Shown here: piece by piece, positions 1 through 64,000 of the stretch | Numbering within the stretch: the first letter of the stretch is position 1 | Layout: every line of letters starts with the position of its first letter | Assembly (NCBI RefSeq): GCF_001049895.1 | Contig: NZ_CVPE01000005.1 | Coordinates: 434,001 to 498,000, forward strand | Direction of reading: 5' to 3' | Source of the DNA: Rubeoparvulum massiliense | GTDB taxonomy: Bacteria > Bacillota > Bacilli > Rubeoparvulales > Rubeoparvulaceae | DNA: 64,000 nucleotides | Translations under genes and position numbers: made by a program | Notes under the pieces: generated by a model | What the model saw: only the letters and a program-made list of their open reading frames with translations | The model's database searches: none | Told to the model about the DNA's origin: nothing

Positions 1-274
1 TAACAATATCCCCTTCCTTCAAGACCTGACTTCCAGGGAATCCATGACAGATCACTTCATTCACGGATGTACACGTCGCATAGGGATAACCATGATAGCC
101 TTTTTGCTCTGGTGTGGCACCATGCTCTAAGATAAACTTCTCAGCAAATTCATCGATCTCTCGTGTCGTAATACCAGGTCGGATTAACTTGGCTAAGGCT
201 TTATGCGTCTTGACTAGAATCTTGCCTGCTTCCCGCATCTTTTCAATTTCTTCTGCTGTTTTTATAATAATCAT
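1..274 (-). CDS. map: Methionine aminopeptidase type I, N-terminal part (cut by window edge)
   Basis: Removes the initiator methionine from nascent cytosolic proteins. Only the first 91 codons lie in the window; the gene runs off its left edge. The visible protein opens with MIIIKTAEEIEKMREAGKI and continues through the RPGITTREID segment to VNEVICHGFP, the conserved N-terminal block of bacterial type I enzymes; the metal-binding residues would lie outside. A GAGGTG ribosome binding site stands 6-7 bases before the ATG. It lies 106 bases downstream of kamE with no convincing terminator between, so some read-through from the lysine operon is possible. Confidence 0.93.
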   Translation of the reverse strand, partial: MIIIKTAEEIEKMREAGKILVKTHKALAKLIRPGITTREIDEFAEKFILEHGATPEQKGYHGYPYATCTSVNEVICHGFPGSQVLKEGDIV

Positions 275-380
275 GCTTTGCACCTCATATATTTTGAATT
301 CGTCTTTTACCCATATCCCTATTCTAATCTATTTCATCAGAAATGTGCTAATGCATGACCAAACTTCTTTTTGGGAAGTG

Positions 381-1130
381 TTATTCTCCGCGCTGGATTA
401 ACTGGTCTAGGATAAAGGATGCTACATCAGGGGCAGTGTGGCCAGGTCCAAACCCGGCATCGAAGCCCAATTCTAACGCCATTTCATGATTGATGCGTGG
501 TCCCCCACAGATAACGATAAAGCGTTGACGTAGCTGGTCAGCCTCAAGGAGCTCGATTAAATTGGTCAGATTTTTAATATGCACCCCTTTTTGCGTCACT
601 ACCTGGGAGACAAGGATGGCATCAGCATTCAGCTCCACCGCTCGTGCCATCAGCCTTTCATTGGGTACCTGACTGCCTAAATTATACGCTTCCACCTCAG
701 GATATCGTTCCAAGCCATAATCGCCATGATAACCTTTCATATTCATAATGGCATCGATCCCTACTGTATGGGCATCTGTGCCAGTGCATGCACCCACTAC
801 TACCATCTTTCGCCCTAATTGATGGCGAATGGCATGATTGATCTCTTCAAAGCTCCTCTGTTTGCTTTGGATTTTAGGCACTTCAATTTTCGTCATATCA
901 ACACTAGCCTGTGATTTCCCATAAAGGATAAAGAAGGAGTAACCCTCACCTAAATCCACGCTATGATAGATTTGTGGTTCCTCTAGTCCCATTGCAGCAC
1001 AGAGCTGCTTAGCTGCCTCCTTCGCTTCTTCATTATGAGGAATAGGTAATGTAAACGACAATTGTACAATCCCATCTCCTAAGGTATCCCCATAGGGACG
1101 AATTCTCTTCCAATCTACCTGTTGAATCAT
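381..1130 (-). CDS. kamE: Lysine 5,6-aminomutase beta subunit (B12-binding)
   Basis: Small subunit of the adenosylcobalamin- and PLP-dependent mutase that moves the terminal amino group of beta-lysine (or D-lysine) from C6 to C5. From the chosen start the protein has 249 residues. The base-off B12 motif DAHTVG is at 119-124 with His121 as the expected cobalt ligand, and Lys132, eleven residues later in the NMKGYHGD stretch, matches the family's PLP-binding lysine. A longer frame begins at 1193, but the ATG at 1130 has a GGGAGGTG site and overlaps the kamD stop as ATGA, so it is preferred. Last gene of the lysine operon. Function is sure from motifs and context. Confidence 0.95.
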   Translation of the reverse strand: MIQQVDWKRIRPYGDTLGDGIVQLSFTLPIPHNEEAKEAAKQLCAAMGLEEPQIYHSVDLGEGYSFFILYGKSQASVDMTKIEVPKIQSKQRSFEEINHAIRHQLGRKMVVVGACTGTDAHTVGIDAIMNMKGYHGDYGLERYPEVEAYNLGSQVPNERLMARAVELNADAILVSQVVTQKGVHIKNLTNLIELLEADQLRQRFIVICGGPRINHEMALELGFDAGFGPGHTAPDVASFILDQLIQRGE

Positions 1131-2707
1131 GCTATCACCTCCCTTGGGCCTAATCCCAAGCGCTCCCGCAATAGCTCCTCGAAGGGGTTCCAATAGGTAG
1201 AATCTTTGAGCAACACACCAGATAGTCCCCTTCCACCATCTAATGGCCGTTTCACATCCGCAAAAAGTCCTGCACTGATGGCACTTAATAGCCCCGTCTC
1301 CTCAACCTCCTTAAGCATTTGAGCTGCTTTTGCTAGTACCTGCTGTGCTCGCCCTTCAATCTGCCCACCAGGGCGGAAGAGAATCTCCTCACCAAGATGG
1401 CGCATGTTGTTCATGATATAGCGAGCATTCTCTAGTGCCAAATAACGATCGTGCATATGAGGGGTGTGCATGGCTTCCGTCATCATCCCTAGTAATTGAA
1501 TACCCTGCTGTGTCATGATCCCCACCATATTAAAGAGCGCATCCTGAAGATGGCCTTTAAAAATATTGCCTGTCATATGCTTGGTAGGAGGCATATATTT
1601 TAAAGGTGCCTCAGGAAAAATTTCCCGGGACATCTGTGCTTGTGCTAGCTCCCACAAAAAGCCATCCTCTAAATCTGGATTCATCTCAAAGGCATGACCT
1701 AATCCCATCTGCTGTGGGGGTAATCCAGATAACAACGCCAGTTGCTCATTGACGAGCTGGGATGCTAAGACGGTATGTGCTGCTTCTACAGCATCTGCCG
1801 TAGTAAGGTAATTATCCTCTCCGGTGTTGATAATAATGCCTGCATAGCTGTTAATCATCCGTGAAAAATACTGATCAACAAGGGTTCGCTGCATATTAAT
1901 ATCACGGAAGAGGATCCCGTACAGCGCATCGTTGAGCATCATATCTAGACGTTCAAGTGCACCCATGGCAGCGATTTCTGGCATACATAGCCCTGAACAA
2001 TAATTGCAGAGACGGATATATCTCCCTAATTCTTCCCCTACTTCATCTAGAGCTGCCCGCATAATACGAAAGTTTTCCTGGGTAGCATAGGTACCACCAA
2101 AGCCCTCACGTGTGGCACCAAAGGGAACGAAATCGAGGAGACTCTGCCCTGTACTACGTATCACGGCAATGACATCTGCCCCTTGGCGAGCTGCTGTACG
2201 CGCCTGTACGATATCCTCATAGATATCACCCGTAGCTACAATTACATAGAGATAGGGCTGCTTCGCATCACCCTTCTTTGTAATGATCTGTTCACGGTAT
2301 CGCCGTTGCTCTTCAATCTTGCGGAGATTTTGCTCAGAAAGCTCTCTCCCCTTTTTGTGCACTGCTTCTCTGCTTGCCTGAGGAAGCTGTGTCAATTTTA
2401 TCTCTCCAGCTGCCACTCCCTCCACAAGCTCCTGAATCTCCACGTTAAGCTGCAAGGCGCCATTCACTAACCAGTAGGAGATACCCCGATTTAATGTACC
2501 TTCATCTAGGATCTGTTCAACCACCACATTGGGTAAAGGAACGCCATCACTATTAATCCCATCTACGCCAAAGAGACGAGTCACCGTCCGCTCAACAGCT
2601 ACCGTCGTCCTTTGGGCAATGAAGCGGTCTACATCCTTGGCAATCCTGCCCGCAGACTGACGCGCTTGATCAATGATCTCTTGATCCAATCTTAGTTTCG
2701 CTTCCAT
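1127..2707 (-). CDS. kamD: Lysine 5,6-aminomutase alpha subunit
   Basis: Large subunit (526 residues) of lysine 5,6-aminomutase, which supplies the TIM-barrel that holds substrate, PLP and the adenosyl radical. The sequence carries the family's typical segments, for example YVIVATGDIYEDI, the CNYCSGLCMPE region and the GEDNYLTTADAV block. The start overlaps the preceding MutS-like gene by one base (TAATG) and the stop overlaps kamE by four, which points to coupled translation of the two subunits. In known lysine fermenters the mutase converts beta-lysine to 3,5-diaminohexanoate, the substrate of Kdd, whose gene heads this operon. Confidence 0.95.
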   Translation of the reverse strand: MEAKLRLDQEIIDQARQSAGRIAKDVDRFIAQRTTVAVERTVTRLFGVDGINSDGVPLPNVVVEQILDEGTLNRGISYWLVNGALQLNVEIQELVEGVAAGEIKLTQLPQASREAVHKKGRELSEQNLRKIEEQRRYREQIITKKGDAKQPYLYVIVATGDIYEDIVQARTAARQGADVIAVIRSTGQSLLDFVPFGATREGFGGTYATQENFRIMRAALDEVGEELGRYIRLCNYCSGLCMPEIAAMGALERLDMMLNDALYGILFRDINMQRTLVDQYFSRMINSYAGIIINTGEDNYLTTADAVEAAHTVLASQLVNEQLALLSGLPPQQMGLGHAFEMNPDLEDGFLWELAQAQMSREIFPEAPLKYMPPTKHMTGNIFKGHLQDALFNMVGIMTQQGIQLLGMMTEAMHTPHMHDRYLALENARYIMNNMRHLGEEILFRPGGQIEGRAQQVLAKAAQMLKEVEETGLLSAISAGLFADVKRPLDGGRGLSGVLLKDSTYWNPFEELLRERLGLGPREVIA

Positions 2708-4362
2708 TATGGTTCCTCCCTCCCGTTCTTGTTCTCTTTATATTCCGCCTCCACCGCTTGTAATAGGGGAGGGTATAGTCCGAGGATTTCAGCAATTCGT
2801 AAGGCTTCCTGCGGTATGGATTGCGTCTCTGTTGGATAAAGAGCATAATCCAGCTGACTTTGTAGATGAGCTAGCAACTCCTGCCACCTACCCTCAGCTG
2901 GATACTCTTCCGTTTCCAACCGTTCTAGCTCTCCTTGCAGTGCATTCATTCGAATGCCTCCAGTTTGATAAAAATGGAGCTTGGGAATAGAGAGGACAGC
3001 AGGGAAATGGGTGACGAAGAGCGTCATGCAACCACTGGTCTGCTGAAGATATTGAACAACTCCCCGAGCAAAGCGTGAGCCTTCAATGGGATTCGTCCCC
3101 CGTGCAAATTCATCAAAGCAGAGTAGGACAGACGTCCCCACACTTTTCTCCTGTAAGATGGTATGGACTGCCAGGAGATCGAAGCCAAAGGAGCTTAGAC
3201 CTGCTCCTGCATCCTGCCCATCGCCTGTGAGCAGATAGAGTTCATGAAAAAGCTGCGTGGTTAACTGTTGGGCAGGAACCCAGAAGCCATATTGTACAAG
3301 GGATTGGAGAAAAATGATCGTACGTAAGGCTACGCTCTTCCCCCCCATGTTAGCACCTGTCAAAATCGTGACACCATCCGTTAACTCTAGAGAGATGGGA
3401 GTGAACGCAAACCGCTGCGCCAGCAGGGGATGAATACCTTTATCTACGCGAAAGAGACCAGTACCACTTAATTGCGGCTGCACCATTCCCCGTTGCAGAG
3501 CCCACTGAATGGCCAGCCACTCCAGCTCCCACTGTCCAATCGTACTGTGTAATTGCAGTAAGAGAGGCCAAACATCTTTTAGCTTACTGGTAAGCTCATG
3601 CAGGATCTCCTCGACGATTAACGAACTACGTTCCTCTAATATTTGCAGCTGTTCATCATAGACTTGAGTAATGGCTGGATGGAGCCCGTATGCCGCTTCA
3701 AATGGCGTGGTTCGAAGGAGTTGAAGTCCCTTAATTCCCTTCAACCCCTCGAGACGATTAAGGGGAACCCAGCATTCACCCTCCTGATTCCAGGTGAGCT
3801 TGTATTGGTCCGCTAATTCACAACGATACTTGGACAACTCCTCATGACGCTGCTGCAGTAACGCCTGCTGCTCTGATTGTATTCTCTGTAATCGTGGATC
3901 AAACTGAGCAGGGATGGTAAAGCCCCCATCTCCATCAGCTTGGAAGTGTTGGAACTCTTCCAATACCAGATTACACTGCTGTAGCGCCGCTAGTCCCTCA
4001 TGATCCCAATGCTGTCGTTCCTGAAGCCAACCTCTTAACTGTGTTAGCCACTCCAAAAGCTGATACCAGTCACTCAACCGACCAGCGAGCCTCGCCTGCC
4101 ACATCTTCAATAAATGTTCAATGGAAAATAGTCGCCGTAAGTACATCTGGATCCTCTCTACCACCTCTGGATGGGCGCGTAGATATGTAATGGCTCTCCC
4201 TTGCTGATCCATATAAGCCTGCCAGGTCGCTTCCTCCCCTGGACGAAAGGGCCTCCAGACTGACTTAGCCTGACGACCCATGGGGGTAATGGGCTTCAAG
4301 TCTTGCCAAAACTGTTCCCAGCCCGATGCACTCTCTGTTAGTCGCTGTAGACGTTGTCGCAT
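2707..4362 (-). CDS. MutS-like ATPase of lysine 5,6-aminomutase operon (KamC-like)
   Basis: A 551-residue protein with a MutS-type ATPase at its C-terminal half: Walker A GANMGGKS at about 336-343 and Walker B LLCFDEFARGTNP at about 413-425, preceded by a helical core region. It lacks the mismatch-recognition domain of MutS1, so a role in DNA repair is unlikely. Genes of this kind lie beside B12-dependent aminomutases in amino-acid-fermenting Clostridia and Fusobacteria. There they are thought, from context, to help reactivate the mutase after loss of its adenosyl cofactor. Start ATG has an AAAAGGAG site. The kamC name would follow clostridial operons, but I am not certain of the B/C assignment. 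Confidence 0.8.
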   Translation of the reverse strand: MRQRLQRLTESASGWEQFWQDLKPITPMGRQAKSVWRPFRPGEEATWQAYMDQQGRAITYLRAHPEVVERIQMYLRRLFSIEHLLKMWQARLAGRLSDWYQLLEWLTQLRGWLQERQHWDHEGLAALQQCNLVLEEFQHFQADGDGGFTIPAQFDPRLQRIQSEQQALLQQRHEELSKYRCELADQYKLTWNQEGECWVPLNRLEGLKGIKGLQLLRTTPFEAAYGLHPAITQVYDEQLQILEERSSLIVEEILHELTSKLKDVWPLLLQLHSTIGQWELEWLAIQWALQRGMVQPQLSGTGLFRVDKGIHPLLAQRFAFTPISLELTDGVTILTGANMGGKSVALRTIIFLQSLVQYGFWVPAQQLTTQLFHELYLLTGDGQDAGAGLSSFGFDLLAVHTILQEKSVGTSVLLCFDEFARGTNPIEGSRFARGVVQYLQQTSGCMTLFVTHFPAVLSIPKLHFYQTGGIRMNALQGELERLETEEYPAEGRWQELLAHLQSQLDYALYPTETQSIPQEALRIAEILGLYPPLLQAVEAEYKENKNGREEP

Positions 4363-4401
4363 GACGATACTCCTTTTCTATCTCTTATTCTTGTGGGCAA
4401 A

Positions 4402-5439
4402 TCAATAGCGCTGCTGACGCAGCACATCCACTAATGGAACATCAGGTGGCATCACAGCACGTAAGGCAGCCGCCATCTCCTGTGGGTCAAAGAAATAGCC
4501 TGCACAAGAATCCGCGTTCATGGTGACCGCCAGCAATGGCAGCTGTTGCTGTACATAGCAATGTCCACCCCTTCGATAGAAAGGCTGAACATCACAGGCT
4601 TCCAAAAACCATCGCGTATGATCGCGGAGAACAAGATGAAGTGTAGGATTGATCTTACTTAATTGCTGAAGACGCTCCGTTGTAAGTGCTCCAGGAAGAT
4701 AAAGGCCCGCTTCACCAACATGAGGAATCTCGGACAAAATCGACCCTTCTGCTAAGCTCCAGATCCCTGGCCAATGCTGACCTCCCTGCTCTGTCCATAG
4801 CCAGATTTGCTCGGGATACTTCGCTACTTCGTCCTCATAGTAAGCCCGTAATGCGAGAGGAAGGTGGCTCGTATCCGGTAGAGAAAGGGGAAGAAGGCGA
4901 TCTTCCATCGCCTTGACCACTTCCTGTAATGAGGGATGAACCGATGCACCTACGGAGAGGATGAGTCCATCCACTAAATTAGGCTGGGCTGCTGTAACAC
5001 GATCATAGGCCCCATCGATTAGGAGATGTGTTGCTCCTTGGTACTGAAAATGCTCCCATACTTCCTGCAGATCAGCAGTGGTAGGAGTTCCTGCTAGTTT
5101 GCATGTTCCTGCGTTCAGGGTACGAATGAGATAGATGGAGCCTAAAGGTGTTGAACGGGCAAGGCGTTGCAGGATCGTATACTCCACCTCACTCTCCTGC
5201 AGTGCCTGCTCTGCTGTAGCTACTAATGTATGAGGAGGAAGACGAACCGCTGGCTTCTCCCGATAGCTCCAGACATCATACTTCTCCCCATCCACTCCTA
5301 AACTCGCTACGGCCATTGAATATCCCCGTCTTTCTCCTTCTGCTAAGAGTCCATTTAATACCGTCGTCTTCCCTACATTCTTAGCAAGCCCTGCAATACA
5401 AACCCGGGGAGCTGATGCTGGCCAAATCTCTTTAAACAT
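4402..5439 (-). CDS. P-loop NTPase of lysine aminomutase operon (KamB-like)
   Basis: A 345-residue protein with a clear P-loop, GLAKNVGKTT at 17-26, and a possible switch segment LLIDGAYDR around 139-147. The fold looks like the MobB/dethiobiotin-synthetase group of P-loop enzymes; it is not a Walker ATPase of the MutS kind. It sits between kamA and the MutS-like gene, only three bases after kamA. Its function is not established from sequence. Context suggests an accessory NTPase for the aminomutase, perhaps cofactor exchange or reactivation. It probably equals the gene called kamB in clostridial operons, which I infer from order and size only. Confidence 0.75.
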   Translation of the reverse strand: MFKEIWPASAPRVCIAGLAKNVGKTTVLNGLLAEGERRGYSMAVASLGVDGEKYDVWSYREKPAVRLPPHTLVATAEQALQESEVEYTILQRLARSTPLGSIYLIRTLNAGTCKLAGTPTTADLQEVWEHFQYQGATHLLIDGAYDRVTAAQPNLVDGLILSVGASVHPSLQEVVKAMEDRLLPLSLPDTSHLPLALRAYYEDEVAKYPEQIWLWTEQGGQHWPGIWSLAEGSILSEIPHVGEAGLYLPGALTTERLQQLSKINPTLHLVLRDHTRWFLEACDVQPFYRRGGHCYVQQQLPLLAVTMNADSCAGYFFDPQEMAAALRAVMPPDVPLVDVLRQQRY

Positions 5440-5442
5440 GCC

Positions 5443-6828
5443 CTATGCCTCTTTCTTTTGTTCGTTTTGCTCGCTCTCAGTTTGGACTTCAGTGCTTTTC
5501 TCTACTACCTTCTCACGATATTCCTGACGCTTATGCTTAAGAGAGACTGCGCCTTGCTCTTCATAGGTTTGACGTTTCCGCATCCGCGATAGATCCTGAG
5601 GTACGAGGTTGAAGGCTTGATCCTTCATCAGGGCTTCGATTCCTACGGTTGCCTTATCCTGTACATCTTCACCGTACCAATAGGCTTCCTCTTCCCCTCG
5701 TACGTAATGGGCTGGCTCAGGGTAACTGGTAATCACCCCTTCATAATTACGGAGCACCACTTTCTCTGGGCTTTGGGAGATAAGATAGTTGGGCATGACT
5801 GGAATTTTACCACCGCCTCCTGGTGCATCAATCACGAATGTGGGCACGGCATAGCCTGAGGTATGACCTCGTAATGATTCAATAATCTCAATGCCTCGTG
5901 CTGTAGGTACGCGGAAATGCCCGATCCCTTCTGACATATCACACTGGTAGATATAGTAAGGACGAACGCGGGTCTTGACGAGCTCATGAACCAGTTCCTT
6001 CATAATTCTGGTGCTATCATTCACACCACGGAGGATCACCGACTGGTTTCCTAAAGGAACGCCGGCATCAGCCAGCTTGGCACAGGCTTCTCGCGCTTCA
6101 GGGGTTAACTCCTTAGGATGATTGAAATGTGTGTTCAGCCAAATGGGGTGGTACTTCTTTAAAATAGCGCAGAGATTATCGGTAATCCGCTGAGGAAAAA
6201 CCACAGGTGCTCGCGTGCCAATCCGAATAATCTCCACATGAGGAATCTCTCGCAGATTCTTTAAGATATACTCTAGGATTCGATCATTGATGAGCAGTCC
6301 ATCACCACCAGAGATGAGCACATCGCGAACCTGTGGCGTATTCCGAATATATTGGATCGCTGCATCTAACTGCTTCTTAGGCACACCCATCCCGATCTGA
6401 CCAGAGAAGCGGCGCCGTGTACAGTAGCGACAGTACATGGAGCATTGGTTGGTCACGAGGAATAGAACACGATCTGGATAGCGATGGGTAAGACCCGGTG
6501 TAGGAGAGTCCTCATCTTCGTGTAATGGATCCTCTAAATCGTATGGTGTTTTATTGATCTCATGGGAGAGGGGAACCGATTGTAAGCGTACAGGACATCG
6601 AGGATCGTCTGGATCCATGATGCTGGCATAGTAAGGTGTAATATTGAGTGGGATGGTCTGACTGGAAATGCGCACGCCTTCCTCCTCTTCTGGTGTTAAG
6701 TTGACCACTTTCTTAAGATCATCTACCGTTTTAATGGTATGAGTAAGTTGCCACATCCAATCATTCCATTCTTCGTCTGTCACATCTTTCCACAGCTCTA
6801 CCTCACGCCAATCTCTTCTTTCCTTCAT
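5443..6828 (-). CDS. kamA: Lysine 2,3-aminomutase (radical SAM)
   Basis: Converts L-lysine to L-beta-lysine, the first step of this fermentation route, using SAM, a 4Fe-4S cluster and PLP. From the chosen start the protein has 461 residues. The cluster motif CxxxCxxC is at Cys129, Cys133 and Cys136, and the GGGGK motif places the PLP lysine at 341. The C-terminus carries a charged tail of about 40 residues, as in Bacillus relatives rather than the shorter clostridial enzyme. A longer frame opens at 6885, but the ATG at 6828 has an AAGGAGAGG site and overlaps the kdd stop as ATGA. KamA without kamDE serves other ends in Bacillus; here kamDE fixes the catabolic role. Confidence 0.96.
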
Positions 6829-7895
6829 TCCATCCTCTCCTTTTCTGCTTCTATTGAGATTCCTGCATAACGTTGATAAAACCATGCAGCAATTTGGGGA
6901 TGCTCCCAGATCGCCTCGAAGGCAGCTTGGACATGTCCTGCCGTGTAGCCATTGCCAATCACCATCTGAATATCCTTACCTACCCCTTCTGCCCCTAAGG
7001 CCGCTGCTGTAAAGCTGGTGGCCATACTGAAAAAATAGGTGATTCCGCCTTGACGGGTGCTTAAGATCGCCGCCATCTCTGTATGGGGCATGCTGACACA
7101 ATTGATTACAAGATCGGCTAATTCACCAGCTGTGGCGGCTTCTACCTGCTTCAGCACCTCCACTGGTTGCGTGGCATCCACTTGGATCACCTCATCAGCA
7201 ATATGAAGCTGACGCAACCAATCACATGCTTCTGCTGAGTATTCTAAGGCCAAGAGCTGACCTGTATTACCCAGCTGCTTACGCGCTTGGAAGAGGGAGA
7301 GAACCCCTGATTTTCCACCAGCGCCAAGGATGACCACCCGCTGTTCAGGCTGTACCAACTTAGCGATCTGCCCAGGGGCTCCACATACATCGAGTACTGC
7401 AAGTGCTACACGACGGGGTAGCTCCTGAGGAATAGGAGCAAAAATCCCGCTGGCAAAGAGGATGGCTTCCCCCTCTACCTCTACTTGACCTGTCTCCATA
7501 CAGATGTCATGGATCTGGTGAATACTCAATGGTGTCAATGAGAGGGAGACCAGCGTCGCCACCTCTTGACCGATCTGCAGCTCTGAATGAGGAAAGCGTT
7601 CTCCCCATTGACGAATCTTCCCAATCAACATCCCACCTGAACCGGTTACAGGATTATGCATCTTCCCCCGTTCATGGACGATCTGCAAGATGCGCGTTGC
7701 CACTGCTTCCTTTGTGCCTCCTACTTCCCGTTTAATCTGCTGAAATGAAGCAGCATCAATGTTTAATGTGGTTACATCGAGTAAGAGCTCATTATCATAG
7801 ATGGGTAAACTGGGATCTATCCGCCAGGCTGGCTGGGGTAGCGTATTTGGTGGCTCGATACTTCGATGAATTCCATAATGGTCTCCTGGCTTCAT
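6825..7895 (-). CDS. kdd: L-erythro-3,5-diaminohexanoate dehydrogenase
   Basis: Oxidatively deaminates 3,5-diaminohexanoate to 3-keto-5-aminohexanoate with NAD(P). The 356-residue product has a dinucleotide-binding glycine motif [11 protein letters not shown] in its middle and the N-terminal [11 protein letters not shown] region typical of Kdd, and it sits directly before kamA. A GTG nine bases further upstream is in frame, but the ATG at 7895 has a GGGG site at good spacing and is about 20 bases from the predicted sigma-54 start. First gene of the operon. The next enzymes (3-keto-5-aminohexanoate cleavage enzyme and 3-aminobutyryl-CoA ammonia-lyase) are not encoded nearby. Confidence 0.93.
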
Positions 7896-7924
7896 CGGCA
7901 ACACCCCTTTCTACTCGATTTCTA

Positions 7925-7943
7925 ATGCAATATTCGTGCCAAT
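7925..7943 (-). promoter_or_regulatory. Sigma-54 (-24/-12) promoter of the kdd-kam operon
   Basis: Read on the minus strand the site is TTGGCAC, five bases, TTGCAT, which is the sigma-54 consensus with GG and GC exactly twelve bases apart. The expected start is near 7915, about 20 bases before the kdd ATG. The gene for a sigma-54 activator lies just upstream on the same strand. Confidence 0.93.
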
Positions 7944-7945
7944 TT

Positions 7946-7963
7946 TCAATCTATTCAATCTAT
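7946..7963. repeat. Tandem 9-bp repeat just upstream of the sigma-54 promoter
   Basis: Two perfect copies of TCAATCTAT lie head to tail immediately upstream of the -24 element. They could be an activator or accessory-protein site, but enhancer sites usually lie farther away and are inverted, so the role is open. Confidence 0.4.
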
Positions 7964-8018
7964 TATTCGTAAGCATGGTATGGCAAGCAATTCAGACATT
8001 CTTCGTTTTCAAATGCAT

Positions 8019-8061
8019 AAAAAAAAGAAATGGGTGTGCCTAATTTCCGGCATACCTATTT
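8019..8061 (-). terminator. Terminator after the sigma-54 activator gene
   Basis: A 13-bp stem with two G-U type pairs (arms 8028-8040 and 8049-8061) and an 8-base loop is followed on the minus strand by C and eight T. It overlaps the activator's stop codon and separates it from the kdd promoter. Confidence 0.8.
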
Positions 8062-9459
8062 CTCCTTTCGTGCAATGGTTCTGCGCTTGGCTAGCTTATA
8101 TTGTAAAGTTTGACGAGGTATCCCCAATAGCTGCGCTGCCTTCTTCAGATTCCCTCCTGTTGTTAGTAACGCTTCCTCGATCAATTGTGTTTCATAATAA
8201 AATAATTGCTCCTGCAAGGAGAGGGATTGCTGCCAGCTTCCATATCTGTTGCGATCTAATAGGTAATCAGGCAAATCGCTTACCTTCAGTAGTGGTCCAT
8301 CACTAAGATTAAAGGCTGCTTCAATCACATGCTTCAGTTCACGTACATTACCCGGCCAGGAATATTGCTGGAAAACCTTAGCCACTTCTGCACTGACCCC
8401 TTCAAGTGGACTCGTAAATTGCTGCTTAAAGCTGGTGATAAAATGCTGGGTCAACAAGGGAATGTCTTGTAGTCGTTCTCGTAGTGGCGGAATGGGAAGG
8501 GCTACCACCTGCAAACGGTAGAAGAGATCCTCACGTAACGCCCCTTGCTCAACAGCATCCAAGGGCTTTTGATTGGTTGCAGCCATGATGCGAACATCCA
8601 CTGCTTGCGATTGTGTCCCCCCCACACGTCGTACTTGCTTCTCTTGGAGGACACGCAATAGTTTGGCCTGCAGCTCTAAAGGCATGGAGTTGATCTCATC
8701 GAGGAAGAGTGTCCCACCATCTGCCAGCTCAAACAACCCTGGTCGATCCACTGCACCTGTAAAGCTTCCTCGTACTGTTCCGAATAGTAACCCTTCCAAC
8801 AAAGAAGCAGGAAGGGCTGCACAATTTTGAGCAATAAAGGGCTGTCCTGAACGTGGAGATGCTTGATGGATCCCTTGAACAAAAAGTTCCTTCCCAGTTC
8901 CCGTCTCACCATAGACTAAGATCGGCGAATTGGTACGCGCTGCTCTACGTGCCTGCTCGATTAATGCTAGCATCTTCTCATCCTGTGTAATAATCTGATC
9001 AAGATGATAAAAGCGAAGCCTTCGTTCCTCTCTGCCACCGGTTTGTCCTGTTTTCATCTGTGCTTGAATCTCCGCTAATCGATTTGCAAGTGTTTGTAAT
9101 CGGCTGTAGTCCTTCGCAATCTCTACTGCTGCAATACATTCACCATGGCGAAGCACTGGAAGTGTGGTATTGATGGTGTCCACCCACTTCCCTTCCTTGT
9201 TCATATAGGTCTGATGCTGGTTGTGAATGGGCTGCCCCGTTGTTAATACGCGGAGAAGTGTACTGGTCTCCTGTGCAAGGGAGGGGAATGCGTCTAACAG
9301 ATGTTTACCCAGAACTTGCTCGGGTTGCATTCCGTCTAACTGTGAAGCCACGCGATTATAAAAGATGGTGACACCATGCTGATCAACAACATGGATGCCT
9401 TCATCAATGGTCTCAAGAATGAGGGACCATAAATCCTGACTCTTCGTCAATCTATTCAT
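8056..9459 (-). CDS. Sigma-54-dependent transcriptional activator (PAS, AAA+, Fis-type HTH)
   Basis: A 467-residue enhancer-binding protein, very likely the activator of the kdd-kam operon beside it. An N-terminal PAS domain covers about 10-120 and probably senses a small molecule. The AAA+ domain follows with Walker A GETGTGKE at 184-191, the sigma-54-contact loop GSFTGA at 231-236 and Walker B GGTLFLDE at 248-255. The C-terminal HTH ends in LGIPRQTLQYKLAKR. Serine replaces alanine in the usual GAFTGA loop, a substitution that needs checking but still keeps the FTGA core. Start ATG has a GGAGGAAGGAG site. The inducer could be lysine or beta-lysine, which is inference from context. Confidence 0.93.
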   Translation of the reverse strand: MNRLTKSQDLWSLILETIDEGIHVVDQHGVTIFYNRVASQLDGMQPEQVLGKHLLDAFPSLAQETSTLLRVLTTGQPIHNQHQTYMNKEGKWVDTINTTLPVLRHGECIAAVEIAKDYSRLQTLANRLAEIQAQMKTGQTGGREERRLRFYHLDQIITQDEKMLALIEQARRAARTNSPILVYGETGTGKELFVQGIHQASPRSGQPFIAQNCAALPASLLEGLLFGTVRGSFTGAVDRPGLFELADGGTLFLDEINSMPLELQAKLLRVLQEKQVRRVGGTQSQAVDVRIMAATNQKPLDAVEQGALREDLFYRLQVVALPIPPLRERLQDIPLLTQHFITSFKQQFTSPLEGVSAEVAKVFQQYSWPGNVRELKHVIEAAFNLSDGPLLKVSDLPDYLLDRNRYGSWQQSLSLQEQLFYYETQLIEEALLTTGGNLKKAAQLLGIPRQTLQYKLAKRRTIARKEK

Positions 9460-9560
9460 CTCCTTCCTCCTACCTCCCTGACATGCCGAATATTTGGCTT
9501 TTATTGGCTAAAATATTAGCATTTTCTTCATATTACCAAGTTTTCCATTCCTCTGTAAAG

Positions 9561-9595
9561 AAAAAAATCTTCTCGCTCACATGAGACGAGAAGAT
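9561..9595 (-). terminator. Terminator after the DUF1934 gene
   Basis: A perfect 9-bp stem (9567-9575 with 9587-9595) is followed on the minus strand by seven T. It includes the last codons of the DUF1934 gene and ends the polyamine operon. Confidence 0.88.
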
Positions 9596-10032
9596 GGCTG
9601 TGATAGAACTTGAATTGCAATACGAAACTGTCCTGCCTCCTGACCAGCAAGCCAGAGTTGGTAGGTGATAAGTAAGGATTGCAGGAGATGAGAAGCTTGC
9701 GATCCTGCCTTTCCATCATACTCGAGTTGGGTCGTCATCGTTGTCATTTCCATCCGCCCATATGGCGTAGTATACCAGCTTCTTCCTACCTCACCGAGAA
9801 TAAAGGAATGGCGCATGGTGACACTACCTTGACGTATGATGGTCAGCTGATTAGGTTCTAGCTTCAGCGTGGTCTGCACCTCGCTCTCTTGCCCTTCATT
9901 CATGGAATAGCGAAGGAAATAACGCTCCTCTTCACCGTATAGCTTCCCTACGCTCTCTTCTTCAATGGTCTCTTTCTCTTGATCCTGCTGGATGGTGGTA
10001 ACAACCTTCACATTTACAGGAATGGATAACAA
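9577..10032 (-). CDS. DUF1934 family beta-barrel protein (YwiB-like)
   Basis: A 151-residue cytosolic protein of the DUF1934 family, as Bacillus YwiB. It has no signal peptide or membrane segment and consists of predicted beta strands, consistent with the calycin-like barrel known for the family; no activity is established. Start is a TTG at 10032 with a GGGGGAGGTG site. It follows speB by 39 bases on the same strand. In Bacillus the ywiB gene lies in the same general neighbourhood as speB and speE, so the linkage appears conserved. Confidence 0.85.
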   Translation of the reverse strand: MLSIPVNVKVVTTIQQDQEKETIEEESVGKLYGEEERYFLRYSMNEGQESEVQTTLKLEPNQLTIIRQGSVTMRHSFILGEVGRSWYTTPYGRMEMTTMTTQLEYDGKAGSQASHLLQSLLITYQLWLAGQEAGQFRIAIQVLSQPSSRLM

Positions 10033-10071
10033 CGTTCTTCACCTCCCCCTGAACTAGATCCACCTTACATC

Positions 10072-10944
10072 TTATTTGATAAAACCAAGGAGCATCTCAC
10101 GCACAAGCTTAGCTGCAAGGATCTGTGTCTGCTCTGTGGGATCATAGATGGGAGCAACCTCCACTAAATCGGCCCCTACGACTTGAACTTCCGAAGTGGC
10201 GATGGCCACAAGACTAGCCAACATCTCCTTAGAGGAGATCCCGCCTGCCTCTGCTGTTCCTGTCCCTGGTGCATAGGCTGGATCCAACACATCAATATCA
10301 ATGGTAACATAGACCGGGCGGCCTTTCAGCTGAGGAAGCACCGCTTTCAGGGGCTCGAGCACATCAAATTTGGCAAGAAACATCCCTGTCTTCTCAGCAA
10401 ACTGAAACTCCTCTTTCATTCCTGAGCGAATTCCAAAGGAGAATACATTGGAACCCCCTAAGAGCTCAACTGCCCGACGAATCGGCGTAGCATGGGAGAG
10501 TACCTCCCCCTCATAGTTCTCCCGTAAATCGGTATGGGCATCAAAATGAAGGACAGCTAGATCTGGATTACGCTGCGCCATGGCACGGATGATGGGCCAA
10601 GAGCAAAGATGTTCCCCACCTAGGCCTAGAGGAAATTTTCCTGCATTGAGGAGTTGACCTACATATTGGCCAATTAATTCAAGGCTACGTCCCGGATTAC
10701 CAAATGGTAAAGGAATATCCCCTGCATCAAAATATTTGATGGCAGTCAGCTCCCGATCTAGATAAGGGCTATATTCTTCTAGACCAATGGAGACTTCACG
10801 GATTCGCGATGGTCCAAAACGGGAACCAGGACGGAAACTCACAGTAAAATCCATGGGCATCCCATAAATAACCGCCTGTGCTTCATCATAATTGGGATGG
10901 GAACCAATAAAGGTTTTGCCTGAATAGGCTTCATCAAATCGCAT
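10072..10944 (-). CDS. speB: Agmatinase (ureohydrolase)
   Basis: Hydrolyses agmatine to putrescine and urea, feeding spermidine synthase encoded just upstream. The 290-residue protein has the binuclear manganese motifs of ureohydrolases: GGEHLCSWP, FDAHTDLRE and DIDVLDPAYAPGTG, with conserved Asp and His ligands. An AGGAGGTG site precedes the ATG. The gene follows speE by 11 bases, the same speE-speB order as in Bacillus subtilis. No arginine decarboxylase gene is seen in the window, so agmatine must come from elsewhere. Confidence 0.96.
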   Translation of the reverse strand: MRFDEAYSGKTFIGSHPNYDEAQAVIYGMPMDFTVSFRPGSRFGPSRIREVSIGLEEYSPYLDRELTAIKYFDAGDIPLPFGNPGRSLELIGQYVGQLLNAGKFPLGLGGEHLCSWPIIRAMAQRNPDLAVLHFDAHTDLRENYEGEVLSHATPIRRAVELLGGSNVFSFGIRSGMKEEFQFAEKTGMFLAKFDVLEPLKAVLPQLKGRPVYVTIDIDVLDPAYAPGTGTAEAGGISSKEMLASLVAIATSEVQVVGADLVEVAPIYDPTEQTQILAAKLVREMLLGFIK

Positions 10945-10955
10945 ACGGTCACCTC

Positions 10956-11795
10956 CTACTTCACAAGGTCTAAAACAAATTTAGGCAATGCAAAGGCTGC
11001 AAAGTGAAGTTCTGGTGTGTAGTATTTGGTCTCAATCGCAGGAATTTCATCCTTCTGCACTTGTAATGGATCATATGTTTTGGAGCCCATGGTAAAGGTC
11101 CAAAGACCGCTAGGATAGGTAGGAATATTGGCGACATAGAGCCGAGTGATAGGGAAAATCTCCCGTACATCCTGTTGTACCTTACGGATTAAGTCTGCTT
11201 TAAACCAGGGATTATCGGTTTGTGCAACGAAGATCCCCTCTGGTTTTAAAGCCTCATAGATTCCTTGATAGAAGCCTTTCTCAAAGAGGTGAACGGCTGG
11301 ACCAACAGGCTCTGTGGAGTCCACCATAATCACATCAAACTGTTGCTTCGCCTTAGCAATATACATAAAGCCATCATCAACCAGCACAGTTACGCGAGGG
11401 TCTTCCAATTTACCTGCGATACTAGGTAAGTATTGCTTGGAATACTCAATCACCTTACCATCAATATCCACTAAGGTAACATGCTTCACCTTATCGTGTT
11501 TGAGAATTTCCCGAACCACACCACCATCGCCGCCACCCACAACTAAGACTTCCTCTGGATTAGGGTGAGTATTTAAGGCTGGATGTGCCACCATCTCATG
11601 ATAAACAAATTCATCCCGTTCTGTGGTCATGACCATGCCATCTAGCAGAAGCATGTTCCCAAACTCTTCTGTCTCCAGCATGTCTAACTTTTGATAGGGA
11701 GTTCGCTCTGTATGTAGCGTACGTTTAATTTTTGCTGTAATGCCAAAGCTTTGAGTCTGCTTTTCGGTAAACCATAACTCCATATCCAAATCCAT
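10956..11795 (-). CDS. speE: Spermidine synthase
   Basis: Transfers an aminopropyl group from decarboxylated SAM to putrescine. The 279-residue product has the SAM-binding motif [14 protein letters not shown], the catalytic-region signature [10 protein letters not shown] and the [10 protein letters not shown] segment. It closely follows the Bacillus SpeE in length and sequence. Start at 11795 has an AGGTGATG site; a second in-frame ATG four codons on is possible. It heads a speE-speB-DUF1934 operon divergent from the penicillin-binding protein gene, with 173 bases between the starts. Confidence 0.96.
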
Positions 11796-11968
11796 CGGTC
11801 ATCACCTTTCTTGATCATGTCCCAAACGGGAGCTCTGTAATTTTGAAAAATCGATCTGATTATCAGCCATGGGATCAAAAAATGCAATAGTATATTTCAA
11901 TTTACCACAATCCATACTATACCTAGCATATGATCCATTTTTATACATTGAGAAGGAGGAACAGAGCG

Positions 11969-14011
11969 GTGCAGCCAGATAAACCCTTGTTAATGAGTCG
12001 TTGGTTCCAACTTTTGAAGCGTGGACTTCATTTTACCGCGATATTGAGTCTCATCCTCTTTATTCTGTTCTCCATCCTACTCGTTTATTTACGCATTAAA
12101 CCACTACCTCCTGTACACATTGCTCAAACCACTTTACTCTACGATCAACATGGTGAAATTTTTGAAAGGCTACACGGTGGCGTGAATCGCATGTATGTCT
12201 CCTATGCTCAAATCCCTCAGGACCTGATCAATGCCACCATTGCGGTGGAAGATCGGAGTTTCTTTCAACATTTTGGTTTTGATATCAAACGAACGCTTCG
12301 AGCAGCCTACATCGATCTGAAGGAGATGCGTTTTCAGCAAGGAGCTAGCACCATTAGTCAACAGTTAGCACGTAACCTTTATTTATCCTTCGAGAAAACC
12401 TGGACAAGAAAATTGAAGGAAGCCTTGATCGCTCTACAGATTGAGTTACATTGGAGTAAAGAAGAAATCTTGGAAGCATACCTTAATCAGATCTATTACG
12501 GACATGGCGCCTATGGCGTCAAGGTAGCTGCCCAAATCTATTTCAATAAGGATGTAACAGAGCTTTCGCTAGGAGAGGCGGCTATGCTAGCAGGAATACC
12601 CAAGGGACCTAGTTACTACTCACCTCTCACAAACTATACTACTGCCAAGAAGCGGCAACACCTCGTCCTGCAATCCATGGTGGAGGCAGACTACATCACA
12701 GAAGAGGCAGCTCGTGCTGCCTATGCCGCCCCCCTACACTTACAAAGACTTGTTCGTGGAGAACAAGATGTGGCACCTTATTTTCGTGATGCTGTTCTCC
12801 AAGAGGCACAAGAGCGATTTAACCTCACCAAGGAAGAATTACAGCATGGTGGCTTGCGGATCTATACCACCCTCGATCCTGAACTACAGCATGCTGCTGA
12901 AAAGGCAGTTGCTACTTCCTTGCCGAAGGAGGGAGAGATCCAGGCTGCTTTCGTTGCCCTCGATCCTCGCTCTGGTCGAATACATGCCCTAGTAGGGGGA
13001 CGGGAGTATGAAAAATCCTCCTTCAATCGTATTACACAGGCTCAACGTCATCCTGGTTCTACCATGAAGCCGATTCTTTACTTAACTGCATTAGAAGAGG
13101 GCTTCACTCCCATTACACGAATCGAGAGTAAACCAACGAAGTTCCGCTTTGATGGGGATAAGATCTATGAACCCATCAATTTTGACCATCATTATCTACT
13201 TCGTCCCATCACGATGCAGGAGGCGATTCGTACATCAGACAATATCTATGCGGTTACCACTCATCTCGCCATTGGCCAAGAGAAGCTGGTTCAGATGGCA
13301 GAACGGATGGGAATCACCACGACGCTGCAGCCCTACCCCTCTTTAGCTCTGGGTGCCCAAGGCATCACCCCCTTGGAGCTATCCACCGCCTATGGGGTGA
13401 TCGCCAATGACGGAAAGCTTGTGCCACCCCACTTCATTCAGCGGATTGAGAAAGCGGATGGTAAACTCCTTGGAGCTCCCTCCTATAAGGAGGAAAAGGT
13501 GGCTCATTCCATCCATACCTTCCTACTATCTCAGATGATGATGTCCATCTTTCAGGAGGGAGGGACAGGACATCGGGTACAACGTGACCTTCCCTATCCA
13601 GTACCAGCGAAAACAGGGACAACCAGTATGGATGCCTGGATGGTTGGCTTCACTCCTGATTTAGTAAGCACGGTCTGGCTAGGATATGATCGTGAGCGTA
13701 AGCTGAATCAAGCAGAAACTGTGCCTGCGGCGCAAATCTGGGCACGCTTTATGGGGTACTACATGAGCTCTCGCCCCGTACAAGCTTTTACCATCCCCGT
13801 TGGTGTGGAACGACTCACCATTGATCCCATAAACGGAAAACGGGTTGATGCCTCCTGTGAGCGAGGAGAACTCCTCTATGTCCAGCGTGGAACTGTTCCC
13901 CGTTACGAATGGAGCGACTGTTCACCACTAGGAGAAAAGGGTCCCACACCTACGCCGAGCATCCCGAAGAAAAAATCACCCTCGTTTTGGCAACGGATTT
14001 TTCCTTGGTAA
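11969..14011 (+). CDS. pbpG: Class A penicillin-binding protein (PbpG-like)
   Basis: Bifunctional cell wall synthase that polymerises lipid II and crosslinks peptidoglycan. A membrane anchor covers about 22-43. The transglycosylase domain shows EDRSFFQHFG near 94-103 and QGASTISQQLARNLY near 124-138; the transpeptidase domain has the active-site STMK at 364-367, SDN at 423-425 and KTGTT further on. The frame opens at 11930, but a GTG at 11969 stands nine bases after AGAAGGAGG and is the better start, giving about 680 residues. The divergent speE-speB neighbourhood matches B. subtilis pbpG (ywhE). Confidence 0.92.
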   Translation: MQPDKPLLMSRWFQLLKRGLHFTAILSLILFILFSILLVYLRIKPLPPVHIAQTTLLYDQHGEIFERLHGGVNRMYVSYAQIPQDLINATIAVEDRSFFQHFGFDIKRTLRAAYIDLKEMRFQQGASTISQQLARNLYLSFEKTWTRKLKEALIALQIELHWSKEEILEAYLNQIYYGHGAYGVKVAAQIYFNKDVTELSLGEAAMLAGIPKGPSYYSPLTNYTTAKKRQHLVLQSMVEADYITEEAARAAYAAPLHLQRLVRGEQDVAPYFRDAVLQEAQERFNLTKEELQHGGLRIYTTLDPELQHAAEKAVATSLPKEGEIQAAFVALDPRSGRIHALVGGREYEKSSFNRITQAQRHPGSTMKPILYLTALEEGFTPITRIESKPTKFRFDGDKIYEPINFDHHYLLRPITMQEAIRTSDNIYAVTTHLAIGQEKLVQMAERMGITTTLQPYPSLALGAQGITPLELSTAYGVIANDGKLVPPHFIQRIEKADGKLLGAPSYKEEKVAHSIHTFLLSQMMMSIFQEGGTGHRVQRDLPYPVPAKTGTTSMDAWMVGFTPDLVSTVWLGYDRERKLNQAETVPAAQIWARFMGYYMSSRPVQAFTIPVGVERLTIDPINGKRVDASCERGELLYVQRGTVPRYEWSDCSPLGEKGPTPTPSIPKKKSPSFWQRIFPW

Positions 14012-14096
14012 AGGTTAACATGTTATAATGAAAGAAAATTCGCTTTACTTATCAAAACAAATAAATCACTGAAGGATATAAGAGAGGGGAAGAAAA

Positions 14097-14975
14097 ATGC
14101 CTCATCAGGATAAGGTGATTGGATTCATCGGAACAGGTGTTATGGGAAGTAGCATGGTACGTCGCTTACTGGCTGCTCATTATCAAGTGATTATCTACAA
14201 TCGTACAAAAGAGAAAGCAGAAGCACTCATTAATGAAGGGGCTATCTGGGGGAAGTCCCCTATGGGGGTTGCCCAACAAGCGCAAGTGATCATCACCATG
14301 GTGGGGTATCCTTATGATGTAGAGGAAGTGTACTTTGGACCTCATGGAATTATAGCCAATGCTCACACAGGTAGCCTCTTGGTGGACATGACTACATCCA
14401 CACCAACCCTTGCTAAGAAAATTTCAGAGGAGGCTTTGAAGTATCACCTTCAAGCTGTGGATGCTCCTGTTTCTGGAGGAGATATTGGTGCCAAGAATGG
14501 GACCCTCTCCATTATGATTGGTGGTAGCCAAGAGGCAGTAGCAGAGATTCAGCCGATTTTTTCAGTATTAGGGAACAACATCGTCTACCAAGGAGAAGCC
14601 GGTTCTGGTCAGCATACGAAAATGTGTAATCAGATCGCCATCGCTTCCAACATGATCGGTGTCATGGAGGCCATTGTTTATGCAAGAAAGGCTGGATTAG
14701 ATCCTGAGAAGGTGCTGGAATCCATCAGTTCTGGAGCAGCAGGTAGCTGGTCTCTCTCCAATCTCATCCCTCGTGTACTCAAAGAGGATTATTCTCCTGG
14801 TTTCTTTATTAAACATTTTATTAAGGATATGGGAATCGCCTTAGAAGAAGCAGAAAAGATGGATTTACAATTACCTGGCTTACAATTGGCAAAATCCATG
14901 TATGACCAATTAGCTGAGGCAGGAGAAGAAAATAGTGGTACACAAGCGTTAATTAAATATTGGAATAACAACTAA
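14097..14975 (+). CDS. 3-hydroxyisobutyrate/beta-hydroxyacid dehydrogenase family (YkwC-like)
   Basis: NAD(P)-dependent oxidoreductase of the beta-hydroxyacid dehydrogenase family, 292 residues. The N-terminal Rossmann motif is GFIGTGVMGSSM, the substrate-binding segment is DAPVSGGDIGAKNGTL, and the catalytic lysine lies in GSGQHTKMCNQ. It is close to Bacillus YkwC over its whole length, including GAAGSWSLSN and FFIKHFIKDM. The true substrate is not settled for this subgroup; hydroxyisobutyrate, tartronate semialdehyde or another beta-hydroxyacid are possible. An AGAGAGGGG site precedes the ATG, and a strong terminator follows. Confidence 0.88.
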   Translation: MPHQDKVIGFIGTGVMGSSMVRRLLAAHYQVIIYNRTKEKAEALINEGAIWGKSPMGVAQQAQVIITMVGYPYDVEEVYFGPHGIIANAHTGSLLVDMTTSTPTLAKKISEEALKYHLQAVDAPVSGGDIGAKNGTLSIMIGGSQEAVAEIQPIFSVLGNNIVYQGEAGSGQHTKMCNQIAIASNMIGVMEAIVYARKAGLDPEKVLESISSGAAGSWSLSNLIPRVLKEDYSPGFFIKHFIKDMGIALEEAEKMDLQLPGLQLAKSMYDQLAEAGEENSGTQALIKYWNNN

Positions 14976-15004
14976 TATGGAAAGCTTTATCATTAAACAA
15001 ACAA

Positions 15005-15040
15005 GGAGAGTTGTGTGCATACACTACTCTCCCTTTCTTT
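15005..15040 (+). terminator. Terminator after the YkwC-like gene
   Basis: Stem GGAGAGT/ACTCTCC with an inner GTGT/ACAC pairing, followed by a T-rich run. Confidence 0.8.
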
Positions 15041-15114
15041 TGCTTCATACTGAATATTGATCTAAAATCAAGCAATGGCTACTATGAGTAATAGTTGACA
15101 TTATAGAAGGGACG

Positions 15115-15969
15115 ATGGTCTTGACTAGAAATCATATGATTCAACCTTTTCTCAAATGGGCGGGAGGAAAACGCCAATTACTAAGTGAAATCAGAAAATA
15201 TATTCCAATGGACTTTTCAACATACTATGAACCATTCATCGGGGCGGGTGCTGTTTTATTCGATCTACAACCACAATGCGCGATCATTAGTGATGTGAAT
15301 GCTGATCTGATTCAAGCCTATGAGGTCATTCGGGATGATGTAGATGCTTTAATCGAAGACTTGCAAAAGCATCAAAATACTCAAGAATACTTCTACCAAA
15401 TTCGCAATCTCGATCGAAGTCCCCAGTTCCAACAGCTTACACCTGTGGAGAAGGCTTCCCGTTTAATATATTTGAATAAAACCTGCTTCAATGGTCTCTT
15501 TCGTGTCAATCGACATGGGCATTTTAACGTACCATATGGCCGTTATAAAAATCCCAATATCGTCAATGATCAGGTGCTTCGAGCTGTGCATCACTATCTG
15601 AATGAAAATCAGATCCATATCCAAAACACAGATTTTGCTGAAACGGTTGTGCATGCAAAAAAGGGAGACTTTATCTATTTAGACCCTCCCTATGATCCCA
15701 TCAGTAGTACCGCCTCTTTTACAGCCTACAGTATAGTTGGCTTTGGCAAAGAGGAACAGGTACGTTTGCGCGATTTATACCGAGATTTAGACCGCAGGGG
15801 ATGCAAGGTGCTCCTAAGCAACTCAGCGACAGACTTTATTAAGGATCTCTACAAGGAGTATCACATTGAAATCGTGGGTGCAGCACGGACAATTAATGCT
15901 GTAGCAACGCGGCGAGGTAAAATTGAAGAGGTACTGGTGATGAACTACGATCCTCGTCATGCTGACTAA
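15115..15969 (+). CDS. DNA adenine methylase, Dam/DpnM (D12 class)
   Basis: N6-adenine methyltransferase of the D12 class, 284 residues. The SAM-binding segment FLKWAGGKRQLL is near the N-terminus, YEPFIGAGAVLFDL follows, and the catalytic DPPYDP motif is in the second half. Relatives with this pattern mostly methylate GATC, but target specificity cannot be read from sequence alone. No restriction endonuclease gene lies beside it, so it is an orphan here; the gene stands alone between two terminators. The ATG at 15115 has a close AAGGG; a TTG two codons on would have better spacing, and an ATG at 15136 matches the usual family start. Confidence 0.9.
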   Translation: MVLTRNHMIQPFLKWAGGKRQLLSEIRKYIPMDFSTYYEPFIGAGAVLFDLQPQCAIISDVNADLIQAYEVIRDDVDALIEDLQKHQNTQEYFYQIRNLDRSPQFQQLTPVEKASRLIYLNKTCFNGLFRVNRHGHFNVPYGRYKNPNIVNDQVLRAVHHYLNENQIHIQNTDFAETVVHAKKGDFIYLDPPYDPISSTASFTAYSIVGFGKEEQVRLRDLYRDLDRRGCKVLLSNSATDFIKDLYKEYHIEIVGAARTINAVATRRGKIEEVLVMNYDPRHAD

Positions 15970-15983
15970 ATCCCATCCAATAA

Positions 15984-16019
15984 GAAAAAGGTAAAAACAA
16001 CATTGTTTTTACCTTTTTC
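15984..16019. terminator. Bidirectional terminator between methylase and YwhD genes
   Basis: A long inverted repeat (arms 15984-15998 and 16005-16019) with an A-run on one side and a T-run on the other serves both convergent genes. Confidence 0.85.
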
Positions 16020-16083
16020 CCTGTGCATATAGATGATTGTGTGCACTTATAGTCTACCGAAAAGTACTAGGGATGACAAGCCG

Positions 16084-16596
16084 TTAAGATAGCAGTGATT
16101 TTAGTTGTTCCGGTGAATTTTCCCAGTAGGTCTGATTATGCTCTTGAAGAAAACGAGCCAGCAACTGCTTCTCTTGCGGACGTAATTCATCCAAGAGGAA
16201 CTGACCCTTTAAGGCTTTATCCATGCGATTCACATGCTCAGCGAGGTTCTTATAACCGCGGCGCGCCTCATGATCGATGAGCATCCAAGAGGCTGTTATT
16301 CCGTGATAAGAGGGATGCTCCCCCTCGGTACTGATGGAAACCCAGATAATCCAATACTCTTTTCCATTGGGGACCTCCTCTTGCGCTACCCACTTCACAC
16401 GTTTTTCTACTTGACTCTTCGCATGCATCGCTCCTAAATCGACATAGATCTCCTCTCCATCGATGATCACAGGAGCGAGAGAATTAAGGTTTAATACGCC
16501 ACGAAAGGCTGTGGCATGCCCCTTTTGTTGCCCTGGTTGCTGCCCTGGCAGAATTGTAAAGGCAGTCCGCTTCTTTCCACTATTATTCGCGTCCAT
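16084..16596 (-). CDS. YwhD family protein
   Basis: A 170-residue protein matching the YwhD family of Bacillales throughout, with an N-terminal Gly/Gln-rich stretch and the core segment VIIDGEEIYVDLGAMHAKS. No enzymatic motif or membrane segment is visible and the function is unknown. A frame opens at 16617, but the ATG at 16596 stands seven bases after a GGAAGGAG site. It lies 91 bases downstream of the nikR-like gene on the same strand and ends at a terminator shared with the methylase gene. Confidence 0.82.
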   Translation of the reverse strand: MDANNSGKKRTAFTILPGQQPGQQKGHATAFRGVLNLNSLAPVIIDGEEIYVDLGAMHAKSQVEKRVKWVAQEEVPNGKEYWIIWVSISTEGEHPSYHGITASWMLIDHEARRGYKNLAEHVNRMDKALKGQFLLDELRPQEKQLLARFLQEHNQTYWENSPEQLKSLLS

Positions 16597-16687
16597 GAAG
16601 GCACTCCTTCCTTCCATCCATTGGTTCTCGTTATATTCTATCCATACTATTCCACCAATGGCAAGAAAGAGTGCTCAGGATTAACCA

Positions 16688-17119
16688 TTAGACATCTTCA
16701 AGGGGAGCGACAGTAAACTTCCCATATTTAACCCCTTTAAGACTTATAATCTGTTCACTGAAAGCCCGTAGGCTACCTGCCTTTCCCTTGACTACAATGA
16801 GTTCAAGGCAATTGTGATGATTGAGATGAAAATGAGTGGTGGCAAGAATCGTATCATGCATCTCATGTTGAACTGTAGTTAGCTCCTCCATAATATCGGA
16901 TTGATGGTGATCATAGAAGAGCAGGATACTACCTGCTACCATCTGTTCATCCTCTTCCCATGTCTGCTTGACCAAGGCTTGACGAACCAGATCACGCACT
17001 GCTTCAGAACGATTCTCATATCCCTGACGCTTAATTAATTGATCAAAATTACTTAAGAGCTTCTCATCCATGGAGACGCCAAAGCGTTTTAGATTGGTCT
17101 CCTTCTCTTTCTCCTTCAT
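16688..17119 (-). CDS. nikR: NikR-type nickel-responsive ribbon-helix-helix regulator
   Basis: Metal-sensing repressor of 143 residues. The N-terminal ribbon-helix-helix (about 8-50) includes KRFGVSMDEKLL and NRSEAVRDLVRQAL. The C-terminal ACT-like domain has His85, His96, His98 and Cys104 in the spacing of the four high-affinity nickel ligands of E. coli NikR (His76, His87, His89, Cys95). An ATG four codons earlier and a longer frame exist, but the ATG at 17119 has AAGGGGG nine bases upstream. It follows the HD-domain gene by five bases. No nickel transporter or hydrogenase/urease gene is in view, so its targets lie elsewhere. Confidence 0.9.
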   Translation of the reverse strand: MKEKEKETNLKRFGVSMDEKLLSNFDQLIKRQGYENRSEAVRDLVRQALVKQTWEEDEQMVAGSILLFYDHHQSDIMEELTTVQHEMHDTILATTHFHLNHHNCLELIVVKGKAGSLRAFSEQIISLKGVKYGKFTVAPLEDV

Positions 17120-17124
17120 GAAGT

Positions 17125-18405
17125 TCATCCCCCTTCGCGTTGGTTGCCATAGTAAATCGTATGTACTGCTTGTCGGCACTCCTCTGGGACAAATAAGGTG
17201 GTACCTCCCCGTGGATGGGAGATCGCACGGATGGTATCCGATTGACGAGAGATTTCTACGATCTCTCCATACTGATTGGTGGTGAAGATGGTGTTATGCT
17301 TCCATCCCCCCTCCTCTCCAGCAATATAATAGTCATAGGCAATATTACTAGACTGGTCAAAGAGCAGATAGTATTCTGGATCATAACCATATTGATGAAT
17401 CAGCCTGTTCACTTCCAATGTGGCCGTAGGATTATAATCGGAAGGTAGCTGAACTGGCTTCAATAAACGGCGGTGAAGTATACGATCAGCCATATCGGCT
17501 AAAATGGGATCTGAATGGTTCGTAAAATCCTTTAATGCCACATAGATATCCGTATCATCTAAGGCGAGGTACTCATTCACTGTTACATTCCCCGTTAAAA
17601 ATGGGATAAACCGTGAAGAAACATCCTGATGCTCGCGAAGCTGCCCTTCTCGATAAAGGTGTTGGGCCCGCTTCCAGATCGATTTCAACATGCATTCAAG
17701 GCCACGCGTAGTTCGGTGTAGGTAGACCTGCCAGTACATATTATAACGAGCCATTAAATAAGCCTCTGCAGTGGATAGCCCTTTCCGAGCTACGACCAAC
17801 TCGTCATGATGAAAGCTCAGCATCTCAATGAGCCGCTCATAATCAAATCGTCCATACATGGCTCCCGTAAAGAGAGAATCACGCATTAAGTAATCCATCC
17901 GATCCGCATCAATTTGACCTGAGATTAACATCTCCACACGCTTCATCGAGGATGTGCCTGCTAGGATGGCGGAGACCTGCTCTGGTAGTTGGGGATCAAA
18001 TTGACGTAATGCTCCACTTAATTCGGGATCCTCTTGAATGATCCGCATGGACCACTGCTCATGGCGACCATACTCACCAAGGAGTCCTTCTAGGGTATGG
18101 GAAAGCGGTCCATGTCCGATATCATGCAGCAAGGCTGCACAACATCCAGCAAGGATCTCTTCATCATTGAATGGCTGCCCAATCTCAGCGAAGTGATCCG
18201 CTAGCTTATTAAAGAGATGAAATACTCCCAACGAATGACCAAAACGCGTATGTTCCCCACCATGGTATGTAATATAAGAAGTTCCAAGCTGGGAAAGGCG
18301 ACGTAACCGTTGAAAAGCATACGTATCAATGATGGCTAAAAAGTCTCGATCTACACGGATAAAGCCGTGTACTGGATCGCGAAAGAGCTTATAAGGCCGA
18401 TTCAT
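17125..18405 (-). CDS. HD domain phosphohydrolase (YwfO-like, dNTPase-related)
   Basis: A 426-residue HD-superfamily metal-dependent phosphohydrolase. The N-terminal DPVHGFIRV signature, HTRFGHSLGV, and LLHDIGHGPLSHTLE (H...HD...D metal ligands) are all present. It matches the Bacillus YwfO group, related to deoxynucleotide triphosphohydrolases; the physiological substrate is not fixed. The frame opens at 18411, but the second ATG at 18405 is better spaced from the GGAGG site. It is followed five bases later by the nikR-like gene, a probable two-gene unit. Confidence 0.88.
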   Translation of the reverse strand: MNRPYKLFRDPVHGFIRVDRDFLAIIDTYAFQRLRRLSQLGTSYITYHGGEHTRFGHSLGVFHLFNKLADHFAEIGQPFNDEEILAGCCAALLHDIGHGPLSHTLEGLLGEYGRHEQWSMRIIQEDPELSGALRQFDPQLPEQVSAILAGTSSMKRVEMLISGQIDADRMDYLMRDSLFTGAMYGRFDYERLIEMLSFHHDELVVARKGLSTAEAYLMARYNMYWQVYLHRTTRGLECMLKSIWKRAQHLYREGQLREHQDVSSRFIPFLTGNVTVNEYLALDDTDIYVALKDFTNHSDPILADMADRILHRRLLKPVQLPSDYNPTATLEVNRLIHQYGYDPEYYLLFDQSSNIAYDYYIAGEEGGWKHNTIFTTNQYGEIVEISRQSDTIRAISHPRGGTTLFVPEECRQAVHTIYYGNQREGG

Positions 18406-18427
18406 CTCCATCCCTCCTACCTTTATT

Positions 18428-19339
18428 CTATTCCTTCAGGCCTAAACGAACAAATAATCGTTGAAGATCAGATGGTATGGGAGCGTCGATCTGCATCTGC
18501 CGTCCATCCATAGGGTGTTGAAATTGAATGGTGAAGGCATGCAGAGCTTGTCTTGGAAATAGAGTAGGATCTCCACCATATAAGCCGTCCCCAACTAATG
18601 GGTGACCTGCATGACGAAAATGAACGCGAATCTGATGTGTTCTTCCTGTCTCCAGTTTACACTCTACTAAGGAATATTCGCCATTGGTAGCAAGGCAATG
18701 ATAATGAGTAATGGCTGTCTCACCATTGGGGCTGACCATCCGCCTTGTCCCATGACGCGGATCACGGGCAATGGGAAAGCAATAGGTTCCGTGCTCCTCC
18801 TCCATTCTCCCATGGACCACAGCGTAATATTGACGATGTATCTTCCGCTCACGTAGATCCTTATCAAGGATCGCCTGGGCATAAGCATGCTTCGCAAGGA
18901 GTAGCGTACCACTGGTATCCTTATCGAGACGATGAATATGGCGAACCTTCGCAGCAATGCCTTGCTGCTGATAATAGTAGGCAATTCCATTGGCTAATGT
19001 ATGAAGCTGATTGGGCTTATTCGGGTGGACGGAAAGCCCTGCTGCCTTATTAACCACGAGAATATCATCATCCTCATAAAGGATATCCAAGGGTATCTCT
19101 TCCGGAATCACCCCATACTCTTCACGTCCAAAGAGCTCCACTCGAAGCATGTCACCTGCTTTGAGCTTCATCTTAAGATGAGCGATCCGCCGGTTGACAA
19201 CAATGCCTCGCATCCGCGTTAATTTCTGAATTTGGCGATGGGAGATGAGCATTTTTTCCATCAATATTCGCTCCACCTCAATGCCTTCCCAGGTGGGTTC
19301 AATCTCATACTGTAGCCATTTTCCCTTTTTCTGCAGCAA
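18428..19339 (-). CDS. RluA-family RNA pseudouridine synthase
   Basis: Isomerises uridine to pseudouridine in rRNA or tRNA. The 303-residue product has an N-terminal S4-like RNA-binding part (about 30-75), the catalytic motif HRLDKDTSGTLLLAK with the essential Asp, and the GRTHQIRVH motif. This subgroup in Bacillus (YhcT/YjbO/YlyB) cannot be assigned to a given RNA site by eye. A TAG stands two codons before the TTG at 19339, so the protein cannot start earlier; the spacing from the AAAGGTG site is rather long. It ends 22 bases before the HD gene. Confidence 0.88.
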   Translation of the reverse strand: MLQKKGKWLQYEIEPTWEGIEVERILMEKMLISHRQIQKLTRMRGIVVNRRIAHLKMKLKAGDMLRVELFGREEYGVIPEEIPLDILYEDDDILVVNKAAGLSVHPNKPNQLHTLANGIAYYYQQQGIAAKVRHIHRLDKDTSGTLLLAKHAYAQAILDKDLRERKIHRQYYAVVHGRMEEEHGTYCFPIARDPRHGTRRMVSPNGETAITHYHCLATNGEYSLVECKLETGRTHQIRVHFRHAGHPLVGDGLYGGDPTLFPRQALHAFTIQFQHPMDGRQMQIDAPIPSDLQRLFVRLGLKE

Positions 19340-19435
19340 CTAGTCCACAACACCTTTCTTAATCAATCCCGTAATATAAGTTTCTTCCATTATATCAGAG
19401 CATATCCTTCGGTTGTTAAGCTGTTTTGTTCGGAT

Positions 19436-19457
19436 ATTTTAAGCTTATTTTAAGGTT
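19436..19457. promoter_or_regulatory. 11-bp tandem repeat, possible response regulator site before htrA
   Basis: ATTTTAAGCTT is followed directly by ATTTTAAGGTT: nine of eleven bases are repeated at exactly one helical turn, the arrangement bound by OmpR-family regulators. It lies about 80 bases before the htrA start and just ahead of AT-rich -10 candidates near 19466. The adjacent two-component genes make autoregulation plausible. Confidence 0.5.
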
Positions 19458-19536
19458 GTTGGATTATATTATTTACTGCAAGGACGAGAAGAAATCAAGA
19501 AACCCTAGAAGTTAAGCATGAAGGAGGATGATGAGC

Positions 19537-20679
19537 ATGCGATGGCAAAGACAGGTCCCCATTGTACTTTTGCTTGCCATTGTATTTGCTGGTGGTTACC
19601 TACTTGCCCAATTCACGCAAGGGGAAGTGGGAGCCTCCCAATCAGATCAAGTCAATCATAATACCACCACCAATCTTGAGGTACCCTACAATCCCAACTC
19701 TATCTCCACCATTGTGAAGGAGCATGGGGATGCTGTGGTTCGTATCTCCACAACATTTACAAGAGAAGCAAGTAATCCCTTCAGTAATGACCCCTTCTTT
19801 AATCAGCTCTTTGGTGATAATAATCCCTTCCAGCTAGAAGAGAAAGGCAATGGCCTGGGAACAGGTTTGATTATCTCCAAGGATGGTTATATTCTTACCA
19901 ATAACCATGTGATTGAAAATGCCGATGTGATTGAAGTAACCATTAATGGTTATGAGGAACCCCTCAAGGCAAAATTAATTGGTTGTGATCAAGAACTGGA
20001 TCTCGCTGTATTAAAGGTAAGTACCAAGAAGGATCTTCCCTTCCTTACCTTAGGAGACTCCAATCAAACCCAAGTCGGTGAGTGGGTGATCGCTATTGGA
20101 AACCCCTATGGCCTAGACCATACAGTGACTGTAGGGGTGATCAGTGCCAAGGAACGACCCTTAACCATCGATGGGCACACCCTCAAAGGTGTATTACAAA
20201 CAGATGCATCCATCAATCCTGGTAATAGTGGTGGCCCACTTTTAAATATGCATGGTGAGGTCATTGGCATTAATACAGCAATTAATGCTAGTGCACAGGG
20301 AATTGGCTTTGCCATTCCTAGCTCACAGGTCAAAGAGGTGCTAAATGACTTAATCGAAAAAGGAAAAGTCGTACGCCCTTGGCTCGGTGTTAACATCCAA
20401 AGCATCAATGCTGACTTACAAGAGTACTTCAAGCTAGATTCTACTGATGGTGCCATTATTGCAGGTGTCGCTACAGGAAGCCCTGCTGAAAAAGCAGGGC
20501 TACAACGGGGCGATGTCATCCTTGAGCTGAATAATGAGAAGGTAAAAAGTGCAGATCAATTCGTCGACATGGTAAAAGAGTTGAAGGTGGGAGATAAGGC
20601 GATCCTACTGATTACTCGTAATGGACAATCCCAATACGTGACGGTGAAGATTGGAGAAAAAACAGACCCTGTCAACTAA
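19537..20679 (+). CDS. HtrA/DegP-type serine protease with PDZ domain
   Basis: Membrane-anchored extracytoplasmic quality-control protease, about 380 residues. A single N-terminal membrane segment (about 6-25) precedes a linker and the trypsin-like domain. The catalytic triad is His124 (TNNHVIE), Asp155 (DLAVLKV) and Ser231 (GNSGGPL). One C-terminal PDZ domain contains GSPAEKAGLQRGDVI. Three in-frame ATG codons are clustered; the one at 19537 has best spacing from AAGGAGG. A two-component system follows directly, as in secretion-stress control of htrA genes in Bacillus. Confidence 0.94.
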   Translation: MRWQRQVPIVLLLAIVFAGGYLLAQFTQGEVGASQSDQVNHNTTTNLEVPYNPNSISTIVKEHGDAVVRISTTFTREASNPFSNDPFFNQLFGDNNPFQLEEKGNGLGTGLIISKDGYILTNNHVIENADVIEVTINGYEEPLKAKLIGCDQELDLAVLKVSTKKDLPFLTLGDSNQTQVGEWVIAIGNPYGLDHTVTVGVISAKERPLTIDGHTLKGVLQTDASINPGNSGGPLLNMHGEVIGINTAINASAQGIGFAIPSSQVKEVLNDLIEKGKVVRPWLGVNIQSINADLQEYFKLDSTDGAIIAGVATGSPAEKAGLQRGDVILELNNEKVKSADQFVDMVKELKVGDKAILLITRNGQSQYVTVKIGEKTDPVN

Positions 20680-20696
20680 TGTTGGCAGGGTTTTCT
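20666..20696 (+). terminator. Terminator or attenuator between htrA and the two-component genes
   Basis: Stem ACCCTG-CAAC/GTTG-CAGGGT with a four-base loop and a short T-run overlaps the end of htrA. Only about 30 bases separate it from the regulator gene, so partial read-through is likely. Confidence 0.6.
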
Positions 20697-20725
20697 TAGT
20701 ATAATAGGGTTGAGGTGATGATAAG

Positions 20726-21394
20726 ATGAAACTTCTGGTCGTTGACGACGATGCCCATATTACCCGGATGTTACAAAGAGCGCTCAGCTTCGAAGGCTAT
20801 GAGATAGCTACCGCAGCCGATGGAAAGGAAGCACTAGACCAATTCCATTCATTCCACCCCGACTTAATCATCCTTGATGTGATGATGCCCCATTTGGATG
20901 GTTGGGATGTAGTAGAAGCCATTCGCAGGGCATCCAACACATTGATTTTAATGCTCACTGCCAAAGATGAACTAGAGGATCGTGTCTTTGGCTTAGATTT
21001 AGGCGCAGATGATTACCTCGTTAAGCCTTTTGCTTTAGATGAATTACTTGCTCGCATCCGCGCCCTTCTCCGTCGTCAATCACCAGAAGATCGTCAGGTT
21101 CTAGAATATGCTTACATCCAGATCAACCTGTTGGAGCGCCAAGTATATCGCCATGGCACTCCCCTCCATCTGACTGCGAAGGAATTTGAATTACTTCTGT
21201 ACTTAATGCAACATCCTCGGCAGGTACTGACCAAGGAACAGCTCCTTGATGCAGTCTGGGGTTATGAGTATGTTGGGGAATCCAATGTGGTTGAGGTCTA
21301 TATCGCCATGCTACGGCAAAAACTAGAGGAACATGACAACCCCCGTATCATCCAAACTGTACGCGGTGTCGGTTATGTATTGAGGAGCGAATAG
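20726..21394 (+). CDS. OmpR-family response regulator
   Basis: A 222-residue DNA-binding response regulator. The receiver domain has DDD at 7-9, the phosphoacceptor Asp51 in LIILDVMMP, and Lys in DDYLVKPF; the C-terminal winged helix ends with TVRGVGYVLR. The start has a GAGGTGATG site. The partner kinase gene begins three bases after its stop. Position next to htrA suggests an envelope-stress role like CssR or MprA, but the sequence itself is generic for ArlR/YkoG-type regulators. Confidence 0.92.
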   Translation: MKLLVVDDDAHITRMLQRALSFEGYEIATAADGKEALDQFHSFHPDLIILDVMMPHLDGWDVVEAIRRASNTLILMLTAKDELEDRVFGLDLGADDYLVKPFALDELLARIRALLRRQSPEDRQVLEYAYIQINLLERQVYRHGTPLHLTAKEFELLLYLMQHPRQVLTKEQLLDAVWGYEYVGESNVVEVYIAMLRQKLEEHDNPRIIQTVRGVGYVLRSE

Positions 21395-21396
21395 CA

Positions 21397-22794
21397 GTGT
21401 CCATTCGAAAGAAAATTACCCTCTGGTTCAGTCTGCTTGTTGCCATTCTCTTAGCCGTCTTCTGTATCGTCCTCTATCAATTTATGAGTAATAGCATGAA
21501 TCAGAAAATCAACGAACAGATGTATTTAAAGTCCGATGAAGTGATACGTCAGATTGAAGTCTATCCTAGCACCTCCTACTTTAATGAAGTGGTGCTGCCT
21601 GATGTTGATGTATTCATCAACCCTGGAATCTATTTGCAGCTACTGGATGACCAATATCGCATTATTAGTCGTTCGAGCAATCTAGGCAATCAACATATCC
21701 CCTTAAGCAATCAAGCCTATGATGAGACGAAGGCAGGTCACTCCCATATTGAAGATATTCATAGCAAGAATCAAGCCATTCGAATCTTATACCGTCCCAT
21801 CATGGTAGAGAAGAAACAGGTTGGTGTCCTACAGGTTGCCATATCCCTCTCTTCCTATCTCTATACCATGAATGAGCTTCGCTTTATTCTCATTACAAGT
21901 AGCCTAATGGCTGTCATTGCTATTGCTCTCATCGGGTGGTTCATGGCGAAGAAGGTACTAGCTCCCATTGGACAGATCAACCGAACTACGAAAGAAATTA
22001 CTAACCATTCAGATCTCCAACGTCGTATTCCCCATGAGGGACCGCAGGATGAGATTGGAATTTTGATCGAGAATATTAATACCATGCTTGCACGTCTTGA
22101 GAACATTTACAATGAATTGAACCAATCTTATCTGCTGCAGAAGCGCTTCGTCGCTGATGCATCCCATGAATTGCGAACACCACTCACCTCCATTCGGGGA
22201 AATGTGGAGCTTCTGCAACGGTTAGGCACAGAAAATGAGGAGCTAAAGCAGGAGATCATTCAGGATATTGAAGATGAAGCGACACGGATGAGCCGATTGA
22301 TCCATGATTTATTAGCACTGGCTCGTGCTGATGCTGGGTTCAAAATGGAGATGGAATGGGTGGATCTTGCCTCTTTGTTTGAGGATCTGAAGAAGCATGT
22401 CCATCATTTTACGAAAGAGGGTGTTCAGTACACCACGCAATTAACTCTTTCCACTACGCAGATATGGGGAAATCATGATTACTTACGCCAATTGATTATT
22501 ATCCTCCTCGATAATGCCTTTAAGTATACAGAGAAGGGCGAGGTACGACTGAAGGCGAGCGAGGATGAACAGCATCTCTATATTCAAGTACAGGATACTG
22601 GAATCGGAATGACAGCTGAGGAACTAGCTCATGCTAAGGAACGCTTCTATCGCTCTGACCTAGCACGGCAGCGGACTGGGGTCGGCCTTGGTCTTGCTAT
22701 CGCCACTTGGATCGCACAAGAGCATGACGCGAAACTGGAGCTTACCAGTGAGCCGAAGGTAGGTACTTGTGTGACTCTCATCTTCGACAAATAA
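21397..22794 (+). CDS. Sensor histidine kinase (two TM, HAMP)
   Basis: Partner of the preceding regulator, 465 residues. Transmembrane helices lie at about 11-30 and 163-183, with an extracytoplasmic sensor loop of about 130 residues between. A HAMP domain follows, then the HisKA motif DASHELRTPLTS with phospho-His257 and a HATPase domain with DNAFKYT, DTGIGM and GVGLGLAIA boxes. It starts with GTG at 21397. The ligand or stress is not evident from sequence; context suggests envelope or secretion stress. Confidence 0.92.
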   Translation: MSIRKKITLWFSLLVAILLAVFCIVLYQFMSNSMNQKINEQMYLKSDEVIRQIEVYPSTSYFNEVVLPDVDVFINPGIYLQLLDDQYRIISRSSNLGNQHIPLSNQAYDETKAGHSHIEDIHSKNQAIRILYRPIMVEKKQVGVLQVAISLSSYLYTMNELRFILITSSLMAVIAIALIGWFMAKKVLAPIGQINRTTKEITNHSDLQRRIPHEGPQDEIGILIENINTMLARLENIYNELNQSYLLQKRFVADASHELRTPLTSIRGNVELLQRLGTENEELKQEIIQDIEDEATRMSRLIHDLLALARADAGFKMEMEWVDLASLFEDLKKHVHHFTKEGVQYTTQLTLSTTQIWGNHDYLRQLIIILLDNAFKYTEKGEVRLKASEDEQHLYIQVQDTGIGMTAEELAHAKERFYRSDLARQRTGVGLGLAIATWIAQEHDAKLELTSEPKVGTCVTLIFDK

Positions 22795-22847
22795 ATACGT
22801 AGCATGGTATAATCGCCTTAGAATGGAATTAAAGGAGTGTTGAAAAA

Positions 22848-23594
22848 ATGGCTGAAGTAGTACGCACCTTGGAAGGTTGGTACAGTTTACATGACTTTCG
22901 CTCCATTGACTGGGTAGCATGGAAAGAGCTCTCGTCAGCTGAACGGGAAGAGATTACTCAAGAGTTGATTCAACTATTTAATAGCTATCAAGCAGTTGAG
23001 AATAATCAGTTGGGAAGCTCCGTTTTTTATACCATTGCAGGTCAGAAGGCTGATTTTGTCTTCATGCACCTCCGCCCTACACTACAAGAATTAATTGAAC
23101 TGGAGACCGCTTTTCAAAAGACACGTTTTGCCGACTATACGATCCCTGCCTACTCCTACGTCTCTGTCGTTGAGTTGAGTAATTATGTAAATAAACCAGG
23201 AGAAGATCCCTACAACGATCCCTATGTGCGTCGGCGTCTCTTCCCTACATTACCTCGTACGGAGTATCTCTGTTTCTACCCCATGGACAAGCGTCGGGAG
23301 GGGCAGGATAACTGGTATATGCTCCCGATGGAAGAACGACGTGAGTTGATGAAAAGTCACGGGATGATTGGACGTAGCTACGCTGAGGAAGTAACCCAAG
23401 TGATCACAGGGTCCGTGGGTTTAGATGACTGGGAATGGGGTGTTACCCTCTTCTCCGATGACCCCCTAGTATTTAAGAAGATGATCTATGAAATGCGCTT
23501 TGATGAAGTGAGTGCCCGCTACGGAGAATTTGGCTCTTTCTTCGTAGGTCACCGTTTAGATGAAGCTCAGATCAAAGCATGGCTACAGCTCTAA
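22848..23594 (+). CDS. hemQ: Coproheme decarboxylase (HemQ/ChdC)
   Basis: Last enzyme of the coproporphyrin-dependent heme pathway of Gram-positive bacteria; it decarboxylates coproheme to heme b. The 248-residue protein aligns with Bacillus YwfI along its length. Tyr144 in CFYPMDKRR corresponds to the radical-forming tyrosine and His171 in KSHGMIGR to the proximal heme ligand. The AAAGGAG site precedes ATG. It stands alone, followed by a strong terminator. Presence of heme synthesis fits the possible respiratory heme proteins at the other end of the window. Confidence 0.95.
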
Positions 23595-23623
23595 CCATAG
23601 CGCATCTGGAAAATCGAAAAGTT

Positions 23624-23660
23624 AAGGCTACAGGTTCTATTAAAACCTGTAGCCTTTTTT
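23624..23660 (+). terminator. Terminator after hemQ
   Basis: Perfect 13-bp stem (23624-23636 with 23644-23656) followed by six T. Confidence 0.93.
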
Positions 23661-23686
23661 ACAAGCTAGCTTGGAAGCAAGCATAT

Positions 23687-24901
23687 TTATTGAAGGGGAT
23701 TCAAGCGTTTCTTCAAGTACCATTGGCTCCCAATCCACCAGCCAATGGGTGGCACAAGGAGGAGCCAGTAAAGCTGCGATTGGAAGGCTAGAATCACCAC
23801 AGGAATGGCTAAGATGATCGCTGAGATGAACACATGCTTCTTGACCAGCTGTACATAGGCTTCTACCAGTTGCGTCATGGGCTGGGGATAGAGGCGAAGC
23901 CAGAGGAGATCATGAACACGACCATACAGGGGCGATATCTGCATACCAATCAGGAGAATGGATAATAAATAGACCGCTGCTGTCATCAGTCCTACTGGTA
24001 AGAACCCGAGCAAGAGAGCCATGACGATGGTCAGACGAAAATAGAGTGGGAATAAATCATGAGAACGATAAAAAACGAGATGGAGATAGTAGGAATAGGT
24101 TTTCCCTTCTTGAAAGGCAAGATGTTGTGCAAGGCTAGATAACCAGCTGCGCCGATGGACCTGCGCTTGTAATTGTGGAACATCCACAAACCAGTTCACG
24201 ATGGTATAAAAGCGAACCACCATGCGCCTCTCCTTCTGAATCAGCCAATCCCAATTAAGTGGAAGCTGCTGGAGATGGCGATAGTGAAAGAACACTACTC
24301 CCAAAAGAAAAAGGAACCAGATTCCCACCCATATCTCTTCCTGCGCAAAGAAAAAGTAAAGCAGCATCCCATTGATCACCAATCGTCCTCCTTGGTGAGA
24401 GCGGGCAACCAAACGGGAACGTAGACGGTTCTCCTGCATTACCATCCATGTATTAAACCCTTTGAGTAGAACAAGAACGAACCACACCAGCAAGAAGGAC
24501 CAACGTTCCGTTTCAGCCACCGTTTGGTAAAGGGGCCAAACTAGAAAGAGAACGGCAGTTAAGACCCCCACCTGAAAGCGATAGCTATAATAGAAGGCAC
24601 GGCGAAAATAAGGCCCCAGCTCAAGCTCATAGGGAAGTAGGAAGAGTTGATCCGCTGTCTGCAGAAAGGTCCGAACCGCTCCCCCTGAGAGCAGAAGTGT
24701 GAACAAGGTCACCATGATTAGACGGACAGGAAAAGAGTCTGGTAGGGTTTGTAAAATTCGAGCATAGTAATAGCCTCCTACCAGAACCAGGAGGATCAAA
24801 AAGAAGAGAAATCCACTGTTGGTCACGTAGCGCAGATGACGAATCGCTTCAGACCAAAAGTGATCCACCCGCTGCTGCCAAAGCTTTAGCGCACTCATCA
24901 T
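23687..24901 (-). CDS. ecsB: ABC transporter permease (EcsB-like)
   Basis: Integral membrane subunit, 404 residues, with about eight to ten hydrophobic segments and the N-terminal cytosolic part LWQQRVDHFWSEAIRHLRYV seen in EcsB. It overlaps ecsA by four bases (ATGA), so the two subunits are translationally coupled. In Bacillus the Ecs exporter affects secretion, regulated intramembrane proteolysis and peptide export; the exported substrate is known only in part. No ecsC follows here. Confidence 0.85.
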   Translation of the reverse strand: MMSALKLWQQRVDHFWSEAIRHLRYVTNSGFLFFLILLVLVGGYYYARILQTLPDSFPVRLIMVTLFTLLLSGGAVRTFLQTADQLFLLPYELELGPYFRRAFYYSYRFQVGVLTAVLFLVWPLYQTVAETERWSFLLVWFVLVLLKGFNTWMVMQENRLRSRLVARSHQGGRLVINGMLLYFFFAQEEIWVGIWFLFLLGVVFFHYRHLQQLPLNWDWLIQKERRMVVRFYTIVNWFVDVPQLQAQVHRRSWLSSLAQHLAFQEGKTYSYYLHLVFYRSHDLFPLYFRLTIVMALLLGFLPVGLMTAAVYLLSILLIGMQISPLYGRVHDLLWLRLYPQPMTQLVEAYVQLVKKHVFISAIILAIPVVILAFQSQLYWLLLVPPIGWWIGSQWYLKKRLNPLQ

Positions 24902-25659
24902 GATAACTCATCCTTTATCACATGTAAAAACAAATCCTCCAGTGTGATGGCCGACTGACCAACAGATTGACGCAATTCTTGGAGGCTTCCCTCCATTCGA
25001 ATCCTTCCTTGATGAAGAATAATGAAACGATCCCCATGCTGCTCTGCAACTGGGAGTATATGTGAACTCATTAGGATCGCTGTCCCTCGCTCTTTCGCTT
25101 CAATAAACAAATCCATAATCTCCCGCATCGCCAATGGGTCGAGACCAACAAAGGGCTCGTCCACAATTAAAAGTTGTGGCTGTACGAGGAAAGCATTGAT
25201 AATCATTACTTTCTGACGCATCCCCTTCGACATCTGTCCAGGAAAAAAGTTCAAACGATCACTCATTTGAAACCGTGTCAGTAAGGGGTGAACCCGCTCC
25301 TCAAACTCCTCCTTACCCAACCCATAGGCCATAGCAGTCAATTGAAGATGCTCCCACAATGTAAGATCCTCATAGACAAAGGGTGCCTCTGGTATGTATG
25401 CCATGGTGCGATGATATACTTCTGGATTCTCTTGAAGCTCCTTGCCATTAACGTAAATCGAACCTTCTACTGGCTGCAGTAAGCCTAAAATATGCTTAAT
25501 GGTCGTACTCTTCCCTGCCCCATTTAATCCGATTAAACCAACCAGTTCTCCTGCTCTCACCTGGAAGGAGATCTGATGGAGAACAGGACGGCGGCGGTCA
25601 TAGCCACCGCTCAAATTTTGGACATCCAATATAACAGATGATGATGTTGCTTGATTCAA
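24898..25659 (-). CDS. ecsA: ABC transporter ATP-binding protein (EcsA-like)
   Basis: Nucleotide-binding subunit of 253 residues. Walker A is GLNGAGKST, the signature motif is MSKGMRQKV, and Walker B is LLIVDEPFVGLDP, all in the EcsA pattern. It begins with TTG at 25659, six bases after AAAGGAGAGG. It follows the DUF4015 lipoprotein gene by 37 bases and overlaps ecsB, so the three probably form one transcript. Confidence 0.9.
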   Translation of the reverse strand: MNQATSSSVILDVQNLSGGYDRRRPVLHQISFQVRAGELVGLIGLNGAGKSTTIKHILGLLQPVEGSIYVNGKELQENPEVYHRTMAYIPEAPFVYEDLTLWEHLQLTAMAYGLGKEEFEERVHPLLTRFQMSDRLNFFPGQMSKGMRQKVMIINAFLVQPQLLIVDEPFVGLDPLAMREIMDLFIEAKERGTAILMSSHILPVAEQHGDRFIILHQGRIRMEGSLQELRQSVGQSAITLEDLFLHVIKDELS

Positions 25660-25696
25660 TGTAATCCTCTCCTTTCACAGCAACCCGCGCACTACC

Positions 25697-27229
25697 TCAT
25701 GGCGTCAAGGGTGTATAATCCACGCCTCTCGTAAATCGATTCGTTGGATCCCATAGTAGGAATTCTGTGATTCCTTGCTCATGCAAGGCTCGGATCTGTG
25801 CTTCGATCTGCGCTTTACCATAAACCTGATAGGTTCCCTTCGGAAGATAGCTCGCGGTAAAGTCTTGAATCCATGGACGAGAAATGGGTCGCTTCTCTCC
25901 AAGAGCAGCTAACACTTGATTCTCCACCTTCGCATACTCCGTCACCAATTCATAAGGGTGTAGGTCTGGATTGTTCACCCCAAAGTATGAGGTTCCCCAA
26001 TGAGAGGGATAGATCATAGAGGAGATCACATCCACCTGCTCACTAATTCTTGTAAAGTTTTGACCGATCCCAGGTGCTTCTGATACCGTTGCAGAATAGC
26101 CAAAGATATCTACCGAGACATGAACGCCATATGGTGCTAGCTCTTTCCGTGCATAAGCGACGAAGTCTGTCACAGCATCCACCCGAAGCTGAACAAGACG
26201 CTCCTTCTCGGTAAACTGAGGAGGCTGTGGCTGTTGCTGATGGAGTTCAGCGATGGCAGCTTCCAGTTCCGCAACCTTCTGTTGGGCTTCCTCTTTCGCA
26301 GTAAGCTCTGTCATATTCTGCATCCGTAGATTCCACTTCATTAGCTTCATTTCATAGGTGAGTAATTGTTTTACATACTCCTGCTGTGCTTCCATAAAGG
26401 CTTGCTCCAGCTCGATAAATTTTTGTGGCTGCTTATCCGTATATTCACCCATGGAGTAGACCAGGTGTTGATCACGGTTCTCAAAGCCTTCAGGGAAACG
26501 AACATAATCAAATTGAACCTCTTTAAAGCCCATCTGTGCCGCTTTCTTGGCAATCTCCACGTTATACTCCCAGGTTTCCTTCAAAAATGGATTAATAAAC
26601 GCTTCTCCTCGCCGATTTTTCCATACTTGACCACCCTCCTGAAAAGAGAGCTCCGGATGCTTAATAGCCAATACCGTATCCTTGAAAGCAACGATCCGAG
26701 CAATGGGATAAACCTCATGCTCCTTCAAGGTGGTGATCACTTGCTCCGGATTTAAGATGGACATACTGTTTTCGGAGAGTAGACCGTCCCCCTCCACAGG
26801 AAAAGGAATATAGCCATGATCATCCTTAAGATCGATGACAACAGCGTTTAACTCTGTATCATCAAGGAATTGCATCAGCTCTTGAAAGCGAGAGCCACCT
26901 GCTGTATTGGCTGTTACATAGATCCCCATCACACCCTCTGCTGGATAGTTAAACTCCGGTGCATAAGGGTATTTCAACGCTGGTGCAGGTTGCTCTTCTT
27001 GAACATTCTCTTGCTTACTTCCTTCATCGTCATTTTGGTCCTCTGCTGGGCCTTCTTCTCCCTGCTGTTCTTGTTGTCCCTGTTGCTCTTGCTGTGCCTG
27101 TTCTTCTTGCTGAGCCCCATCTCCTTGATTGGGTTCATGTGCTTGTGGCACTCCCTCGCTCATTGTGCTGCATCCCGTGCTTACGAGCATTAACGAGGCA
27201 ATCACCAATGATAGAATCTCTTTTTTCAT
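25697..27229 (-). CDS. Lipoprotein with putative glycoside hydrolase domain (DUF4015)
   Basis: Exported protein of 510 residues. A lipoprotein signal peptide ends in VSTGC, with the lipidated Cys near 20. A low-complexity Gln/Glu-rich linker (about 38-80) follows, probably a spacer in the wall. The rest matches the DUF4015 TIM-barrel family, for example GIYVTANTAGG, VIDLKDDHGY, FDYVRFPEG and VDIFGYS. These resemble glycoside hydrolase barrels with acidic catalytic residues, but no substrate is established. It heads a unit with ecsA and ecsB. Confidence 0.87.
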   Translation of the reverse strand: MKKEILSLVIASLMLVSTGCSTMSEGVPQAHEPNQGDGAQQEEQAQQEQQGQQEQQGEEGPAEDQNDDEGSKQENVQEEQPAPALKYPYAPEFNYPAEGVMGIYVTANTAGGSRFQELMQFLDDTELNAVVIDLKDDHGYIPFPVEGDGLLSENSMSILNPEQVITTLKEHEVYPIARIVAFKDTVLAIKHPELSFQEGGQVWKNRRGEAFINPFLKETWEYNVEIAKKAAQMGFKEVQFDYVRFPEGFENRDQHLVYSMGEYTDKQPQKFIELEQAFMEAQQEYVKQLLTYEMKLMKWNLRMQNMTELTAKEEAQQKVAELEAAIAELHQQQPQPPQFTEKERLVQLRVDAVTDFVAYARKELAPYGVHVSVDIFGYSATVSEAPGIGQNFTRISEQVDVISSMIYPSHWGTSYFGVNNPDLHPYELVTEYAKVENQVLAALGEKRPISRPWIQDFTASYLPKGTYQVYGKAQIEAQIRALHEQGITEFLLWDPTNRFTRGVDYTPLTP

Positions 27230-27501
27230 GCAGTTTTCTCCTCACCTAATCTTCTTTCATTCTTATCTATCTCGAAAGGATAGAATCCCTTCCATGATCG
27301 GCCGAGAGTATCCTCTACTGTGCTTCTTTATATTATACATGGAAAAGGGATAATTGGTTATGTGAAAAGAGTTGCGATCCTTTCCTTCCCTTCACTGGTT
27401 CAATCCTGTGCTAACCTTCAACAATTGCCAATTGGACTCCTCCTAAGTTATGATGACATTACAAACGTATTTTGGAATGGAATAACTGAGGTGAGAAGAA
27501 G

Positions 27502-27930
27502 ATGAGTATGATTTTTGGCGTTGGAATAACCGTTTGGATGACCATCCTCATTACGCTGATTTCCATCGGGGGCTTCTTCATGCTACGAAAGTTCTTAAAG
27601 TCCATGCCAAAGGAGGATGGAAAATCTGAATTGGATTGGCAGGACTACTATATTGAAAAGAGCTTACCCTTATGGACAGAGGAAGGGAGAGAATTACTAG
27701 AGGAATTGGTCTCTCCTGTGCCTGCCATGTTTCGTGATGTTGCCAAACGGTCCATCGCTGCTAAAATCGGTAAACTAGCACTAGAGGAAAGGGTGGAATT
27801 GATCACCATTGATGTGATCATTCGGGGCTATATCATGGCCACACCAAAACGGGACCATAAAATGCTCAAGTCACATCTAGAGAATAGAGGCATTGATTAC
27901 ACCCCATATCAACATCTCTTTTCTTCGTAA
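27502..27930 (+). CDS. DUF2621 family membrane-anchored protein (YneK-like)
   Basis: A 142-residue protein with one N-terminal membrane helix (about 5-27) and a cytosolic domain. The domain resembles the proto-chlorophyllide-reductase-like helical domain seen in DUF2621 proteins such as Bacillus YneK. No catalytic residues are apparent and the function is unknown. A GAGGTGAG site precedes the ATG. The gene stands alone and converges on the DUF423 gene, sharing a terminator region with it. Confidence 0.8.
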   Translation: MSMIFGVGITVWMTILITLISIGGFFMLRKFLKSMPKEDGKSELDWQDYYIEKSLPLWTEEGRELLEELVSPVPAMFRDVAKRSIAAKIGKLALEERVELITIDVIIRGYIMATPKRDHKMLKSHLENRGIDYTPYQHLFSS

Positions 27931-27963
27931 AAACAGGCAAAAGGGCTCTCCCTTTTGCCTGTT
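27929..27963. terminator. Terminator between convergent DUF2621 and DUF423 genes
   Basis: Perfect 14-bp stem (27932-27945 with 27950-27963) and four-base loop. The T-run is on the minus-strand side, so it mainly ends the DUF423 transcript. Confidence 0.88.
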
Positions 27964-28008
27964 CAATTACGAGAAGTGTAAGAGTTCTTCCTTCATACTA
28001 TGCGGTTC

Positions 28009-28380
28009 TCATGCCTTTAATGCCGCGATAAACATCAATGCCCAGCCAATTAAGAAGGCAACACCACCAAAGGGGGTAATCGCTCCTAGCCAGCGGATTC
28101 CGCTCATGCTCAAGACGTATAAACTTCCAGAGAATAAGATAATCCCAGCAAAGAGTAGCCAACCTGACCAGTTTAAGTATGAGGTTAGCCCCCAACGTTC
28201 CATAAGCATCGCCACAGCTAATAACCCTAAAGCATGAATCATATGATACTGGACACCTGTTTGATAGGTTTCCAGCGTTCCTAATTGCAATAAGTGATCT
28301 TTAAGAGCATGCGCTCCAAATGCTCCCAATGCCACAGCTAGAAAGAGATTGGCACTACCGAGGGCAACAAATATTTTCAT
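28009..28380 (-). CDS. DUF423 family small membrane protein (YwdK-like)
   Basis: A 123-residue integral membrane protein with four hydrophobic helices and the family signature GAFGAHALK near the N-terminus, followed by YQTGVQYHMIHALG. It matches Bacillus YwdK; the role of DUF423 proteins is unknown. A longer frame opens at 28407, but the ATG at 28380 follows AGGAGGAATCATC at good distance. Confidence 0.87.
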   Translation of the reverse strand: MKIFVALGSANLFLAVALGAFGAHALKDHLLQLGTLETYQTGVQYHMIHALGLLAVAMLMERWGLTSYLNWSGWLLFAGIILFSGSLYVLSMSGIRWLGAITPFGGVAFLIGWALMFIAALKA

Positions 28381-28475
28381 GATGATTCCTCCTGATTTCT
28401 TTGCCATTATTCACTCTCTAGTTTAGCATACTTGGCATATTGTTTATAGTTTTATCCCTTGCTGCGGCAAGAATA

Positions 28476-29567
28476 TTATGGCTGGAGCAATTCTGGATAA
28501 GCGATGAGCCAATCTCGTAGACTGGACCGAGTATGACCGTCCCGACCCTCTGTTTTTTCTCCATTTAGTAATGCCTTTAATACGGCTTCCTCTGTAGCTT
28601 CTGCTGCTGCACGGAATGCTGTTGTAATCCCATTTTCATGAAAATACTGCCAGGGTAGAACGGGCTCTTCTGCATAATGAGGAATCCGAAATGCTGTTGA
28701 GAAGCCAATGACGATGTCCCCACTGCCATTCCCAATAAAGGAGCCCATTCGCGTAATTCCTATAACAGCTCGCTTACAAATCCGCTGCAATTGGCGTTCA
28801 TTGACTGGAGCATCAGTAGCTACCACAATGATAATCGAGCCGCGTTCCTCTGCTACCGTTCCTGTTCCAGAGGCTTCATTCTTCCCTGCTTCCATCAGCC
28901 TTTCGATCCGTTGACCAACAGGAACTCCCTTCACCTGAAGATCTGGAAGAAGTCCATAATTGGCTAGGACTAACACACCTACTGTATAGTTCTGGTCAGC
29001 CATTTGGATGACACGGGACGATGAACCGATACCACCCTTGAGGTGAAAATTGCTCATTCCCGTACCAGCACCCACAGCACCTTCAGCAAAGTCTGTATCT
29101 GCATTGGCGATGGCCTGCCAGACATGTTCCTGCTTAATATGCAATCCGCGTATATCATTGAGGTAACCATCATTACACTCGCCAACTACAGGATTAACAG
29201 TACCTGTGGTGCGACCGATATCCTCATTCTGTTTCAACATATACTGCACCAAGCCATCTGCAACAGTGCCTACGCTTAAAGTATTCGTGAGCAGAATAGG
29301 TGTCTCTATTTGCCCTAATTCATTCACTTGTACCAAGCCAATGGTTTTGCCAAAACCATTAATCACATGAGAGGTAGCCAGTACCTTCTCCTGAAAAAGG
29401 TTGCCGTCATGAGGTAAAATTGCTGTTATACCTGTTCTTGCGGTCCCTTCCTTCAAGGTCATATGACCTACACGTACACCGGGAACATCTGTGATCGTAT
29501 TCTTCTTGCCTTTTGCAAGTTGCCCAATCCGAATGTCAAAGTCTTCTGGTTGCCATGTCTTCATCAT
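28476..29567 (-). CDS. P1 family peptidase (DmpA-like aminopeptidase)
   Basis: Self-processing N-terminal-nucleophile hydrolase of peptidase family S58, 363 residues. The autocleavage site is Gly181-Ser182 in KGGIGSSSRVI, which would make Ser182 the nucleophile. Other family motifs are TDVPGVRVGH near the N-terminus and GNGSGDIVIGFSTA near the C-terminus. Characterised members release N-terminal L- or D-amino acids or act on beta-peptides; the natural substrate here is unknown. The start overlaps the stop of the histidine kinase gene by four bases, an unusual pairing of a sensor and a peptidase. The GAGGAGG site is good. Confidence 0.92.
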   Translation of the reverse strand: MMKTWQPEDFDIRIGQLAKGKKNTITDVPGVRVGHMTLKEGTARTGITAILPHDGNLFQEKVLATSHVINGFGKTIGLVQVNELGQIETPILLTNTLSVGTVADGLVQYMLKQNEDIGRTTGTVNPVVGECNDGYLNDIRGLHIKQEHVWQAIANADTDFAEGAVGAGTGMSNFHLKGGIGSSSRVIQMADQNYTVGVLVLANYGLLPDLQVKGVPVGQRIERLMEAGKNEASGTGTVAEERGSIIIVVATDAPVNERQLQRICKRAVIGITRMGSFIGNGSGDIVIGFSTAFRIPHYAEEPVLPWQYFHENGITTAFRAAAEATEEAVLKALLNGEKTEGRDGHTRSSLRDWLIAYPELLQP

Positions 29568-31180
29568 GTTCGTTCCTCCTCATCGGTATGTCCTTGCTCG
29601 ATGCCGCAAACAGGCAATCGCAATTCTACTCTGGTCCCTTCATGAAGTTTGCTCTCCACACACAACTGTCCACCATGATTGGAAATAATCTTCTGACTGA
29701 TGGCCATTCCTAGGCCAGTCCCATGCTCCTTACTAGTGAAAAATGGCTCTGTGAGATGATGGAGAGTGGTTTCATCCATTCCCATACCTTCATCCTGTAC
29801 ACGAATCACCACCTCCTCCTCTTTCCCTTCTACTTCAAGCCGAACCCCTCCTCCTGTTGGCATCGCTTCAATACTATTTTTTATGAGATTGATTAAGACT
29901 TGCTTAATGGCATTGGGATCGCAATGAAGGAGCGGCACACTTCCCTTCCAAAAACAGCGGAGTGTAGTCTGATGCTGATGCGCTTCTGGCTCCATCAACG
30001 CTACTGTCTCTAAGATAAGTCGGTGCAGATCGTATTCAACCAAGCGTTCTGCCTGAGGCTTCGCAAAGACTAGGAACTCACTAACGATCATATGAATGCG
30101 ATCGATCTCCGACTTCATGAGATTACAATAGCTTTGTGTTGTTGGATCAGGATTCTTTTCGGCAATTAGTTGAGTAAATCCCGAAAGAACGGTTAGTGGA
30201 TTCCGAATTTCATGGGTTACTGCAGCGGCTAATTGACCCACTGCTGCTAGCTTTTCTGTACGGAGGAGACGTTCTGCTGTTCTTTTCCTTTCCGTAATGT
30301 CCCTGGCCAAACTTGCCATGGCGATGATCGTCCCCTCTTGATTGCGAATGGGAGAGACAACTACGTTGATATCAATTGCCTGGCCATCCTTGGTTCGATT
30401 CACTGTGTCGAAGGTGATAGGCTCCATCTGTCTCAATACCTGTGTGATCACACGTTCAACCTCTCCCTCGTCAGGATTGGTGAGCTGCGATAAAGAATGG
30501 CCCAGTGTTTCCCATTCCTTCCAGCCGAAAACCATCTCAAAAGCAGGATTGACCTTGATCACACGGCCTGTTAAGTCAGTAACAACGAGAGCATCTGTGG
30601 TATTACGGATAAATGATTCTAGATACTCTCGTGTAGAATGCAACATCATCCCTACTTGAGCTTCACTTTGCTCAATTTTGGCACGCAGAGACTCTAGATA
30701 ACGAGTCGTCAAGTAAAGATAAAGAATTATCACCATATCAAAAAGCAACAAAATAATAATATGATGATCTTTCAATTCTGAAAAGATATCATCATGATAG
30801 GTATAAAATGCAGAGATGGTTGATAGGAATGTCAGAAAGCCTGCGAATAGAATCACTTTTTTGTTCTGATAAAATGAGCTAACGATTAAGATAAACCAAA
30901 TAAAAATAAAGTTCAACAGGGATGGATTAAGATAAATCCAGACCCAGACTACCATAAACATGGAGAGAATGGTTCCATACATCAGCTTGTGTACTGAGTA
31001 ACCTAAAATAGATAAGTAAGTTAATATGGTTAATGGGACAGCCCATGTGATGAGCAGGTAGCCCATATAAGGATAGCCACTAACCTGATTCATAATTAGA
31101 TTAACGATACCAAATACCCAGTACCATTTCATCAAAACCTGATGTCGATATGGAAGTTCTTTTTCTGGATTCCACATCAT
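29564..31180 (-). CDS. Membrane PAS histidine kinase (sporulation-kinase-like)
   Basis: A 538-residue kinase with five or six membrane helices in the first 170 residues, a PAS domain (about 190-310), a HisKA domain with GQLAAAVTHEIRNPLTV, and a HATPase domain with NLIKNSIEAM, DEGMGM and GTGLGMAIS. No response regulator lies beside it, so it is an orphan kinase. The architecture resembles KinB/KinE-type kinases that feed the sporulation phosphorelay; this is inference. It overlaps the downstream peptidase gene by four bases. Confidence 0.9.
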   Translation of the reverse strand: MMWNPEKELPYRHQVLMKWYWVFGIVNLIMNQVSGYPYMGYLLITWAVPLTILTYLSILGYSVHKLMYGTILSMFMVVWVWIYLNPSLLNFIFIWFILIVSSFYQNKKVILFAGFLTFLSTISAFYTYHDDIFSELKDHHIIILLLFDMVIILYLYLTTRYLESLRAKIEQSEAQVGMMLHSTREYLESFIRNTTDALVVTDLTGRVIKVNPAFEMVFGWKEWETLGHSLSQLTNPDEGEVERVITQVLRQMEPITFDTVNRTKDGQAIDINVVVSPIRNQEGTIIAMASLARDITERKRTAERLLRTEKLAAVGQLAAAVTHEIRNPLTVLSGFTQLIAEKNPDPTTQSYCNLMKSEIDRIHMIVSEFLVFAKPQAERLVEYDLHRLILETVALMEPEAHQHQTTLRCFWKGSVPLLHCDPNAIKQVLINLIKNSIEAMPTGGGVRLEVEGKEEEVVIRVQDEGMGMDETTLHHLTEPFFTSKEHGTGLGMAISQKIISNHGGQLCVESKLHEGTRVELRLPVCGIEQGHTDEEERT

Positions 31181-31211
31181 TCTCTCCCCCCTTTATGCCA
31201 CTGATTGTAAC

Positions 31212-31246
31212 AAAAAAAGTATCAATGGCTACGCCTTTGATACTTT
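31212..31246 (-). terminator. Terminator after the ATP-grasp gene
   Basis: Perfect 10-bp stem (31216-31225 with 31237-31246) with a T-run on the minus strand. Confidence 0.87.
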
Positions 31247-31259
31247 CCCCATTCGATTG

Positions 31260-32168
31260 TTAGGCATGAATTCCCAAGCGTACCCTTACAAAGTTAAATA
31301 TTTCCTCCGGGATGCTAAGAGGCGCAACTTGTTCAATTCCACGAAATCCCGGTGAAGAATTGGCTTCACATATTTTAAAATGCTCACCATCAAAAAGCAG
31401 GTCGATCCCTGCAATATCGAGGTTCAGGATCCGTGATGTCTCTGTGGCCAACCATTCGATCTCTGGTGTGATAGGATACGGCTCCACTAAGCCACCACGG
31501 GAGTAATTGGCCTTAAAGTTCTCATCTAAGGAGCTGCGCTTCATACATGCAACCACACGACCCCCAATGGTAAAAACACGGAGATCCTTGCCTCGACTGG
31601 TTGCTACATACTCTTGAAGAATAATATTGGCATTGCTTGTTGTTGAACTAATAAACTCCATTAAATCCATAAAGCTAGAACGGCTTTCGCATAGAAAAAC
31701 GCCATTTCCTTTTGACCCAGATAGGGTTTTTACTACCACCGGGAATCCTAGCTGCTGTTCTACCAATGAGACATTGATCGGGAATTTGACTAACATGGTT
31801 TTCGGTACAGGCAAATTATGTTCCGCTAAAATTTGTTGCGTATACAACTTGTCACGAACAATTTCAATACTATGGGATGCATTAATGGTATGTACCCCTA
31901 AACGTTCAAGGTGGCGGATCACTGCCAGGGCAAAATAGGTCGTATTCGCACCTAAGCGTGGCAAGACAAAGTGGGGAAGGGGGAGTACCTCACCATCGAT
32001 CATAATACTTTTACGATCCTCCCGAGTAACCACTAGCTCAAATTGCTCAGGTTGAAAAACTTCTAATTGAATTCCACTCTCCTTCGCCACAGCTACCAGA
32101 CGATGTATCTCATACGCATCTGGCCGTAAGTTGGCACCTGACTCCCGATATAAAATCCACCCTTTCAA
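31260..32168 (-). CDS. RimK-like ATP-grasp ligase
   Basis: ATP-grasp enzyme of 302 residues that would join an amino group to an acylphosphate intermediate. ATP-binding segments FPVVVKTLSGSKGNGVFLC and ILQEYV are visible, and the metal-binding end is FKICEANSSPGF. It resembles RimK-type alpha-L-glutamate ligases and also coenzyme or peptide ligases; the substrate is not clear. TTG start at 32168 with GGGAGGGAAC. It lies 51 bases after the cyclophilin gene on the same strand and has its own terminator. Confidence 0.85.
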   Translation of the reverse strand: MKGWILYRESGANLRPDAYEIHRLVAVAKESGIQLEVFQPEQFELVVTREDRKSIMIDGEVLPLPHFVLPRLGANTTYFALAVIRHLERLGVHTINASHSIEIVRDKLYTQQILAEHNLPVPKTMLVKFPINVSLVEQQLGFPVVVKTLSGSKGNGVFLCESRSSFMDLMEFISSTTSNANIILQEYVATSRGKDLRVFTIGGRVVACMKRSSLDENFKANYSRGGLVEPYPITPEIEWLATETSRILNLDIAGIDLLFDGEHFKICEANSSPGFRGIEQVAPLSIPEEIFNFVRVRLGIHA

Positions 32169-32219
32169 GCCTGTTCCCTCCCTTATGACTGTACCGAAAC
32201 TTTCTTCAATACCGTCACC

Positions 32220-32741
32220 TTATTCAACTTTTTCCACAGGACCATATTCAACGCCGAACGTTTCCACTGATACCTTGGCAATCCGCTGATCCTCCAAGGG
32301 CTTATCATTACGATCCCGTTTTACACCGACAATCCGATCCACTTCCTCCATACCATGAAGCACTTTGCCAAAAGAGGCATATTGACCATCTAAATGAGGT
32401 GAATTTGCCGCCATAATAAAAAACTGCGAACCCGCTGAATCAGGGATCATGGTACGAGCCATGGATAGAACTCCCCGTTCATGCTGTAATGAATTGGGGA
32501 ACCCATTCTGAGTAAACTCGCCACGAATGGAGTAACCAGGGCCACCCATCCCTGTCCCTTGAGGACAGCCCCCTTGAACCATAAAGCCTGGAATGACCCG
32601 ATGAAAAATCAGGCCATCATAGAAGTTTGCCTCTATTAAAGAAATAAAATTACGAACAGTATTCGGAGCGATCTCAGGATACAACTCTACTTCAATCTTT
32701 TGACCATTCTCCATTTCAATTGTCACCATTGGATTCTGCAC
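32220..32741 (-). CDS. Cyclophilin-type peptidyl-prolyl isomerase
   Basis: Cytosolic prolyl isomerase, 173 residues, with the cyclophilin blocks NFISLIEANFYDGLIFHRVI, FMVQGGCPQGTGMGGPGY, GVLSMAR and SAGSQFFI. The catalytic arginine is in FHRV. There is no signal peptide. It starts with GTG at 32741 after AAGGGATG. It may be co-transcribed with the ATP-grasp gene. Confidence 0.93.
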   Translation of the reverse strand: MQNPMVTIEMENGQKIEVELYPEIAPNTVRNFISLIEANFYDGLIFHRVIPGFMVQGGCPQGTGMGGPGYSIRGEFTQNGFPNSLQHERGVLSMARTMIPDSAGSQFFIMAANSPHLDGQYASFGKVLHGMEEVDRIVGVKRDRNDKPLEDQRIAKVSVETFGVEYGPVEKVE

Positions 32742-32907
32742 GATACTTCATCCCTTCCTATTTATATTTGTTCAACAAAGCATTCATGAAATCCTATTTC
32801 TTATCATACCCTAACCTTTGGCAAATCGCGACTTGCTTTTTTCTAAACAGGTACCCCCCAAGAACTGGACAAGGGTCACAAAAATGACAAGCTTACTTGC
32901 ACATAAG

Positions 32908-32950
32908 AAAAAAGCGGATCGTTACCCCCAATTTTCGGGTATGCGATCCG
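32908..32950 (-). terminator. Orphan minus-strand terminator upstream of the cyclophilin gene
   Basis: Stem CGGATCG/CGATCCG with inner TACCC/GGGTA, followed on the minus strand by six T. No minus-strand gene precedes it; to its right lies only the dcu promoter region. It could end a small leftward RNA. The rest of the 32742-33213 gap is AT-rich and holds the dcu promoter. Confidence 0.7.
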
Positions 32951-33125
32951 TTATCTGTTTCTATATAATTACCTATTCTGTTATATATCATAAATTTAAT
33001 GACCATAGGTTTCAATGCATCTGTACCATTTAATTTTTATAGTAATATATCATACATGATCTCTCCAATTTTGTGTGTTACGAATTAAGGACAAAAGAGT
33101 GTCATCTTTGATCTTTTTGTGAATT

Positions 33126-33141
33126 TGTGATGAATTTCACA
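33126..33141. promoter_or_regulatory. FNR/CRP-type box of the first dcu gene
   Basis: TGTGA, six bases, TCACA: a perfect palindrome of the Fnr/CRP type. A TATGAT -10 lies at 33162-33167, giving a start near 33175, so the box is centred at about -41.5, the classic class II activator position. Anaerobic activation by Fnr is the likely reading. Confidence 0.85.
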
Positions 33142-33213
33142 CTTTCCAATGCTAAATATTGTATGATACTGGATGTGCAAGGGGACAATTTATGCAAATT
33201 TGGGGGTGTACTT

Positions 33214-34545
33214 ATGATCTGGCTTCAGTTTTTAGTCGTCCTTATCTTTATTTTCTGGGGGGCTCGACTTGGTGGTGTCGGCCTTGGTGTTATGGGTGGA
33301 TTTGGTCTTGCTGTTTTGGTCTTTGCATTCGGTCTTCAACCAACATCACCACCTATTGATGTTATCCTAATGATTTTAGCTGTAGTAACTGCTGCTGGTG
33401 CAATGCATGCAGCTGGTGGTCTTGATTACTTGGTCTACCTTGCCGAAAAAATGTTACGTAAAAATCCCTCTCGTATCACCTTCATGGGACCTATTGTAAC
33501 ATACCTATTCACATTCTTTGCAGGTACAGGTCACGTTGCTTACTCCGTACTTCCTGTTATTGCTGAGGTAGCTCGTGAATCTGGTGTTCGTCCAGAACGA
33601 CCCATGGGGATTGCAGTCATTGCTTCTCAACAATCCATCACCGCTTGCCCGATCTCCGCTGCAACGGTTGCACTACTCGGATTGTTCAGTACAGCTGGTT
33701 ATGATATCACATTGATGGATATCATGATTGTTACTGTTCCAGCTACCTTTATCGGTTGTATGATTGCAGCCTTCATCTCCTCTAAAACAGGTGTTGAATT
33801 GGCAGATGACCCTGAATATCAACGTCGGGTACGTGAAGGCTTAGTTGAACCAAGCGGTGTAGCATCTGGTGTGAAGAGAGAATACAACATTACCACTGCT
33901 GCAAAAATCTCTGTTCTTTTCTTCCTATTAGGTGCAGTTCTCGTCGTTCTGCTCGGTAGTATTGAAACATTACGTCCAGCATGGGAAATCGATGGTCAAT
34001 TAAAGCGTATGAACATGCCGAATACCATTGAAATCACCATGTTAACCGTCGCTGCACTCATTATGGTTACTGCTAAGACCAAAGTTGAAAAGGTTATTAA
34101 CAATGAAGTGTTCTTAGCAGGTGCTACAGCTGTTATCGGTATCTTCGGGATCGCTTGGATGGGTGATACCTTCTTCCAAAACAATATCGAAACCATTAAC
34201 AATGCTATTCAAGATGTTGTTTTGGCTCAACCATGGACATTCGCAATCGCACTCTTCTTCCTCTCTGTATTACTTTACAGCCAGGCTGCAACAGTTCGTG
34301 CGCTAATGCCATTAGGTATCTCTCTGGGAATTCCAGCACCATACCTAATTGCAATGTTCCCATCTGTTAACGGTTACTTCTTCATCCCAACTTATGGTAC
34401 TATTATTGCTGCTTTGAACTTTGACCGTACAGGTACTACTCATATTGGTAAGTACTTGTTCAATCACAGTTTCATGGTTCCAGGTTTAGTGGCAACCATT
34501 AGCGCTGTTGCAATTGGTTTTGGTCTTGCTGCTATCCTTTTATAA
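33214..34545 (+). CDS. Anaerobic C4-dicarboxylate transporter, Dcu family (copy 1)
   Basis: Inner membrane C4-dicarboxylate antiporter or uptake carrier, 443 residues from the chosen start, with about ten to twelve hydrophobic helices and the DcuA/DcuB motifs FFAGTGHVAYSVLPVIAEVA and FDRTGTTHIGKYLFNHSFM. Such carriers exchange fumarate, malate or aspartate for succinate during anaerobic growth. A frame opens at 33127, but the ATG at 33214 has GGGGGTG and matches the second copy. DcuA versus DcuB function cannot be told by eye. Codon use is unusually even and G-poor, suggesting high expression. Confidence 0.92.
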   Translation: MIWLQFLVVLIFIFWGARLGGVGLGVMGGFGLAVLVFAFGLQPTSPPIDVILMILAVVTAAGAMHAAGGLDYLVYLAEKMLRKNPSRITFMGPIVTYLFTFFAGTGHVAYSVLPVIAEVARESGVRPERPMGIAVIASQQSITACPISAATVALLGLFSTAGYDITLMDIMIVTVPATFIGCMIAAFISSKTGVELADDPEYQRRVREGLVEPSGVASGVKREYNITTAAKISVLFFLLGAVLVVLLGSIETLRPAWEIDGQLKRMNMPNTIEITMLTVAALIMVTAKTKVEKVINNEVFLAGATAVIGIFGIAWMGDTFFQNNIETINNAIQDVVLAQPWTFAIALFFLSVLLYSQAATVRALMPLGISLGIPAPYLIAMFPSVNGYFFIPTYGTIIAALNFDRTGTTHIGKYLFNHSFMVPGLVATISAVAIGFGLAAILL

Positions 34546-34644
34546 TTTCTTCTTACCATTGCGAATGCTGTAATCTAATCAATATCCTATTCCTAAATAC
34601 CCTAACCTAACTTCAACCTTACCCTCAGTTTTACACGATATTAA

Positions 34645-34680
34645 AACACCGAGAGCCCTACACTCTCGGTGTTTATTATT
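34645..34680 (+). terminator. Terminator after dcu copy 1
   Basis: Perfect 11-bp stem (34645-34655 with 34663-34673) followed by an AT-rich T-run. A G-poor, CCTAA-rich stretch (34590-34628) lies before it. Confidence 0.88.
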
Positions 34681-34746
34681 TTTATTTTTTATCTTTGTTA
34701 CAGAATGTGTACAATCGTCATCATCCTCTTCATCTCGATGAGCAAA

Positions 34747-34762
34747 TGTGAAATGCATCACA
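34747..34762. promoter_or_regulatory. FNR/CRP-type box of the second dcu gene
   Basis: TGTGA, six bases, TCACA inside a longer palindrome whose arms are GCAAATGTGA and TCACATTTGC. A TATTCT -10 lies at 34784-34789, again placing the box centre near -41.5. Confidence 0.85.
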
Positions 34763-34845
34763 TTTGCTACTTTTTTATTCATGTATTCTAATCATGTGCA
34801 AGGGGGACAATATCATTAACTTATGTTATCTACGGAGGTGTATTT

Positions 34846-36177
34846 ATGATTTGGCTTGAGTTTCTAGTCGTCCTTATCTTTATTTTCTGGGGAGCTCGAC
34901 TTGGTGGAGTCGGTCTCGGTGTAATGGGCGGATTTGGTCTCGCCGTACTCGTCTTTGCTTTTGGTCTACAACCAACATCTCCACCTATTGATGTAATCCT
35001 AATGATCTTAGCTGTAGTAACCGCTGCAGGCGCAATGCACGCAGCCGGTGGTCTTGATTACTTGGTCTACCTTGCTGAAAAAATGTTACGTAAAAATCCC
35101 TCTCGCATTACCTTCATGGGACCTATTGTTACTTATTTATTTACCTTCTTTGCAGGTACAGGTCACGTTGCTTACTCCGTACTTCCTGTTATTGCAGAAG
35201 TAGCTCGTGAATCTGGTGTTCGTCCAGAACGACCCATGGGGATCTCAGTAATCGCTTCACAGCAATCCATCACCGCTTGTCCTATTTCCGCTGCAACCGT
35301 AGCATTATTAGGATTGTTCAGTACCGCAGGCTTCACTGTTGACCTGATGGACATCATGATGATCTGTGTACCTTCCACATTTATCGGTTGTATGATTGCC
35401 GCACTTATCTCTGCTCGTACTGGTGTAGAACTTGATGATGACCCTGAATTCCAAAAACGGGTTCGCGAGGGTTTAGTTGAACCAAGTGGTGTAACATCTG
35501 GTGTTAAGAAAGAATACAACATCACTGGAGCTGCTAAAATCTCTGTTCTTCTCTTCTTAATCGGCGCACTTCTTGTTGTAATCTTAGGTAGTGTTGAATC
35601 CTTACGTCCTGCTTGGGAAGTTGAAGGTGTCATGAAGCCGATGAGCATGCCTAATACCATTGAAATTGTAATGCTAACCATTGCAGCATTAATCATGGTA
35701 TTAAGTAAAACCAAAGTAGAAAAAGTAATTAACAACGAAGTGTTTATTGCAGGTGCTACTGCCGTTATCGGTATCTTCGGGATCGCTTGGATGGGTGATA
35801 CCTTCTTCCAAAACAACATTGAGACCATTAATGGCGCAATTCAAGATGTTGTATTAGCACAACCATGGACATTTGCTATTGCACTCTTCTTCCTATCTGT
35901 ATTGCTCTACAGTCAGGCTGCAACGGTTCGTGCATTAATGCCATTAGGTATCTCTCTTGGTATCAGCCCTGCATTCCTAATTGCAATGTTCCCAGCAGTT
36001 AATGGTTACTTCTTCATTCCAACCTATGGTACCATTATCGCAGCATTGAACTTTGACCGTACAGGTACTACTCATATCGGTAAATACCTCTTCAATCACA
36101 GCTTCATGGTTCCAGGTATCGTGGCAACCATTATCGCTGTAGCCGTAGGCTTTGGTTTATCTGCAGTACTTTTATAA
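34846..36177 (+). CDS. Anaerobic C4-dicarboxylate transporter, Dcu family (copy 2)
   Basis: Second 443-residue Dcu carrier, roughly nine residues in ten identical to copy 1 by eye. The first 180 residues and the last 130 are nearly the same; differences gather around 190-290. Silent differences are spread along the genes, so the duplication is not recent, yet the protein has been kept. It has its own FNR-type box, promoter, GGAGGTG site and terminator, so the copies can be expressed separately. Different substrate preference or expression level is possible but not shown. Confidence 0.92.
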   Translation: MIWLEFLVVLIFIFWGARLGGVGLGVMGGFGLAVLVFAFGLQPTSPPIDVILMILAVVTAAGAMHAAGGLDYLVYLAEKMLRKNPSRITFMGPIVTYLFTFFAGTGHVAYSVLPVIAEVARESGVRPERPMGISVIASQQSITACPISAATVALLGLFSTAGFTVDLMDIMMICVPSTFIGCMIAALISARTGVELDDDPEFQKRVREGLVEPSGVTSGVKKEYNITGAAKISVLLFLIGALLVVILGSVESLRPAWEVEGVMKPMSMPNTIEIVMLTIAALIMVLSKTKVEKVINNEVFIAGATAVIGIFGIAWMGDTFFQNNIETINGAIQDVVLAQPWTFAIALFFLSVLLYSQAATVRALMPLGISLGISPAFLIAMFPAVNGYFFIPTYGTIIAALNFDRTGTTHIGKYLFNHSFMVPGIVATIIAVAVGFGLSAVLL

Positions 36178-36293
36178 ACCCTCAACCCTCATCATGATTA
36201 AGATTCGAATTTAATGTCGTAATTAATCCTATAATCTACCATCCTAAACCTAACTACCCTAACTATTTAAATCAACCTAACCTTAAGCATTAC

Positions 36294-36331
36294 AAAAAAA
36301 CATCGGGAGCCCCTACATCCCGATGTTTTTC
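36294..36331. terminator. Bidirectional terminator between dcu copy 2 and thioredoxin gene
   Basis: Stem AAACATCGGGA/TCCCGATGTTT with an A-run on the left and T-run on the right. It overlaps the stop of the minus-strand thioredoxin-like gene. A G-poor, CCTAA-rich stretch (36228-36285) precedes it. Confidence 0.9.
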
Positions 36332-36651
36332 ATTTGCTCCAAGCGTTCTTCCAATTGTCCTACTGGAATAAAACGTGCAAAGCGAAATAACTCTTTCCCT
36401 TGATAAAAGGCTAATACTGCAGGTGCCGTAAAGACCTGCATCTGACCTGCCATCTCCGGTATCTGAGAGGCATCTACATGCCATGCATTCCATTCTGGAT
36501 ATTGGGGAAGGAGGTTCTCTAGCTGTGGTTTGAACCCATGACAAACACTGCAATTGGGTTGAGTAAAATAAAAAAGGAGCAATCGATCCTCAGAGAGTAG
36601 GGCTTGTCCTTGCTCCCAGCTCTTTAATAATTGTAATTCCATACACATCAC
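36313..36651 (-). CDS. Thioredoxin-like protein
   Basis: Small thioredoxin-fold protein, 112 residues, with the redox pair Cys34-Ser-Val-Cys37 in QPNCSVCHGF and the cis-proline segment FTAPAVLAF. It has no signal peptide, so it acts in the cytosol. The CSVC active site differs from the CGPC of housekeeping thioredoxins. Start codon choice is uncertain: ATGs at 36651, 36648 and 36642 are in frame and none has a strong ribosome site. It has its own sigma-A promoter with a palindrome at the start site, suggesting tight repression and a specialised stress role. Confidence 0.82.
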   Translation of the reverse strand: MMCMELQLLKSWEQGQALLSEDRLLLFYFTQPNCSVCHGFKPQLENLLPQYPEWNAWHVDASQIPEMAGQMQVFTAPAVLAFYQGKELFRFARFIPVGQLEERLEQMKNIGM

Positions 36652-36670
36652 TACATTTCTTTAACTTTTA

Positions 36671-36688
36671 TATACCATATGGGGTATA
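36671..36688. promoter_or_regulatory. Palindromic operator over the thioredoxin-like start site
   Basis: TATACC, six bases, GGTATA; arms extend to 7 bp on both sides. It covers the expected start (about 36687) of the promoter just upstream. The shape, with ATACC and GG(GG)TAT arms, recalls CsoR/CstR-family operators, although the central C/G tract is imperfect. Confidence 0.55.
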
Positions 36689-36693
36689 TCTTT

Positions 36694-36722
36694 ATTTTAA
36701 AAAATATAACCCCCCTTGTCAA
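36694..36722 (-). promoter_or_regulatory. Sigma-A promoter of the thioredoxin-like gene
   Basis: TTGACA, 17 bases, TAAAAT on the minus strand. It overlaps the terminator hairpin of the upstream cation exporter gene. Confidence 0.8.
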
Positions 36723-36728
36723 GGAGGG
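36699..36728 (-). terminator. Terminator after the CDF exporter gene
   Basis: An 8-bp stem with one G-U pair (36710-36717 with 36721-36728) and three-base loop, followed on the minus strand by a T-rich run. Confidence 0.65.
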
Positions 36729-36737
36729 ACTTTTCTC

Positions 36738-37610
36738 TTATTGTGGATTAAGCTTTGGTTCTACGTGGATATTGACACTGGTCTGTGGAAGTGACCCGGT
36801 AATCTCCATTTCGATTTGATCACAGATCTCATGGGATTGGGATACGGTAATATCTGAGGCCATTTCCAAGTGAAAATCTACGTATCGTGCACTCCCTGCT
36901 TTTCGTGTCTTCAAATCATGGTACGTGACTTGATGCAACTGCTCATATTTCTCCAATACTTCTTTAATCACAGCTTCCTCAGCATCGGGGAGCTTGGCAT
37001 CTAATAATGGACTAAATGCAGTAGAGACTAATTCATAAGCTTCCTTCACGATAAGCCCTGCTACCAAGATAGCTACCACAGGGTCTAACCAATAAAGGCC
37101 TGTAATCTTCATCAAGACTAAGCCAATAGCAACCCCAGCCGAGGTGTATACATCGGTCTTCAAATGAAGGGCATCTGCTTCTAAAGCGATGGAATCCTCC
37201 CGCTTCGCTACCCGATAAAGGATACTGGAGATAAAAAAGTTCACAATGGCCGAAACAGCCATCACAGTGATTGCAAGATATTCCTGTTGCAGTGGTTCTG
37301 GGTGAAGCAACTTGCCTACAGCTTCTTTTATAATTAATGCTGCTGCAATAAAAATGAGCAACCCTTCGATGACACCAGAGATATTCTCCATCTTACCATG
37401 GCCATAGGGATGCTTCTTATCTGCAGGACGATAGGCATACGTCACAGAGAATAATGCAATAAAGGATGCCAAAAGATCCATGGCTGAGTGAATCGCTTCT
37501 GAAAGAATACTGACTGAACCGCTCAGAAAGCCTGCTATCGCTTTTATTGTAATTAGGAATGAATTCGAGATAACAGATAGCAACGCAACTTTAGAACGGA
37601 TATTGGCCAT
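36738..37610 (-). CDS. Cation diffusion facilitator metal exporter
   Basis: Divalent cation/proton antiporter of 290 residues with six membrane helices and a cytosolic C-terminal dimerisation domain. Metal-site motifs are visible: SEAIHSAMDLLASF (helix 2), HPYGHGKMENISG, and ALEADALHLKTDVYTS (helix 5), with His and Asp ligands. The frame reads back to 37862, but the ATG at 37610 follows GGGGGAAAG and gives the usual CDF length. Zn, Co, Ni, Fe or Mn are all possible cargoes; the leader RNA upstream hints at Ni/Co. Confidence 0.92.
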   Translation of the reverse strand: MANIRSKVALLSVISNSFLITIKAIAGFLSGSVSILSEAIHSAMDLLASFIALFSVTYAYRPADKKHPYGHGKMENISGVIEGLLIFIAAALIIKEAVGKLLHPEPLQQEYLAITVMAVSAIVNFFISSILYRVAKREDSIALEADALHLKTDVYTSAGVAIGLVLMKITGLYWLDPVVAILVAGLIVKEAYELVSTAFSPLLDAKLPDAEEAVIKEVLEKYEQLHQVTYHDLKTRKAGSARYVDFHLEMASDITVSQSHEICDQIEMEITGSLPQTSVNIHVEPKLNPQ

Positions 37611-37670
37611 TGTTCTTTCCCCCTTATTCCTTATATTAGATAAACTGTAAATCATTATTTTTATATATAG

Positions 37671-37782
37671 AAAAGCCTGTGAGACTGTTTGGAGTCCCAC
37701 AGGCTTAGTATTCCACAAAATCCTGTTGCCAATTTTGGCCCGATATCCATGAAGGATATCTGTCTCAAAAAGGAGTAAATTT
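37671..37782 (-). promoter_or_regulatory. Structured leader of the CDF gene: candidate NiCo-like riboswitch with terminator
   Basis: Read leftwards, P1 (37762-37767 with 37680-37685) encloses three hairpins: P2 GATATCC/GGATATC, P3 GCCA/TGGC and P4 ACAGG/CCTGT, that is a four-way junction. A terminator (arms 37693-37706 and 37673-37686, with TTTT after) shares strands with P1 and P4, so aptamer and terminator exclude each other. This is the layout of the NiCo (czcD) riboswitch, which controls CDF exporters; conserved bases were not checked against a model. Confidence 0.55.
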
Positions 37783-37788
37783 ACTCCT
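37771..37788. promoter_or_regulatory. Perfect 18-bp palindrome at the CDF start site
   Basis: AGGAGTAAATTTACTCCT begins directly after the -10 box and spans the start site, as a repressor operator would. As RNA in transcripts from glyQS it forms a hairpin followed by five T, so it may also end that gene. Confidence 0.6.
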
Positions 37789-37817
37789 ATTCTACAAGCT
37801 AAACTTAACATTGTCAA
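37789..37817 (-). promoter_or_regulatory. Sigma-A promoter of the CDF gene
   Basis: TTGACA, 17 bases, TAGAAT on the minus strand; expected start near 37782, about 170 bases before the CDF start codon. Confidence 0.82.
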
Positions 37818-37880
37818 TCTTATGCTGTGGTAAATTATGCTCAAGAGTAATTGTAACTCCATCTTTGAACGATTGCTACA

Positions 37881-39263
37881 CTAAAAAGTTATTTTTTCAT
37901 CGAGGAATGCCTTCACATCTGCGATGGGGAGACGCACCTGTTCCATGGTATCGCGATTGCGGATGGTTACCTGCCGATCCTCTTCTGAATCGAAGTCATA
38001 GGTAATGCAGAAGGGTGTACCAATTTCATCCTGACGGCGATAGCGCTTCCCAATGGAGCCTGTCTCATCAAAGTCCACCATAAAGTGCTTTGCTAGTTCT
38101 CGATATACCTCAAGTGCACCATCAGACAGTTTCTTCGAGAGTGGGAGCACTGCAGCTTTATAAGGAGCAAGGGCAGGATGAAAATGTAGAACATTCCGTG
38201 TTGTTCCGTCCTCCAAACTTTCTTCCTCATATGCATTGATCAAGAAAGCTAAGGTGACCCGATCCGCACCAAGGGATGGCTCAATACAATATGGAACATA
38301 CTTCTCGTTCGTCTCTGGATCAAGGTAAGTAAAGTCATCACCGGAGAATTCCATATGACGACTCAAGTCGTAATTAGTACGAGAAGCAACACCCCATAAT
38401 TCTCCCCAGCCAAATGGGAAGAGGTATTCAAAGTCCGTTGTTGCATTGCTATAATGGGATAACTCCTCAGGAGAATGATCTCGCATCCGGAGACAATCCT
38501 CTTTCATACCAAGGGTTAATAGCCATGTATGAGCTTGTTCCTTCCAATATTTGAACCATTCCATCTCTTCTCCTGGCTTACAGAAGAATTCTAGTTCCAT
38601 CTGTTCAAACTCCCGTGTGCGGAATGTAAAGTTACCTGGTGTAATCTCATTACGGAAGCTCTTCCCGATCTGCGCGATTCCAAAGGGGAGCTTCTTCCGC
38701 ATGGTACGTTGTACATTCTTAAAGTTAACAAAGATCCCTTGTGCTGTTTCAGGACGAAGGTAAATCTGATTGGTGCTAGACTCTGTAACACCTTGGAAGG
38801 TTTTGAACATTAAGTTGAACTGCCGAATAGGGGTGAAATTATGGGCACCACATTCTGGGCAGGCAATTTCATGCTCTTCAATCAATGCTGCCATCTGTTC
38901 AAAGGAAAGACCATCCACGATCATCTCAATACCCTTAGCTTGTAGTGCTTCTTCAATGAGCTTATCTGCACGATGCCGGGCTTTACAAGCCTTACAGTCG
39001 ATCATAGGATCATTGAAGTTTCCTAAGTGTCCAGATGCTTCCCATGTACGAGGATTCATTAAGATGGCAGCGTCCAAGCCCACATTATAGGGAGATTCTT
39101 GGACGAATTTTTTCCACCATGCCCGTTTTACATTATTCTTCAGTTCTACGCCAAGGGGACCGTAATCCCATGTATTCGCCAATCCTCCATAAATCTCTGA
39201 TCCAGGGAAGATAAAGCCTCGATGCTTTGCTAATGCAACAATTTGCTCCATTGTAACGTTCAT
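37881..39263 (-). CDS. glyQS: Glycyl-tRNA synthetase, homodimeric class II type
   Basis: Charges tRNA-Gly. The 460-residue single-chain enzyme is the alpha-2 type, unlike the separate glyQ and glyS subunits of B. subtilis. It opens with the typical [23 protein letters not shown] block. Zinc-ligand pairs CKACKARH and CPECGAHNF are visible, as are class II motif 2 ([14 protein letters not shown]) and motif 3 ([10 protein letters not shown]). The AAAGGAG site is a little far from the ATG. A glycine T-box controls it. Confidence 0.95.
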
Positions 39264-39293
39264 GTTATCATTCGCTCCTTTATTGTACTAACT

Positions 39294-39520
39294 AAAAAAC
39301 TCTCGTCGCTAGGCAATTAAGCTGCCTAGGGACGAGAGTTAACTCCCGCGGTTCCACCCTAGTTGATGCACCAAATTGTGCATCCCCTTTCCATAAGGTA
39401 ACTCCAGAGTGCCTTTTCACAGAGATGCTGACTAGGCTTCCACCCTTCCTAGTTCGCTTCATGCAGCAGATCCTCTGTTACTATCCATCTTTCCTCGTTA
39501 CGGTAAAGAGTATTCAGTTG
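39294..39520 (-). ncRNA. Glycine T-box leader of glyQS
   Basis: The T-box AGGGTGGAACCGCG is at 39347-39360 and a strong terminator (39300-39338, six T at 39294-39299) follows. In Stem I the GGC triplet at 39411-39413 follows TGAAAA and precedes A, as in the B. subtilis glyQS specifier loop. The A in TGGAACC fits the U73 discriminator of tRNA-Gly. Together with the copper-amine-oxidase-like gene's promoter this fills the 39264-39737 gap. Confidence 0.94.
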
Positions 39521-39526
39521 AAGATT

Positions 39527-39555
39527 ATCATATCAAACAGCCCTTAGGACGTCAA
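39527..39555 (-). promoter_or_regulatory. Sigma-A promoter of the glyQS leader
   Basis: TTGACG, 17 bases, TATGAT on the minus strand. Confidence 0.8.
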
Positions 39556-39737
39556 TAGGGGCAATCTCTCTCCTTATCTTCCTTAAGGGTTACCTTAATA
39601 ATGGAAAGGCCATAACTTTTTTGCCATTTCAAACGTTAACCGGAGTGAAAGGATAAATGGAGATAGACCATTTCATTAGAATCCCCCCGCTATTCCTTGA
39701 AGATCATGGGGAAGGGGAACAATAGGAGGAAATCATT

Positions 39738-40784
39738 ATGAAAAAATTTCTGAGCACAGTCATTATTGGTACGCTGTTAACTACCTCACTACCTGTTCTG
39801 GCAGAATCCCCGGAGCCTGTCCTGTACAATGGATCCAATCACTCAGAACTCATTGCACAGAATCCTCAGAGCAATGAGCATAGTACTAATGCCATCCGAA
39901 TCAATCAAGGACTTCTTGATACTTCATTAACCTGGTATACCACTGAGCATGGCGACGTCCTTATACCGCTTCGGGTCATTGCAGAGGCACTAGGCTATGA
40001 GGTGATATGGCATGGAGAAAACCAAAGCATCGAACTAGTTCGTCTCCCCCATTGGGTAACATTATCAATCGGTGAAGACCAATATGGCTTTGGCAAAATG
40101 GCGCCTCAGCCATTAGGTGTGGCACCTGTCTTACGGGAGAACCATACATATGTCCCCCTCTCCCTATTTACACAACTGATCCCTGGTTATGAAGGGAAAG
40201 TAGAAGGTAATATTCTCTCCATTACTGCAGAAGAGAATAATCAAGAGGCTGAAGCTTCTCAGCTAGGAGAAATATACGGTACCATTAACAAGCTCACCAG
40301 CACAAATCATGGTATCTCCCTTGAGGTGGTCCAGGACGGTAAAGAGGCAATGCCGGAAAATACAATCATTCTTCATGTAAGTGATGAGACAGTGATTCTC
40401 AATCCGATTACTGGAGAATCACTAAGTTCAAGCAAACTACAGGAAGGTGACCTGATTCGTGCTTCCTATGGACCGGCAGTGGCTTTAAGCATGCCACCAC
40501 AATCAGCTGCTGTACGCATCGAAGTCTTACAAGAAGTTGGCTTCACCACGGGAACAATTGGTGAAATTCATGAGACGGATGGGATAACATCCATCTTAGT
40601 TGGTGATCTGACAAAAGGGATTCAATTCACAATCGGAAAAGAGACCATTATTGTTGATCAAGATGATAAAGTTCTTCCCATCTCAAGTTTAAGCAAGGAT
40701 ATGAAGGTTGATGTCTATCACAGCCTTGCGATGACGAAGAGCTTACCACCCATTGCCAATGCCTATAAAGTCGTGGTGAAATGA
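39738..40784 (+). CDS. Exported protein with copper amine oxidase N-terminal-like domain
   Basis: A 348-residue secreted protein. A signal peptide ends near ALA-type site VLAES (about 22). Residues about 70-160 match the copper-amine-oxidase N-terminal (stalk) domain, with VLIPLRVIAEALGYEVIW and TYVPLSLF, a non-catalytic module common on Bacillota surface proteins. The rest has two similar beta segments, each with a GxIxE/T...I pattern, around 185-265 and 265-345. No enzymatic motif is seen. Good AGGAGG site; a terminator follows. Confidence 0.82.
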   Translation: MKKFLSTVIIGTLLTTSLPVLAESPEPVLYNGSNHSELIAQNPQSNEHSTNAIRINQGLLDTSLTWYTTEHGDVLIPLRVIAEALGYEVIWHGENQSIELVRLPHWVTLSIGEDQYGFGKMAPQPLGVAPVLRENHTYVPLSLFTQLIPGYEGKVEGNILSITAEENNQEAEASQLGEIYGTINKLTSTNHGISLEVVQDGKEAMPENTIILHVSDETVILNPITGESLSSSKLQEGDLIRASYGPAVALSMPPQSAAVRIEVLQEVGFTTGTIGEIHETDGITSILVGDLTKGIQFTIGKETIIVDQDDKVLPISSLSKDMKVDVYHSLAMTKSLPPIANAYKVVVK

Positions 40785-40806
40785 TGATCTATGAACCTTT
40801 GTACCT

Positions 40807-40834
40807 GGGCTCTCAAGTGAGAGCCCTTTCTTTA
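40807..40834 (+). terminator. Terminator after the stalk-domain protein gene
   Basis: Stem GGGCTCT/AGAGCCC with a six-base loop and a T-rich tail. Confidence 0.85.
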
Positions 40835-40931
40835 TGAATCATATTTCTCGCTTAAGTTATGCTATAATATACCAATAACAGTTTCAGCAAAGCAAACCTC
40901 ATCAAAAATTAATCTTAAAGGGGATGACTGT

Positions 40932-42167
40932 ATGGATCAATTTGAACATCAGCTAGATCAATACGCCGAATTAAGCGTCCGTGTTGGTGCGAATCTTCAA
41001 CCCGGCCAAGAGTTGATCATTGCTGCCGATACTGCTTCTATCCAGTTTGTACGTAAGCTGGTGAAGCATGCATACGCTGCTGGAGCTTTCTACGTCCATG
41101 TTCTATTTAATGATGAAGAGATTACACGAACACGGTTTTTAGATGCTCCAGAGGAATCATTCAAGCACTACCCAGAGTGGTTAGTTAAGATCCGTGACGA
41201 AGTAGCTGAGAAGGGCGGAGCCTATATCTATGTGGACTCACAAAACCCTGATTTACTACAAGGTGTGAAGCCTGAACGCATCGCTGCAGCTACGAAGGCA
41301 AGCGGTACAGCACTGAAGAAATTTCGGGAGTATGTCTCCTCTGATAAAATCAGTTGGAATATCGTAGCCGTTCCCTCCCCTGAATGGGCTGCTAAGGTAT
41401 TCCCCAACCTATCAGCAGAAGAGCAGATGAAAAAGCTCTGGGAAGCCATCTTTAAGGCGACACGAATTGACCAAGCGGATCCTGTAGCAGCATGGCATCA
41501 GCATGATGATATCTTGCAGGAGCGCGTGGAATTCCTAAATCAAAAGCGCTATCGCAAACTCCATTATCGTGCACCTGGTACCGATCTAACCATTGAACTG
41601 CCTGAGAAGCATCTCTGGCTCGGCGGTAGTAGTCCAGATGTGAAGGGCGTTCGCTTCTTTGCCAACATGCCCACTGAAGAAGTCTTCACCATGCCTAAAA
41701 AAGATGGTGTAAATGGCAAGGTATCTAGTACGAAGCCCTTGAACTATGGTGGTAACTTAATTGATAACTTCAGTCTCACCTTTGAAGATGGTCGCATTGT
41801 TGATTTCCAAGCAGAGATGGGTTATGAAGTCCTAAAGCACCTTATCGAAACTGATGAAGGCTCTCATTTCTTAGGTGAAGTAGCATTGGTACCCCATGAT
41901 TCCCCAATCTCCAATCAGAATATCATCTTCTTCAATACCCTATTTGATGAAAATGCCTCCTGCCACCTAGCCATTGGCAATGCATATTCCACTAATTTAG
42001 AAGGTGGCGTCGATATGAGTGAAGAAGAGCTGGCACAGCATGGTGCGAACATCAGTATCACCCATGTAGATTTTATGATCGGTTCAGCAGATCTTGATAT
42101 TGATGGGATTACAGCAGATGGGAAGGAAGAGCCCATCTTCCGTAAAGGAAATTGGGCTCTTGGTTAA
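40932..42167 (+). CDS. ampS: M29 family aminopeptidase (AmpS-like)
   Basis: Cytosolic metallo-aminopeptidase, 411 residues, matching AmpS/PepS along its length. The family core is visible: TDLTIELPEKHLWLGG, the metal-ligand segment FMPTEEVFT-like (FANMPTEEVFTMP) and HLAIGNAYSTNLEGG, with conserved Glu and His. It trims N-terminal residues in peptide recycling. AAAGGGG site before ATG. A bidirectional terminator follows. Confidence 0.94.
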   Translation: MDQFEHQLDQYAELSVRVGANLQPGQELIIAADTASIQFVRKLVKHAYAAGAFYVHVLFNDEEITRTRFLDAPEESFKHYPEWLVKIRDEVAEKGGAYIYVDSQNPDLLQGVKPERIAAATKASGTALKKFREYVSSDKISWNIVAVPSPEWAAKVFPNLSAEEQMKKLWEAIFKATRIDQADPVAAWHQHDDILQERVEFLNQKRYRKLHYRAPGTDLTIELPEKHLWLGGSSPDVKGVRFFANMPTEEVFTMPKKDGVNGKVSSTKPLNYGGNLIDNFSLTFEDGRIVDFQAEMGYEVLKHLIETDEGSHFLGEVALVPHDSPISNQNIIFFNTLFDENASCHLAIGNAYSTNLEGGVDMSEEELAQHGANISITHVDFMIGSADLDIDGITADGKEEPIFRKGNWALG

Positions 42168-42178
42168 GCCAATCCATT

Positions 42179-42215
42179 AAAAACGACCTCTGGATCAACT
42201 CCAGAGGTCGTTTTT
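42179..42215. terminator. Bidirectional terminator between ampS and SulP genes
   Basis: Perfect 14-bp stem (42181-42194 with 42200-42213) with A- and T-runs on the two sides. Confidence 0.93.
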
Positions 42216-42232
42216 ATTAAATCATTTCATTG

Positions 42233-43774
42233 TTAATCTCGGATTACAGCCTGCTCCATTGCTCCCAGTGAGGGTTTATTCATTTGCTTAAGCTCTTTAA
42301 CAAGTACTTTATTAAAGGCTTCTTTGCCCATCATGCTTGCAACGATCTTCTCAATGGATGGCTGGAGATTGGTTAGCTGCACCATTTTCCCCTTCTTCTC
42401 CATCAACTCAATGAATTGCTGTATATTGACAGCAGCAGAAGCATCTACATAGTTAACGCCATTCAGATCAAGGATGATTAGATCATGTTTGCTATCGTGC
42501 TCGATTTTTTGGAGAAGATGATCAAGGGATGCGAAGTAAAGCGGTCCTTGAATACTGAAGGTATCTGCGTAAGCACTAGCTTTTTGTTCCAGCTTCACGC
42601 CGCGATCTCCATATTGTTTGGCAAAAATCAATGTCGCCAAAAGAATACCGATTCCCACTGCAACCATTAAATCAACAGCAACTGTGATCACCATGGTTAA
42701 CACCATAATCAACACGTCTGCTTTCGGTGTAACAGGGATTTTCTTAAAGCCATCCCAATCAAACATGCTAATCCCTGTATTGATAAGGATACCTGCTAGA
42801 ACCGCCAATGGAATAAATTGGACGGCATCACCTAAGCCAACAACTAAAATCAGTAGCACAATACTATGCACACAAGCAGAGATTGGCGTACGCCCTCCGC
42901 TTTTAGCATTAACCACAGAACGTACAGTGGCTCCAGCACCGGCAATACCGCCGAAGAGACCACTTATCATATTACCGATCCCTTGTCCGATCAATTCCTT
43001 ATTACTCTTATGACGAATTCCCGTGACATTATCCATTACCACAGAGGTGAGTAGAGAGTCAATAGCACCTAGAATTGCGATACTGAGAGCCGGTGGTATC
43101 AGCTCAGGTAGTAGGGCAAAATCAATTTGAGGTAAATGGAGGGTAGGTATAGCTTGTGGAATTGTTCCAATCATCTCAACCGTCCTATTTAGAAAGACCG
43201 TACCAATAGCAGGAAGACTGAACTGAATATTCTCGAGATAGGGCTGTAACGCTATGACTAATGCAGTTCCTGCCAATAATGCTACGAGGCTAGCTGGAAT
43301 GACCTTTATCAAACGTTTAGATAACAGCATAATCGCCATGGTAGCAATAACCACTAAAAAGCTGTTTTCCAAGTAGATGAGCTGACCTCCGATAATAATC
43401 AGAGCAATCCCGTTCATAAAGCCTGAGATAACAGAGTATGGAATATACCGAATATAATCTCCGATTTTAAATACTCCTAATAAAATTTGGAAAAGTCCAG
43501 CCAGCATAAAAATAAAGAAACTGGTTTCTAGACCGTAGGTTGCAATTGTACCTGTAGCGATTACAGTGATTGGACCAGTTGGCCCTGTTACTTGGGCTGG
43601 TGTCCCGCCAAAAATGGCCGCAAAAAAACCGGTAAAGATGGCGCCATATAACCCGACTAATGCGCCTTCAGCCGACCCACCCGTTGCAGCAATCCCAAAG
43701 GCAATGGCGAGTGGCAAGGCCACAATGGCAACCGTAATGCCGGATAATACTTCCCGTATGATGTTTTTTCCCAC
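42233..43774 (-). CDS. SulP family anion transporter with STAS domain
   Basis: Anion permease of 513 residues: about twelve membrane helices with the SulP signature ALPLAIAFGIA and TGPTGPITVIATG, then a cytosolic STAS domain (about 400-500) with the LILDLNGVNYVDASA core. Bacterial SulP proteins move sulfate, bicarbonate or dicarboxylates; the cargo is not evident. The frame opens with ATG at 43789, but a GTG at 43774 is six bases after AAGGGGA and is preferred. A long structured leader precedes it. Confidence 0.92.
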   Translation of the reverse strand: MGKNIIREVLSGITVAIVALPLAIAFGIAATGGSAEGALVGLYGAIFTGFFAAIFGGTPAQVTGPTGPITVIATGTIATYGLETSFFIFMLAGLFQILLGVFKIGDYIRYIPYSVISGFMNGIALIIIGGQLIYLENSFLVVIATMAIMLLSKRLIKVIPASLVALLAGTALVIALQPYLENIQFSLPAIGTVFLNRTVEMIGTIPQAIPTLHLPQIDFALLPELIPPALSIAILGAIDSLLTSVVMDNVTGIRHKSNKELIGQGIGNMISGLFGGIAGAGATVRSVVNAKSGGRTPISACVHSIVLLILVVGLGDAVQFIPLAVLAGILINTGISMFDWDGFKKIPVTPKADVLIMVLTMVITVAVDLMVAVGIGILLATLIFAKQYGDRGVKLEQKASAYADTFSIQGPLYFASLDHLLQKIEHDSKHDLIILDLNGVNYVDASAAVNIQQFIELMEKKGKMVQLTNLQPSIEKIVASMMGKEAFNKVLVKELKQMNKPSLGAMEQAVIRD

Positions 43775-43813
43775 AGCGATCCCCTTCATTCAATATTTTT
43801 GAATCATCAACAA

Positions 43814-43864
43814 GTGACATTTGTCCATCATATCTATTGTAAGCCCAATGATGGAACGTGTCAC
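43814..43864 (-). promoter_or_regulatory. Nested inverted repeat 40 bases before the SulP start
   Basis: Outer arms GTGACA/TGTCAC and inner arms CCATCAT/ATGATGG form a 51-base hairpin or double operator; a further TGTCACC follows at 43876-43882. The 43775-44101 gap otherwise holds this element, AT-rich sequence and the terminator at 44004-44073. Confidence 0.45.
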
Positions 43865-44003
43865 CACCACATTTTGTCACCGATCCTAAAAAATATTGGA
43901 GATACTTCATCTATAATAACAAGAATCAGGGAAAGCGACTACTCTATCCAATGATTACCAGTAAAAGTATCTCATGCTCTCGCTATTCTCTGCTCCTCGA
44001 TTG

Positions 44004-44073
44004 AAAAAGCAGAGAAGATTCCCAAGTCGATATCGTGGGCATCCCCAACAGACTTAGCATCCTTCTCTGCTGT
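44004..44073 (-). terminator. Long-hairpin terminator after the MccF-like gene
   Basis: Outer stem AGCAGAGAAG/CTTCTCTGCT and inner stems AAGTC/GACTT and GGG/CCC, followed on the minus strand by five T. The right arm can alternatively pair with another TTCTCTGCT copy at 43989-43997. Confidence 0.75.
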
Positions 44074-44101
44074 AATCATACTTTTCCTTGAGCTTCTTGT
44101 A

Positions 44102-45079
44102 TTAGTGCTTAATCACTTTTAACTGAACATGATTTCCTTTCGCATGTACAGAGATAATTCCGCCAACAGGGAAGGTAAAAAACGGTGTGGTGTGACCAAA
44201 ATTCAAGTTCGCTACCACTGGAAGATGGGCTAATTCCTTTTTCGTCCGAATCATATACTCAATCTCGCTATTCTTCACATGCGAGATATTCTGAAAGCGA
44301 CCGATTAAAATCGCCTGTACGCCATGAAAGTCGGGCTGCTGAATTAAGGATTGTAGCATCCGATCAAAAACATGAATGGATGAAAGCTCATCGTCTTCAA
44401 TCAACAAGATACTATTCTGTAACGATGGCATATAGTTGGTTCCTTGCAAGAGGCTGATGGTGCTTAAATTTCCACCTAAGCTAACACCCGTGGCCTCTCC
44501 TTCATTGATCACTAACGGACCTTCATTATCAATAAAGATTCGGTCCTCCTGATCCAGATACCACTCATCATCGCTCCAATATGGTGCTGGAACCACCTCA
44601 TAGGACCCATCCTTCATCACACACTTCTGGAACTTTGTCCAGGTATATTCGAAGCCTTTCTTCATTGAAAAGGATGAAAAATGTGGACCAGAATAAGTGA
44701 CGAGCCCCGTTTGCTTGTAAATGGCATTGCTTAATGCGGTAATATCAGAATACCCACAGAATACCTTAGGATTCTGTTTAATCACGTCATAATCCAAATA
44801 TTGAAGGAGTTGATTGGCATGAAATCCCCCGATGGCGGTCAAGATCCCCTTCACATTCGGATCGCGGAAGGCATCATGGATATCCTCCACACGGGAAGCA
44901 ATGGAGGAGGTGCTTAATTCATCGCACTCGCCTACATGCTTACCCATGGATACATGAAATCCATACTGTTCTAAACGTTCGATGGCATATTCAATCTGTT
45001 CTTCATGAAGAATGGTCATACTGGTTGACGGAGCAATCACGCGAATTTCATCGCCGGCTTGTAATTTCGTTGGTATCAT
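44102..45079 (-). CDS. S66 family serine peptidase, MccF-like
   Basis: Cytosolic serine carboxypeptidase-fold enzyme, 325 residues. The triad is Ser111 (FCGYSD), Glu228 (LLIEDDE) and His296 (NFGHTTP), matching Ser118-Glu243-His311 of E. coli MccF. The aromatic stretch PYWSDDEWYLDQ (166-177) lies where MccF enzymes carry the tryptophan loop that stacks on the nucleotide. That favours the MccF branch (cleaves aminoacyl-nucleotide toxins such as processed microcin C) over LD-carboxypeptidases, which recycle murein peptides. It follows the GNAT gene by 24 bases with an AAGGGGAG site. Confidence 0.87.
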   Translation of the reverse strand: MIPTKLQAGDEIRVIAPSTSMTILHEEQIEYAIERLEQYGFHVSMGKHVGECDELSTSSIASRVEDIHDAFRDPNVKGILTAIGGFHANQLLQYLDYDVIKQNPKVFCGYSDITALSNAIYKQTGLVTYSGPHFSSFSMKKGFEYTWTKFQKCVMKDGSYEVVPAPYWSDDEWYLDQEDRIFIDNEGPLVINEGEATGVSLGGNLSTISLLQGTNYMPSLQNSILLIEDDELSSIHVFDRMLQSLIQQPDFHGVQAILIGRFQNISHVKNSEIEYMIRTKKELAHLPVVANLNFGHTTPFFTFPVGGIISVHAKGNHVQLKVIKH

Positions 45080-45103
45080 TTAAACTCCCCTTACTTTCCT
45101 CTT

Positions 45104-45646
45104 TCATTTCTTGCTTGCAACATATTCATCATGGAGGATACTCATCACATATTCATCATGATACGCACCATCACGAAAAATATGTTGACGAAGGATTCCT
45201 TCTACTTTAAATCCACACTTCTCGTAACTACGAATAGCACGAGGATTAAAGGCATATGTGAAGAGCTGCACCTTATTCATATTCATCTGCTCAAAAATAA
45301 AACGAACAAGAACATTCATAGCATCCGTACCATACCCCTTGTTCCAGTAGGGTTTCCCCAAGAATATTCCTACTACGGCGTAGCGGTTCTTCCAATCCAC
45401 TTGATTCACACCACAACCACCGATATATTCGCCACTCTCTAATAATTCTATGGCAAAATTATATTTTCCATCATTATTAAAGGCAGATTGACGATGTAAC
45501 CACTCTTTTTCTTCGTGAAGGGGAATCGGGAAGGGAATACCTGGATGAAGGTAGCGTTTGACATCTGGATCATTAACCAATTCCCATGCACGAAGTACAT
45601 CTTCTTCTCGTACATCTCGTAATCCAATTTTTTCTCCAGTATACAT
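45104..45646 (-). CDS. GNAT acetyltransferase (RimJ/RimL type)
   Basis: Acetyl-CoA-dependent N-acetyltransferase of 180 residues. The acetyl-CoA loop is in FLGKPYWNKGYGTDAM, and the C-terminal NPRAIRSYEKCGFKVEGILR block is typical of RimJ/RimL-like enzymes. RimL-type enzymes can acetylate the amino group of aminoacyl-nucleotides, as the MccE acetyltransferase domain does. The C-terminus repeats HDEYV twice nine residues apart, from a short DNA repeat. A strong AAGGAGGAG site. The gene is first in a two-gene unit with the MccF-like peptidase and lies behind a ykkC-type riboswitch. Confidence 0.9.
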   Translation of the reverse strand: MYTGEKIGLRDVREEDVLRAWELVNDPDVKRYLHPGIPFPIPLHEEKEWLHRQSAFNNDGKYNFAIELLESGEYIGGCGVNQVDWKNRYAVVGIFLGKPYWNKGYGTDAMNVLVRFIFEQMNMNKVQLFTYAFNPRAIRSYEKCGFKVEGILRQHIFRDGAYHDEYVMSILHDEYVASKK

Positions 45647-45702
45647 CTCATCTCCTCCTTATTTTGCACTTCGATTCCTCCGCTGGCTCCCTGTTTGTAT
45701 AC

Positions 45703-45853
45703 AAAAAGCCTGTAAGAAGAATCCCGTGGTACTGAGACTCATCCTCCAGGCTTTTATCCTAGAAGTGTAGCACATGGCCTGTATCGCTTGGACCTGACAC
45801 CCAAGTATGGGTCGGAACCCTAGATACACTCTCAAGAATCGTAACTAATGTTT
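45703..45853 (-). ncRNA. ykkC-family riboswitch (subtype 2-like) before the GNAT gene
   Basis: Minus-strand RNA with the ykkC hallmarks: CTAGGGTTCCG (45813-45823), then GGTCCAAGCGATACAGG, and GGATAAAAGCCTGGAGGA. P1 is GAGTGTA/TACACTT (45825-45831 with 45763-45769). The AAAAGCCTG strand (45747-45755) belongs to the aptamer and is also the 5' arm of a terminator with CAGGCTTTTTG, so ligand binding should prevent termination. ACAC is followed by TT rather than the GG typical of guanidine-I, which suggests a ppGpp, PRPP or nucleotide-sensing subtype. Confidence 0.85.
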
Positions 45854-45859
45854 CCAGAT

Positions 45860-45888
45860 ATTATATGAAATACGACTTAGTTTGTCAA
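45860..45888 (-). promoter_or_regulatory. Consensus sigma-A promoter of the riboswitch transcript
   Basis: TTGACA, 17 bases, TATAAT on the minus strand, both boxes exact. The -35 lies inside the last codons of the transglycosylase gene. Confidence 0.9.
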
Positions 45889-46734
45889 GCTATGGATGGG
45901 CTGAATACGAAACTGCTCCTGTTGAGCAATGAACAAGGATGGTGGTTCTTTCATCACCGTTCCCTTTGCTAGTGGAATATTAATGTTGGTATGAATAGCT
46001 GCATTCTTCTCCTCTTCTGTGAGATACCCAAGCTGTTCCATCCGTTCTAGAACAACTTGCTGTCTTTGCTTTGCCTTTGCAAAATCCTTAATTGGCGAAT
46101 AGTGCTCTGGCGCCTTCGGTAATGCTGCAAGCATCGCCGCCTCACTCAAGGAGATCGTCTCCTTCGTTGGGTGATTCAATTGAACGGTCTTGTCAAAATA
46201 GAAGTTAGCGGCTGTTTCAATTCCATAAATACCATGGCCAAAATAAATCGTATTCAAATACATTTCTAATAATTCTTCTTTTGTATAGGATTGCTCTAAG
46301 TAGATGGCAATTGCCATCTCTTTTAATTTGCGATCGAATTCCTTATCCTGATTCAAGAAGAGGTTCCTTGCTAGCTGCATGGTGATGGTGCTACCTCCCT
46401 GAACCAAACTGCCCTGACGGACGTCTTGCCAGATGGCGCGACCAAGCCCCACCAGATCTACACCAGGATGAAGATCATAGCGATGATCCTCAATGGCAAC
46501 GAATGCATCACTGATGTAAAGTGGCATCTGTTCCATGTCTACATAGATACGATGATCTAGGTGGGAGGTACCCTCCCGTTGGGCCACCTTCATCGCGGTC
46601 TCGTATTGGGCTAATCGATCATAATCAACCAGCATTCCTCCGATTGTGGACATAGAACAAAAAAGAAGGATAGAAAGGATCAAAATCACTGCTACACCTC
46701 TTCGTATCCTTCGCCCCCATTCTACCTTCACCAT
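45877..46734 (-). CDS. Monofunctional peptidoglycan glycosyltransferase (GT51)
   Basis: Membrane-anchored lipid II polymerase of 285 residues. One N-terminal helix (about 9-33) is followed by a GT51 domain with AIEDHRYDLHPGVD (catalytic Glu), QGGSTITMQLARNLFL, and YLEQSYTKEELLEMYLNTIYFG. There is no transpeptidase domain, so it is monofunctional or a C-terminally short PBP1 relative; the tail after about 235 is the linker normally seen in class A PBPs. A GTG at 46758 is in frame, but the ATG at 46734 is nine bases after AAAGGGG. Confidence 0.9.
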   Translation of the reverse strand: MVKVEWGRRIRRGVAVILILSILLFCSMSTIGGMLVDYDRLAQYETAMKVAQREGTSHLDHRIYVDMEQMPLYISDAFVAIEDHRYDLHPGVDLVGLGRAIWQDVRQGSLVQGGSTITMQLARNLFLNQDKEFDRKLKEMAIAIYLEQSYTKEELLEMYLNTIYFGHGIYGIETAANFYFDKTVQLNHPTKETISLSEAAMLAALPKAPEHYSPIKDFAKAKQRQQVVLERMEQLGYLTEEEKNAAIHTNINIPLAKGTVMKEPPSLFIAQQEQFRIQPIHSLTN

Positions 46735-46874
46735 GGACCACAACCCCTTTCTCTTCACAAGTTACAGATTCTACTATCCTCAGTATAGCCATAATCAATT
46801 GATGATCCCATTGATTTCCCTTACAATAAGCTTACAATCTTGTCATAGAGCTCATTGTAAAAGGAGTGTCCCTT

Positions 46875-47609
46875 GTGGATTTTCATTTATCGAATCAAGA
46901 TCGGCAACAAATATTAACACCCTTGAAGCAAATGATTCAACAATATCAGCTCATCGATGATGGCGACAAAATTGCAGTAGGCCTATCTGGTGGTAAGGAT
47001 AGCACCTCGCTCCTCTACTTACTTACCATCCTCCAGCAACAGCGATTCGCCTCATTCCAGCTCGTACCCATCACCTTAGACCTTGGATTCCAAGGCCTCG
47101 AATTAGTACCACTGCGTCAGTTCGTCGAGGAGTTAGGACATTCCTTAGAAGTGGTCTCCACCCAGATTGGCTCCATCGTTTTCGAGACGCGGCAAGAGAA
47201 GAATCCCTGTTCACTCTGCGCCAATATGCGTCGAGGTACCCTCTACGATGCTGCCCAAAAGGCTGGTTGTAATAAGGTAGCCCTTGGGCATCATCTCGAT
47301 GATGCCTTGGAAACATTTATGATGAACCTGTTCTTCAATGGAAAACTGGGTACCTTCCCACCCTCCACCTTTTTGGATCGGACCAATATCACCCTCATTC
47401 GTCCCATGATTGCTGTCGAGGAACGCATGATCAAGAAGCTGGTCCGCACGAAAGCATTGCCTGTCATTGAAAATCCCTGCCCTGCAAATAAACATACGAA
47501 ACGCGAAGAGATGAAGAAGCTCGTGCAGCAATTAAGTATTTCCTACCCCGATCTACGTCAGCAGTTTCTCCATGGTGTTCAGCATGTAGACGGAAAAAGC
47601 TTCTGGTGA
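46875..47609 (+). CDS. TtcA-like tRNA 2-thiolation enzyme
   Basis: PP-loop ATP pyrophosphatase family, about 244 residues. The ATP motif is VGLSGGKDSTSLLYLL, the two-Cys segment NPCSLCANMRRG holds candidate cluster and catalytic cysteines, with ALGHHLDDALETFMMN and a third Cys in IENPCPANK. TtcA makes 2-thiocytidine in tRNA with an iron-sulfur cluster; the exact target in Bacillota is less certain. The frame can begin at GTG 46866, but AAGGAG abuts it, so GTG 46875 is preferred. Confidence 0.88.
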   Translation: MDFHLSNQDRQQILTPLKQMIQQYQLIDDGDKIAVGLSGGKDSTSLLYLLTILQQQRFASFQLVPITLDLGFQGLELVPLRQFVEELGHSLEVVSTQIGSIVFETRQEKNPCSLCANMRRGTLYDAAQKAGCNKVALGHHLDDALETFMMNLFFNGKLGTFPPSTFLDRTNITLIRPMIAVEERMIKKLVRTKALPVIENPCPANKHTKREEMKKLVQQLSISYPDLRQQFLHGVQHVDGKSFW

Positions 47610-47623
47610 TCTGGTATTATCTT

Positions 47624-47672
47624 AAAAGGACTGAACTCCGTCCATAGGATTGACGGAGTCCAGCCCTTTTTC
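47624..47672. terminator. Bidirectional terminator between ttcA-like and lysR-type genes
   Basis: Long stem AAAAGG-CTG-ACTCCGTC paired with GACGGAGT-CAG-CCTTTT, nine-base loop, T-run on the plus side and A-run on the other. Confidence 0.9.
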
Positions 47673-47674
47673 CC

Positions 47675-48553
47675 CTACACTTTTTGGATTATTTTGTTCA
47701 TTTCCTGCTGTCCCCGAATGGTCTCAATAAATTTGCTTAGGGCATTGGTCATATAAGCTCCGCTGCGATAGATGAAGAGTGTGGTGATTTTACTATACTG
47801 CTTCGGTATTGGATAACAGCGAATGGCTCCTTCTTCTGCAAGATGCTTCACTGTTAACTGGGGCACCAATGTAATCCCTAATCCCGCTACCACGCTACCG
47901 AGGATGGTTTCTAATGTACCAAATTCCATCTCTTGCCTTGGTGAGAAGCCTTCAGCTTCTAGCCATTGCCGTAGACGAGCGCGATAAGCGCAGCCTGCAC
48001 CGAAAACAAGAAGGGGTTCTGTTTTTACTTCTTCAATGGAGGTGGATTGGGTGTTGGCAATTAGTACCAGTTCCTCCTCACAGACAATCTCCTGCTTAAG
48101 CTGGGGATGCTGAACGGGGGCGATGACAAACGCGCCATCTAAATTTCCTTCCACCACTTCATTGATCAAATGGCTGGTTACACCGGTTACCATCGAAAGT
48201 CCCACCTGGGGAAATTGATGATGATACCTCGAAAGGATGGAAGGTAGCTTCACCACTGTTTCTACTGAACCAATATGCAAGGAGCCTCTCGGATGATCAG
48301 GATCCTGAAATGTCTCCATCATCTCATCCACCATGGTTAGAATCTTATTCGCATAGATTAGTAAACGCTTGCCCTCAGAGTTCAGAACCATGCCGCGACT
48401 CTGCCGATAGAAGAGAGGCGTCTGAAGCTTGTTCTCTAAGCTTTGAATACGTGCTGTTACATTGGATTGTACGTAATTTAATTCCTTCGCCGCTCCACTG
48501 ATGCTCCCATTCTCTGCTACGGCACGAAATACTCGTAAATCGCGTAATTCCAT
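47675..48553 (-). CDS. LysR family transcriptional regulator
   Basis: A 292-residue regulator. The N-terminal winged HTH (about 1-60) reads MELRDLRVFRAVAENGSI and LNYVQSNVTARIQSLE; the C-terminal half is a substrate-binding fold. A frame opens at 48592, but the ATG at 48553 has a GGAGGAG site and the usual family start. It is divergent from a DMT transporter gene, 161 bases between starts, with a T-N11-A motif between, so it probably regulates that transporter. The inducer is unknown. Confidence 0.92.
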   Translation of the reverse strand: MELRDLRVFRAVAENGSISGAAKELNYVQSNVTARIQSLENKLQTPLFYRQSRGMVLNSEGKRLLIYANKILTMVDEMMETFQDPDHPRGSLHIGSVETVVKLPSILSRYHHQFPQVGLSMVTGVTSHLINEVVEGNLDGAFVIAPVQHPQLKQEIVCEEELVLIANTQSTSIEEVKTEPLLVFGAGCAYRARLRQWLEAEGFSPRQEMEFGTLETILGSVVAGLGITLVPQLTVKHLAEEGAIRCYPIPKQYSKITTLFIYRSGAYMTNALSKFIETIRGQQEMNKIIQKV

Positions 48554-48598
48554 CCCCTTCTCCTCCACTCCCATGATCCTTTTATATATCAATTATAA

Positions 48599-48619
48599 TG
48601 ATATATTCAATCGTTATCA
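48599..48619. promoter_or_regulatory. LysR-type T-N11-A motif between divergent genes
   Basis: TGATA, eleven bases, TATCA. This fits a LysR-family binding site for the regulator on its left and the transporter on its right. Confidence 0.55.
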
Positions 48620-48714
48620 ATCATTTTACTTGATACTTGATTGCCGCTATGATAGAGGTAGTTAATTATTTCACAATTTACATAGCAACTAAGAATCGGC
48701 TGGAGGAGAACAAT

Positions 48715-49665
48715 ATGAAGAGCAATAAAATCATTATCGGTGCCATTCTCTGTCTCATTGCTAGCGTCTCATGGGGTGCAATGTTCCCCGTGTCTGAACG
48801 TGCACTAGTCCATATCGATCCATTCTACTTTTCATTCATCCGTTACGGATCTGTCTCCATTTTGCTCGTGATTTGGCTGATCATGAAGGAAGGGGTCAAG
48901 TCCTTACGCCTTGAAGGGAAGCTATTGCCACTTTGGTTTTTCGGAACCATGGCTTTTACGGTCTATAATTTCTTCGTCTTTCTTGGGCAAAAATCCTTAG
49001 GCAAGCCTGGTGTGATCCTTGCCTCCATTATGGAAGCGATGATTCCCTTAATTGCCGTACTGATTCTCTGGTTCTTTAAACATCAACGTCCTAGCAATTT
49101 CACCCTTGGCTGCATCGCCATTGCGTTCATCGGTGTTTTTATGGTGATTACAAAAGGTGATTTAAGCTTCTTTTCAGCCGCTGGAAGCGGTCCGCTCTGG
49201 GTCTTTGTCATCTTCATCGGTGAGGTAGGTTGGGCTGTTTATACGTTGGGTTGCAATTCAGACAGCTTTGATAGTTGGTCCTCACTCCGCTACTCCACAT
49301 TGAGTTGCGTTCTCGGCTCCTTAACTGCTGGTCTGTTCGTCGCCATCATGACAGGCATGGGCTATATTGAGATCCCTACTGCAGGGACACTCTTCACCAT
49401 CAAGTGGGAGATGGCCTTCATGATCCTAGTTGCTGGTTTGATTGCGTTAATTAGCTGGAATGTGGGCATTAAATACCTAAACCCCATCAATGGCTCCCTC
49501 TTTATCAACTTTGTTCCTGTAACCACCTTGGTCATTTCCATGATACAAGGCTATGAACTCACCTTATATGATATGGCCGGTACAGTATTGATTATCGTTG
49601 CCCTAGTGTGTAATAATCTCTATCAACGAAGGATGCTACAAGACCAATTACCTGCTGAAGCATAG
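48715..49665 (+). CDS. EamA/DMT family transporter
   Basis: Ten-helix drug/metabolite transporter of 317 residues with two EamA repeats; the first begins GAILCLIASVSWGAMFPVSERAL and the second follows after about 155. Such proteins often export amino acids or other metabolites. The frame reads back to 48637, but the ATG at 48715 has GGAGGAGAAC at good distance. Divergent LysR gene suggests inducible export. Substrate not recognisable. Confidence 0.9.
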   Translation: MKSNKIIIGAILCLIASVSWGAMFPVSERALVHIDPFYFSFIRYGSVSILLVIWLIMKEGVKSLRLEGKLLPLWFFGTMAFTVYNFFVFLGQKSLGKPGVILASIMEAMIPLIAVLILWFFKHQRPSNFTLGCIAIAFIGVFMVITKGDLSFFSAAGSGPLWVFVIFIGEVGWAVYTLGCNSDSFDSWSSLRYSTLSCVLGSLTAGLFVAIMTGMGYIEIPTAGTLFTIKWEMAFMILVAGLIALISWNVGIKYLNPINGSLFINFVPVTTLVISMIQGYELTLYDMAGTVLIIVALVCNNLYQRRMLQDQLPAEA

Positions 49666-49742
49666 GTCTGAAGCATTGATGATAAAATTATGTTGTTATC
49701 TAAAATTGATATGCTTGAATGCGTTCATACAAAAAATTGGAT

Positions 49743-49771
49743 TTGACATTTCATTGGTTTGTGTCTATAAT
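49743..49771 (+). promoter_or_regulatory. Consensus sigma-A promoter of the NSS T-box transcript
   Basis: TTGACA, 17 bases, TATAAT, both boxes exact; start expected near 49778. Confidence 0.9.
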
Positions 49772-49777
49772 TTTTAA

Positions 49778-50062
49778 AAATTAAACATTATAGACGATGA
49801 TGGAGAAAGAAGCATTGAAACGATCCTTTCAGCGAACTGGAAGCGGTGAGAGCCAGTAGGATACGCCAATGTGTATGTTCACTCACTAGTCTTTGCTCTC
49901 AAAGTGAACCGAGTAGGAGCAAAGGGTTGTCCCCCTTACGAGGACCCTTGTTTATCAAGACAAGCGTAAAGATATTCAACATTGCATTGATTTAGCATTG
50001 TTGAATCAAGTAGAGTGGTACCGTGAAGCAACTTCACCTCTATATAGAGGTGAAGTTTTTTT
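49778..50062 (+). ncRNA. T-box leader, predicted UUC (Phe) specifier, before an NSS transporter gene
   Basis: The T-box AGAGTGGTACCGTG is at 50012-50025, and the terminator stem ACTTCACCTC/GAGGTGAAGT (50031-50056) with seven T follows. Aligning Stem I with the glycine T-boxes places TTC at 49878-49880 in the specifier position, followed by A. The U in TGGUACC calls for an A73 discriminator, which tRNA-Phe has and bacterial tRNA-Trp (G73) does not. With its promoter it fills the 49666-50125 gap. Confidence 0.85.
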
Positions 50063-50125
50063 GATCTCTTCCGTTTTTTATCCCATCGATCTCTTCTTGT
50101 TTAAACCAATGAGGGAGGATTCAAT

Positions 50126-51475
50126 ATGAGAGAGCAATGGTCTTCAAAAACAGGCTTCGTTCTAGCAGCAGCTGGTTCAGCAGTAGGGTTGGGGAACCTC
50201 TGGAAGTTCCCTTATACAGTAGGTATGAATGGAGGAGGAGCTTATGTGGCACTCTATCTTCTCTTCGTTCTCTTGATCGGTATGCCATTAATGCTGGCAG
50301 CCATCACATTCGGAAGAAAGACGCAGCTCTCTGTCTTTGGGGCCTATAAAAGCATCAGTCGACGTTGGGCGTTCGTCGGAGCGCTTGCTGTCATCTGTGG
50401 CTTCTTTATTCTCGCCTTCTACTCCACTGTAGGTGGATGGGTTCTCTATTACTTGCAAGCTGCATTGCGTGGTCAGTTGAATACAATAGACCCTGCACAC
50501 CTCGAAGCAGTCTTCTCGCAGCTGTTGGCTTCACCAATCCAACTGATCTGCTACCAGTTTATTTTTCTTCTGATCACGTTGGTCATCGTCTTAGGGGGTA
50601 TCCGGAAAGGGATTGAAAAAGCATCCAAGCTCATGATGCCTGCTCTCTTTCTCTTATTGATTATCATCGCAGTCCGAAGTTTAACCTTAGAAGGAAGTAT
50701 GGAAGGCATCCGCTTCTTATTCACACCGGATTTTTCAAAGATCACACCCGATCTTGCCATGTATGCCATGGGTCAAGTCTTCTTTTCCTTAAGCATCGGA
50801 ATGGGAGTCATGATCACCTATGGTAGTTACCTTGATAAGAAGGTGAACCTTGTCCAATCTGCAGTGATGATTCCTTTGCTGGATACTGCAGTGGCTTTAA
50901 TTGCTGCACTGGCTACCATCCCTGCTGTGTTCTCCTTTGGCTTTGAAGCCGGCGAAGGACCAGGGATGATGTTCATCACCTTACCAGCTGTCTTTGCCTC
51001 TATGCCTTTTGGTCAAGTCTTTGTCATACTCTTTTTTGTTCTGGTGCTTTTTGCTGCCCTCACCTCTTCCATCTCCATGTTAGAGGTGGCGATCTCCTAC
51101 TTCGTCGATGAAAAGAAATTTCAACGGAAGTCTTCTGCCATCCTGATTAGCATCGCCATCTTTATCATGGGAATCCCTGCTTCACTCTCTCTGGTTGCGA
51201 AGAATCAACTCTTCTCCATTGGGAGTCTGAGCATATTTGATTTATACGATAAGCTAACATCCAATATTCTGCTAACCACAGGTGCCTTCCTCTTAAGCAT
51301 CTTCATCGGGTGGGTCTTAAAGCCGGAGAATGCGATTCAGGAGATTGAAGCTTCTGGGATCCATTTCCGCCTAGCTAAGGTGTGGAGTGCCTTGATAAAA
51401 TACATTGTGCCTGTGGGAGTCCTAATTATTTTAATCCAATCTTATCAGGAGTTTATCTCCGCCTTACTGAGATAA
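50126..51475 (+). CDS. Sodium-dependent amino acid transporter (NSS/LeuT family)
   Basis: Twelve-helix sodium:solute symporter of 449 residues. The N-terminal signature is TGFVLAAAGSAVGLGNLWKFPY, which forms the sodium and substrate site, and GNG-like MNGGGAYVALY follows. Bacterial relatives (LeuT, MhsT, TnaT) take up hydrophobic or aromatic amino acids. Control by a T-box with a probable Phe specifier suggests aromatic amino acid uptake. GGGAGGATT site before the ATG. Confidence 0.93.
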   Translation: MREQWSSKTGFVLAAAGSAVGLGNLWKFPYTVGMNGGGAYVALYLLFVLLIGMPLMLAAITFGRKTQLSVFGAYKSISRRWAFVGALAVICGFFILAFYSTVGGWVLYYLQAALRGQLNTIDPAHLEAVFSQLLASPIQLICYQFIFLLITLVIVLGGIRKGIEKASKLMMPALFLLLIIIAVRSLTLEGSMEGIRFLFTPDFSKITPDLAMYAMGQVFFSLSIGMGVMITYGSYLDKKVNLVQSAVMIPLLDTAVALIAALATIPAVFSFGFEAGEGPGMMFITLPAVFASMPFGQVFVILFFVLVLFAALTSSISMLEVAISYFVDEKKFQRKSSAILISIAIFIMGIPASLSLVAKNQLFSIGSLSIFDLYDKLTSNILLTTGAFLLSIFIGWVLKPENAIQEIEASGIHFRLAKVWSALIKYIVPVGVLIILIQSYQEFISALLR

Positions 51476-51480
51476 AAAAC

Positions 51481-51516
51481 AAGGCTGTATGAGGGCCTTA
51501 TCCCTTATACAGCCTT
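51481..51516. terminator. Bidirectional terminator between NSS gene and purC
   Basis: Fifteen-bp stem AAGGCTGTAT-AGGG/CCCT-ATACAGCCTT with an A-run before and T-rich tail after. Confidence 0.9.
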
Positions 51517-51533
51517 GCTTATGACAATCTCTG

Positions 51534-52217
51534 TTATTCTGAAATCAGCTTGGTTAGCTGTAATGGCTCAATATATTGACCATCCTTATAAGCGCGCATG
51601 TTTCCACCAGAGATTTCATCGATTAAGAGAATCTGTTGATCTTTACCTGAACGTCCAAATTCGAATTTAATATCGTAGAGTTCAATCCCCTTCTTCGCCA
51701 GTTCAGCCTTCACGATGCTGGCAATCTTCTGGGTTAGCTCTTTTAGGATTTTGTATTCTTCCTTGGTGAGGATTCCTAACATATCTAGCGCATCTTCTGA
51801 AATGGGAGGATCCTGACGGTTATCATCCTTCAATGTGACTTCCACAAAAGCATCTAGTGGTTGCCCTTCTTTGGCATACATGCCATAACGGCGTAAGAAG
51901 CTACCTACTGCTCGGTATCTGCAGATCACTTCAAGTCCATGCCCGAAGACCGTTGCTGGCTTAACCGTCATTGTTGCTTCTTCGATGTTGGCGGTAATGT
52001 AATGGGTAGGAATTCCTTGCTCCTTCAGTTTCTCAAAAAAGTATTGGGTTAAGCGAAGTCCTGCCTGCCCTGCACCTTCCATGGTTAAGCCCACTGTATT
52101 GGCGCCAGGATCAAAAACTCCATTCTCTCCCGTCACATCATCTTTAAACTTGAGCAAATAGTTGCCATCTTCCAGTGCATAGACATCCTTCGTTTTGCCT
52201 GAGTAGATTAGCTTCAT
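51534..52217 (-). CDS. purC: Phosphoribosylaminoimidazole-succinocarboxamide synthase
   Basis: SAICAR synthase of purine biosynthesis, 227 residues. It starts [13 protein letters not shown] and includes [27 protein letters not shown] and [12 protein letters not shown]. It stands alone, outside a pur operon, with no PurR box or guanine/PRPP-type leader that I can see in the 156 bases upstream. Start has an AAAGGATTCG site of moderate strength. Such stand-alone purC forms occur in Clostridia and some Bacilli. Confidence 0.93.
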
Positions 52218-52373
52218 CGTCCGAATCCTTTCTTGATTAGAGTTATACTATTATCTTCTTTGAGCCATACTATGTATTTATTATATAGTATGTCCACCGA
52301 TAAAGAACAACTATTCGAGAAAAAATTATTACCATCTCAATTCTTTTCATAGTATGGGAAATATGGCAGAGCA

Positions 52374-53066
52374 TCAGTGGATGTCCCGCTCCTCGATTCG
52401 ATGAATACTCGCATAAGCAATATAGGTACCTAAAGCAGCGAGTGAAATAGGTATGAACAAGATATCATTCAGTGTAAATCCAGCATTATTCGAGCACGCA
52501 ATCATCACAATGATAATGGAGGATAGAATGGTTGTGGGAACCGAGAATTTTCGCATTCCAAAGTACAAAGGGATTAAGCTCATCCCGGTTGCACTAATAG
52601 CATTCATCACCAGCTTAATCGTTTGATCTGTAATCATTGATATAGTTAATGTATCTGCGATTAACTGCTGATTGATGCTTAATGCATAAAACGAGGTCAT
52701 AAGAACAGCATAGGATAGCAAAATTGCCAGAAATGTGAAGAGAGCAATGATCAATAGCTTAGCTACCATTAATTTTTTGCGACTGATAGGATATAAAAAG
52801 AGAACAGTAATGGTTCGATTTTTATACTCATCAATAATCAGCTTCGCAATCAAAGCAGCAGCATAGATGATAAATGCAGCTCGTACAAAGGTATCAATTG
52901 CCACAAAGAGTTCTGTATAATTCTTAAATGCAACATCTTCATCTGGTTGAGGGCCATATAATATTAGAAGAAGAAAAGCGGAAATCACCACATTGGCAAT
53001 AAGAACACCTTTGATCAAGGATGGAAGTTTTAGTTTATACAGTTCTAAGCGCATTAAATTAAGCAT
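52374..53066 (-). CDS. ABC transporter permease (BcrB/YcbO-like)
   Basis: Integral membrane protein of 230 residues with six helices, the ABC-2 exporter type seen in bacitracin and lantibiotic export or self-protection systems. It opens MLNLMRLELYKLKLPS. The frame reads to 53084, but the ATG at 53066 has GGAGGT seven bases upstream; it overlaps the ATPase gene by eight bases. Substrate not known; a peptide antibiotic is the usual one for this group. Confidence 0.85.
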   Translation of the reverse strand: MLNLMRLELYKLKLPSLIKGVLIANVVISAFLLLILYGPQPDEDVAFKNYTELFVAIDTFVRAAFIIYAAALIAKLIIDEYKNRTITVLFLYPISRKKLMVAKLLIIALFTFLAILLSYAVLMTSFYALSINQQLIADTLTISMITDQTIKLVMNAISATGMSLIPLYFGMRKFSVPTTILSSIIIVMIACSNNAGFTLNDILFIPISLAALGTYIAYASIHRIEERDIH

Positions 53067-53982
53067 GAATTCTACCTCCATCAATTAACTTGATGAAATA
53101 TTCCTCTAAGGTATTGATCTTCTTATTAATTCCCTCTATAGCAACATCATGAAACACTAACGCTTTCGTAATATCCTTCTCGCTAACCCGCTGATCATAA
53201 ACTCGTATACTCTCGTTACCCATCACCTTAAAGTTGGTTAAACGGAGATGATGCTCGAACACATAAGATGCTTTCTTCACATTATCCACTGTAACTTCGA
53301 TATACTCCGCTTGATCTTTCCTGAGCGTCTCTAAGGAGAACTCTTGAAGGATTTTTCCTTCTTTAATCACACCGATGGTATCAGCGATTTGCTCAATCTC
53401 TGCGAGGATATGGCTAGAGATTAAGATCGTGATTCCATACTCCTTGCATAACATTTTAAACAGGTCTCTCATTTCCTTAATGCCAATGGGATCGAGTCCA
53501 TTAATGGGTTCATCGAGGATTAGTAATTCTGGCTTTGTCGATATGGCACGGGCAATCCCCAATCGCTGCTTCATTCCGAGGGAAAAATTTTTGACAGATT
53601 TCCCATCAATATTCCTTAAATTGACCATTTCTAACGCCTGATCAATCGCATTATCATCATAGTAACCCATGTATTCACAATGAAGTAATAGGTTTTCTCT
53701 TGCAGTTAATCGTTCATAAAAAATCGGGTATTCAATGATTGAGCCAATTCTTCTTAACACATGATAAGATTTTGTTGTGAGACGCTCTCCAAACAGCTCT
53801 ATCTCACCTACTGTAGGTTTGATTAAATTGGTGAGTAGCTTAATTAAGGTTGTCTTACCAGCTCCATTAGGTCCTAAAAACCCATAGATCTCACCTTGCT
53901 TCACATTGAGATTCACCTGCGAGATAACCTCTTTATGATTGAAGGTTTTGGTTAACTGGTGGGTCTTAATAAGATAATTCAT
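53059..53982 (-). CDS. ABC transporter ATP-binding protein (BcrA/YcbN-like)
   Basis: ATPase subunit of 307 residues with Walker A GFLGPNGAGKTT, signature FSLGMKQRLGIARA and Walker B LLILDEPINGLDP. The ~80-residue C-terminal extension is typical of BcrA-type drug and lantibiotic exporters. A start at 54018 is possible in frame, but ATG 53982 follows AAGGAGGGGG. An operator-like repeat lies at its promoter, and a two-component system lies just upstream beyond a small divergent gene. Confidence 0.9.
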   Translation of the reverse strand: MNYLIKTHQLTKTFNHKEVISQVNLNVKQGEIYGFLGPNGAGKTTLIKLLTNLIKPTVGEIELFGERLTTKSYHVLRRIGSIIEYPIFYERLTARENLLLHCEYMGYYDDNAIDQALEMVNLRNIDGKSVKNFSLGMKQRLGIARAISTKPELLILDEPINGLDPIGIKEMRDLFKMLCKEYGITILISSHILAEIEQIADTIGVIKEGKILQEFSLETLRKDQAEYIEVTVDNVKKASYVFEHHLRLTNFKVMGNESIRVYDQRVSEKDITKALVFHDVAIEGINKKINTLEEYFIKLIDGGRIHA

Positions 53983-54016
53983 GGAAAACCCCCTCCTTAT
54001 TGCCATCCTTATCCTC

Positions 54017-54059
54017 ATTATAGGTAATGAAATTCTCTTTTTTCTTACCTATTTCTTAC
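54017..54059 (-). promoter_or_regulatory. Promoter of the ABC exporter with 11-bp-spaced direct repeats
   Basis: GTAAGAAA occurs twice, 11 bases apart (54041-54059), over the -35 region; a perfect TATAAT -10 follows at 54017-54022. This is the layout of activation by an OmpR-family regulator, and such a regulator is encoded about 1.5 kb away. Confidence 0.6.
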
Positions 54060-54239
54060 GAATTCCTTAAGCACTGTATTTTTAACCTTCATCCCCGTTC
54101 GTAATCAAACAGCATGCTCTTAATAGAATGTTCATGACTAACCGCCTAGACCTCCACTGTGGCAATGATTAATGATGTAAGATGTGGTATAGAATAGTTA
54201 AAAGAGTACATACGTATTTTGCATAAAGTAGGTGAAACC

Positions 54240-54602
54240 ATGAGTAAACTATTTCAATCTTTTCAGCACATGCTAAGAAAAAGAGAGCTTCTATCTGTGT
54301 TAGAAGGATTACTGAACGCTGGTGGTATTGTTGCCATTGTTGATACCAATCAGAATACCCTTGATGATTCCGCGCGTAAGCAGCCTATCTTTGAACGGGA
54401 AAATATCTCCTACTCAAGGTGTGAGCAAGATGTAGATGCTCAGTACGCTGCACTCCATACAGCCATTGATGGTTTAGCAGCTTCACCTCAAAAAAAGTTT
54501 CTCTTTTTTAATGGCGATGCAATTGATATCCATGATGAGCAACAGATAAGCTTTGAAAAGCGATTGCAAGAACTTGAAATTGGTCTATGGCGCTTTATTT
54601 AA
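54240..54602 (+). CDS. Hypothetical small protein
   Basis: A 120-residue cytosolic protein that I do not recognise. It has an amphipathic charged N-terminus (SKLFQSFQHMLRKREL), a hydrophobic stretch GGIVAIVDTNQNTLDD and a single cysteine. No motif suggests an activity. The ATG at 54240 has TAGGTG at good spacing; a frame opens seven codons earlier. It lies divergently between the ABC exporter and the two-component genes and ends at a good terminator, so it is probably a real gene. Confidence 0.65.
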   Translation: MSKLFQSFQHMLRKRELLSVLEGLLNAGGIVAIVDTNQNTLDDSARKQPIFERENISYSRCEQDVDAQYAALHTAIDGLAASPQKKFLFFNGDAIDIHDEQQISFEKRLQELEIGLWRFI

Positions 54603-54604
54603 CG

Positions 54605-54634
54605 AAACGAGAGGAACCTTCCTCTCGTTTTTAC
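54605..54634. terminator. Bidirectional terminator after the small hypothetical gene
   Basis: Stem AAACGAGAGG/CCTCTCGTTT with six-base loop and T-run; also serves the convergent kinase gene. Confidence 0.87.
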
Positions 54635-54646
54635 ATGAACTTTCCT

Positions 54647-55591
54647 CTAATATTGAAACCGTCTTAGGCAAATGGTAAAAACCGTTTTCTCATAGGGTTT
54701 ACTTTCTAAATGAATGGTTCCGCCTAATTGCTCCACCAATCTCTTTGTGATAGTGAGTCCCAGTCCACTTCCCTGATACAGTTTATTTCGTGAGTCCTCT
54801 AATGTGTACATCCGCTCAAATACATGGTCGAGATGGGTTTCAGCAATCCCTTTCCCTTGATCCCAAACATCTACATAGACAAAGCGTTCATCTGCTCGTA
54901 ATGTTACGCCCATTCTTTTTCCATCAGCGCCATGATTAAGCGCATTAGAGATGAGGTTATTCATAATGCGTGCGAGTACATCTTCATTTCCCCATGCATA
55001 GAGATCAAAATCCGGTATTTCAATAGATACCTCTATCCCTTTCGCTGTCACCAAGTCATAGTAGGTTAAGATGTTTGTTCGGCAGATTTCATTCATCAAC
55101 ACCCTTGTGATGGAGATCTCTGTATCCTTCGCCTCAAGCTTTGCCAAGTCAAAAAAACGATTAATAAGCGCTAGCACTTCCCCTGCTTTTGATTCCACCT
55201 TCACCATTAACTGCCCTCTTTCTTCAATGCTTATCATTGGGTCTAGTCGGATCATTTCTAAATACCCTAGAATAACAGTCAATGGTGTCTTCATATCATG
55301 AGAGGTGTTAGCTAACATCTTTCTCATCGACTCTTCCATTCTTAGATGTTGTGCCTTAAGAGCGTGCTGATGATCAAGTAGATGATTCATGGCAACAAGC
55401 AGGCGCTTCAATTCATGATCTTCTGTAACAAGGAGAAGTTTTTCATTAGAATGCTCGGCGATAAGCCCCTCAATCTTATGGCTTATGTAGGAGAGATTTT
55501 TACTTCGTGCTTTTTGTCTAGCAGATTGAAGTCCAATCCAAATGAGTAGTACCGCATTAAGACTCGCTAGGATTACTAGTGTTATCTCCAT
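54647..55591 (-). CDS. Sensor histidine kinase with single membrane helix
   Basis: A 314-residue kinase with one N-terminal helix (about 3-20) and almost no extracytoplasmic part, so it probably senses within the membrane or through a partner. HisKA is NTSHDMKTPLTVILGY, and the HATPase has NNLISNALNHG, DQGKGI and GSGLGLTI. It begins five bases after the regulator gene. Together with the ABC genes nearby it resembles the ycbLM-ycbNO arrangement of B. subtilis. Confidence 0.9.
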   Translation of the reverse strand: MEITLVILASLNAVLLIWIGLQSARQKARSKNLSYISHKIEGLIAEHSNEKLLLVTEDHELKRLLVAMNHLLDHQHALKAQHLRMEESMRKMLANTSHDMKTPLTVILGYLEMIRLDPMISIEERGQLMVKVESKAGEVLALINRFFDLAKLEAKDTEISITRVLMNEICRTNILTYYDLVTAKGIEVSIEIPDFDLYAWGNEDVLARIMNNLISNALNHGADGKRMGVTLRADERFVYVDVWDQGKGIAETHLDHVFERMYTLEDSRNKLYQGSGLGLTITKRLVEQLGGTIHLESKPYEKTVFTICLRRFQY

Positions 55592-55595
55592 CTTA

Positions 55596-56288
55596 TCAGC
55601 CCTCTAACTTATAGCCTATCCCCCATAATGTCTTGATGTATTGAGGGTTAGATGGATCATTCTCAATTTTTTCTCGGAGCCTGCGCATATGTACATTGAT
55701 CACATTTTCATCGCCGAAATACTCATCCTTCCAGATCAAGTTATAGATCTGAGCCTTGGTAAAAACTCGGTTGGTGTTGGTGACAAAGAGCTTGAGAATC
55801 TCAAATTCCTTCGCAGTTAGCTTGATCGCCTCTTCTTTTTTATGAACAGTAAAATTGACGATGTCGACTGCTAGATCACCATAGATGATTAATCGATTCT
55901 CTTCCTCAGAGCGAACTGCATATCGATTGGCTCTCCGGATCGCTGCCTTCACCCGAGCCAATAGCTCCAGTAATGAGAAGGGCTTGCAGATATAATCATC
56001 AGCACCTAGCTCCAATCCCAAGGCTTTATCAACATCACGATCCTTGGCAGACATGATGAGAATCGGGACAGTACTCACTTGACGAATAATTTTTAATGTT
56101 TCTAAGCCATCCAGCCTAGGCATCATTAAATCTAATATTACAAGCTGAAACTGCGCTTCATTAAATTTTTTGATGGCATCTTCACCATCAGGAGAGGTAA
56201 CCACCCTTAGACCTTCTTTTTCTAAGAAGCTTTCTACCATTTCGCAAATAGCGAGATCATCTTCTACAAGTAAAATACTTCCCTGCAT
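55596..56288 (-). CDS. OmpR-family response regulator
   Basis: Regulator of about 230 residues with receiver (LVEDDLAIC, phosphoacceptor in LVILDLMMP, DDYICKPF) and winged-helix domain ending in LWGIGYKLEG. The frame opens at 56309, but ATG 56288 gives the usual domain start; the ribosome site is not strong for any choice. Probably activates the ABC exporter promoter, which carries 11-bp-spaced repeats. Confidence 0.9.
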   Translation of the reverse strand: MQGSILLVEDDLAICEMVESFLEKEGLRVVTSPDGEDAIKKFNEAQFQLVILDLMMPRLDGLETLKIIRQVSTVPILIMSAKDRDVDKALGLELGADDYICKPFSLLELLARVKAAIRRANRYAVRSEEENRLIIYGDLAVDIVNFTVHKKEEAIKLTAKEFEILKLFVTNTNRVFTKAQIYNLIWKDEYFGDENVINVHMRRLREKIENDPSNPQYIKTLWGIGYKLEG

Positions 56289-56370
56289 CTTCTCATAGCC
56301 CCCCATCAACTACAATCCTTGTCACCCCTATTCTATCCTACCTTAACCTTATATGGAGATTAAAGTAATA

Positions 56371-56405
56371 GAAAACTCCCTGTATCATCATGGAGATACA
56401 GGGAG
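56371..56405 (-). terminator. Terminator after the heme protein operon
   Basis: Perfect 11-bp stem CTCCCTGTATC/GATACAGGGAG (56376-56405) with TTTTC on the minus strand. Confidence 0.85.
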
Positions 56406-56434
56406 AATCGCATCATTTGCGGCAAGCTGTATGT

Positions 56435-57052
56435 CTATTGTTCCGCACCCTCACTCTGTTCGAGAGGCACTGTTGCTACCTTTTTTGATTTGAAGAACCC
56501 CGGCAAAATAATCGAAACAATGCCAAGACCCAGTAGCAGTAACAAGATGGTGTTAGGTAAGTAGAAGGTCCAACGTGTATCCACCGTGACAAGCTGAACC
56601 AAGTATTCAAAGCCACTGGCATTACCTGCTACATCACCACCGATGGAGTTGGTTACAACCCCCCAGAAGAAGGCGCCAATCCCTAGAAGGGCATAGTAGA
56701 TTCGTAGAGGCTTGTTCTCCCATAGCTGTTGACGATAGCGATAACGGATGAAGAGGAAGATTGCCCAGAAGAGTAAGAGCAAGAGCGCTGTAAATATTTT
56801 ATTCTTTAAGATTGAGCTATTCAACACTGCTGAGGTTGGCCAGATGGCAAAGCCAGTAATTAAGGCTGCGAAGATGAGCAAAAAGCCAACGAGTGCTGAA
56901 AACCAAGCCATAAAATCCGCATATTTTCCAATGGTGTTTTTAAGATCGGGTTTGAACTTTTGAATATACATGCGAATGAAAATACCTAGAATTGAGATGG
57001 AGAAAATTCCGGTTATTAGCGAGACGATGATTGTATGAAATGCTGGTTTCAT
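56435..57052 (-). CDS. Integral membrane protein, partner of the heme-binding protein
   Basis: A 205-residue protein with five predicted membrane helices that I cannot place in a family. It has only one histidine, so it is unlikely to be a b-type cytochrome by itself. It overlaps the preceding ethylbenzene-dehydrogenase-like gene by four bases (ATGA), implying coupled synthesis and a joint complex. The C-terminus is short, charged and cytosolic or external. A role as membrane anchor or maturation partner is inference. Confidence 0.7.
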   Translation of the reverse strand: MKPAFHTIIVSLITGIFSISILGIFIRMYIQKFKPDLKNTIGKYADFMAWFSALVGFLLIFAALITGFAIWPTSAVLNSSILKNKIFTALLLLLFWAIFLFIRYRYRQQLWENKPLRIYYALLGIGAFFWGVVTNSIGGDVAGNASGFEYLVQLVTVDTRWTFYLPNTILLLLLGLGIVSIILPGFFKSKKVATVPLEQSEGAEQ

Positions 57053-58452
57053 TCTTCCTCACTCCTTTCAACATTGGCTGCAGCTCGGACAACCCCGAAC
57101 GAGAAGAGTATGACGAATAGCGAAACAGCTCCCATGGTCAACAACCATTGATTAAGAATCTCTGAACGGAATTCTGATTCAACACCGTAGTAAGAGAACT
57201 CATCTTCAGTATGGAAATCCTTTAATGGAATCTTATTTTGAACATAATCGCCACCAGCATGTGCTTCTGGATTCATGGCATGATCCCATGTGATTTGACC
57301 TGGATAGAAGAGCTTGATCGTTGTCCATTCGATCTGATCCCAAGGCGGTAATTTTCCTTCAAAGTATGTTGCCTCAATCTCTGCGTCTCGATTAAAGCCA
57401 ATGGTGAATGGGAATGAGGTAAGGTGATAGCGGCTTGATGAATTACGATGGATTGCAAATGCAACGGTGTATTTCCCCTGATCACGGATAATCTTATCCT
57501 CGCGGGGTTTACCAGTATCCATGGCTCGTTGCATATCAAGATGCCATTTACCATCTAGCAAGACACCCTGTGCAAAGATATCTGCCCGTCCTCCTTCAAT
57601 TGGAGAGACAATCAGCTCAGGAAGCACATCTCCTTCCTTCCATTCATGCTGAGGGTCATATTCCACCATAATATCTTCTGCGAGATAATAGTAATCCTCT
57701 GTTGTATAATGACGATTGATTACTTTATCCCATTCCATTGCATATTGATTGGTTTTATTCGGGTCAAACATATATTTGGGTTGCTCCAGCTCCTCATCCC
57801 AGTTAGAACTACCAGCTTTCCCTTCGTCATTCTTGCGATCCTCACGAACCCAGTTATCATCAACATAGCCAATTGGATTGGACCGATGAGCCTTCCAGTG
57901 CCACAAATCTAAGAAGTAGCCTGCATCTACGAGCTTATCTAAATCCTCTTTACTTTTCACAGTTCGCCAGTCATTTTTGTCATAACGGGTTTCTGGCAAG
58001 AACTTGCGTACATAATCTTTCCCAAGCAGCTCCTTTGTTTCCTCTGGATTGGCTGGGTTCAACATATTATTCATATCACTGGTTGCAGTAATAAAACCAC
58101 CATACTGCTCAAAAAATTCTACGGAGCCATCATCCAGCATCATTGCAAAGCGGTCTTCCATGAAACGATTCTCATCTTGATTATTGGTCTTATGCTTCTG
58201 CCATTTACCATCACGATACACGAGATAAGATTGATGAATACTAGAATCCTCACCAGCATCCCATTCAAAACGCCAGAACACATCCTCGCCATTATAGGCT
58301 AGCTTCGCTTTTAATTCGATAAGGCGCTCATCTGGGATGGTGATTTTTCTCTCTGGGTCATCCTTAACAATACCCGTTGAGGCAAATCCACCTGAAATAC
58401 CAATGGCTAGAACTGCAACTAAAAAGTAAATGAAAAAGACCTTTCCCTTCAT
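57049..58452 (-). CDS. Ethylbenzene dehydrogenase-related heme-binding protein, membrane-anchored
   Basis: Exported protein of 467 residues. A signal or anchor helix covers about 5-22 and a C-terminal helix about 440-460, with a large extracytoplasmic domain of the EB_dh type between, for example VFWRFEWDAGED and FAMMLDDGSVEFF. That family is the gamma subunit of type II DMSO-reductase enzymes (ethylbenzene, selenate, chlorate, dimethylsulfide) and binds heme b; axial ligands there are Met and Lys or His. No catalytic molybdenum subunit is in the window, so it may serve as an electron carrier. AAGGGGGGATT site. Confidence 0.8.
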   Translation of the reverse strand: MKGKVFFIYFLVAVLAIGISGGFASTGIVKDDPERKITIPDERLIELKAKLAYNGEDVFWRFEWDAGEDSSIHQSYLVYRDGKWQKHKTNNQDENRFMEDRFAMMLDDGSVEFFEQYGGFITATSDMNNMLNPANPEETKELLGKDYVRKFLPETRYDKNDWRTVKSKEDLDKLVDAGYFLDLWHWKAHRSNPIGYVDDNWVREDRKNDEGKAGSSNWDEELEQPKYMFDPNKTNQYAMEWDKVINRHYTTEDYYYLAEDIMVEYDPQHEWKEGDVLPELIVSPIEGGRADIFAQGVLLDGKWHLDMQRAMDTGKPREDKIIRDQGKYTVAFAIHRNSSSRYHLTSFPFTIGFNRDAEIEATYFEGKLPPWDQIEWTTIKLFYPGQITWDHAMNPEAHAGGDYVQNKIPLKDFHTEDEFSYYGVESEFRSEILNQWLLTMGAVSLFVILFSFGVVRAAANVERSEEE

Positions 58453-58589
58453 GTGAATCCCCCCTTATCTATTTCCTCATCCTCACCATAGCATCGAAAA
58501 ATTGCTTATTTTAGCAGTAAAACACATAAATCCTGAGGAAAAAGTCCGGGATCTAAATAGGGGAATTCCTTACAAGCCTCTGCTAATCT

Positions 58590-59252
58590 CTAATCATCAG
58601 CGGTGATGATACCCTCTTTTAGGGCAAAGCGTACCAGCTCAGAGCGCCGTTTCAAGTCTAGCTTCTCTGATATTCTACTCTTGTATGACTCTACTGTTTT
58701 AATGCTAACAAACAATGTATCTGCAATCTCCTGATAGGTATAGCCAAGAGCAATATATTTTAGAACCTCTTCTTCCCGCTCACTCAAGCACTCTCTTTTT
58801 GACTCTTCCTTTCTCTCTTCAGCCCTTGATTCCCCCTCACCAACAAAGCCTTTGATCACTAGACTGGTAAGTGAGGGATAGATGTAGGTCTGACCTGCTA
58901 ATACCGTTTCAATCGCTGAGATAAGCTCCGTATGAGCTGCTCGTTTGAGGACAAAGCCAGAAGCGCCTTCTTTTAATGCTGCTTTTAAATATTCTTCTTC
59001 TGTATGCATGGTTAACATGAGCACCTTCACATTGGGAGCGATGGCTTTCATTTGGGCTAGTGCTTCGATCCCACTCATTCCTGGCATGGAAATATCCATT
59101 AAGACAAGATCAGGTCTTAATCGTTCCACCATCTGGATGGCCTCTTCTCCGCTGAACGCTTCACCCACAACTTCCCAACCTTCTACCTTGGAGAGCCATA
59201 GCTTAATCCCCGATAACAGTACCTTATGATCGTCCACTAACATGATTTTCAT
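58590..59252 (-). CDS. NarL/FixJ-family response regulator
   Basis: A 220-residue regulator with receiver domain (VDDHKVLL, phosphoacceptor in LVLMDISMPG, VLKRAAH) and C-terminal LuxR-type HTH with CLSEREEEVLKYIALGYTYQEIA. Its start overlaps the kinase gene by 29 bases; a TTG further upstream is also in frame. Partner of the kinase encoded before it. The heme-protein operon lies 137 bases downstream without a clear terminator between, so it is a likely target and may also receive read-through. Confidence 0.92.
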   Translation of the reverse strand: MKIMLVDDHKVLLSGIKLWLSKVEGWEVVGEAFSGEEAIQMVERLRPDLVLMDISMPGMSGIEALAQMKAIAPNVKVLMLTMHTEEEYLKAALKEGASGFVLKRAAHTELISAIETVLAGQTYIYPSLTSLVIKGFVGEGESRAEERKEESKRECLSEREEEVLKYIALGYTYQEIADTLFVSIKTVESYKSRISEKLDLKRRSELVRFALKEGIITADD

Positions 59253-61119
59253 GTGCTGCAAGTTCACCACCGATCTCAATATTGTTTACATAAATAGATG
59301 TCCCAAAGCCTGGGTTGGATTCAATGAAGAAGTGCCCTCCAATTGATTCAATGCGTTCCTGCATCCCCTTAAGTCCTAAATGCTCTTTCGCGATCTTTTT
59401 ATCTAAGATTTTCGCTACGTCGAAGCCGATCCCATCATCTTCGATAATGAGGCTGACCTGATTTCTTGCTTGTTTAATGATAATACTCACACTCTCCGCT
59501 TCTGCATAACGTGCCACATTGGTGAGTGCTTCTTGAATGACGCGGTAGATGGTCACCTCTACGGTGGAAGGTAAGCGAACTTGCTCAAATCCGATCACCT
59601 GAATATCTACTTCAACTCCATATTTTTTTGAAAAATCATTGGCATACATCTTGATTGCTGGTAGTAAGCCATAATCATCAAGGGCACTGGGTCGGAGAGA
59701 CCAGGAGATATAGTGTACTTCTGCCATGGTCTTCTCGGCAATCTCCTTGAGCTCCAGCAGTTTGCTTCGCTTCTCCTCAGCGGTCTCCACTTCTTCTAGC
59801 ATACTAAGCCCTAAGGTGATGGAGGTAAGGGACTGGCTCGTCTCATCATGTAACTCGCGGGCAATCCGTCGCCGTTCTTCCTCCTGTGCTGTAATCACTT
59901 TATCCAATAGCTTTAGTCGTAGCTCCTCCTTATATTTCAGCTCCTGCCATAGCTCCACATTCTCAATAATGATGGAGAGCTGACGGGCAAAGGAGTTGAT
60001 AAAACGAAGCTGGATCCCATTAGGCTCTTCTTTAAAGCAAATCACAATTTTCCCAACACCACGTTGCATTGTTTTTAGCGGAAACGTCTTGTGCTTACTC
60101 TTACTGCGCTGACAATTGACGGATGTAGCTTGCAAACAGGTCAGGCAAGCCGTCTCACCTTGAATGAATTCAAGCTTCTCACCACTCAATTGAATCTCAA
60201 TGAAGCAGCTTAAAAGCTGTAATTCCTCTTTCAATTGGGTCACTGTTTGATTCAAATGTCTTTTGAAGCTACTAGCATCTAAGGCGGTGACAGAGAGCTG
60301 ATTCAATAATGCCAACTCATTGTTCCGCATTTTCAATTGATCGAGGTAACGCAGGTTCTCATCATTCTTCTCCTTGAGATGTTGAATCATGGTGTTAAAC
60401 TCTCTTCCTAGTAGACCAATTTCATCATTGGACTCGATGGCTACGGAGAAATTTAGATTCCCTTTCCCCACCTCATTGCTCACCTGAATGAGCTTGGTTA
60501 GATCACGATACATAATTCTCGTCAAAAGATAGGCAATAATAACGCCTACAATCCCAATAAGCGTGGTAGAAATGATAAGGATGAAGGTAAGCTCATTGAT
60601 GGTTTCAGCAATTTGATTTTCATTTAGTCCCACTCGGACAAAGCCCACATCACCTTCTAGCATCGGGGAAAGCACATCATGAATGACCCCATTTTCTGAA
60701 ATAAAGGTGTGTAATTGATAGGACTGCTCAAACCAGTCGGTATCACGATTCAGTTGGATGAGCTGGAGTGATACTTCATACTCCTTCCCCAGGTTGTGGA
60801 TAATGACATGATCCTGGTGATCCAAGAAAAAGATATATTCGATGTCTGGGTTATTCCGCTCCATCTCTTTGATCAACTTGTCTAAGCTATAAATATCCTG
60901 GAGAATGGTGAAATCTGTACCTCGTGACGATAGATCACTGGCGATAGAAAGCGCTCTTCGTTCTAAATCCTCTGTTAATTTAATTACGAGTAGCTCTCTC
61001 ACAATGAAGATACTGGTGATTCCCATTAATAGGACGAGGCCTAGGGTGATTCCTAAAATCTTCACTTTCACACTTACATTCCTCAGCTTGTTCAGTAATG
61101 TCATCTCTTTACTCATCAT
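59224..61119 (-). CDS. NarX-like sensor histidine kinase with GAF-like Cys motif
   Basis: A 631-residue kinase of the HisKA_3 type. Helices at about 21-42 and 178-200 flank an extracytoplasmic sensor domain; a HAMP domain and coiled coil follow. A GAF-like region (about 280-390) contains Cys305, Cys325, Cys328, Cys336 and Cys361, including a CxxCx7C pattern. The dimerisation motif RRRIARELHDETSQSL holds phospho-His424, and the HATPase has EALTNVARYA and DDGIGFD. It overlaps the PhnD-like gene by four bases, suggesting that lipoprotein and kinase work as one receptor. Confidence 0.9.
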   Translation of the reverse strand: MMSKEMTLLNKLRNVSVKVKILGITLGLVLLMGITSIFIVRELLVIKLTEDLERRALSIASDLSSRGTDFTILQDIYSLDKLIKEMERNNPDIEYIFFLDHQDHVIIHNLGKEYEVSLQLIQLNRDTDWFEQSYQLHTFISENGVIHDVLSPMLEGDVGFVRVGLNENQIAETINELTFILIISTTLIGIVGVIIAYLLTRIMYRDLTKLIQVSNEVGKGNLNFSVAIESNDEIGLLGREFNTMIQHLKEKNDENLRYLDQLKMRNNELALLNQLSVTALDASSFKRHLNQTVTQLKEELQLLSCFIEIQLSGEKLEFIQGETACLTCLQATSVNCQRSKSKHKTFPLKTMQRGVGKIVICFKEEPNGIQLRFINSFARQLSIIIENVELWQELKYKEELRLKLLDKVITAQEEERRRIARELHDETSQSLTSITLGLSMLEEVETAEEKRSKLLELKEIAEKTMAEVHYISWSLRPSALDDYGLLPAIKMYANDFSKKYGVEVDIQVIGFEQVRLPSTVEVTIYRVIQEALTNVARYAEAESVSIIIKQARNQVSLIIEDDGIGFDVAKILDKKIAKEHLGLKGMQERIESIGGHFFIESNPGFGTSIYVNNIEIGGELAAHENHVSGRS

Positions 61120-62066
61120 GGCTTTTCATTCAGACTCTCGAGCATAATTAGAGCAGGGGAGAACAGACGATCATCTGCCTCAACAAAATAATCATAATTG
61201 AGCAGTTCTAATACCTCTTGTCCAGCTTCTTTCTCGTGTAAATGGAGAAGAACCTTTTTCAGTTCCTCTTTTTGCGTCGATGGTAAACTGGGATTCACGA
61301 TGATGGGCTGATTCCCAACAAAGGCCCCTTCTGCAACCACTTTGATCCCTTCGATCAAGGGGTCCTGCTCTTTCACTAGCTTGTCATAGCTGGTACTATA
61401 GACTGCTGCTGCATCAACGAGGCCATTCACTACAGCTGCGATGGAATGGTCATGACTATAGGTGAAGAAGGTTCGCTGAAAGAAGTTAGAAAAATCATAG
61501 CCTTCTGACTCTATTAGGAATTTCGGTACTAGGTAGCCTGCAAATGAATCCGGATCTGAGAAAGCGAAGCTCTTACCCTTTAAATCATGCAGCGAGTTGA
61601 TTTCACTCTCTTTGCGAGTAATGATATAGGAGGTATACTGTTCCTTCCCATTGATGATGGGCATGGCAATCCGCTCCATCACGCCTTGCTCACTTCCTAA
61701 TACAGAGAGATAACCACAGACTAGACCTGCATCTGCTTCGCCCTTCGTAAAAACAGATAAGATTTCATCATAGGTATTTAATTGGATAATTTCAATCTCC
61801 ATACCCAATTCTTCTTCAAGGTGATGGATAAAATTATAGTAGGTATGATAGGTTTCCTTAATCGATACATTTGAAAGAATGGCAAATTTCAGCTTTTCCT
61901 CTGATTCTCGCGCAAGCTCTTGCTCACTAGCATAAGTAGTCTGTTGTTTAATGGGTATTATCATTTGCTCATCGACACTAGAGCAAGCCACTGATACTAA
62001 ACCTAGGACAAATAGTAGCGACAGCAGCGCAAGAAAGCCTGTGCGTATCCTCTTCATTCTCCTCAT
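61116..62066 (-). CDS. PhnD-family substrate-binding lipoprotein
   Basis: Exported solute-binding protein of 316 residues. The lipobox SVAC places the lipidated Cys near 28, and the rest is a PhnD-like periplasmic-binding fold (KLKFAILSN, KGEADAGLVCGYLS, LKGKSFAFSDPDSFAGYLVPK). No transporter permease or ATPase accompanies it. Instead it overlaps a kinase gene, as do AioX-type proteins that sense arsenite for AioS/AioR. A sensor role is therefore likely; the ligand could be phosphonate, phosphite, arsenite or another oxyanion. Start at 62066 or 62057. Confidence 0.88.
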   Translation of the reverse strand: MRRMKRIRTGFLALLSLLFVLGLVSVACSSVDEQMIIPIKQQTTYASEQELARESEEKLKFAILSNVSIKETYHTYYNFIHHLEEELGMEIEIIQLNTYDEILSVFTKGEADAGLVCGYLSVLGSEQGVMERIAMPIINGKEQYTSYIITRKESEINSLHDLKGKSFAFSDPDSFAGYLVPKFLIESEGYDFSNFFQRTFFTYSHDHSIAAVVNGLVDAAAVYSTSYDKLVKEQDPLIEGIKVVAEGAFVGNQPIIVNPSLPSTQKEELKKVLLHLHEKEAGQEVLELLNYDYFVEADDRLFSPALIMLESLNEKP

Positions 62067-62356
62067 CCACTCCTTGTACCATTTTTACTAGTGGCATTGA
62101 TTATCCATCTTTTGGGGTAGGGTATGTCTTGAGTAACGAAGCAAAAACAATATTATAATTACCTAATTTGTCGTTATGTGTTATTACAGAATAATAAAAG
62201 GGTTTGCTTGATGGAATTGCACATTTTTTTCTAGCAAGCTCGAGATGAATAGCATTCTCTACCAATATTATAGATGAATGGTTAGGGAAATCAATTTAAG
62301 GTAATTTTATCCTACGTGGTTGATCATGCTTATATGAAAATAGCAATATTTTGTAT
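62067..62356. other. AT-rich intergenic region
   Basis: About 290 bases between the divergent PhnD-like and lysine riboswitch transcripts. It must hold the promoter of the PhnD-kinase-regulator operon, but I see no clear consensus boxes, gene or repeat. Confidence 0.6.
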
Positions 62357-62385
62357 TTGAAATTGATCAGCAATTCTGTTAAAAT
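62357..62385 (+). promoter_or_regulatory. Sigma-A promoter of the lysine riboswitch transcript
   Basis: TTGAAA, 17 bases, TAAAAT; start expected near 62392, about 30 bases before the aptamer. Confidence 0.8.
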
Positions 62386-62422
62386 CTAAATCAATCAAAA
62401 CTTAATATCAAGTCTTATCTAA

Positions 62423-62606
62423 CGATAGGGCAGAGGCGCGAGGTTTATGAGTAGTTACCTTGAGGATGACAACGATGAGAGGTAAACAAAAGGATGCTTC
62501 GCCGAAGTGATCAGCACAGTCAAGATGTTGATTGCTGGGGTTATTCCGAATAGGAATAACACTGTCATTGTAAATCACCCCATTTACAATGGAGCACTAC
62601 TTATCG
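62423..62606 (+). ncRNA. Lysine riboswitch (L-box)
   Basis: Conserved blocks in order: GATAGGGCAGAGGCGCGA (P1/J), TTTATGAGTAG, GGATGCTTCGCCGAAG at 62492-62507, the ACTGTCA junction and GGAGCACTAC before the closing P1 strand CTTATCG. They match the lysC leader of Bacillus in order and spacing. P1 pairs 62423-62428 with 62600-62606. A terminator at 62672-62710 gives lysine-dependent shut-off. Confidence 0.93.
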
Positions 62607-62671
62607 AGTTTGGGTTATTTTTTCGAGCGATGAACCATTATTTTTATTGTGGTGAACTCATTCGAAGAACC

Positions 62672-62710
62672 GACAACGGTAGGTGTTTTCTCCTATGGTT
62701 GTCTTTTTTT
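62672..62710 (+). terminator. Terminator of the lysine riboswitch
   Basis: Stem GACAAC-GTAGG/CCTAT-GTTGTC with seven T after it. This is the expected off-switch when lysine is bound. Confidence 0.85.
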
Positions 62711-62808
62711 ATCCCCTTCTAAGGGTAAGCTAAGTTCTCATACTACTGCGAGAATGAACGAGCCTGAAGATCCCGATAAGTGCTTCCACCAAAAAAAGGA
62801 GGATCACA

Positions 62809-64000
62809 TTGGAAAACTCAGTACTCTCTTTAGTACCACCGATTTTGGCACTGGTCATGGTTCTATTAACACGTCGTGTCCTTATCTCTCTTGGAGCAGG
62901 GATCTTCGTCGGTGCATTGATGCTTAGCTATGCAGATCTACCTGCAGGTAGCAGTCTGTGGGAAGGAATTCTCTCCAGTATCACGAGCAGCATCGTCATG
63001 ATCTATGAGATTGTCAAAGGATTGATTATCACTGATGGTGCATTAAACACATGGAATATGTATATCATCTTCTTCTTATTTTTACTGGGGATGATTACAT
63101 CACTCATCTCACTTTCTGGGGGAAGTCGTGCATTCGGAGAATGGGCGATGAAAAGAGTAAAAACCCGGGCTGGTGCACAATTGGTTGCTGTTATTCTCGG
63201 TTTAATCATCTTTATCGATGATTACTTTAATAGCCTTGCTGTTGGTAATGTTAGCCGCCCCATTACAGACCGTCACCATGTTCCACGGGCAAAGTTAGCA
63301 TATATCATTGATTCTACCTCTGCGCCTGTCTGCGTGATCTCGCCCATCTCTAGTTGGGGTGCCTACATCATGTCTATTATTGGTGGTATTTTCGTCACGC
63401 TACAAGTTACAGGGATAAGCGCATTAGGTGCCTTCCTGAAAATGATCCCGATGAATTTCTATGCTATTTTCACATTACTGTTGGTATTTGCATCGATCTT
63501 CTTCAACTTAAATCTTGGGAAGATGCGGGAGCATGAAGAACGGGCCATCCTTCATCACCAGCTTGTTGATCCAAGCAAAGGAAAGGTACCTGGTCAAAGC
63601 GATGTCATTGAGAGCAAAAATGGGAAAGTACGGGATCTTGTTCTCCCCATCATTGTTCTTATCGTTGCCACCGTCTCCTTTATGTTCGTAACAGGCGCCA
63701 ATGCCACAGAAGGCGAAGCAACTCTTCTTAAGATCTTTGAGAACACCGATGTTTCTGCATCACTTTTATACGGGGGACTCGCAGCCTTAGCGATTACGCT
63801 TCTACTCGCTTTCATGAAACGGATGCCCACTGCTCAAATTGTTGGGGGTATTGGAAGTGGAATCAAATCCATGGTCCCTGCTATTTCGATTCTATTCTTT
63901 GCCTGGACTATCATCGAAATCATCGGCCAGGTGGGAACAGGTGTCTATCTCGCTCATCTCATCGATGGTCGTATGAATGTTGCATTTCTACCCGTCTTAC
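62809..64000 (+). CDS. NhaC-family transporter, predicted lysine transporter (partial)
   Basis: A membrane transporter gene that starts with TTG, six bases after AAAAAAAGGAGG, and runs past the window end; 397 codons are visible without a stop. The product opens MENSVLSLVPPILALVMVL and has ten or more helices, with the NhaC-family signature FIDDYFNSLAVGNVSRPITD. NhaC proteins are usually called sodium/proton antiporters, but members behind lysine riboswitches have been proposed as lysine transporters (LysW type). Here the riboswitch is unmistakable and lysine is fermented, which supports lysine uptake. Confidence 0.88.
   Translation, partial: MENSVLSLVPPILALVMVLLTRRVLISLGAGIFVGALMLSYADLPAGSSLWEGILSSITSSIVMIYEIVKGLIITDGALNTWNMYIIFFLFLLGMITSLISLSGGSRAFGEWAMKRVKTRAGAQLVAVILGLIIFIDDYFNSLAVGNVSRPITDRHHVPRAKLAYIIDSTSAPVCVISPISSWGAYIMSIIGGIFVTLQVTGISALGAFLKMIPMNFYAIFTLLLVFASIFFNLNLGKMREHEERAILHHQLVDPSKGKVPGQSDVIESKNGKVRDLVLPIIVLIVATVSFMFVTGANATEGEATLLKIFENTDVSASLLYGGLAALAITLLLAFMKRMPTAQIVGGIGSGIKSMVPAISILFFAWTIIEIIGQVGTGVYLAHLIDGRMNVAFLPVL

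Follow-up and report, generated by a model that had tools for sequence, protein, structure and literature searches.

We analysed a window of 64,000 nucleotides from the genome of Rubeoparvulum massiliense, in which a gene for a cation exporter of the CDF family follows the glycyl-tRNA synthetase gene. Read along the minus strand, the region ahead of the exporter presents a promoter, a perfect palindrome directly after it, an RNA element that matches the NiCo (czcD) riboswitch class, and a terminator (Table 1).

Table 1. Positions of the features at the exporter locus, and of NikR, within the 64 kb window
Feature	Position	Strand	Basis or description
NikR	16688-17179	minus	RHH_1 and NikR_C domains
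CDF family cation exporter, 290 aa	36738-37610	minus	PF01545 and PF16916; TIGR01297
Intrinsic terminator	37673-37706	minus	14-bp stem, 6-nt loop; -23.2 kcal/mol with flanks
NiCo (czcD) riboswitch aptamer, P1-P4 four-way junction	37690-37776	minus	RF02683 and independent covariance model
Perfect 18-bp palindrome AGGAGTAAATTTACTCCT	37771-37788	both	spans predicted start, -6 to +12
Exporter promoter	37789-37817	minus	consensus scan, 11/12 matches
glyS (glycyl-tRNA synthetase)	37881-39263	minus	ORF and translation; upstream of exporter, same strand

The exporter protein carried Cation_efflux and ZT_dimer domains and scored highest against the CDF superfamily model. A first-pass annotation had assigned the leader (37671-37817, minus strand) to a CDF exporter, and both the domains and TIGR01297 agree with that assignment; the gene context of the leader is directly supported. 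The start codon was placed at an ATG at 37610, preceded by a GGGGG ribosome-binding sequence, and a longer ORF was rejected as the exporter gene, its start lying upstream of the promoter. HxxxD motifs were found in both metal-site segments of this exporter and of all exporters compared, which does not settle the identity of the metal. The promoter consists of a -35 element (TTGACA, 37812-37817), a 17-nt spacer and a -10 element (TAGAAT, 37789-37794), from the consensus of which transcription is predicted to start at about 37782.

Two adjacent, near-identical genes for anaerobic C4-dicarboxylate transporters (Dcu) were observed at 33127-34545 and 34846-36177, both on the plus strand, and are apparently a tandem duplication. 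Other RNA elements in the window were a T-box leader of glyS (39325-39504, minus strand; 74.8 bits, E = 1.8e-16), which lay below the Rfam cut-off of 93 and was missed by the default search, a second T-box leader (49788-50044, plus strand; 102.7 bits), and a lysine riboswitch (62423-62607, plus strand; 120.9 bits).

Searches of Rfam at gathering thresholds did not pick up the element in the exporter leader, after which we used Rfam in E-value mode together with an independent covariance model. The covariance search against the Rfam NiCo family, which the first-pass annotation had proposed as a check, returned a match to RF02683 in a local search (E = 1.9e-4), but its 29.4 bits fell below the cut-off of 37. 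This score range is common to many other NiCo matches, and across the whole genome the leader was the sole match to RF02683 (E = 1.8e-4). The independent model was built from 34 other NiCo leaders, with the window excluded; within the 64 kb it matched the leader and nothing else (32.4 bits, E = 4.6e-9), model E-values being rough. Chance is a very poor explanation of the riboswitch match. Weak matches to MAT2A_C and IsrM were taken as chance, the IsrM match resting on the terminator hairpin.

An alignment of 95 rows (the window and 94 other NiCo leaders) was used to examine conservation and pairing. Positions in agreement in at least 90 of the 94 other leaders were considered near-invariant, and the window retained all 16 of these, including both GGG runs. 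Across the alignment 96% of cells were paired, with 416 double-sided changes observed versus 115 in shuffles. In P2 of the window, two pairs differed from the consensus on both sides with pairing kept (GAU/AUC for GGC/GCC). The covariance model placed a four-way junction of P1-P4 at the aptamer, as anticipated by the earlier description of P1 enclosing three hairpins, and every modelled pair forms apart from the outermost one of P1 in the Rfam version; an unconstrained fold of the aptamer did not yield the full P1. Membership in the NiCo class is thus directly supported by sequence and covariation. A review of the class assigns the coordination of two Co(II) ions to four highly conserved guanines (G46, G47, G87, and G88) and a supporting role at a third site to G45 (PMC7689651). 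The solved example given there is the riboswitch of an Erysipelotrichaceae bacterium (PDB 4RUM). We infer that the metal-coordinating guanines lie within the two GGG runs of the leader.

Close homologues of the exporter (L003, L005, L007, and L012) had NiCo aptamers that scored above the cut-off immediately ahead of their start codons, and the independent model identified NiCo aptamers in four more (L034, L053, L058, and L061). The sub-threshold Rfam score, taken alone, could indicate that the leader is no riboswitch at all, i.e., a plain terminator or attenuator that resembles one by chance. We regard this as extremely improbable, given the E-value under the independent model and the presence of the same RNA in the same place at homologous exporters. 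Of 398 genomes sampled across the phylum, 99 had NiCo matches, whereas a sample of 398 genomes from the class gave only 6.

Among the 104 NiCo leaders, 16 from at least 11 families (L083, L088-L095, L097-L099, L101, L103, L109, and L112) shared a conserved box, CUCUUUGCACUGCAU, between promoter and aptamer; it was absent from the leader in the window. The box can pair with ACAGUACAAA, which Rfam treats as unpaired sequence 5' of P1, to form a stem with a C-A mismatch and, in some leaders, an extra apical hairpin. By eye, a paired change from G-C to A-U was seen in the stem of L109. The stem may be a 5' extension of this riboswitch class not described before.

The terminator at the end of the leader is followed by a T-rich tract that runs down to about 37664. 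Its 5' arm is composed of the P4 3' strand, the J4/1 guanines, and most of the P1 3' strand, confirming the earlier claim that P1 and P4 strands are reused by an intrinsic terminator, and the same overlapping arrangement was observed in other NiCo leaders. This overlap of strands is directly supported. Because these strands are shared, aptamer and terminator are mutually exclusive. Metal binding in the NiCo class favors the aptamer, so that transcription continues into the downstream gene (PMC7689651). For this leader we infer metal binding and read-through in cells. RNA polymerase would initiate near 37782 and transcribe the aptamer. At low metal, the P4, J4/1, and P1 3' strands would be captured by the 14-bp terminator stem, and the transcript would stop before the CDF gene. 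At high metal, e.g., Co(II), Ni(II), or Fe(II), the ion would bind both GGG runs of the junction and lock P1 and P4, the terminator would be blocked, and the exporter would be made. For the class, Co and Ni were proposed first as the metals and iron was argued for in later work; the metal sensed by this leader, whether Co, Ni, or Fe, is uncertain.

Taken together, we consider it highly probable that the leader of the exporter gene belongs to the NiCo (czcD) riboswitch class and acts as a transcriptional ON switch, with the start-site palindrome most likely outside the sensor. The first-pass annotation had spoken of a leader resembling a NiCo riboswitch, and the independent model, the near-invariant residues, the CDF homologues, and the terminator support a stronger statement than resemblance.

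The leader nonetheless departs from its class. With RF02683 and 4RUM it shares the four-way junction, the GGG runs, the near-invariant residues, a terminator overlapping P4 and P1, and a CDF exporter downstream, whereas it differs in its sub-cut-off score, a shorter P1 loop, a P2 with no internal loop, and the palindrome at the start site. The internal loop of P1 is one nucleotide short, having lost on its 5' strand the nucleotide that separates the conserved GA from the CA, and so lacks the two-by-one form of the class; this nucleotide was present in all 94 other leaders. No essential role is known for this feature. The internal loop of P2 was absent from the window and from four other aptamers. 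The low Rfam score is attributable to the missing nucleotide of P1 and the missing loop of P2, and these departures may alter affinity or metal preference.

Both losses, and the score below the Rfam cut-off, would also be expected of a decayed NiCo riboswitch that no longer functions. We consider decay quite improbable, since the overlapping terminator and each of the 16 near-invariant positions have been preserved and the P2 loop is also lacking in four other aptamers. Additionally, P2 has diverged without any loss of pairing, indicative of ongoing selection.

The palindrome was present as previously described, perfect over 18 bp from -6 to +12. Three perfect palindromes of at least 18 bp were found in the window, versus approximately 0.22 expected per window in a Markov-1 simulation. 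A second 18-bp palindrome, AGATGGCAATTGCCATCT, lies inside a coding gene (46302-46319, within a transglycosylase ORF), and the third is a 28-bp stem (50030-50057) that overlaps the plus-strand T-box leader. The palindrome at the start site is therefore only mildly beyond chance, and its place there is no more than suggestive. A search of the whole genome that allowed as many as 3 mismatches returned no second copy, and the half-site GGAGT-N6-ACTCC (up to 1 mismatch) was not enriched, with 58 matches per strand versus 121 for a reversed control. With up to 1 mismatch, the palindrome was absent from 397 other genomes of the class, and no perfect palindrome of at least 14 bp was found near the promoter in the 103 other NiCo leaders. 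The low expectation, the second palindrome inside a coding gene, and the lack of conservation are all compatible with a functionless chance feature beside a working riboswitch; its exact coincidence with the start site and the T run that immediately follows argue against chance, and we regard this explanation as rather unlikely.

The first-pass annotation had proposed that the palindrome is bound by a DNA-binding repressor, so that the exporter would be under dual control, i.e., a repressor at a palindromic operator would block initiation and the NiCo riboswitch would control elongation. Symmetry that is perfect through the center fits an operator, as does the position relative to the strong promoter (-6 to +12), and the genome encodes metal sensors of the NikR family, two of CsoR type, and several of ArsR type. 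However, the single genomic copy, half-sites below control frequency, and absence from the 397 genomes and 103 leaders all count against an operator. No regulator genes were found next to the palindrome, the neighboring genes not being regulators, and we know of no metal-sensor operator that it resembles. The NikR gene mentioned in the earlier description does exist, but nothing ties it to the exporter promoter; its neighbors encode a YwhD-family protein and an HD-domain protein, not a nickel transporter. The palindrome was rejected as a NikR site, being unlike the NikR half-sites known to us and about 21 kb from NikR.

The earlier view was that a repressor combined with a metal-sensing RNA would be unusual, but layered control by protein and riboswitch has a precedent in E. 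coli mntP, a metal exporter gene that MntR activates and whose Mn riboswitch acts on translation (PMC11647493). Both systems concern a metal exporter, and mntP is a model for dual control by protein and RNA; the leader RNA described here differs in acting on termination, and any protein regulator of this exporter is hypothetical. Dual control of this exporter is likewise hypothetical; the genome has candidate repressors, but none is linked to the palindrome. Overall, nothing beyond symmetry and position favors a repressor, which we judge a fairly unlikely explanation for the palindrome. True dual control, in which an aptamer whose P1 loop is shortened, perhaps with a changed metal preference or threshold, would share its promoter with a single-target repressor at the palindrome, appears distinctly unlikely.

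A weak terminator of glyS accounts for the palindrome no less well than an operator. On the minus strand, which is the transcribed strand, the palindrome forms a hairpin of -7.8 kcal/mol followed by TTTTGAGA (T4). It lies 113 nt past the glyS stop codon, and no other terminator-like hairpin was found in the first 150 nt beyond that gene. Because this hairpin and T run lie on the glyS strand and glyS has no other candidate after it, we tentatively favor the palindrome as a weak terminator, or an insulating hairpin, of the glyS transcript; we rank this above an operator and above chance, at somewhat short of even odds. The glyS transcript would run into the palindrome, inside which exporter transcription happens to start. 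A transcript from 37782 carries half of the palindrome and so cannot form the hairpin, and RNA made from the exporter promoter would be unaffected by it. It was accordingly rejected as a hairpin of the exporter transcript, such as the 5' hairpin of some NiCo leaders, given the predicted start inside the palindrome; formation of the hairpin in read-through RNA from glyS is possible.

The palindrome resembles the intrinsic terminators of this genome in lying beyond the end of a gene and in having T residues after its inverted repeat when the transcribed strand is read. In contrast to the clear terminators of the window (about -10 to -27 kcal/mol), its hairpin is weaker than most and overlaps the next promoter, and it has too few T residues for the terminator scan, which applies a five-T rule. 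As a terminator the hairpin is weak, and its distance from the glyS stop codon counts against such a role.

These results describe a real, somewhat divergent NiCo riboswitch, ordinary in kind, in an isolated lineage that is the sole representative of its order in the genome set. The loss of the P1 internal-loop nucleotide suggests that the NiCo class tolerates this change. Provided that metal sensing persists in the shortened aptamer, it would offer a natural variant with which to test the features that set selectivity for Co and Ni versus Fe.

Follow-up and report, generated by a model that had tools for sequence, protein, structure and literature searches.

A predicted ppGpp riboswitch of a known kind with an unusual GNAT-S66 cargo in Rubeoparvulum massiliense

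In Rubeoparvulum massiliense a two-gene operon encoding a GNAT acetyltransferase and an S66 peptidase is very probably operated by a ppGpp-sensing riboswitch; the probability is put at about 85% on comparative grounds and does not include the role of the enzymes. There is good support, for the RNA as for its ligand class, that the leader is a ppGpp riboswitch of ykkC subtype 2a, a known kind of RNA, the unusual part being the GNAT-S66 cargo, for which an antidote role is an attractive conjecture. The ppGpp riboswitches in the literature are described as regulators of branched-chain amino-acid genes, glutamate genes and transporters. In R. massiliense this kind of RNA is predicted to control a GNAT and a peptidase of the MccF clade, and its sub-form is mostly found before exporter-type genes; ppGpp signalling through RNA may therefore have a defensive side, which offers concrete substrates for testing.

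Organization of the operon

The minus strand of the window (the whole stretch of 64,000 nucleotides, 64 kb, that was analysed) carries in succession a promoter, a structured leader, the GNAT gene, the S66 gene and a strong terminator (Table 1). The promoter, the two genes and the final terminator form a two-gene operon, in agreement with the initial annotation, whose consensus promoter is confirmed at every base. Read on the minus strand, the upstream transglycosylase gene overlaps the promoter with its 3' end; the GNAT and S66 genes are separated by 24 bases and both are preceded by good ribosome-binding sites. At 39.4%, the GC content of the GNAT gene is below that of the window (44.3%); this low value, together with an RNA sub-form that is otherwise clostridial, makes horizontal acquisition possible.

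Table 1. Features of the GNAT-S66 operon, in positions of the window
Feature	Position	Strand	Basis
Sigma-70-type promoter TTGACA-17-TATAAT	45860..45888	-	12/12 consensus bases
Riboswitch aptamer, ykkC subtype 2a (oral taxon 876 form), predicted	45734..45833	-	leave-one-out covariance model
Intrinsic terminator AAAAGCCUG...CAGGCUUUUU	45703 (approx.)..45755	-	fold -25.3 kcal/mol
GNAT acetyltransferase gene, 180 aa	45104..45646	-	PF13302, 100 bits
S66 peptidase gene, 325 aa	44102..45079	-	PF02016 + PF17676
Operon-end terminator GCAGAGAAG...CTTCTCTGCTTTTT	about 44004..44072	-	fold -33.9 kcal/mol

Detection and structure of the leader RNA

A default Rfam scan of the window reported only a lysine riboswitch (62423-62607, +) and a T-box leader (49788-50044, +) located upstream of a sodium-dependent SNF-family transporter. 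The leader RNA of the operon was omitted because its match to RF00442 (Guanidine-I, ykkC), at 45741-45834 on the minus strand, scores 56.5 bits (E 2.1e-9), below the gathering cut-off of 63 bits. The ykkC-family leader recognized in the initial annotation is borne out by this sub-threshold match and by a covariance model built from 20 clostridial sequences with the GNAT-S66 leader left out, under which the leader reaches 100.7 bits (E 5e-25), far beyond chance; in the same model the PRPP, ilvE, natA and xpt RNAs score 46-59 bits and the guanidine-I RNA 26.

The aptamer consists of P1 (GAGA/UCUC), P2a (UGUAUC/GAUACA), P3, P4 and the joining segment ACACUU. Covariation is found in P2a, P3 and P4 of the relatives, with 23 double-change cells versus 6.7 in shuffles, and in the sub-form alignment helix cells are paired in 99.6% of cases versus at most 54% for slid partners. 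The extra terminal helix (P0/P1) GAGA/UCUC is kept in all 21 sequences, and C69 of ACAC, the base pairing with the guanine of ppGpp, is invariant among the sub-form sequences.

Class of the leader RNA

Within the ykkC family a marker position is occupied by A in guanidine-I RNAs and by a pyrimidine in PRPP and ppGpp RNAs, which also share an extra helix joining the ends of the aptamer (PMC6031431, PMC5912903), while the guanosine G96 of PRPP RNAs is absent or is not G in ppGpp RNAs (PMC6031431, PMC10687018). In the leader RNA the marker is C, included in GGUCCAAGCGA, corresponding to the subtype-2 state, and the PRPP-type guanosine (G96) is missing, the CCU-GGA spacing being, by hand alignment, 1 nt shorter than in the PRPP RNA of the same genome.

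The reference for the ppGpp class is the validated riboswitch of Clostridiales bacterium oral taxon 876 (F0540), for which individual nucleotides have been named (PMC10687018). The comparison with this aptamer is limited to nucleotides that the paper names individually, and covers 21 of them (G10, U11, A14, C16, A18, G19, C45, G46, G48, C49, C66, A68, C69, A70, U72, U73, A94, C95, G98, C100, and C102). The leader RNA agrees at 19 of them, including U72/U73, A94, and G98, and the two mismatches (G46 to A and C95 to U) are each found in relatives (L124 and L116). On the same positions the number of agreements is 20-21 for each of five clostridial RNAs, 16 for the PRPP RNA of the genome, 12 for an ilvE-type RNA and 9 for the genome's guanidine-I RNA. 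The leader RNA is like the oral taxon 876 RNA in its four-way-junction aptamer, the ACACUU segment, the absence of the PRPP guanosine, the GGA-GAGUCUC 3' strand and a terminator overlapping P4 and P1; it differs at positions 46 (A) and 95 (U) and in standing before GNAT-S66. The proposal that the RNA senses ppGpp, which had been put forward only as a condition, is therefore strongly supported by the named nucleotides, the score under the clostridial model and the marker C.

Two RNAs encoded in the same genome serve as internal controls: a guanidine-I RNA at C4:208876, before an SMR exporter pair (78.5 bits), and a PRPP-type RNA at C4:203440, before purE-purK. One genome then holds three ykkC members, guanidine-I (SMR pair), PRPP (purE) and predicted ppGpp (GNAT-S66), the first two about 5 kb apart (locus L004).

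Guanidine sensing is rejected on the marker C, the low score in the guanidine-I model and the gene context, and PRPP sensing on the absence of the G96 equivalent, the ACACC of PRPP RNAs being also not present. In comparison to PRPP and ilvE-type RNAs the leader is odd in having ACACU for ACACC and GAUGAGUCUC for GGUAGGUUUC. It could be read as a ykkC variant that binds something other than ppGpp, be it PRPP, a nucleoside diphosphate or a new ligand, given that U replaces C at the residue contacting the 5-phosphate in the PRPP aptamer and that, just before the conserved guanosine of J4-1, it has A in place of the G found in PRPP RNAs. However, the validated ppGpp aptamer likewise has U72/U73 and G98 (PMC10687018) and the PRPP guanosine is lacking in the leader, so that this reading is very improbable; a novel ykkC ligand class, considered on account of ACACU, was dropped because A94/C95 accompany U72/U73 and G98 in the validated aptamer.

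Expression platform and predicted mechanism

The terminator sequence, AAAAGCCUG-GA-GGA-U-GAGUCUC...GGGAUUC-U-UCU-UA-CAGGCUUUU, is the minimum-energy fold of the leader and is built from the 3' strands of aptamer P4 and P1. Terminator and aptamer P4/P1 are mutually exclusive, as expected from the competition between the two described in the initial annotation. In the validated oral taxon 876 RNA, ppGpp makes P1 more stable and prevents terminator formation (PMC10687018), and from homology to that RNA an ON switch is predicted; both the ligand ppGpp and the ON direction are inferred by this homology. The genome encodes two alarmone synthetases, a Rel-type protein of 720 aa and a small alarmone synthetase of 268 aa. 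Upon amino-acid shortage or blocked tRNA charging, Rel would make ppGpp, which would pair with the base that is C69 in the oral taxon 876 RNA and stabilise P1 and P4; the terminator could not then form, and the GNAT and the S66 peptidase would be expressed by transcription antitermination.

The sub-form in other genomes

A pattern scan with ACACU and related features in one genome per species (84,980 species) gave 25 loci, 24 of which are real RNAs, all from Clostridia; the remaining one (L123, in a Pasteurellaceae genome) is a chance match without ykkC context. The 24 RNAs have in common GAGAGUGUAUCUAGGG...GGUCCGAGCGAUACAGGAU...ACACUUUURGGANAAAAGCCYRAAGGACGAGUCUC. Among 399 genomes of the class of R. 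massiliense no second member of the sub-form was found in the 398 others; in this search, with a model that includes the leader RNA, the leader scores 103 bits and the next best sequence 69. None of 18 clostridial members (from loci L100-L124, e.g. L106:3866-3961) tested against Rfam 15 reaches any gathering threshold, and a laboratory-validated riboswitch form is consequently missed by Rfam at default thresholds.

The clostridial RNAs are followed in 16 of the 24 loci by an ABC ATPase resembling drrA, in most cases accompanied by two PF06182 permeases, and in four by MFS transporters (one assigned by eye); the others precede a beta-CASP hydrolase (1/24) or a GNAT (1/24, in Clostridium tepidiprofundi), or are without gene assignment (2/24). 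Among the ordinary ppGpp-type RNAs surveyed, most stand before ilvE, ilvB, gltB or genes for transporters of branched-chain amino acids.

The GNAT of C. tepidiprofundi, located behind a sub-form RNA, is 54% identical to that of R. massiliense, and at two further loci in another family (L076 and L083) ordinary ppGpp-type RNAs precede two tandem GNATs that are 37-40% identical to it. The probability that this GNAT subfamily would turn up by chance twice independently, directly behind any of about 200 subtype-2 RNAs, is ~3e-5 in a rough Poisson estimate, in which 37 subfamily matches were counted by eye and 3500 genes per genome were assumed; RNA and GNAT are on this basis a recurrent association. 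A parallel from another RNA class is given by Guanidine-IV and its variant, which control GNATs (PMC9788692). The tandem GNATs of L076 and L083, which belong to two genera of one family, sit upstream of a valine-tRNA-synthetase-like gene.

The association of the RNA with S66 is not recurrent. An ilvE-S66 locus (L071/L266) was considered as a second riboswitch-S66 case and rejected; L071 gives no support, since an intrinsic terminator (GACAAGG...CCTTGTCTTTTT) separates ilvE from the S66 gene.

The two enzymes

The S66 peptidase contains, in the motif alignment, the catalytic triad Ser111/Glu228/His296 and the loop WSDDEWYLDQE, so that the MccF triad and tryptophan-rich loop noticed in the initial annotation are both present. 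The triad is non-discriminating because LdcA has it too. The loop has a counterpart, W(S/T)DE..W, in E. coli MccF and in the agrocin 84 protein AgnC5, and is missing from E. coli LdcA and from the second S66 of the genome. Against solved structures the peptidase scores 408 bits with BA_5613 (4e5s/5usd) and 370 with Lmo1638; the scores are lower with B. anthracis MccF (160) and E. coli MccF (137) and do not exceed 68 with 5z01 (murein tetrapeptide carboxypeptidase) and 1zrs. On scores and loop the enzyme is assigned to the MccF clade, in the chromosomal BA_5613/Lmo1638 group. On these data an LdcA identity, which the initial annotation had named as part of what would speak against its proposal, is rejected, although the S66 tree did not settle the grouping, its forks being left open because of long branches. 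The peptidase shares with MccF the Ser-Glu-His triad, the tryptophan-containing substrate loop and the two-domain S66 architecture, but is only 29% identical to the E. coli protein, and no mcc biosynthesis genes are present among the neighbouring ORFs.

The GNAT had been regarded as a counterpart of MccE, a homology that is ruled out by the tree and the catalytic residues. MccE catalysis depends on the general acid Ser553 and the base Glu572 (PMC4964394). The GNAT has the same fold and Pfam family (Acetyltransf_3) as MccE and RimL, but is 22% identical to MccE and carries Ala in place of Ser553 and Ile in place of Glu572, the Ser and Glu being conserved in RimL; in the tree MccE and RimL are joined with support 100/99 and the GNAT lies on a separate branch, across a 91/97 split. 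In the AlphaFold2 model (pLDDT 89) the nearest structures by Foldseek are SpeG-type acetyltransferases. The SpeG spermidine N-acetyltransferase is the closest solved fold (TM 0.82-0.84) and gives the best PDB sequence hits, but the identity is about 27% and the NCBIfam SpeG model scores 50.8 bits versus a cut-off of 218; the fold is predicted to be SpeG-like, which does not imply polyamine use. Close homologues of the GNAT (57-61%) occur in a few genomes of the class, without the sub-form RNA, and none was found in the viral contigs searched.

The survey for further GNAT-S66 loci gave no adjacency in 29 S66 loci and none in 22 GNAT loci, and a conserved GNAT-S66 module is not borne out in these neighbourhoods. 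Since the pairing is unique to R. massiliense in the sample, the two genes may not share one substrate. In the open-access literature, no GNAT-S66 system is described for ykkC and acetyltransferases or for ppGpp riboswitches and drug resistance, in line with the initial remark that no described system joins these parts.

Possible role of the operon

We infer that the operon is an outlet for stress and detoxification, and a general role of this type, or one linked to export, is plausible. In this reading the S66 peptidase would cleave compounds resembling aminoacyl- or peptidyl-nucleotides, and the GNAT would block an amine, in a substrate that need not be that of the peptidase. A specific version of this role for the enzymes is that of a stringent-response antidote, in which the task of the operon would be to protect aminoacyl-tRNA synthetases: aminoacyl-nucleotides of the microcin C type would inhibit the synthetases and raise ppGpp, and so induce hydrolysis by S66 and acetylation by the GNAT. 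In the E. coli mcc cluster, immunity and export are the functions of a peptidase of MccF type, a GNAT and an MFS exporter (PMC9239234); the sub-form regulon holds exporters of the MFS and ABC types as well as a GNAT, and the exporter-rich regulon lends the antidote model indirect support, in addition to the MccF-clade triad and tryptophan loop of the peptidase. On the other hand, the GNAT is without the MccE/RimL catalytic residues and groups elsewhere, the GNAT-S66 pairing is not conserved and the identity of the peptidase to E. coli MccF is low, so that the specific antidote role appears improbable. Of the joint anti-microcin role initially proposed, the S66 half, on family evidence, and the alarm logic stand and the MccE half does not, and the role as a whole stays conjectural because the GNAT is not MccE-like and the pair is not conserved. 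It is likewise doubtful, if a shade less so, that the ppGpp riboswitch more broadly uses the stringent response to signal the poisoning of aminoacyl-tRNA synthetases, turning on antidotes (the peptidase of the MccF clade and a detoxifying GNAT of a new type) and forming with the clostridial ABC/MFS exporters and GNAT a self-protection regulon of ppGpp RNAs.

A serious rival to the antidote role is nutrient scavenging in starvation, in which the operon would recover or trim compounds that contain amino acids (peptides, modified amino acids), without any toxin playing a part. This use would fit ppGpp RNAs in general, which mostly govern amino-acid supply (ilvE, ilvB, gltB, and branched-chain transporters), but the sub-form precedes exporter-type genes, not biosynthesis genes, in about 20 of the 24 clostridial loci, and the peptidase carries the MccF-type loop, the loop-less S66 of the genome being the second one; scavenging is on balance unlikely, while deserving to be kept in view.

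Aptamers in xpt-pbuX leaders

In nine xpt-pbuX leaders (L036, L057, L130, L138, L141, L142, L144, L148, and L152) a purine riboswitch is directly followed by a ykkC subtype-2 aptamer, in which the G96 position is often A (e.g. CCCAGAAGGAC and CCCAGATGGAC). PRPP may for this reason not be the ligand there, and a guanine-ppGpp tandem is conceivable from the sequences of these leaders.
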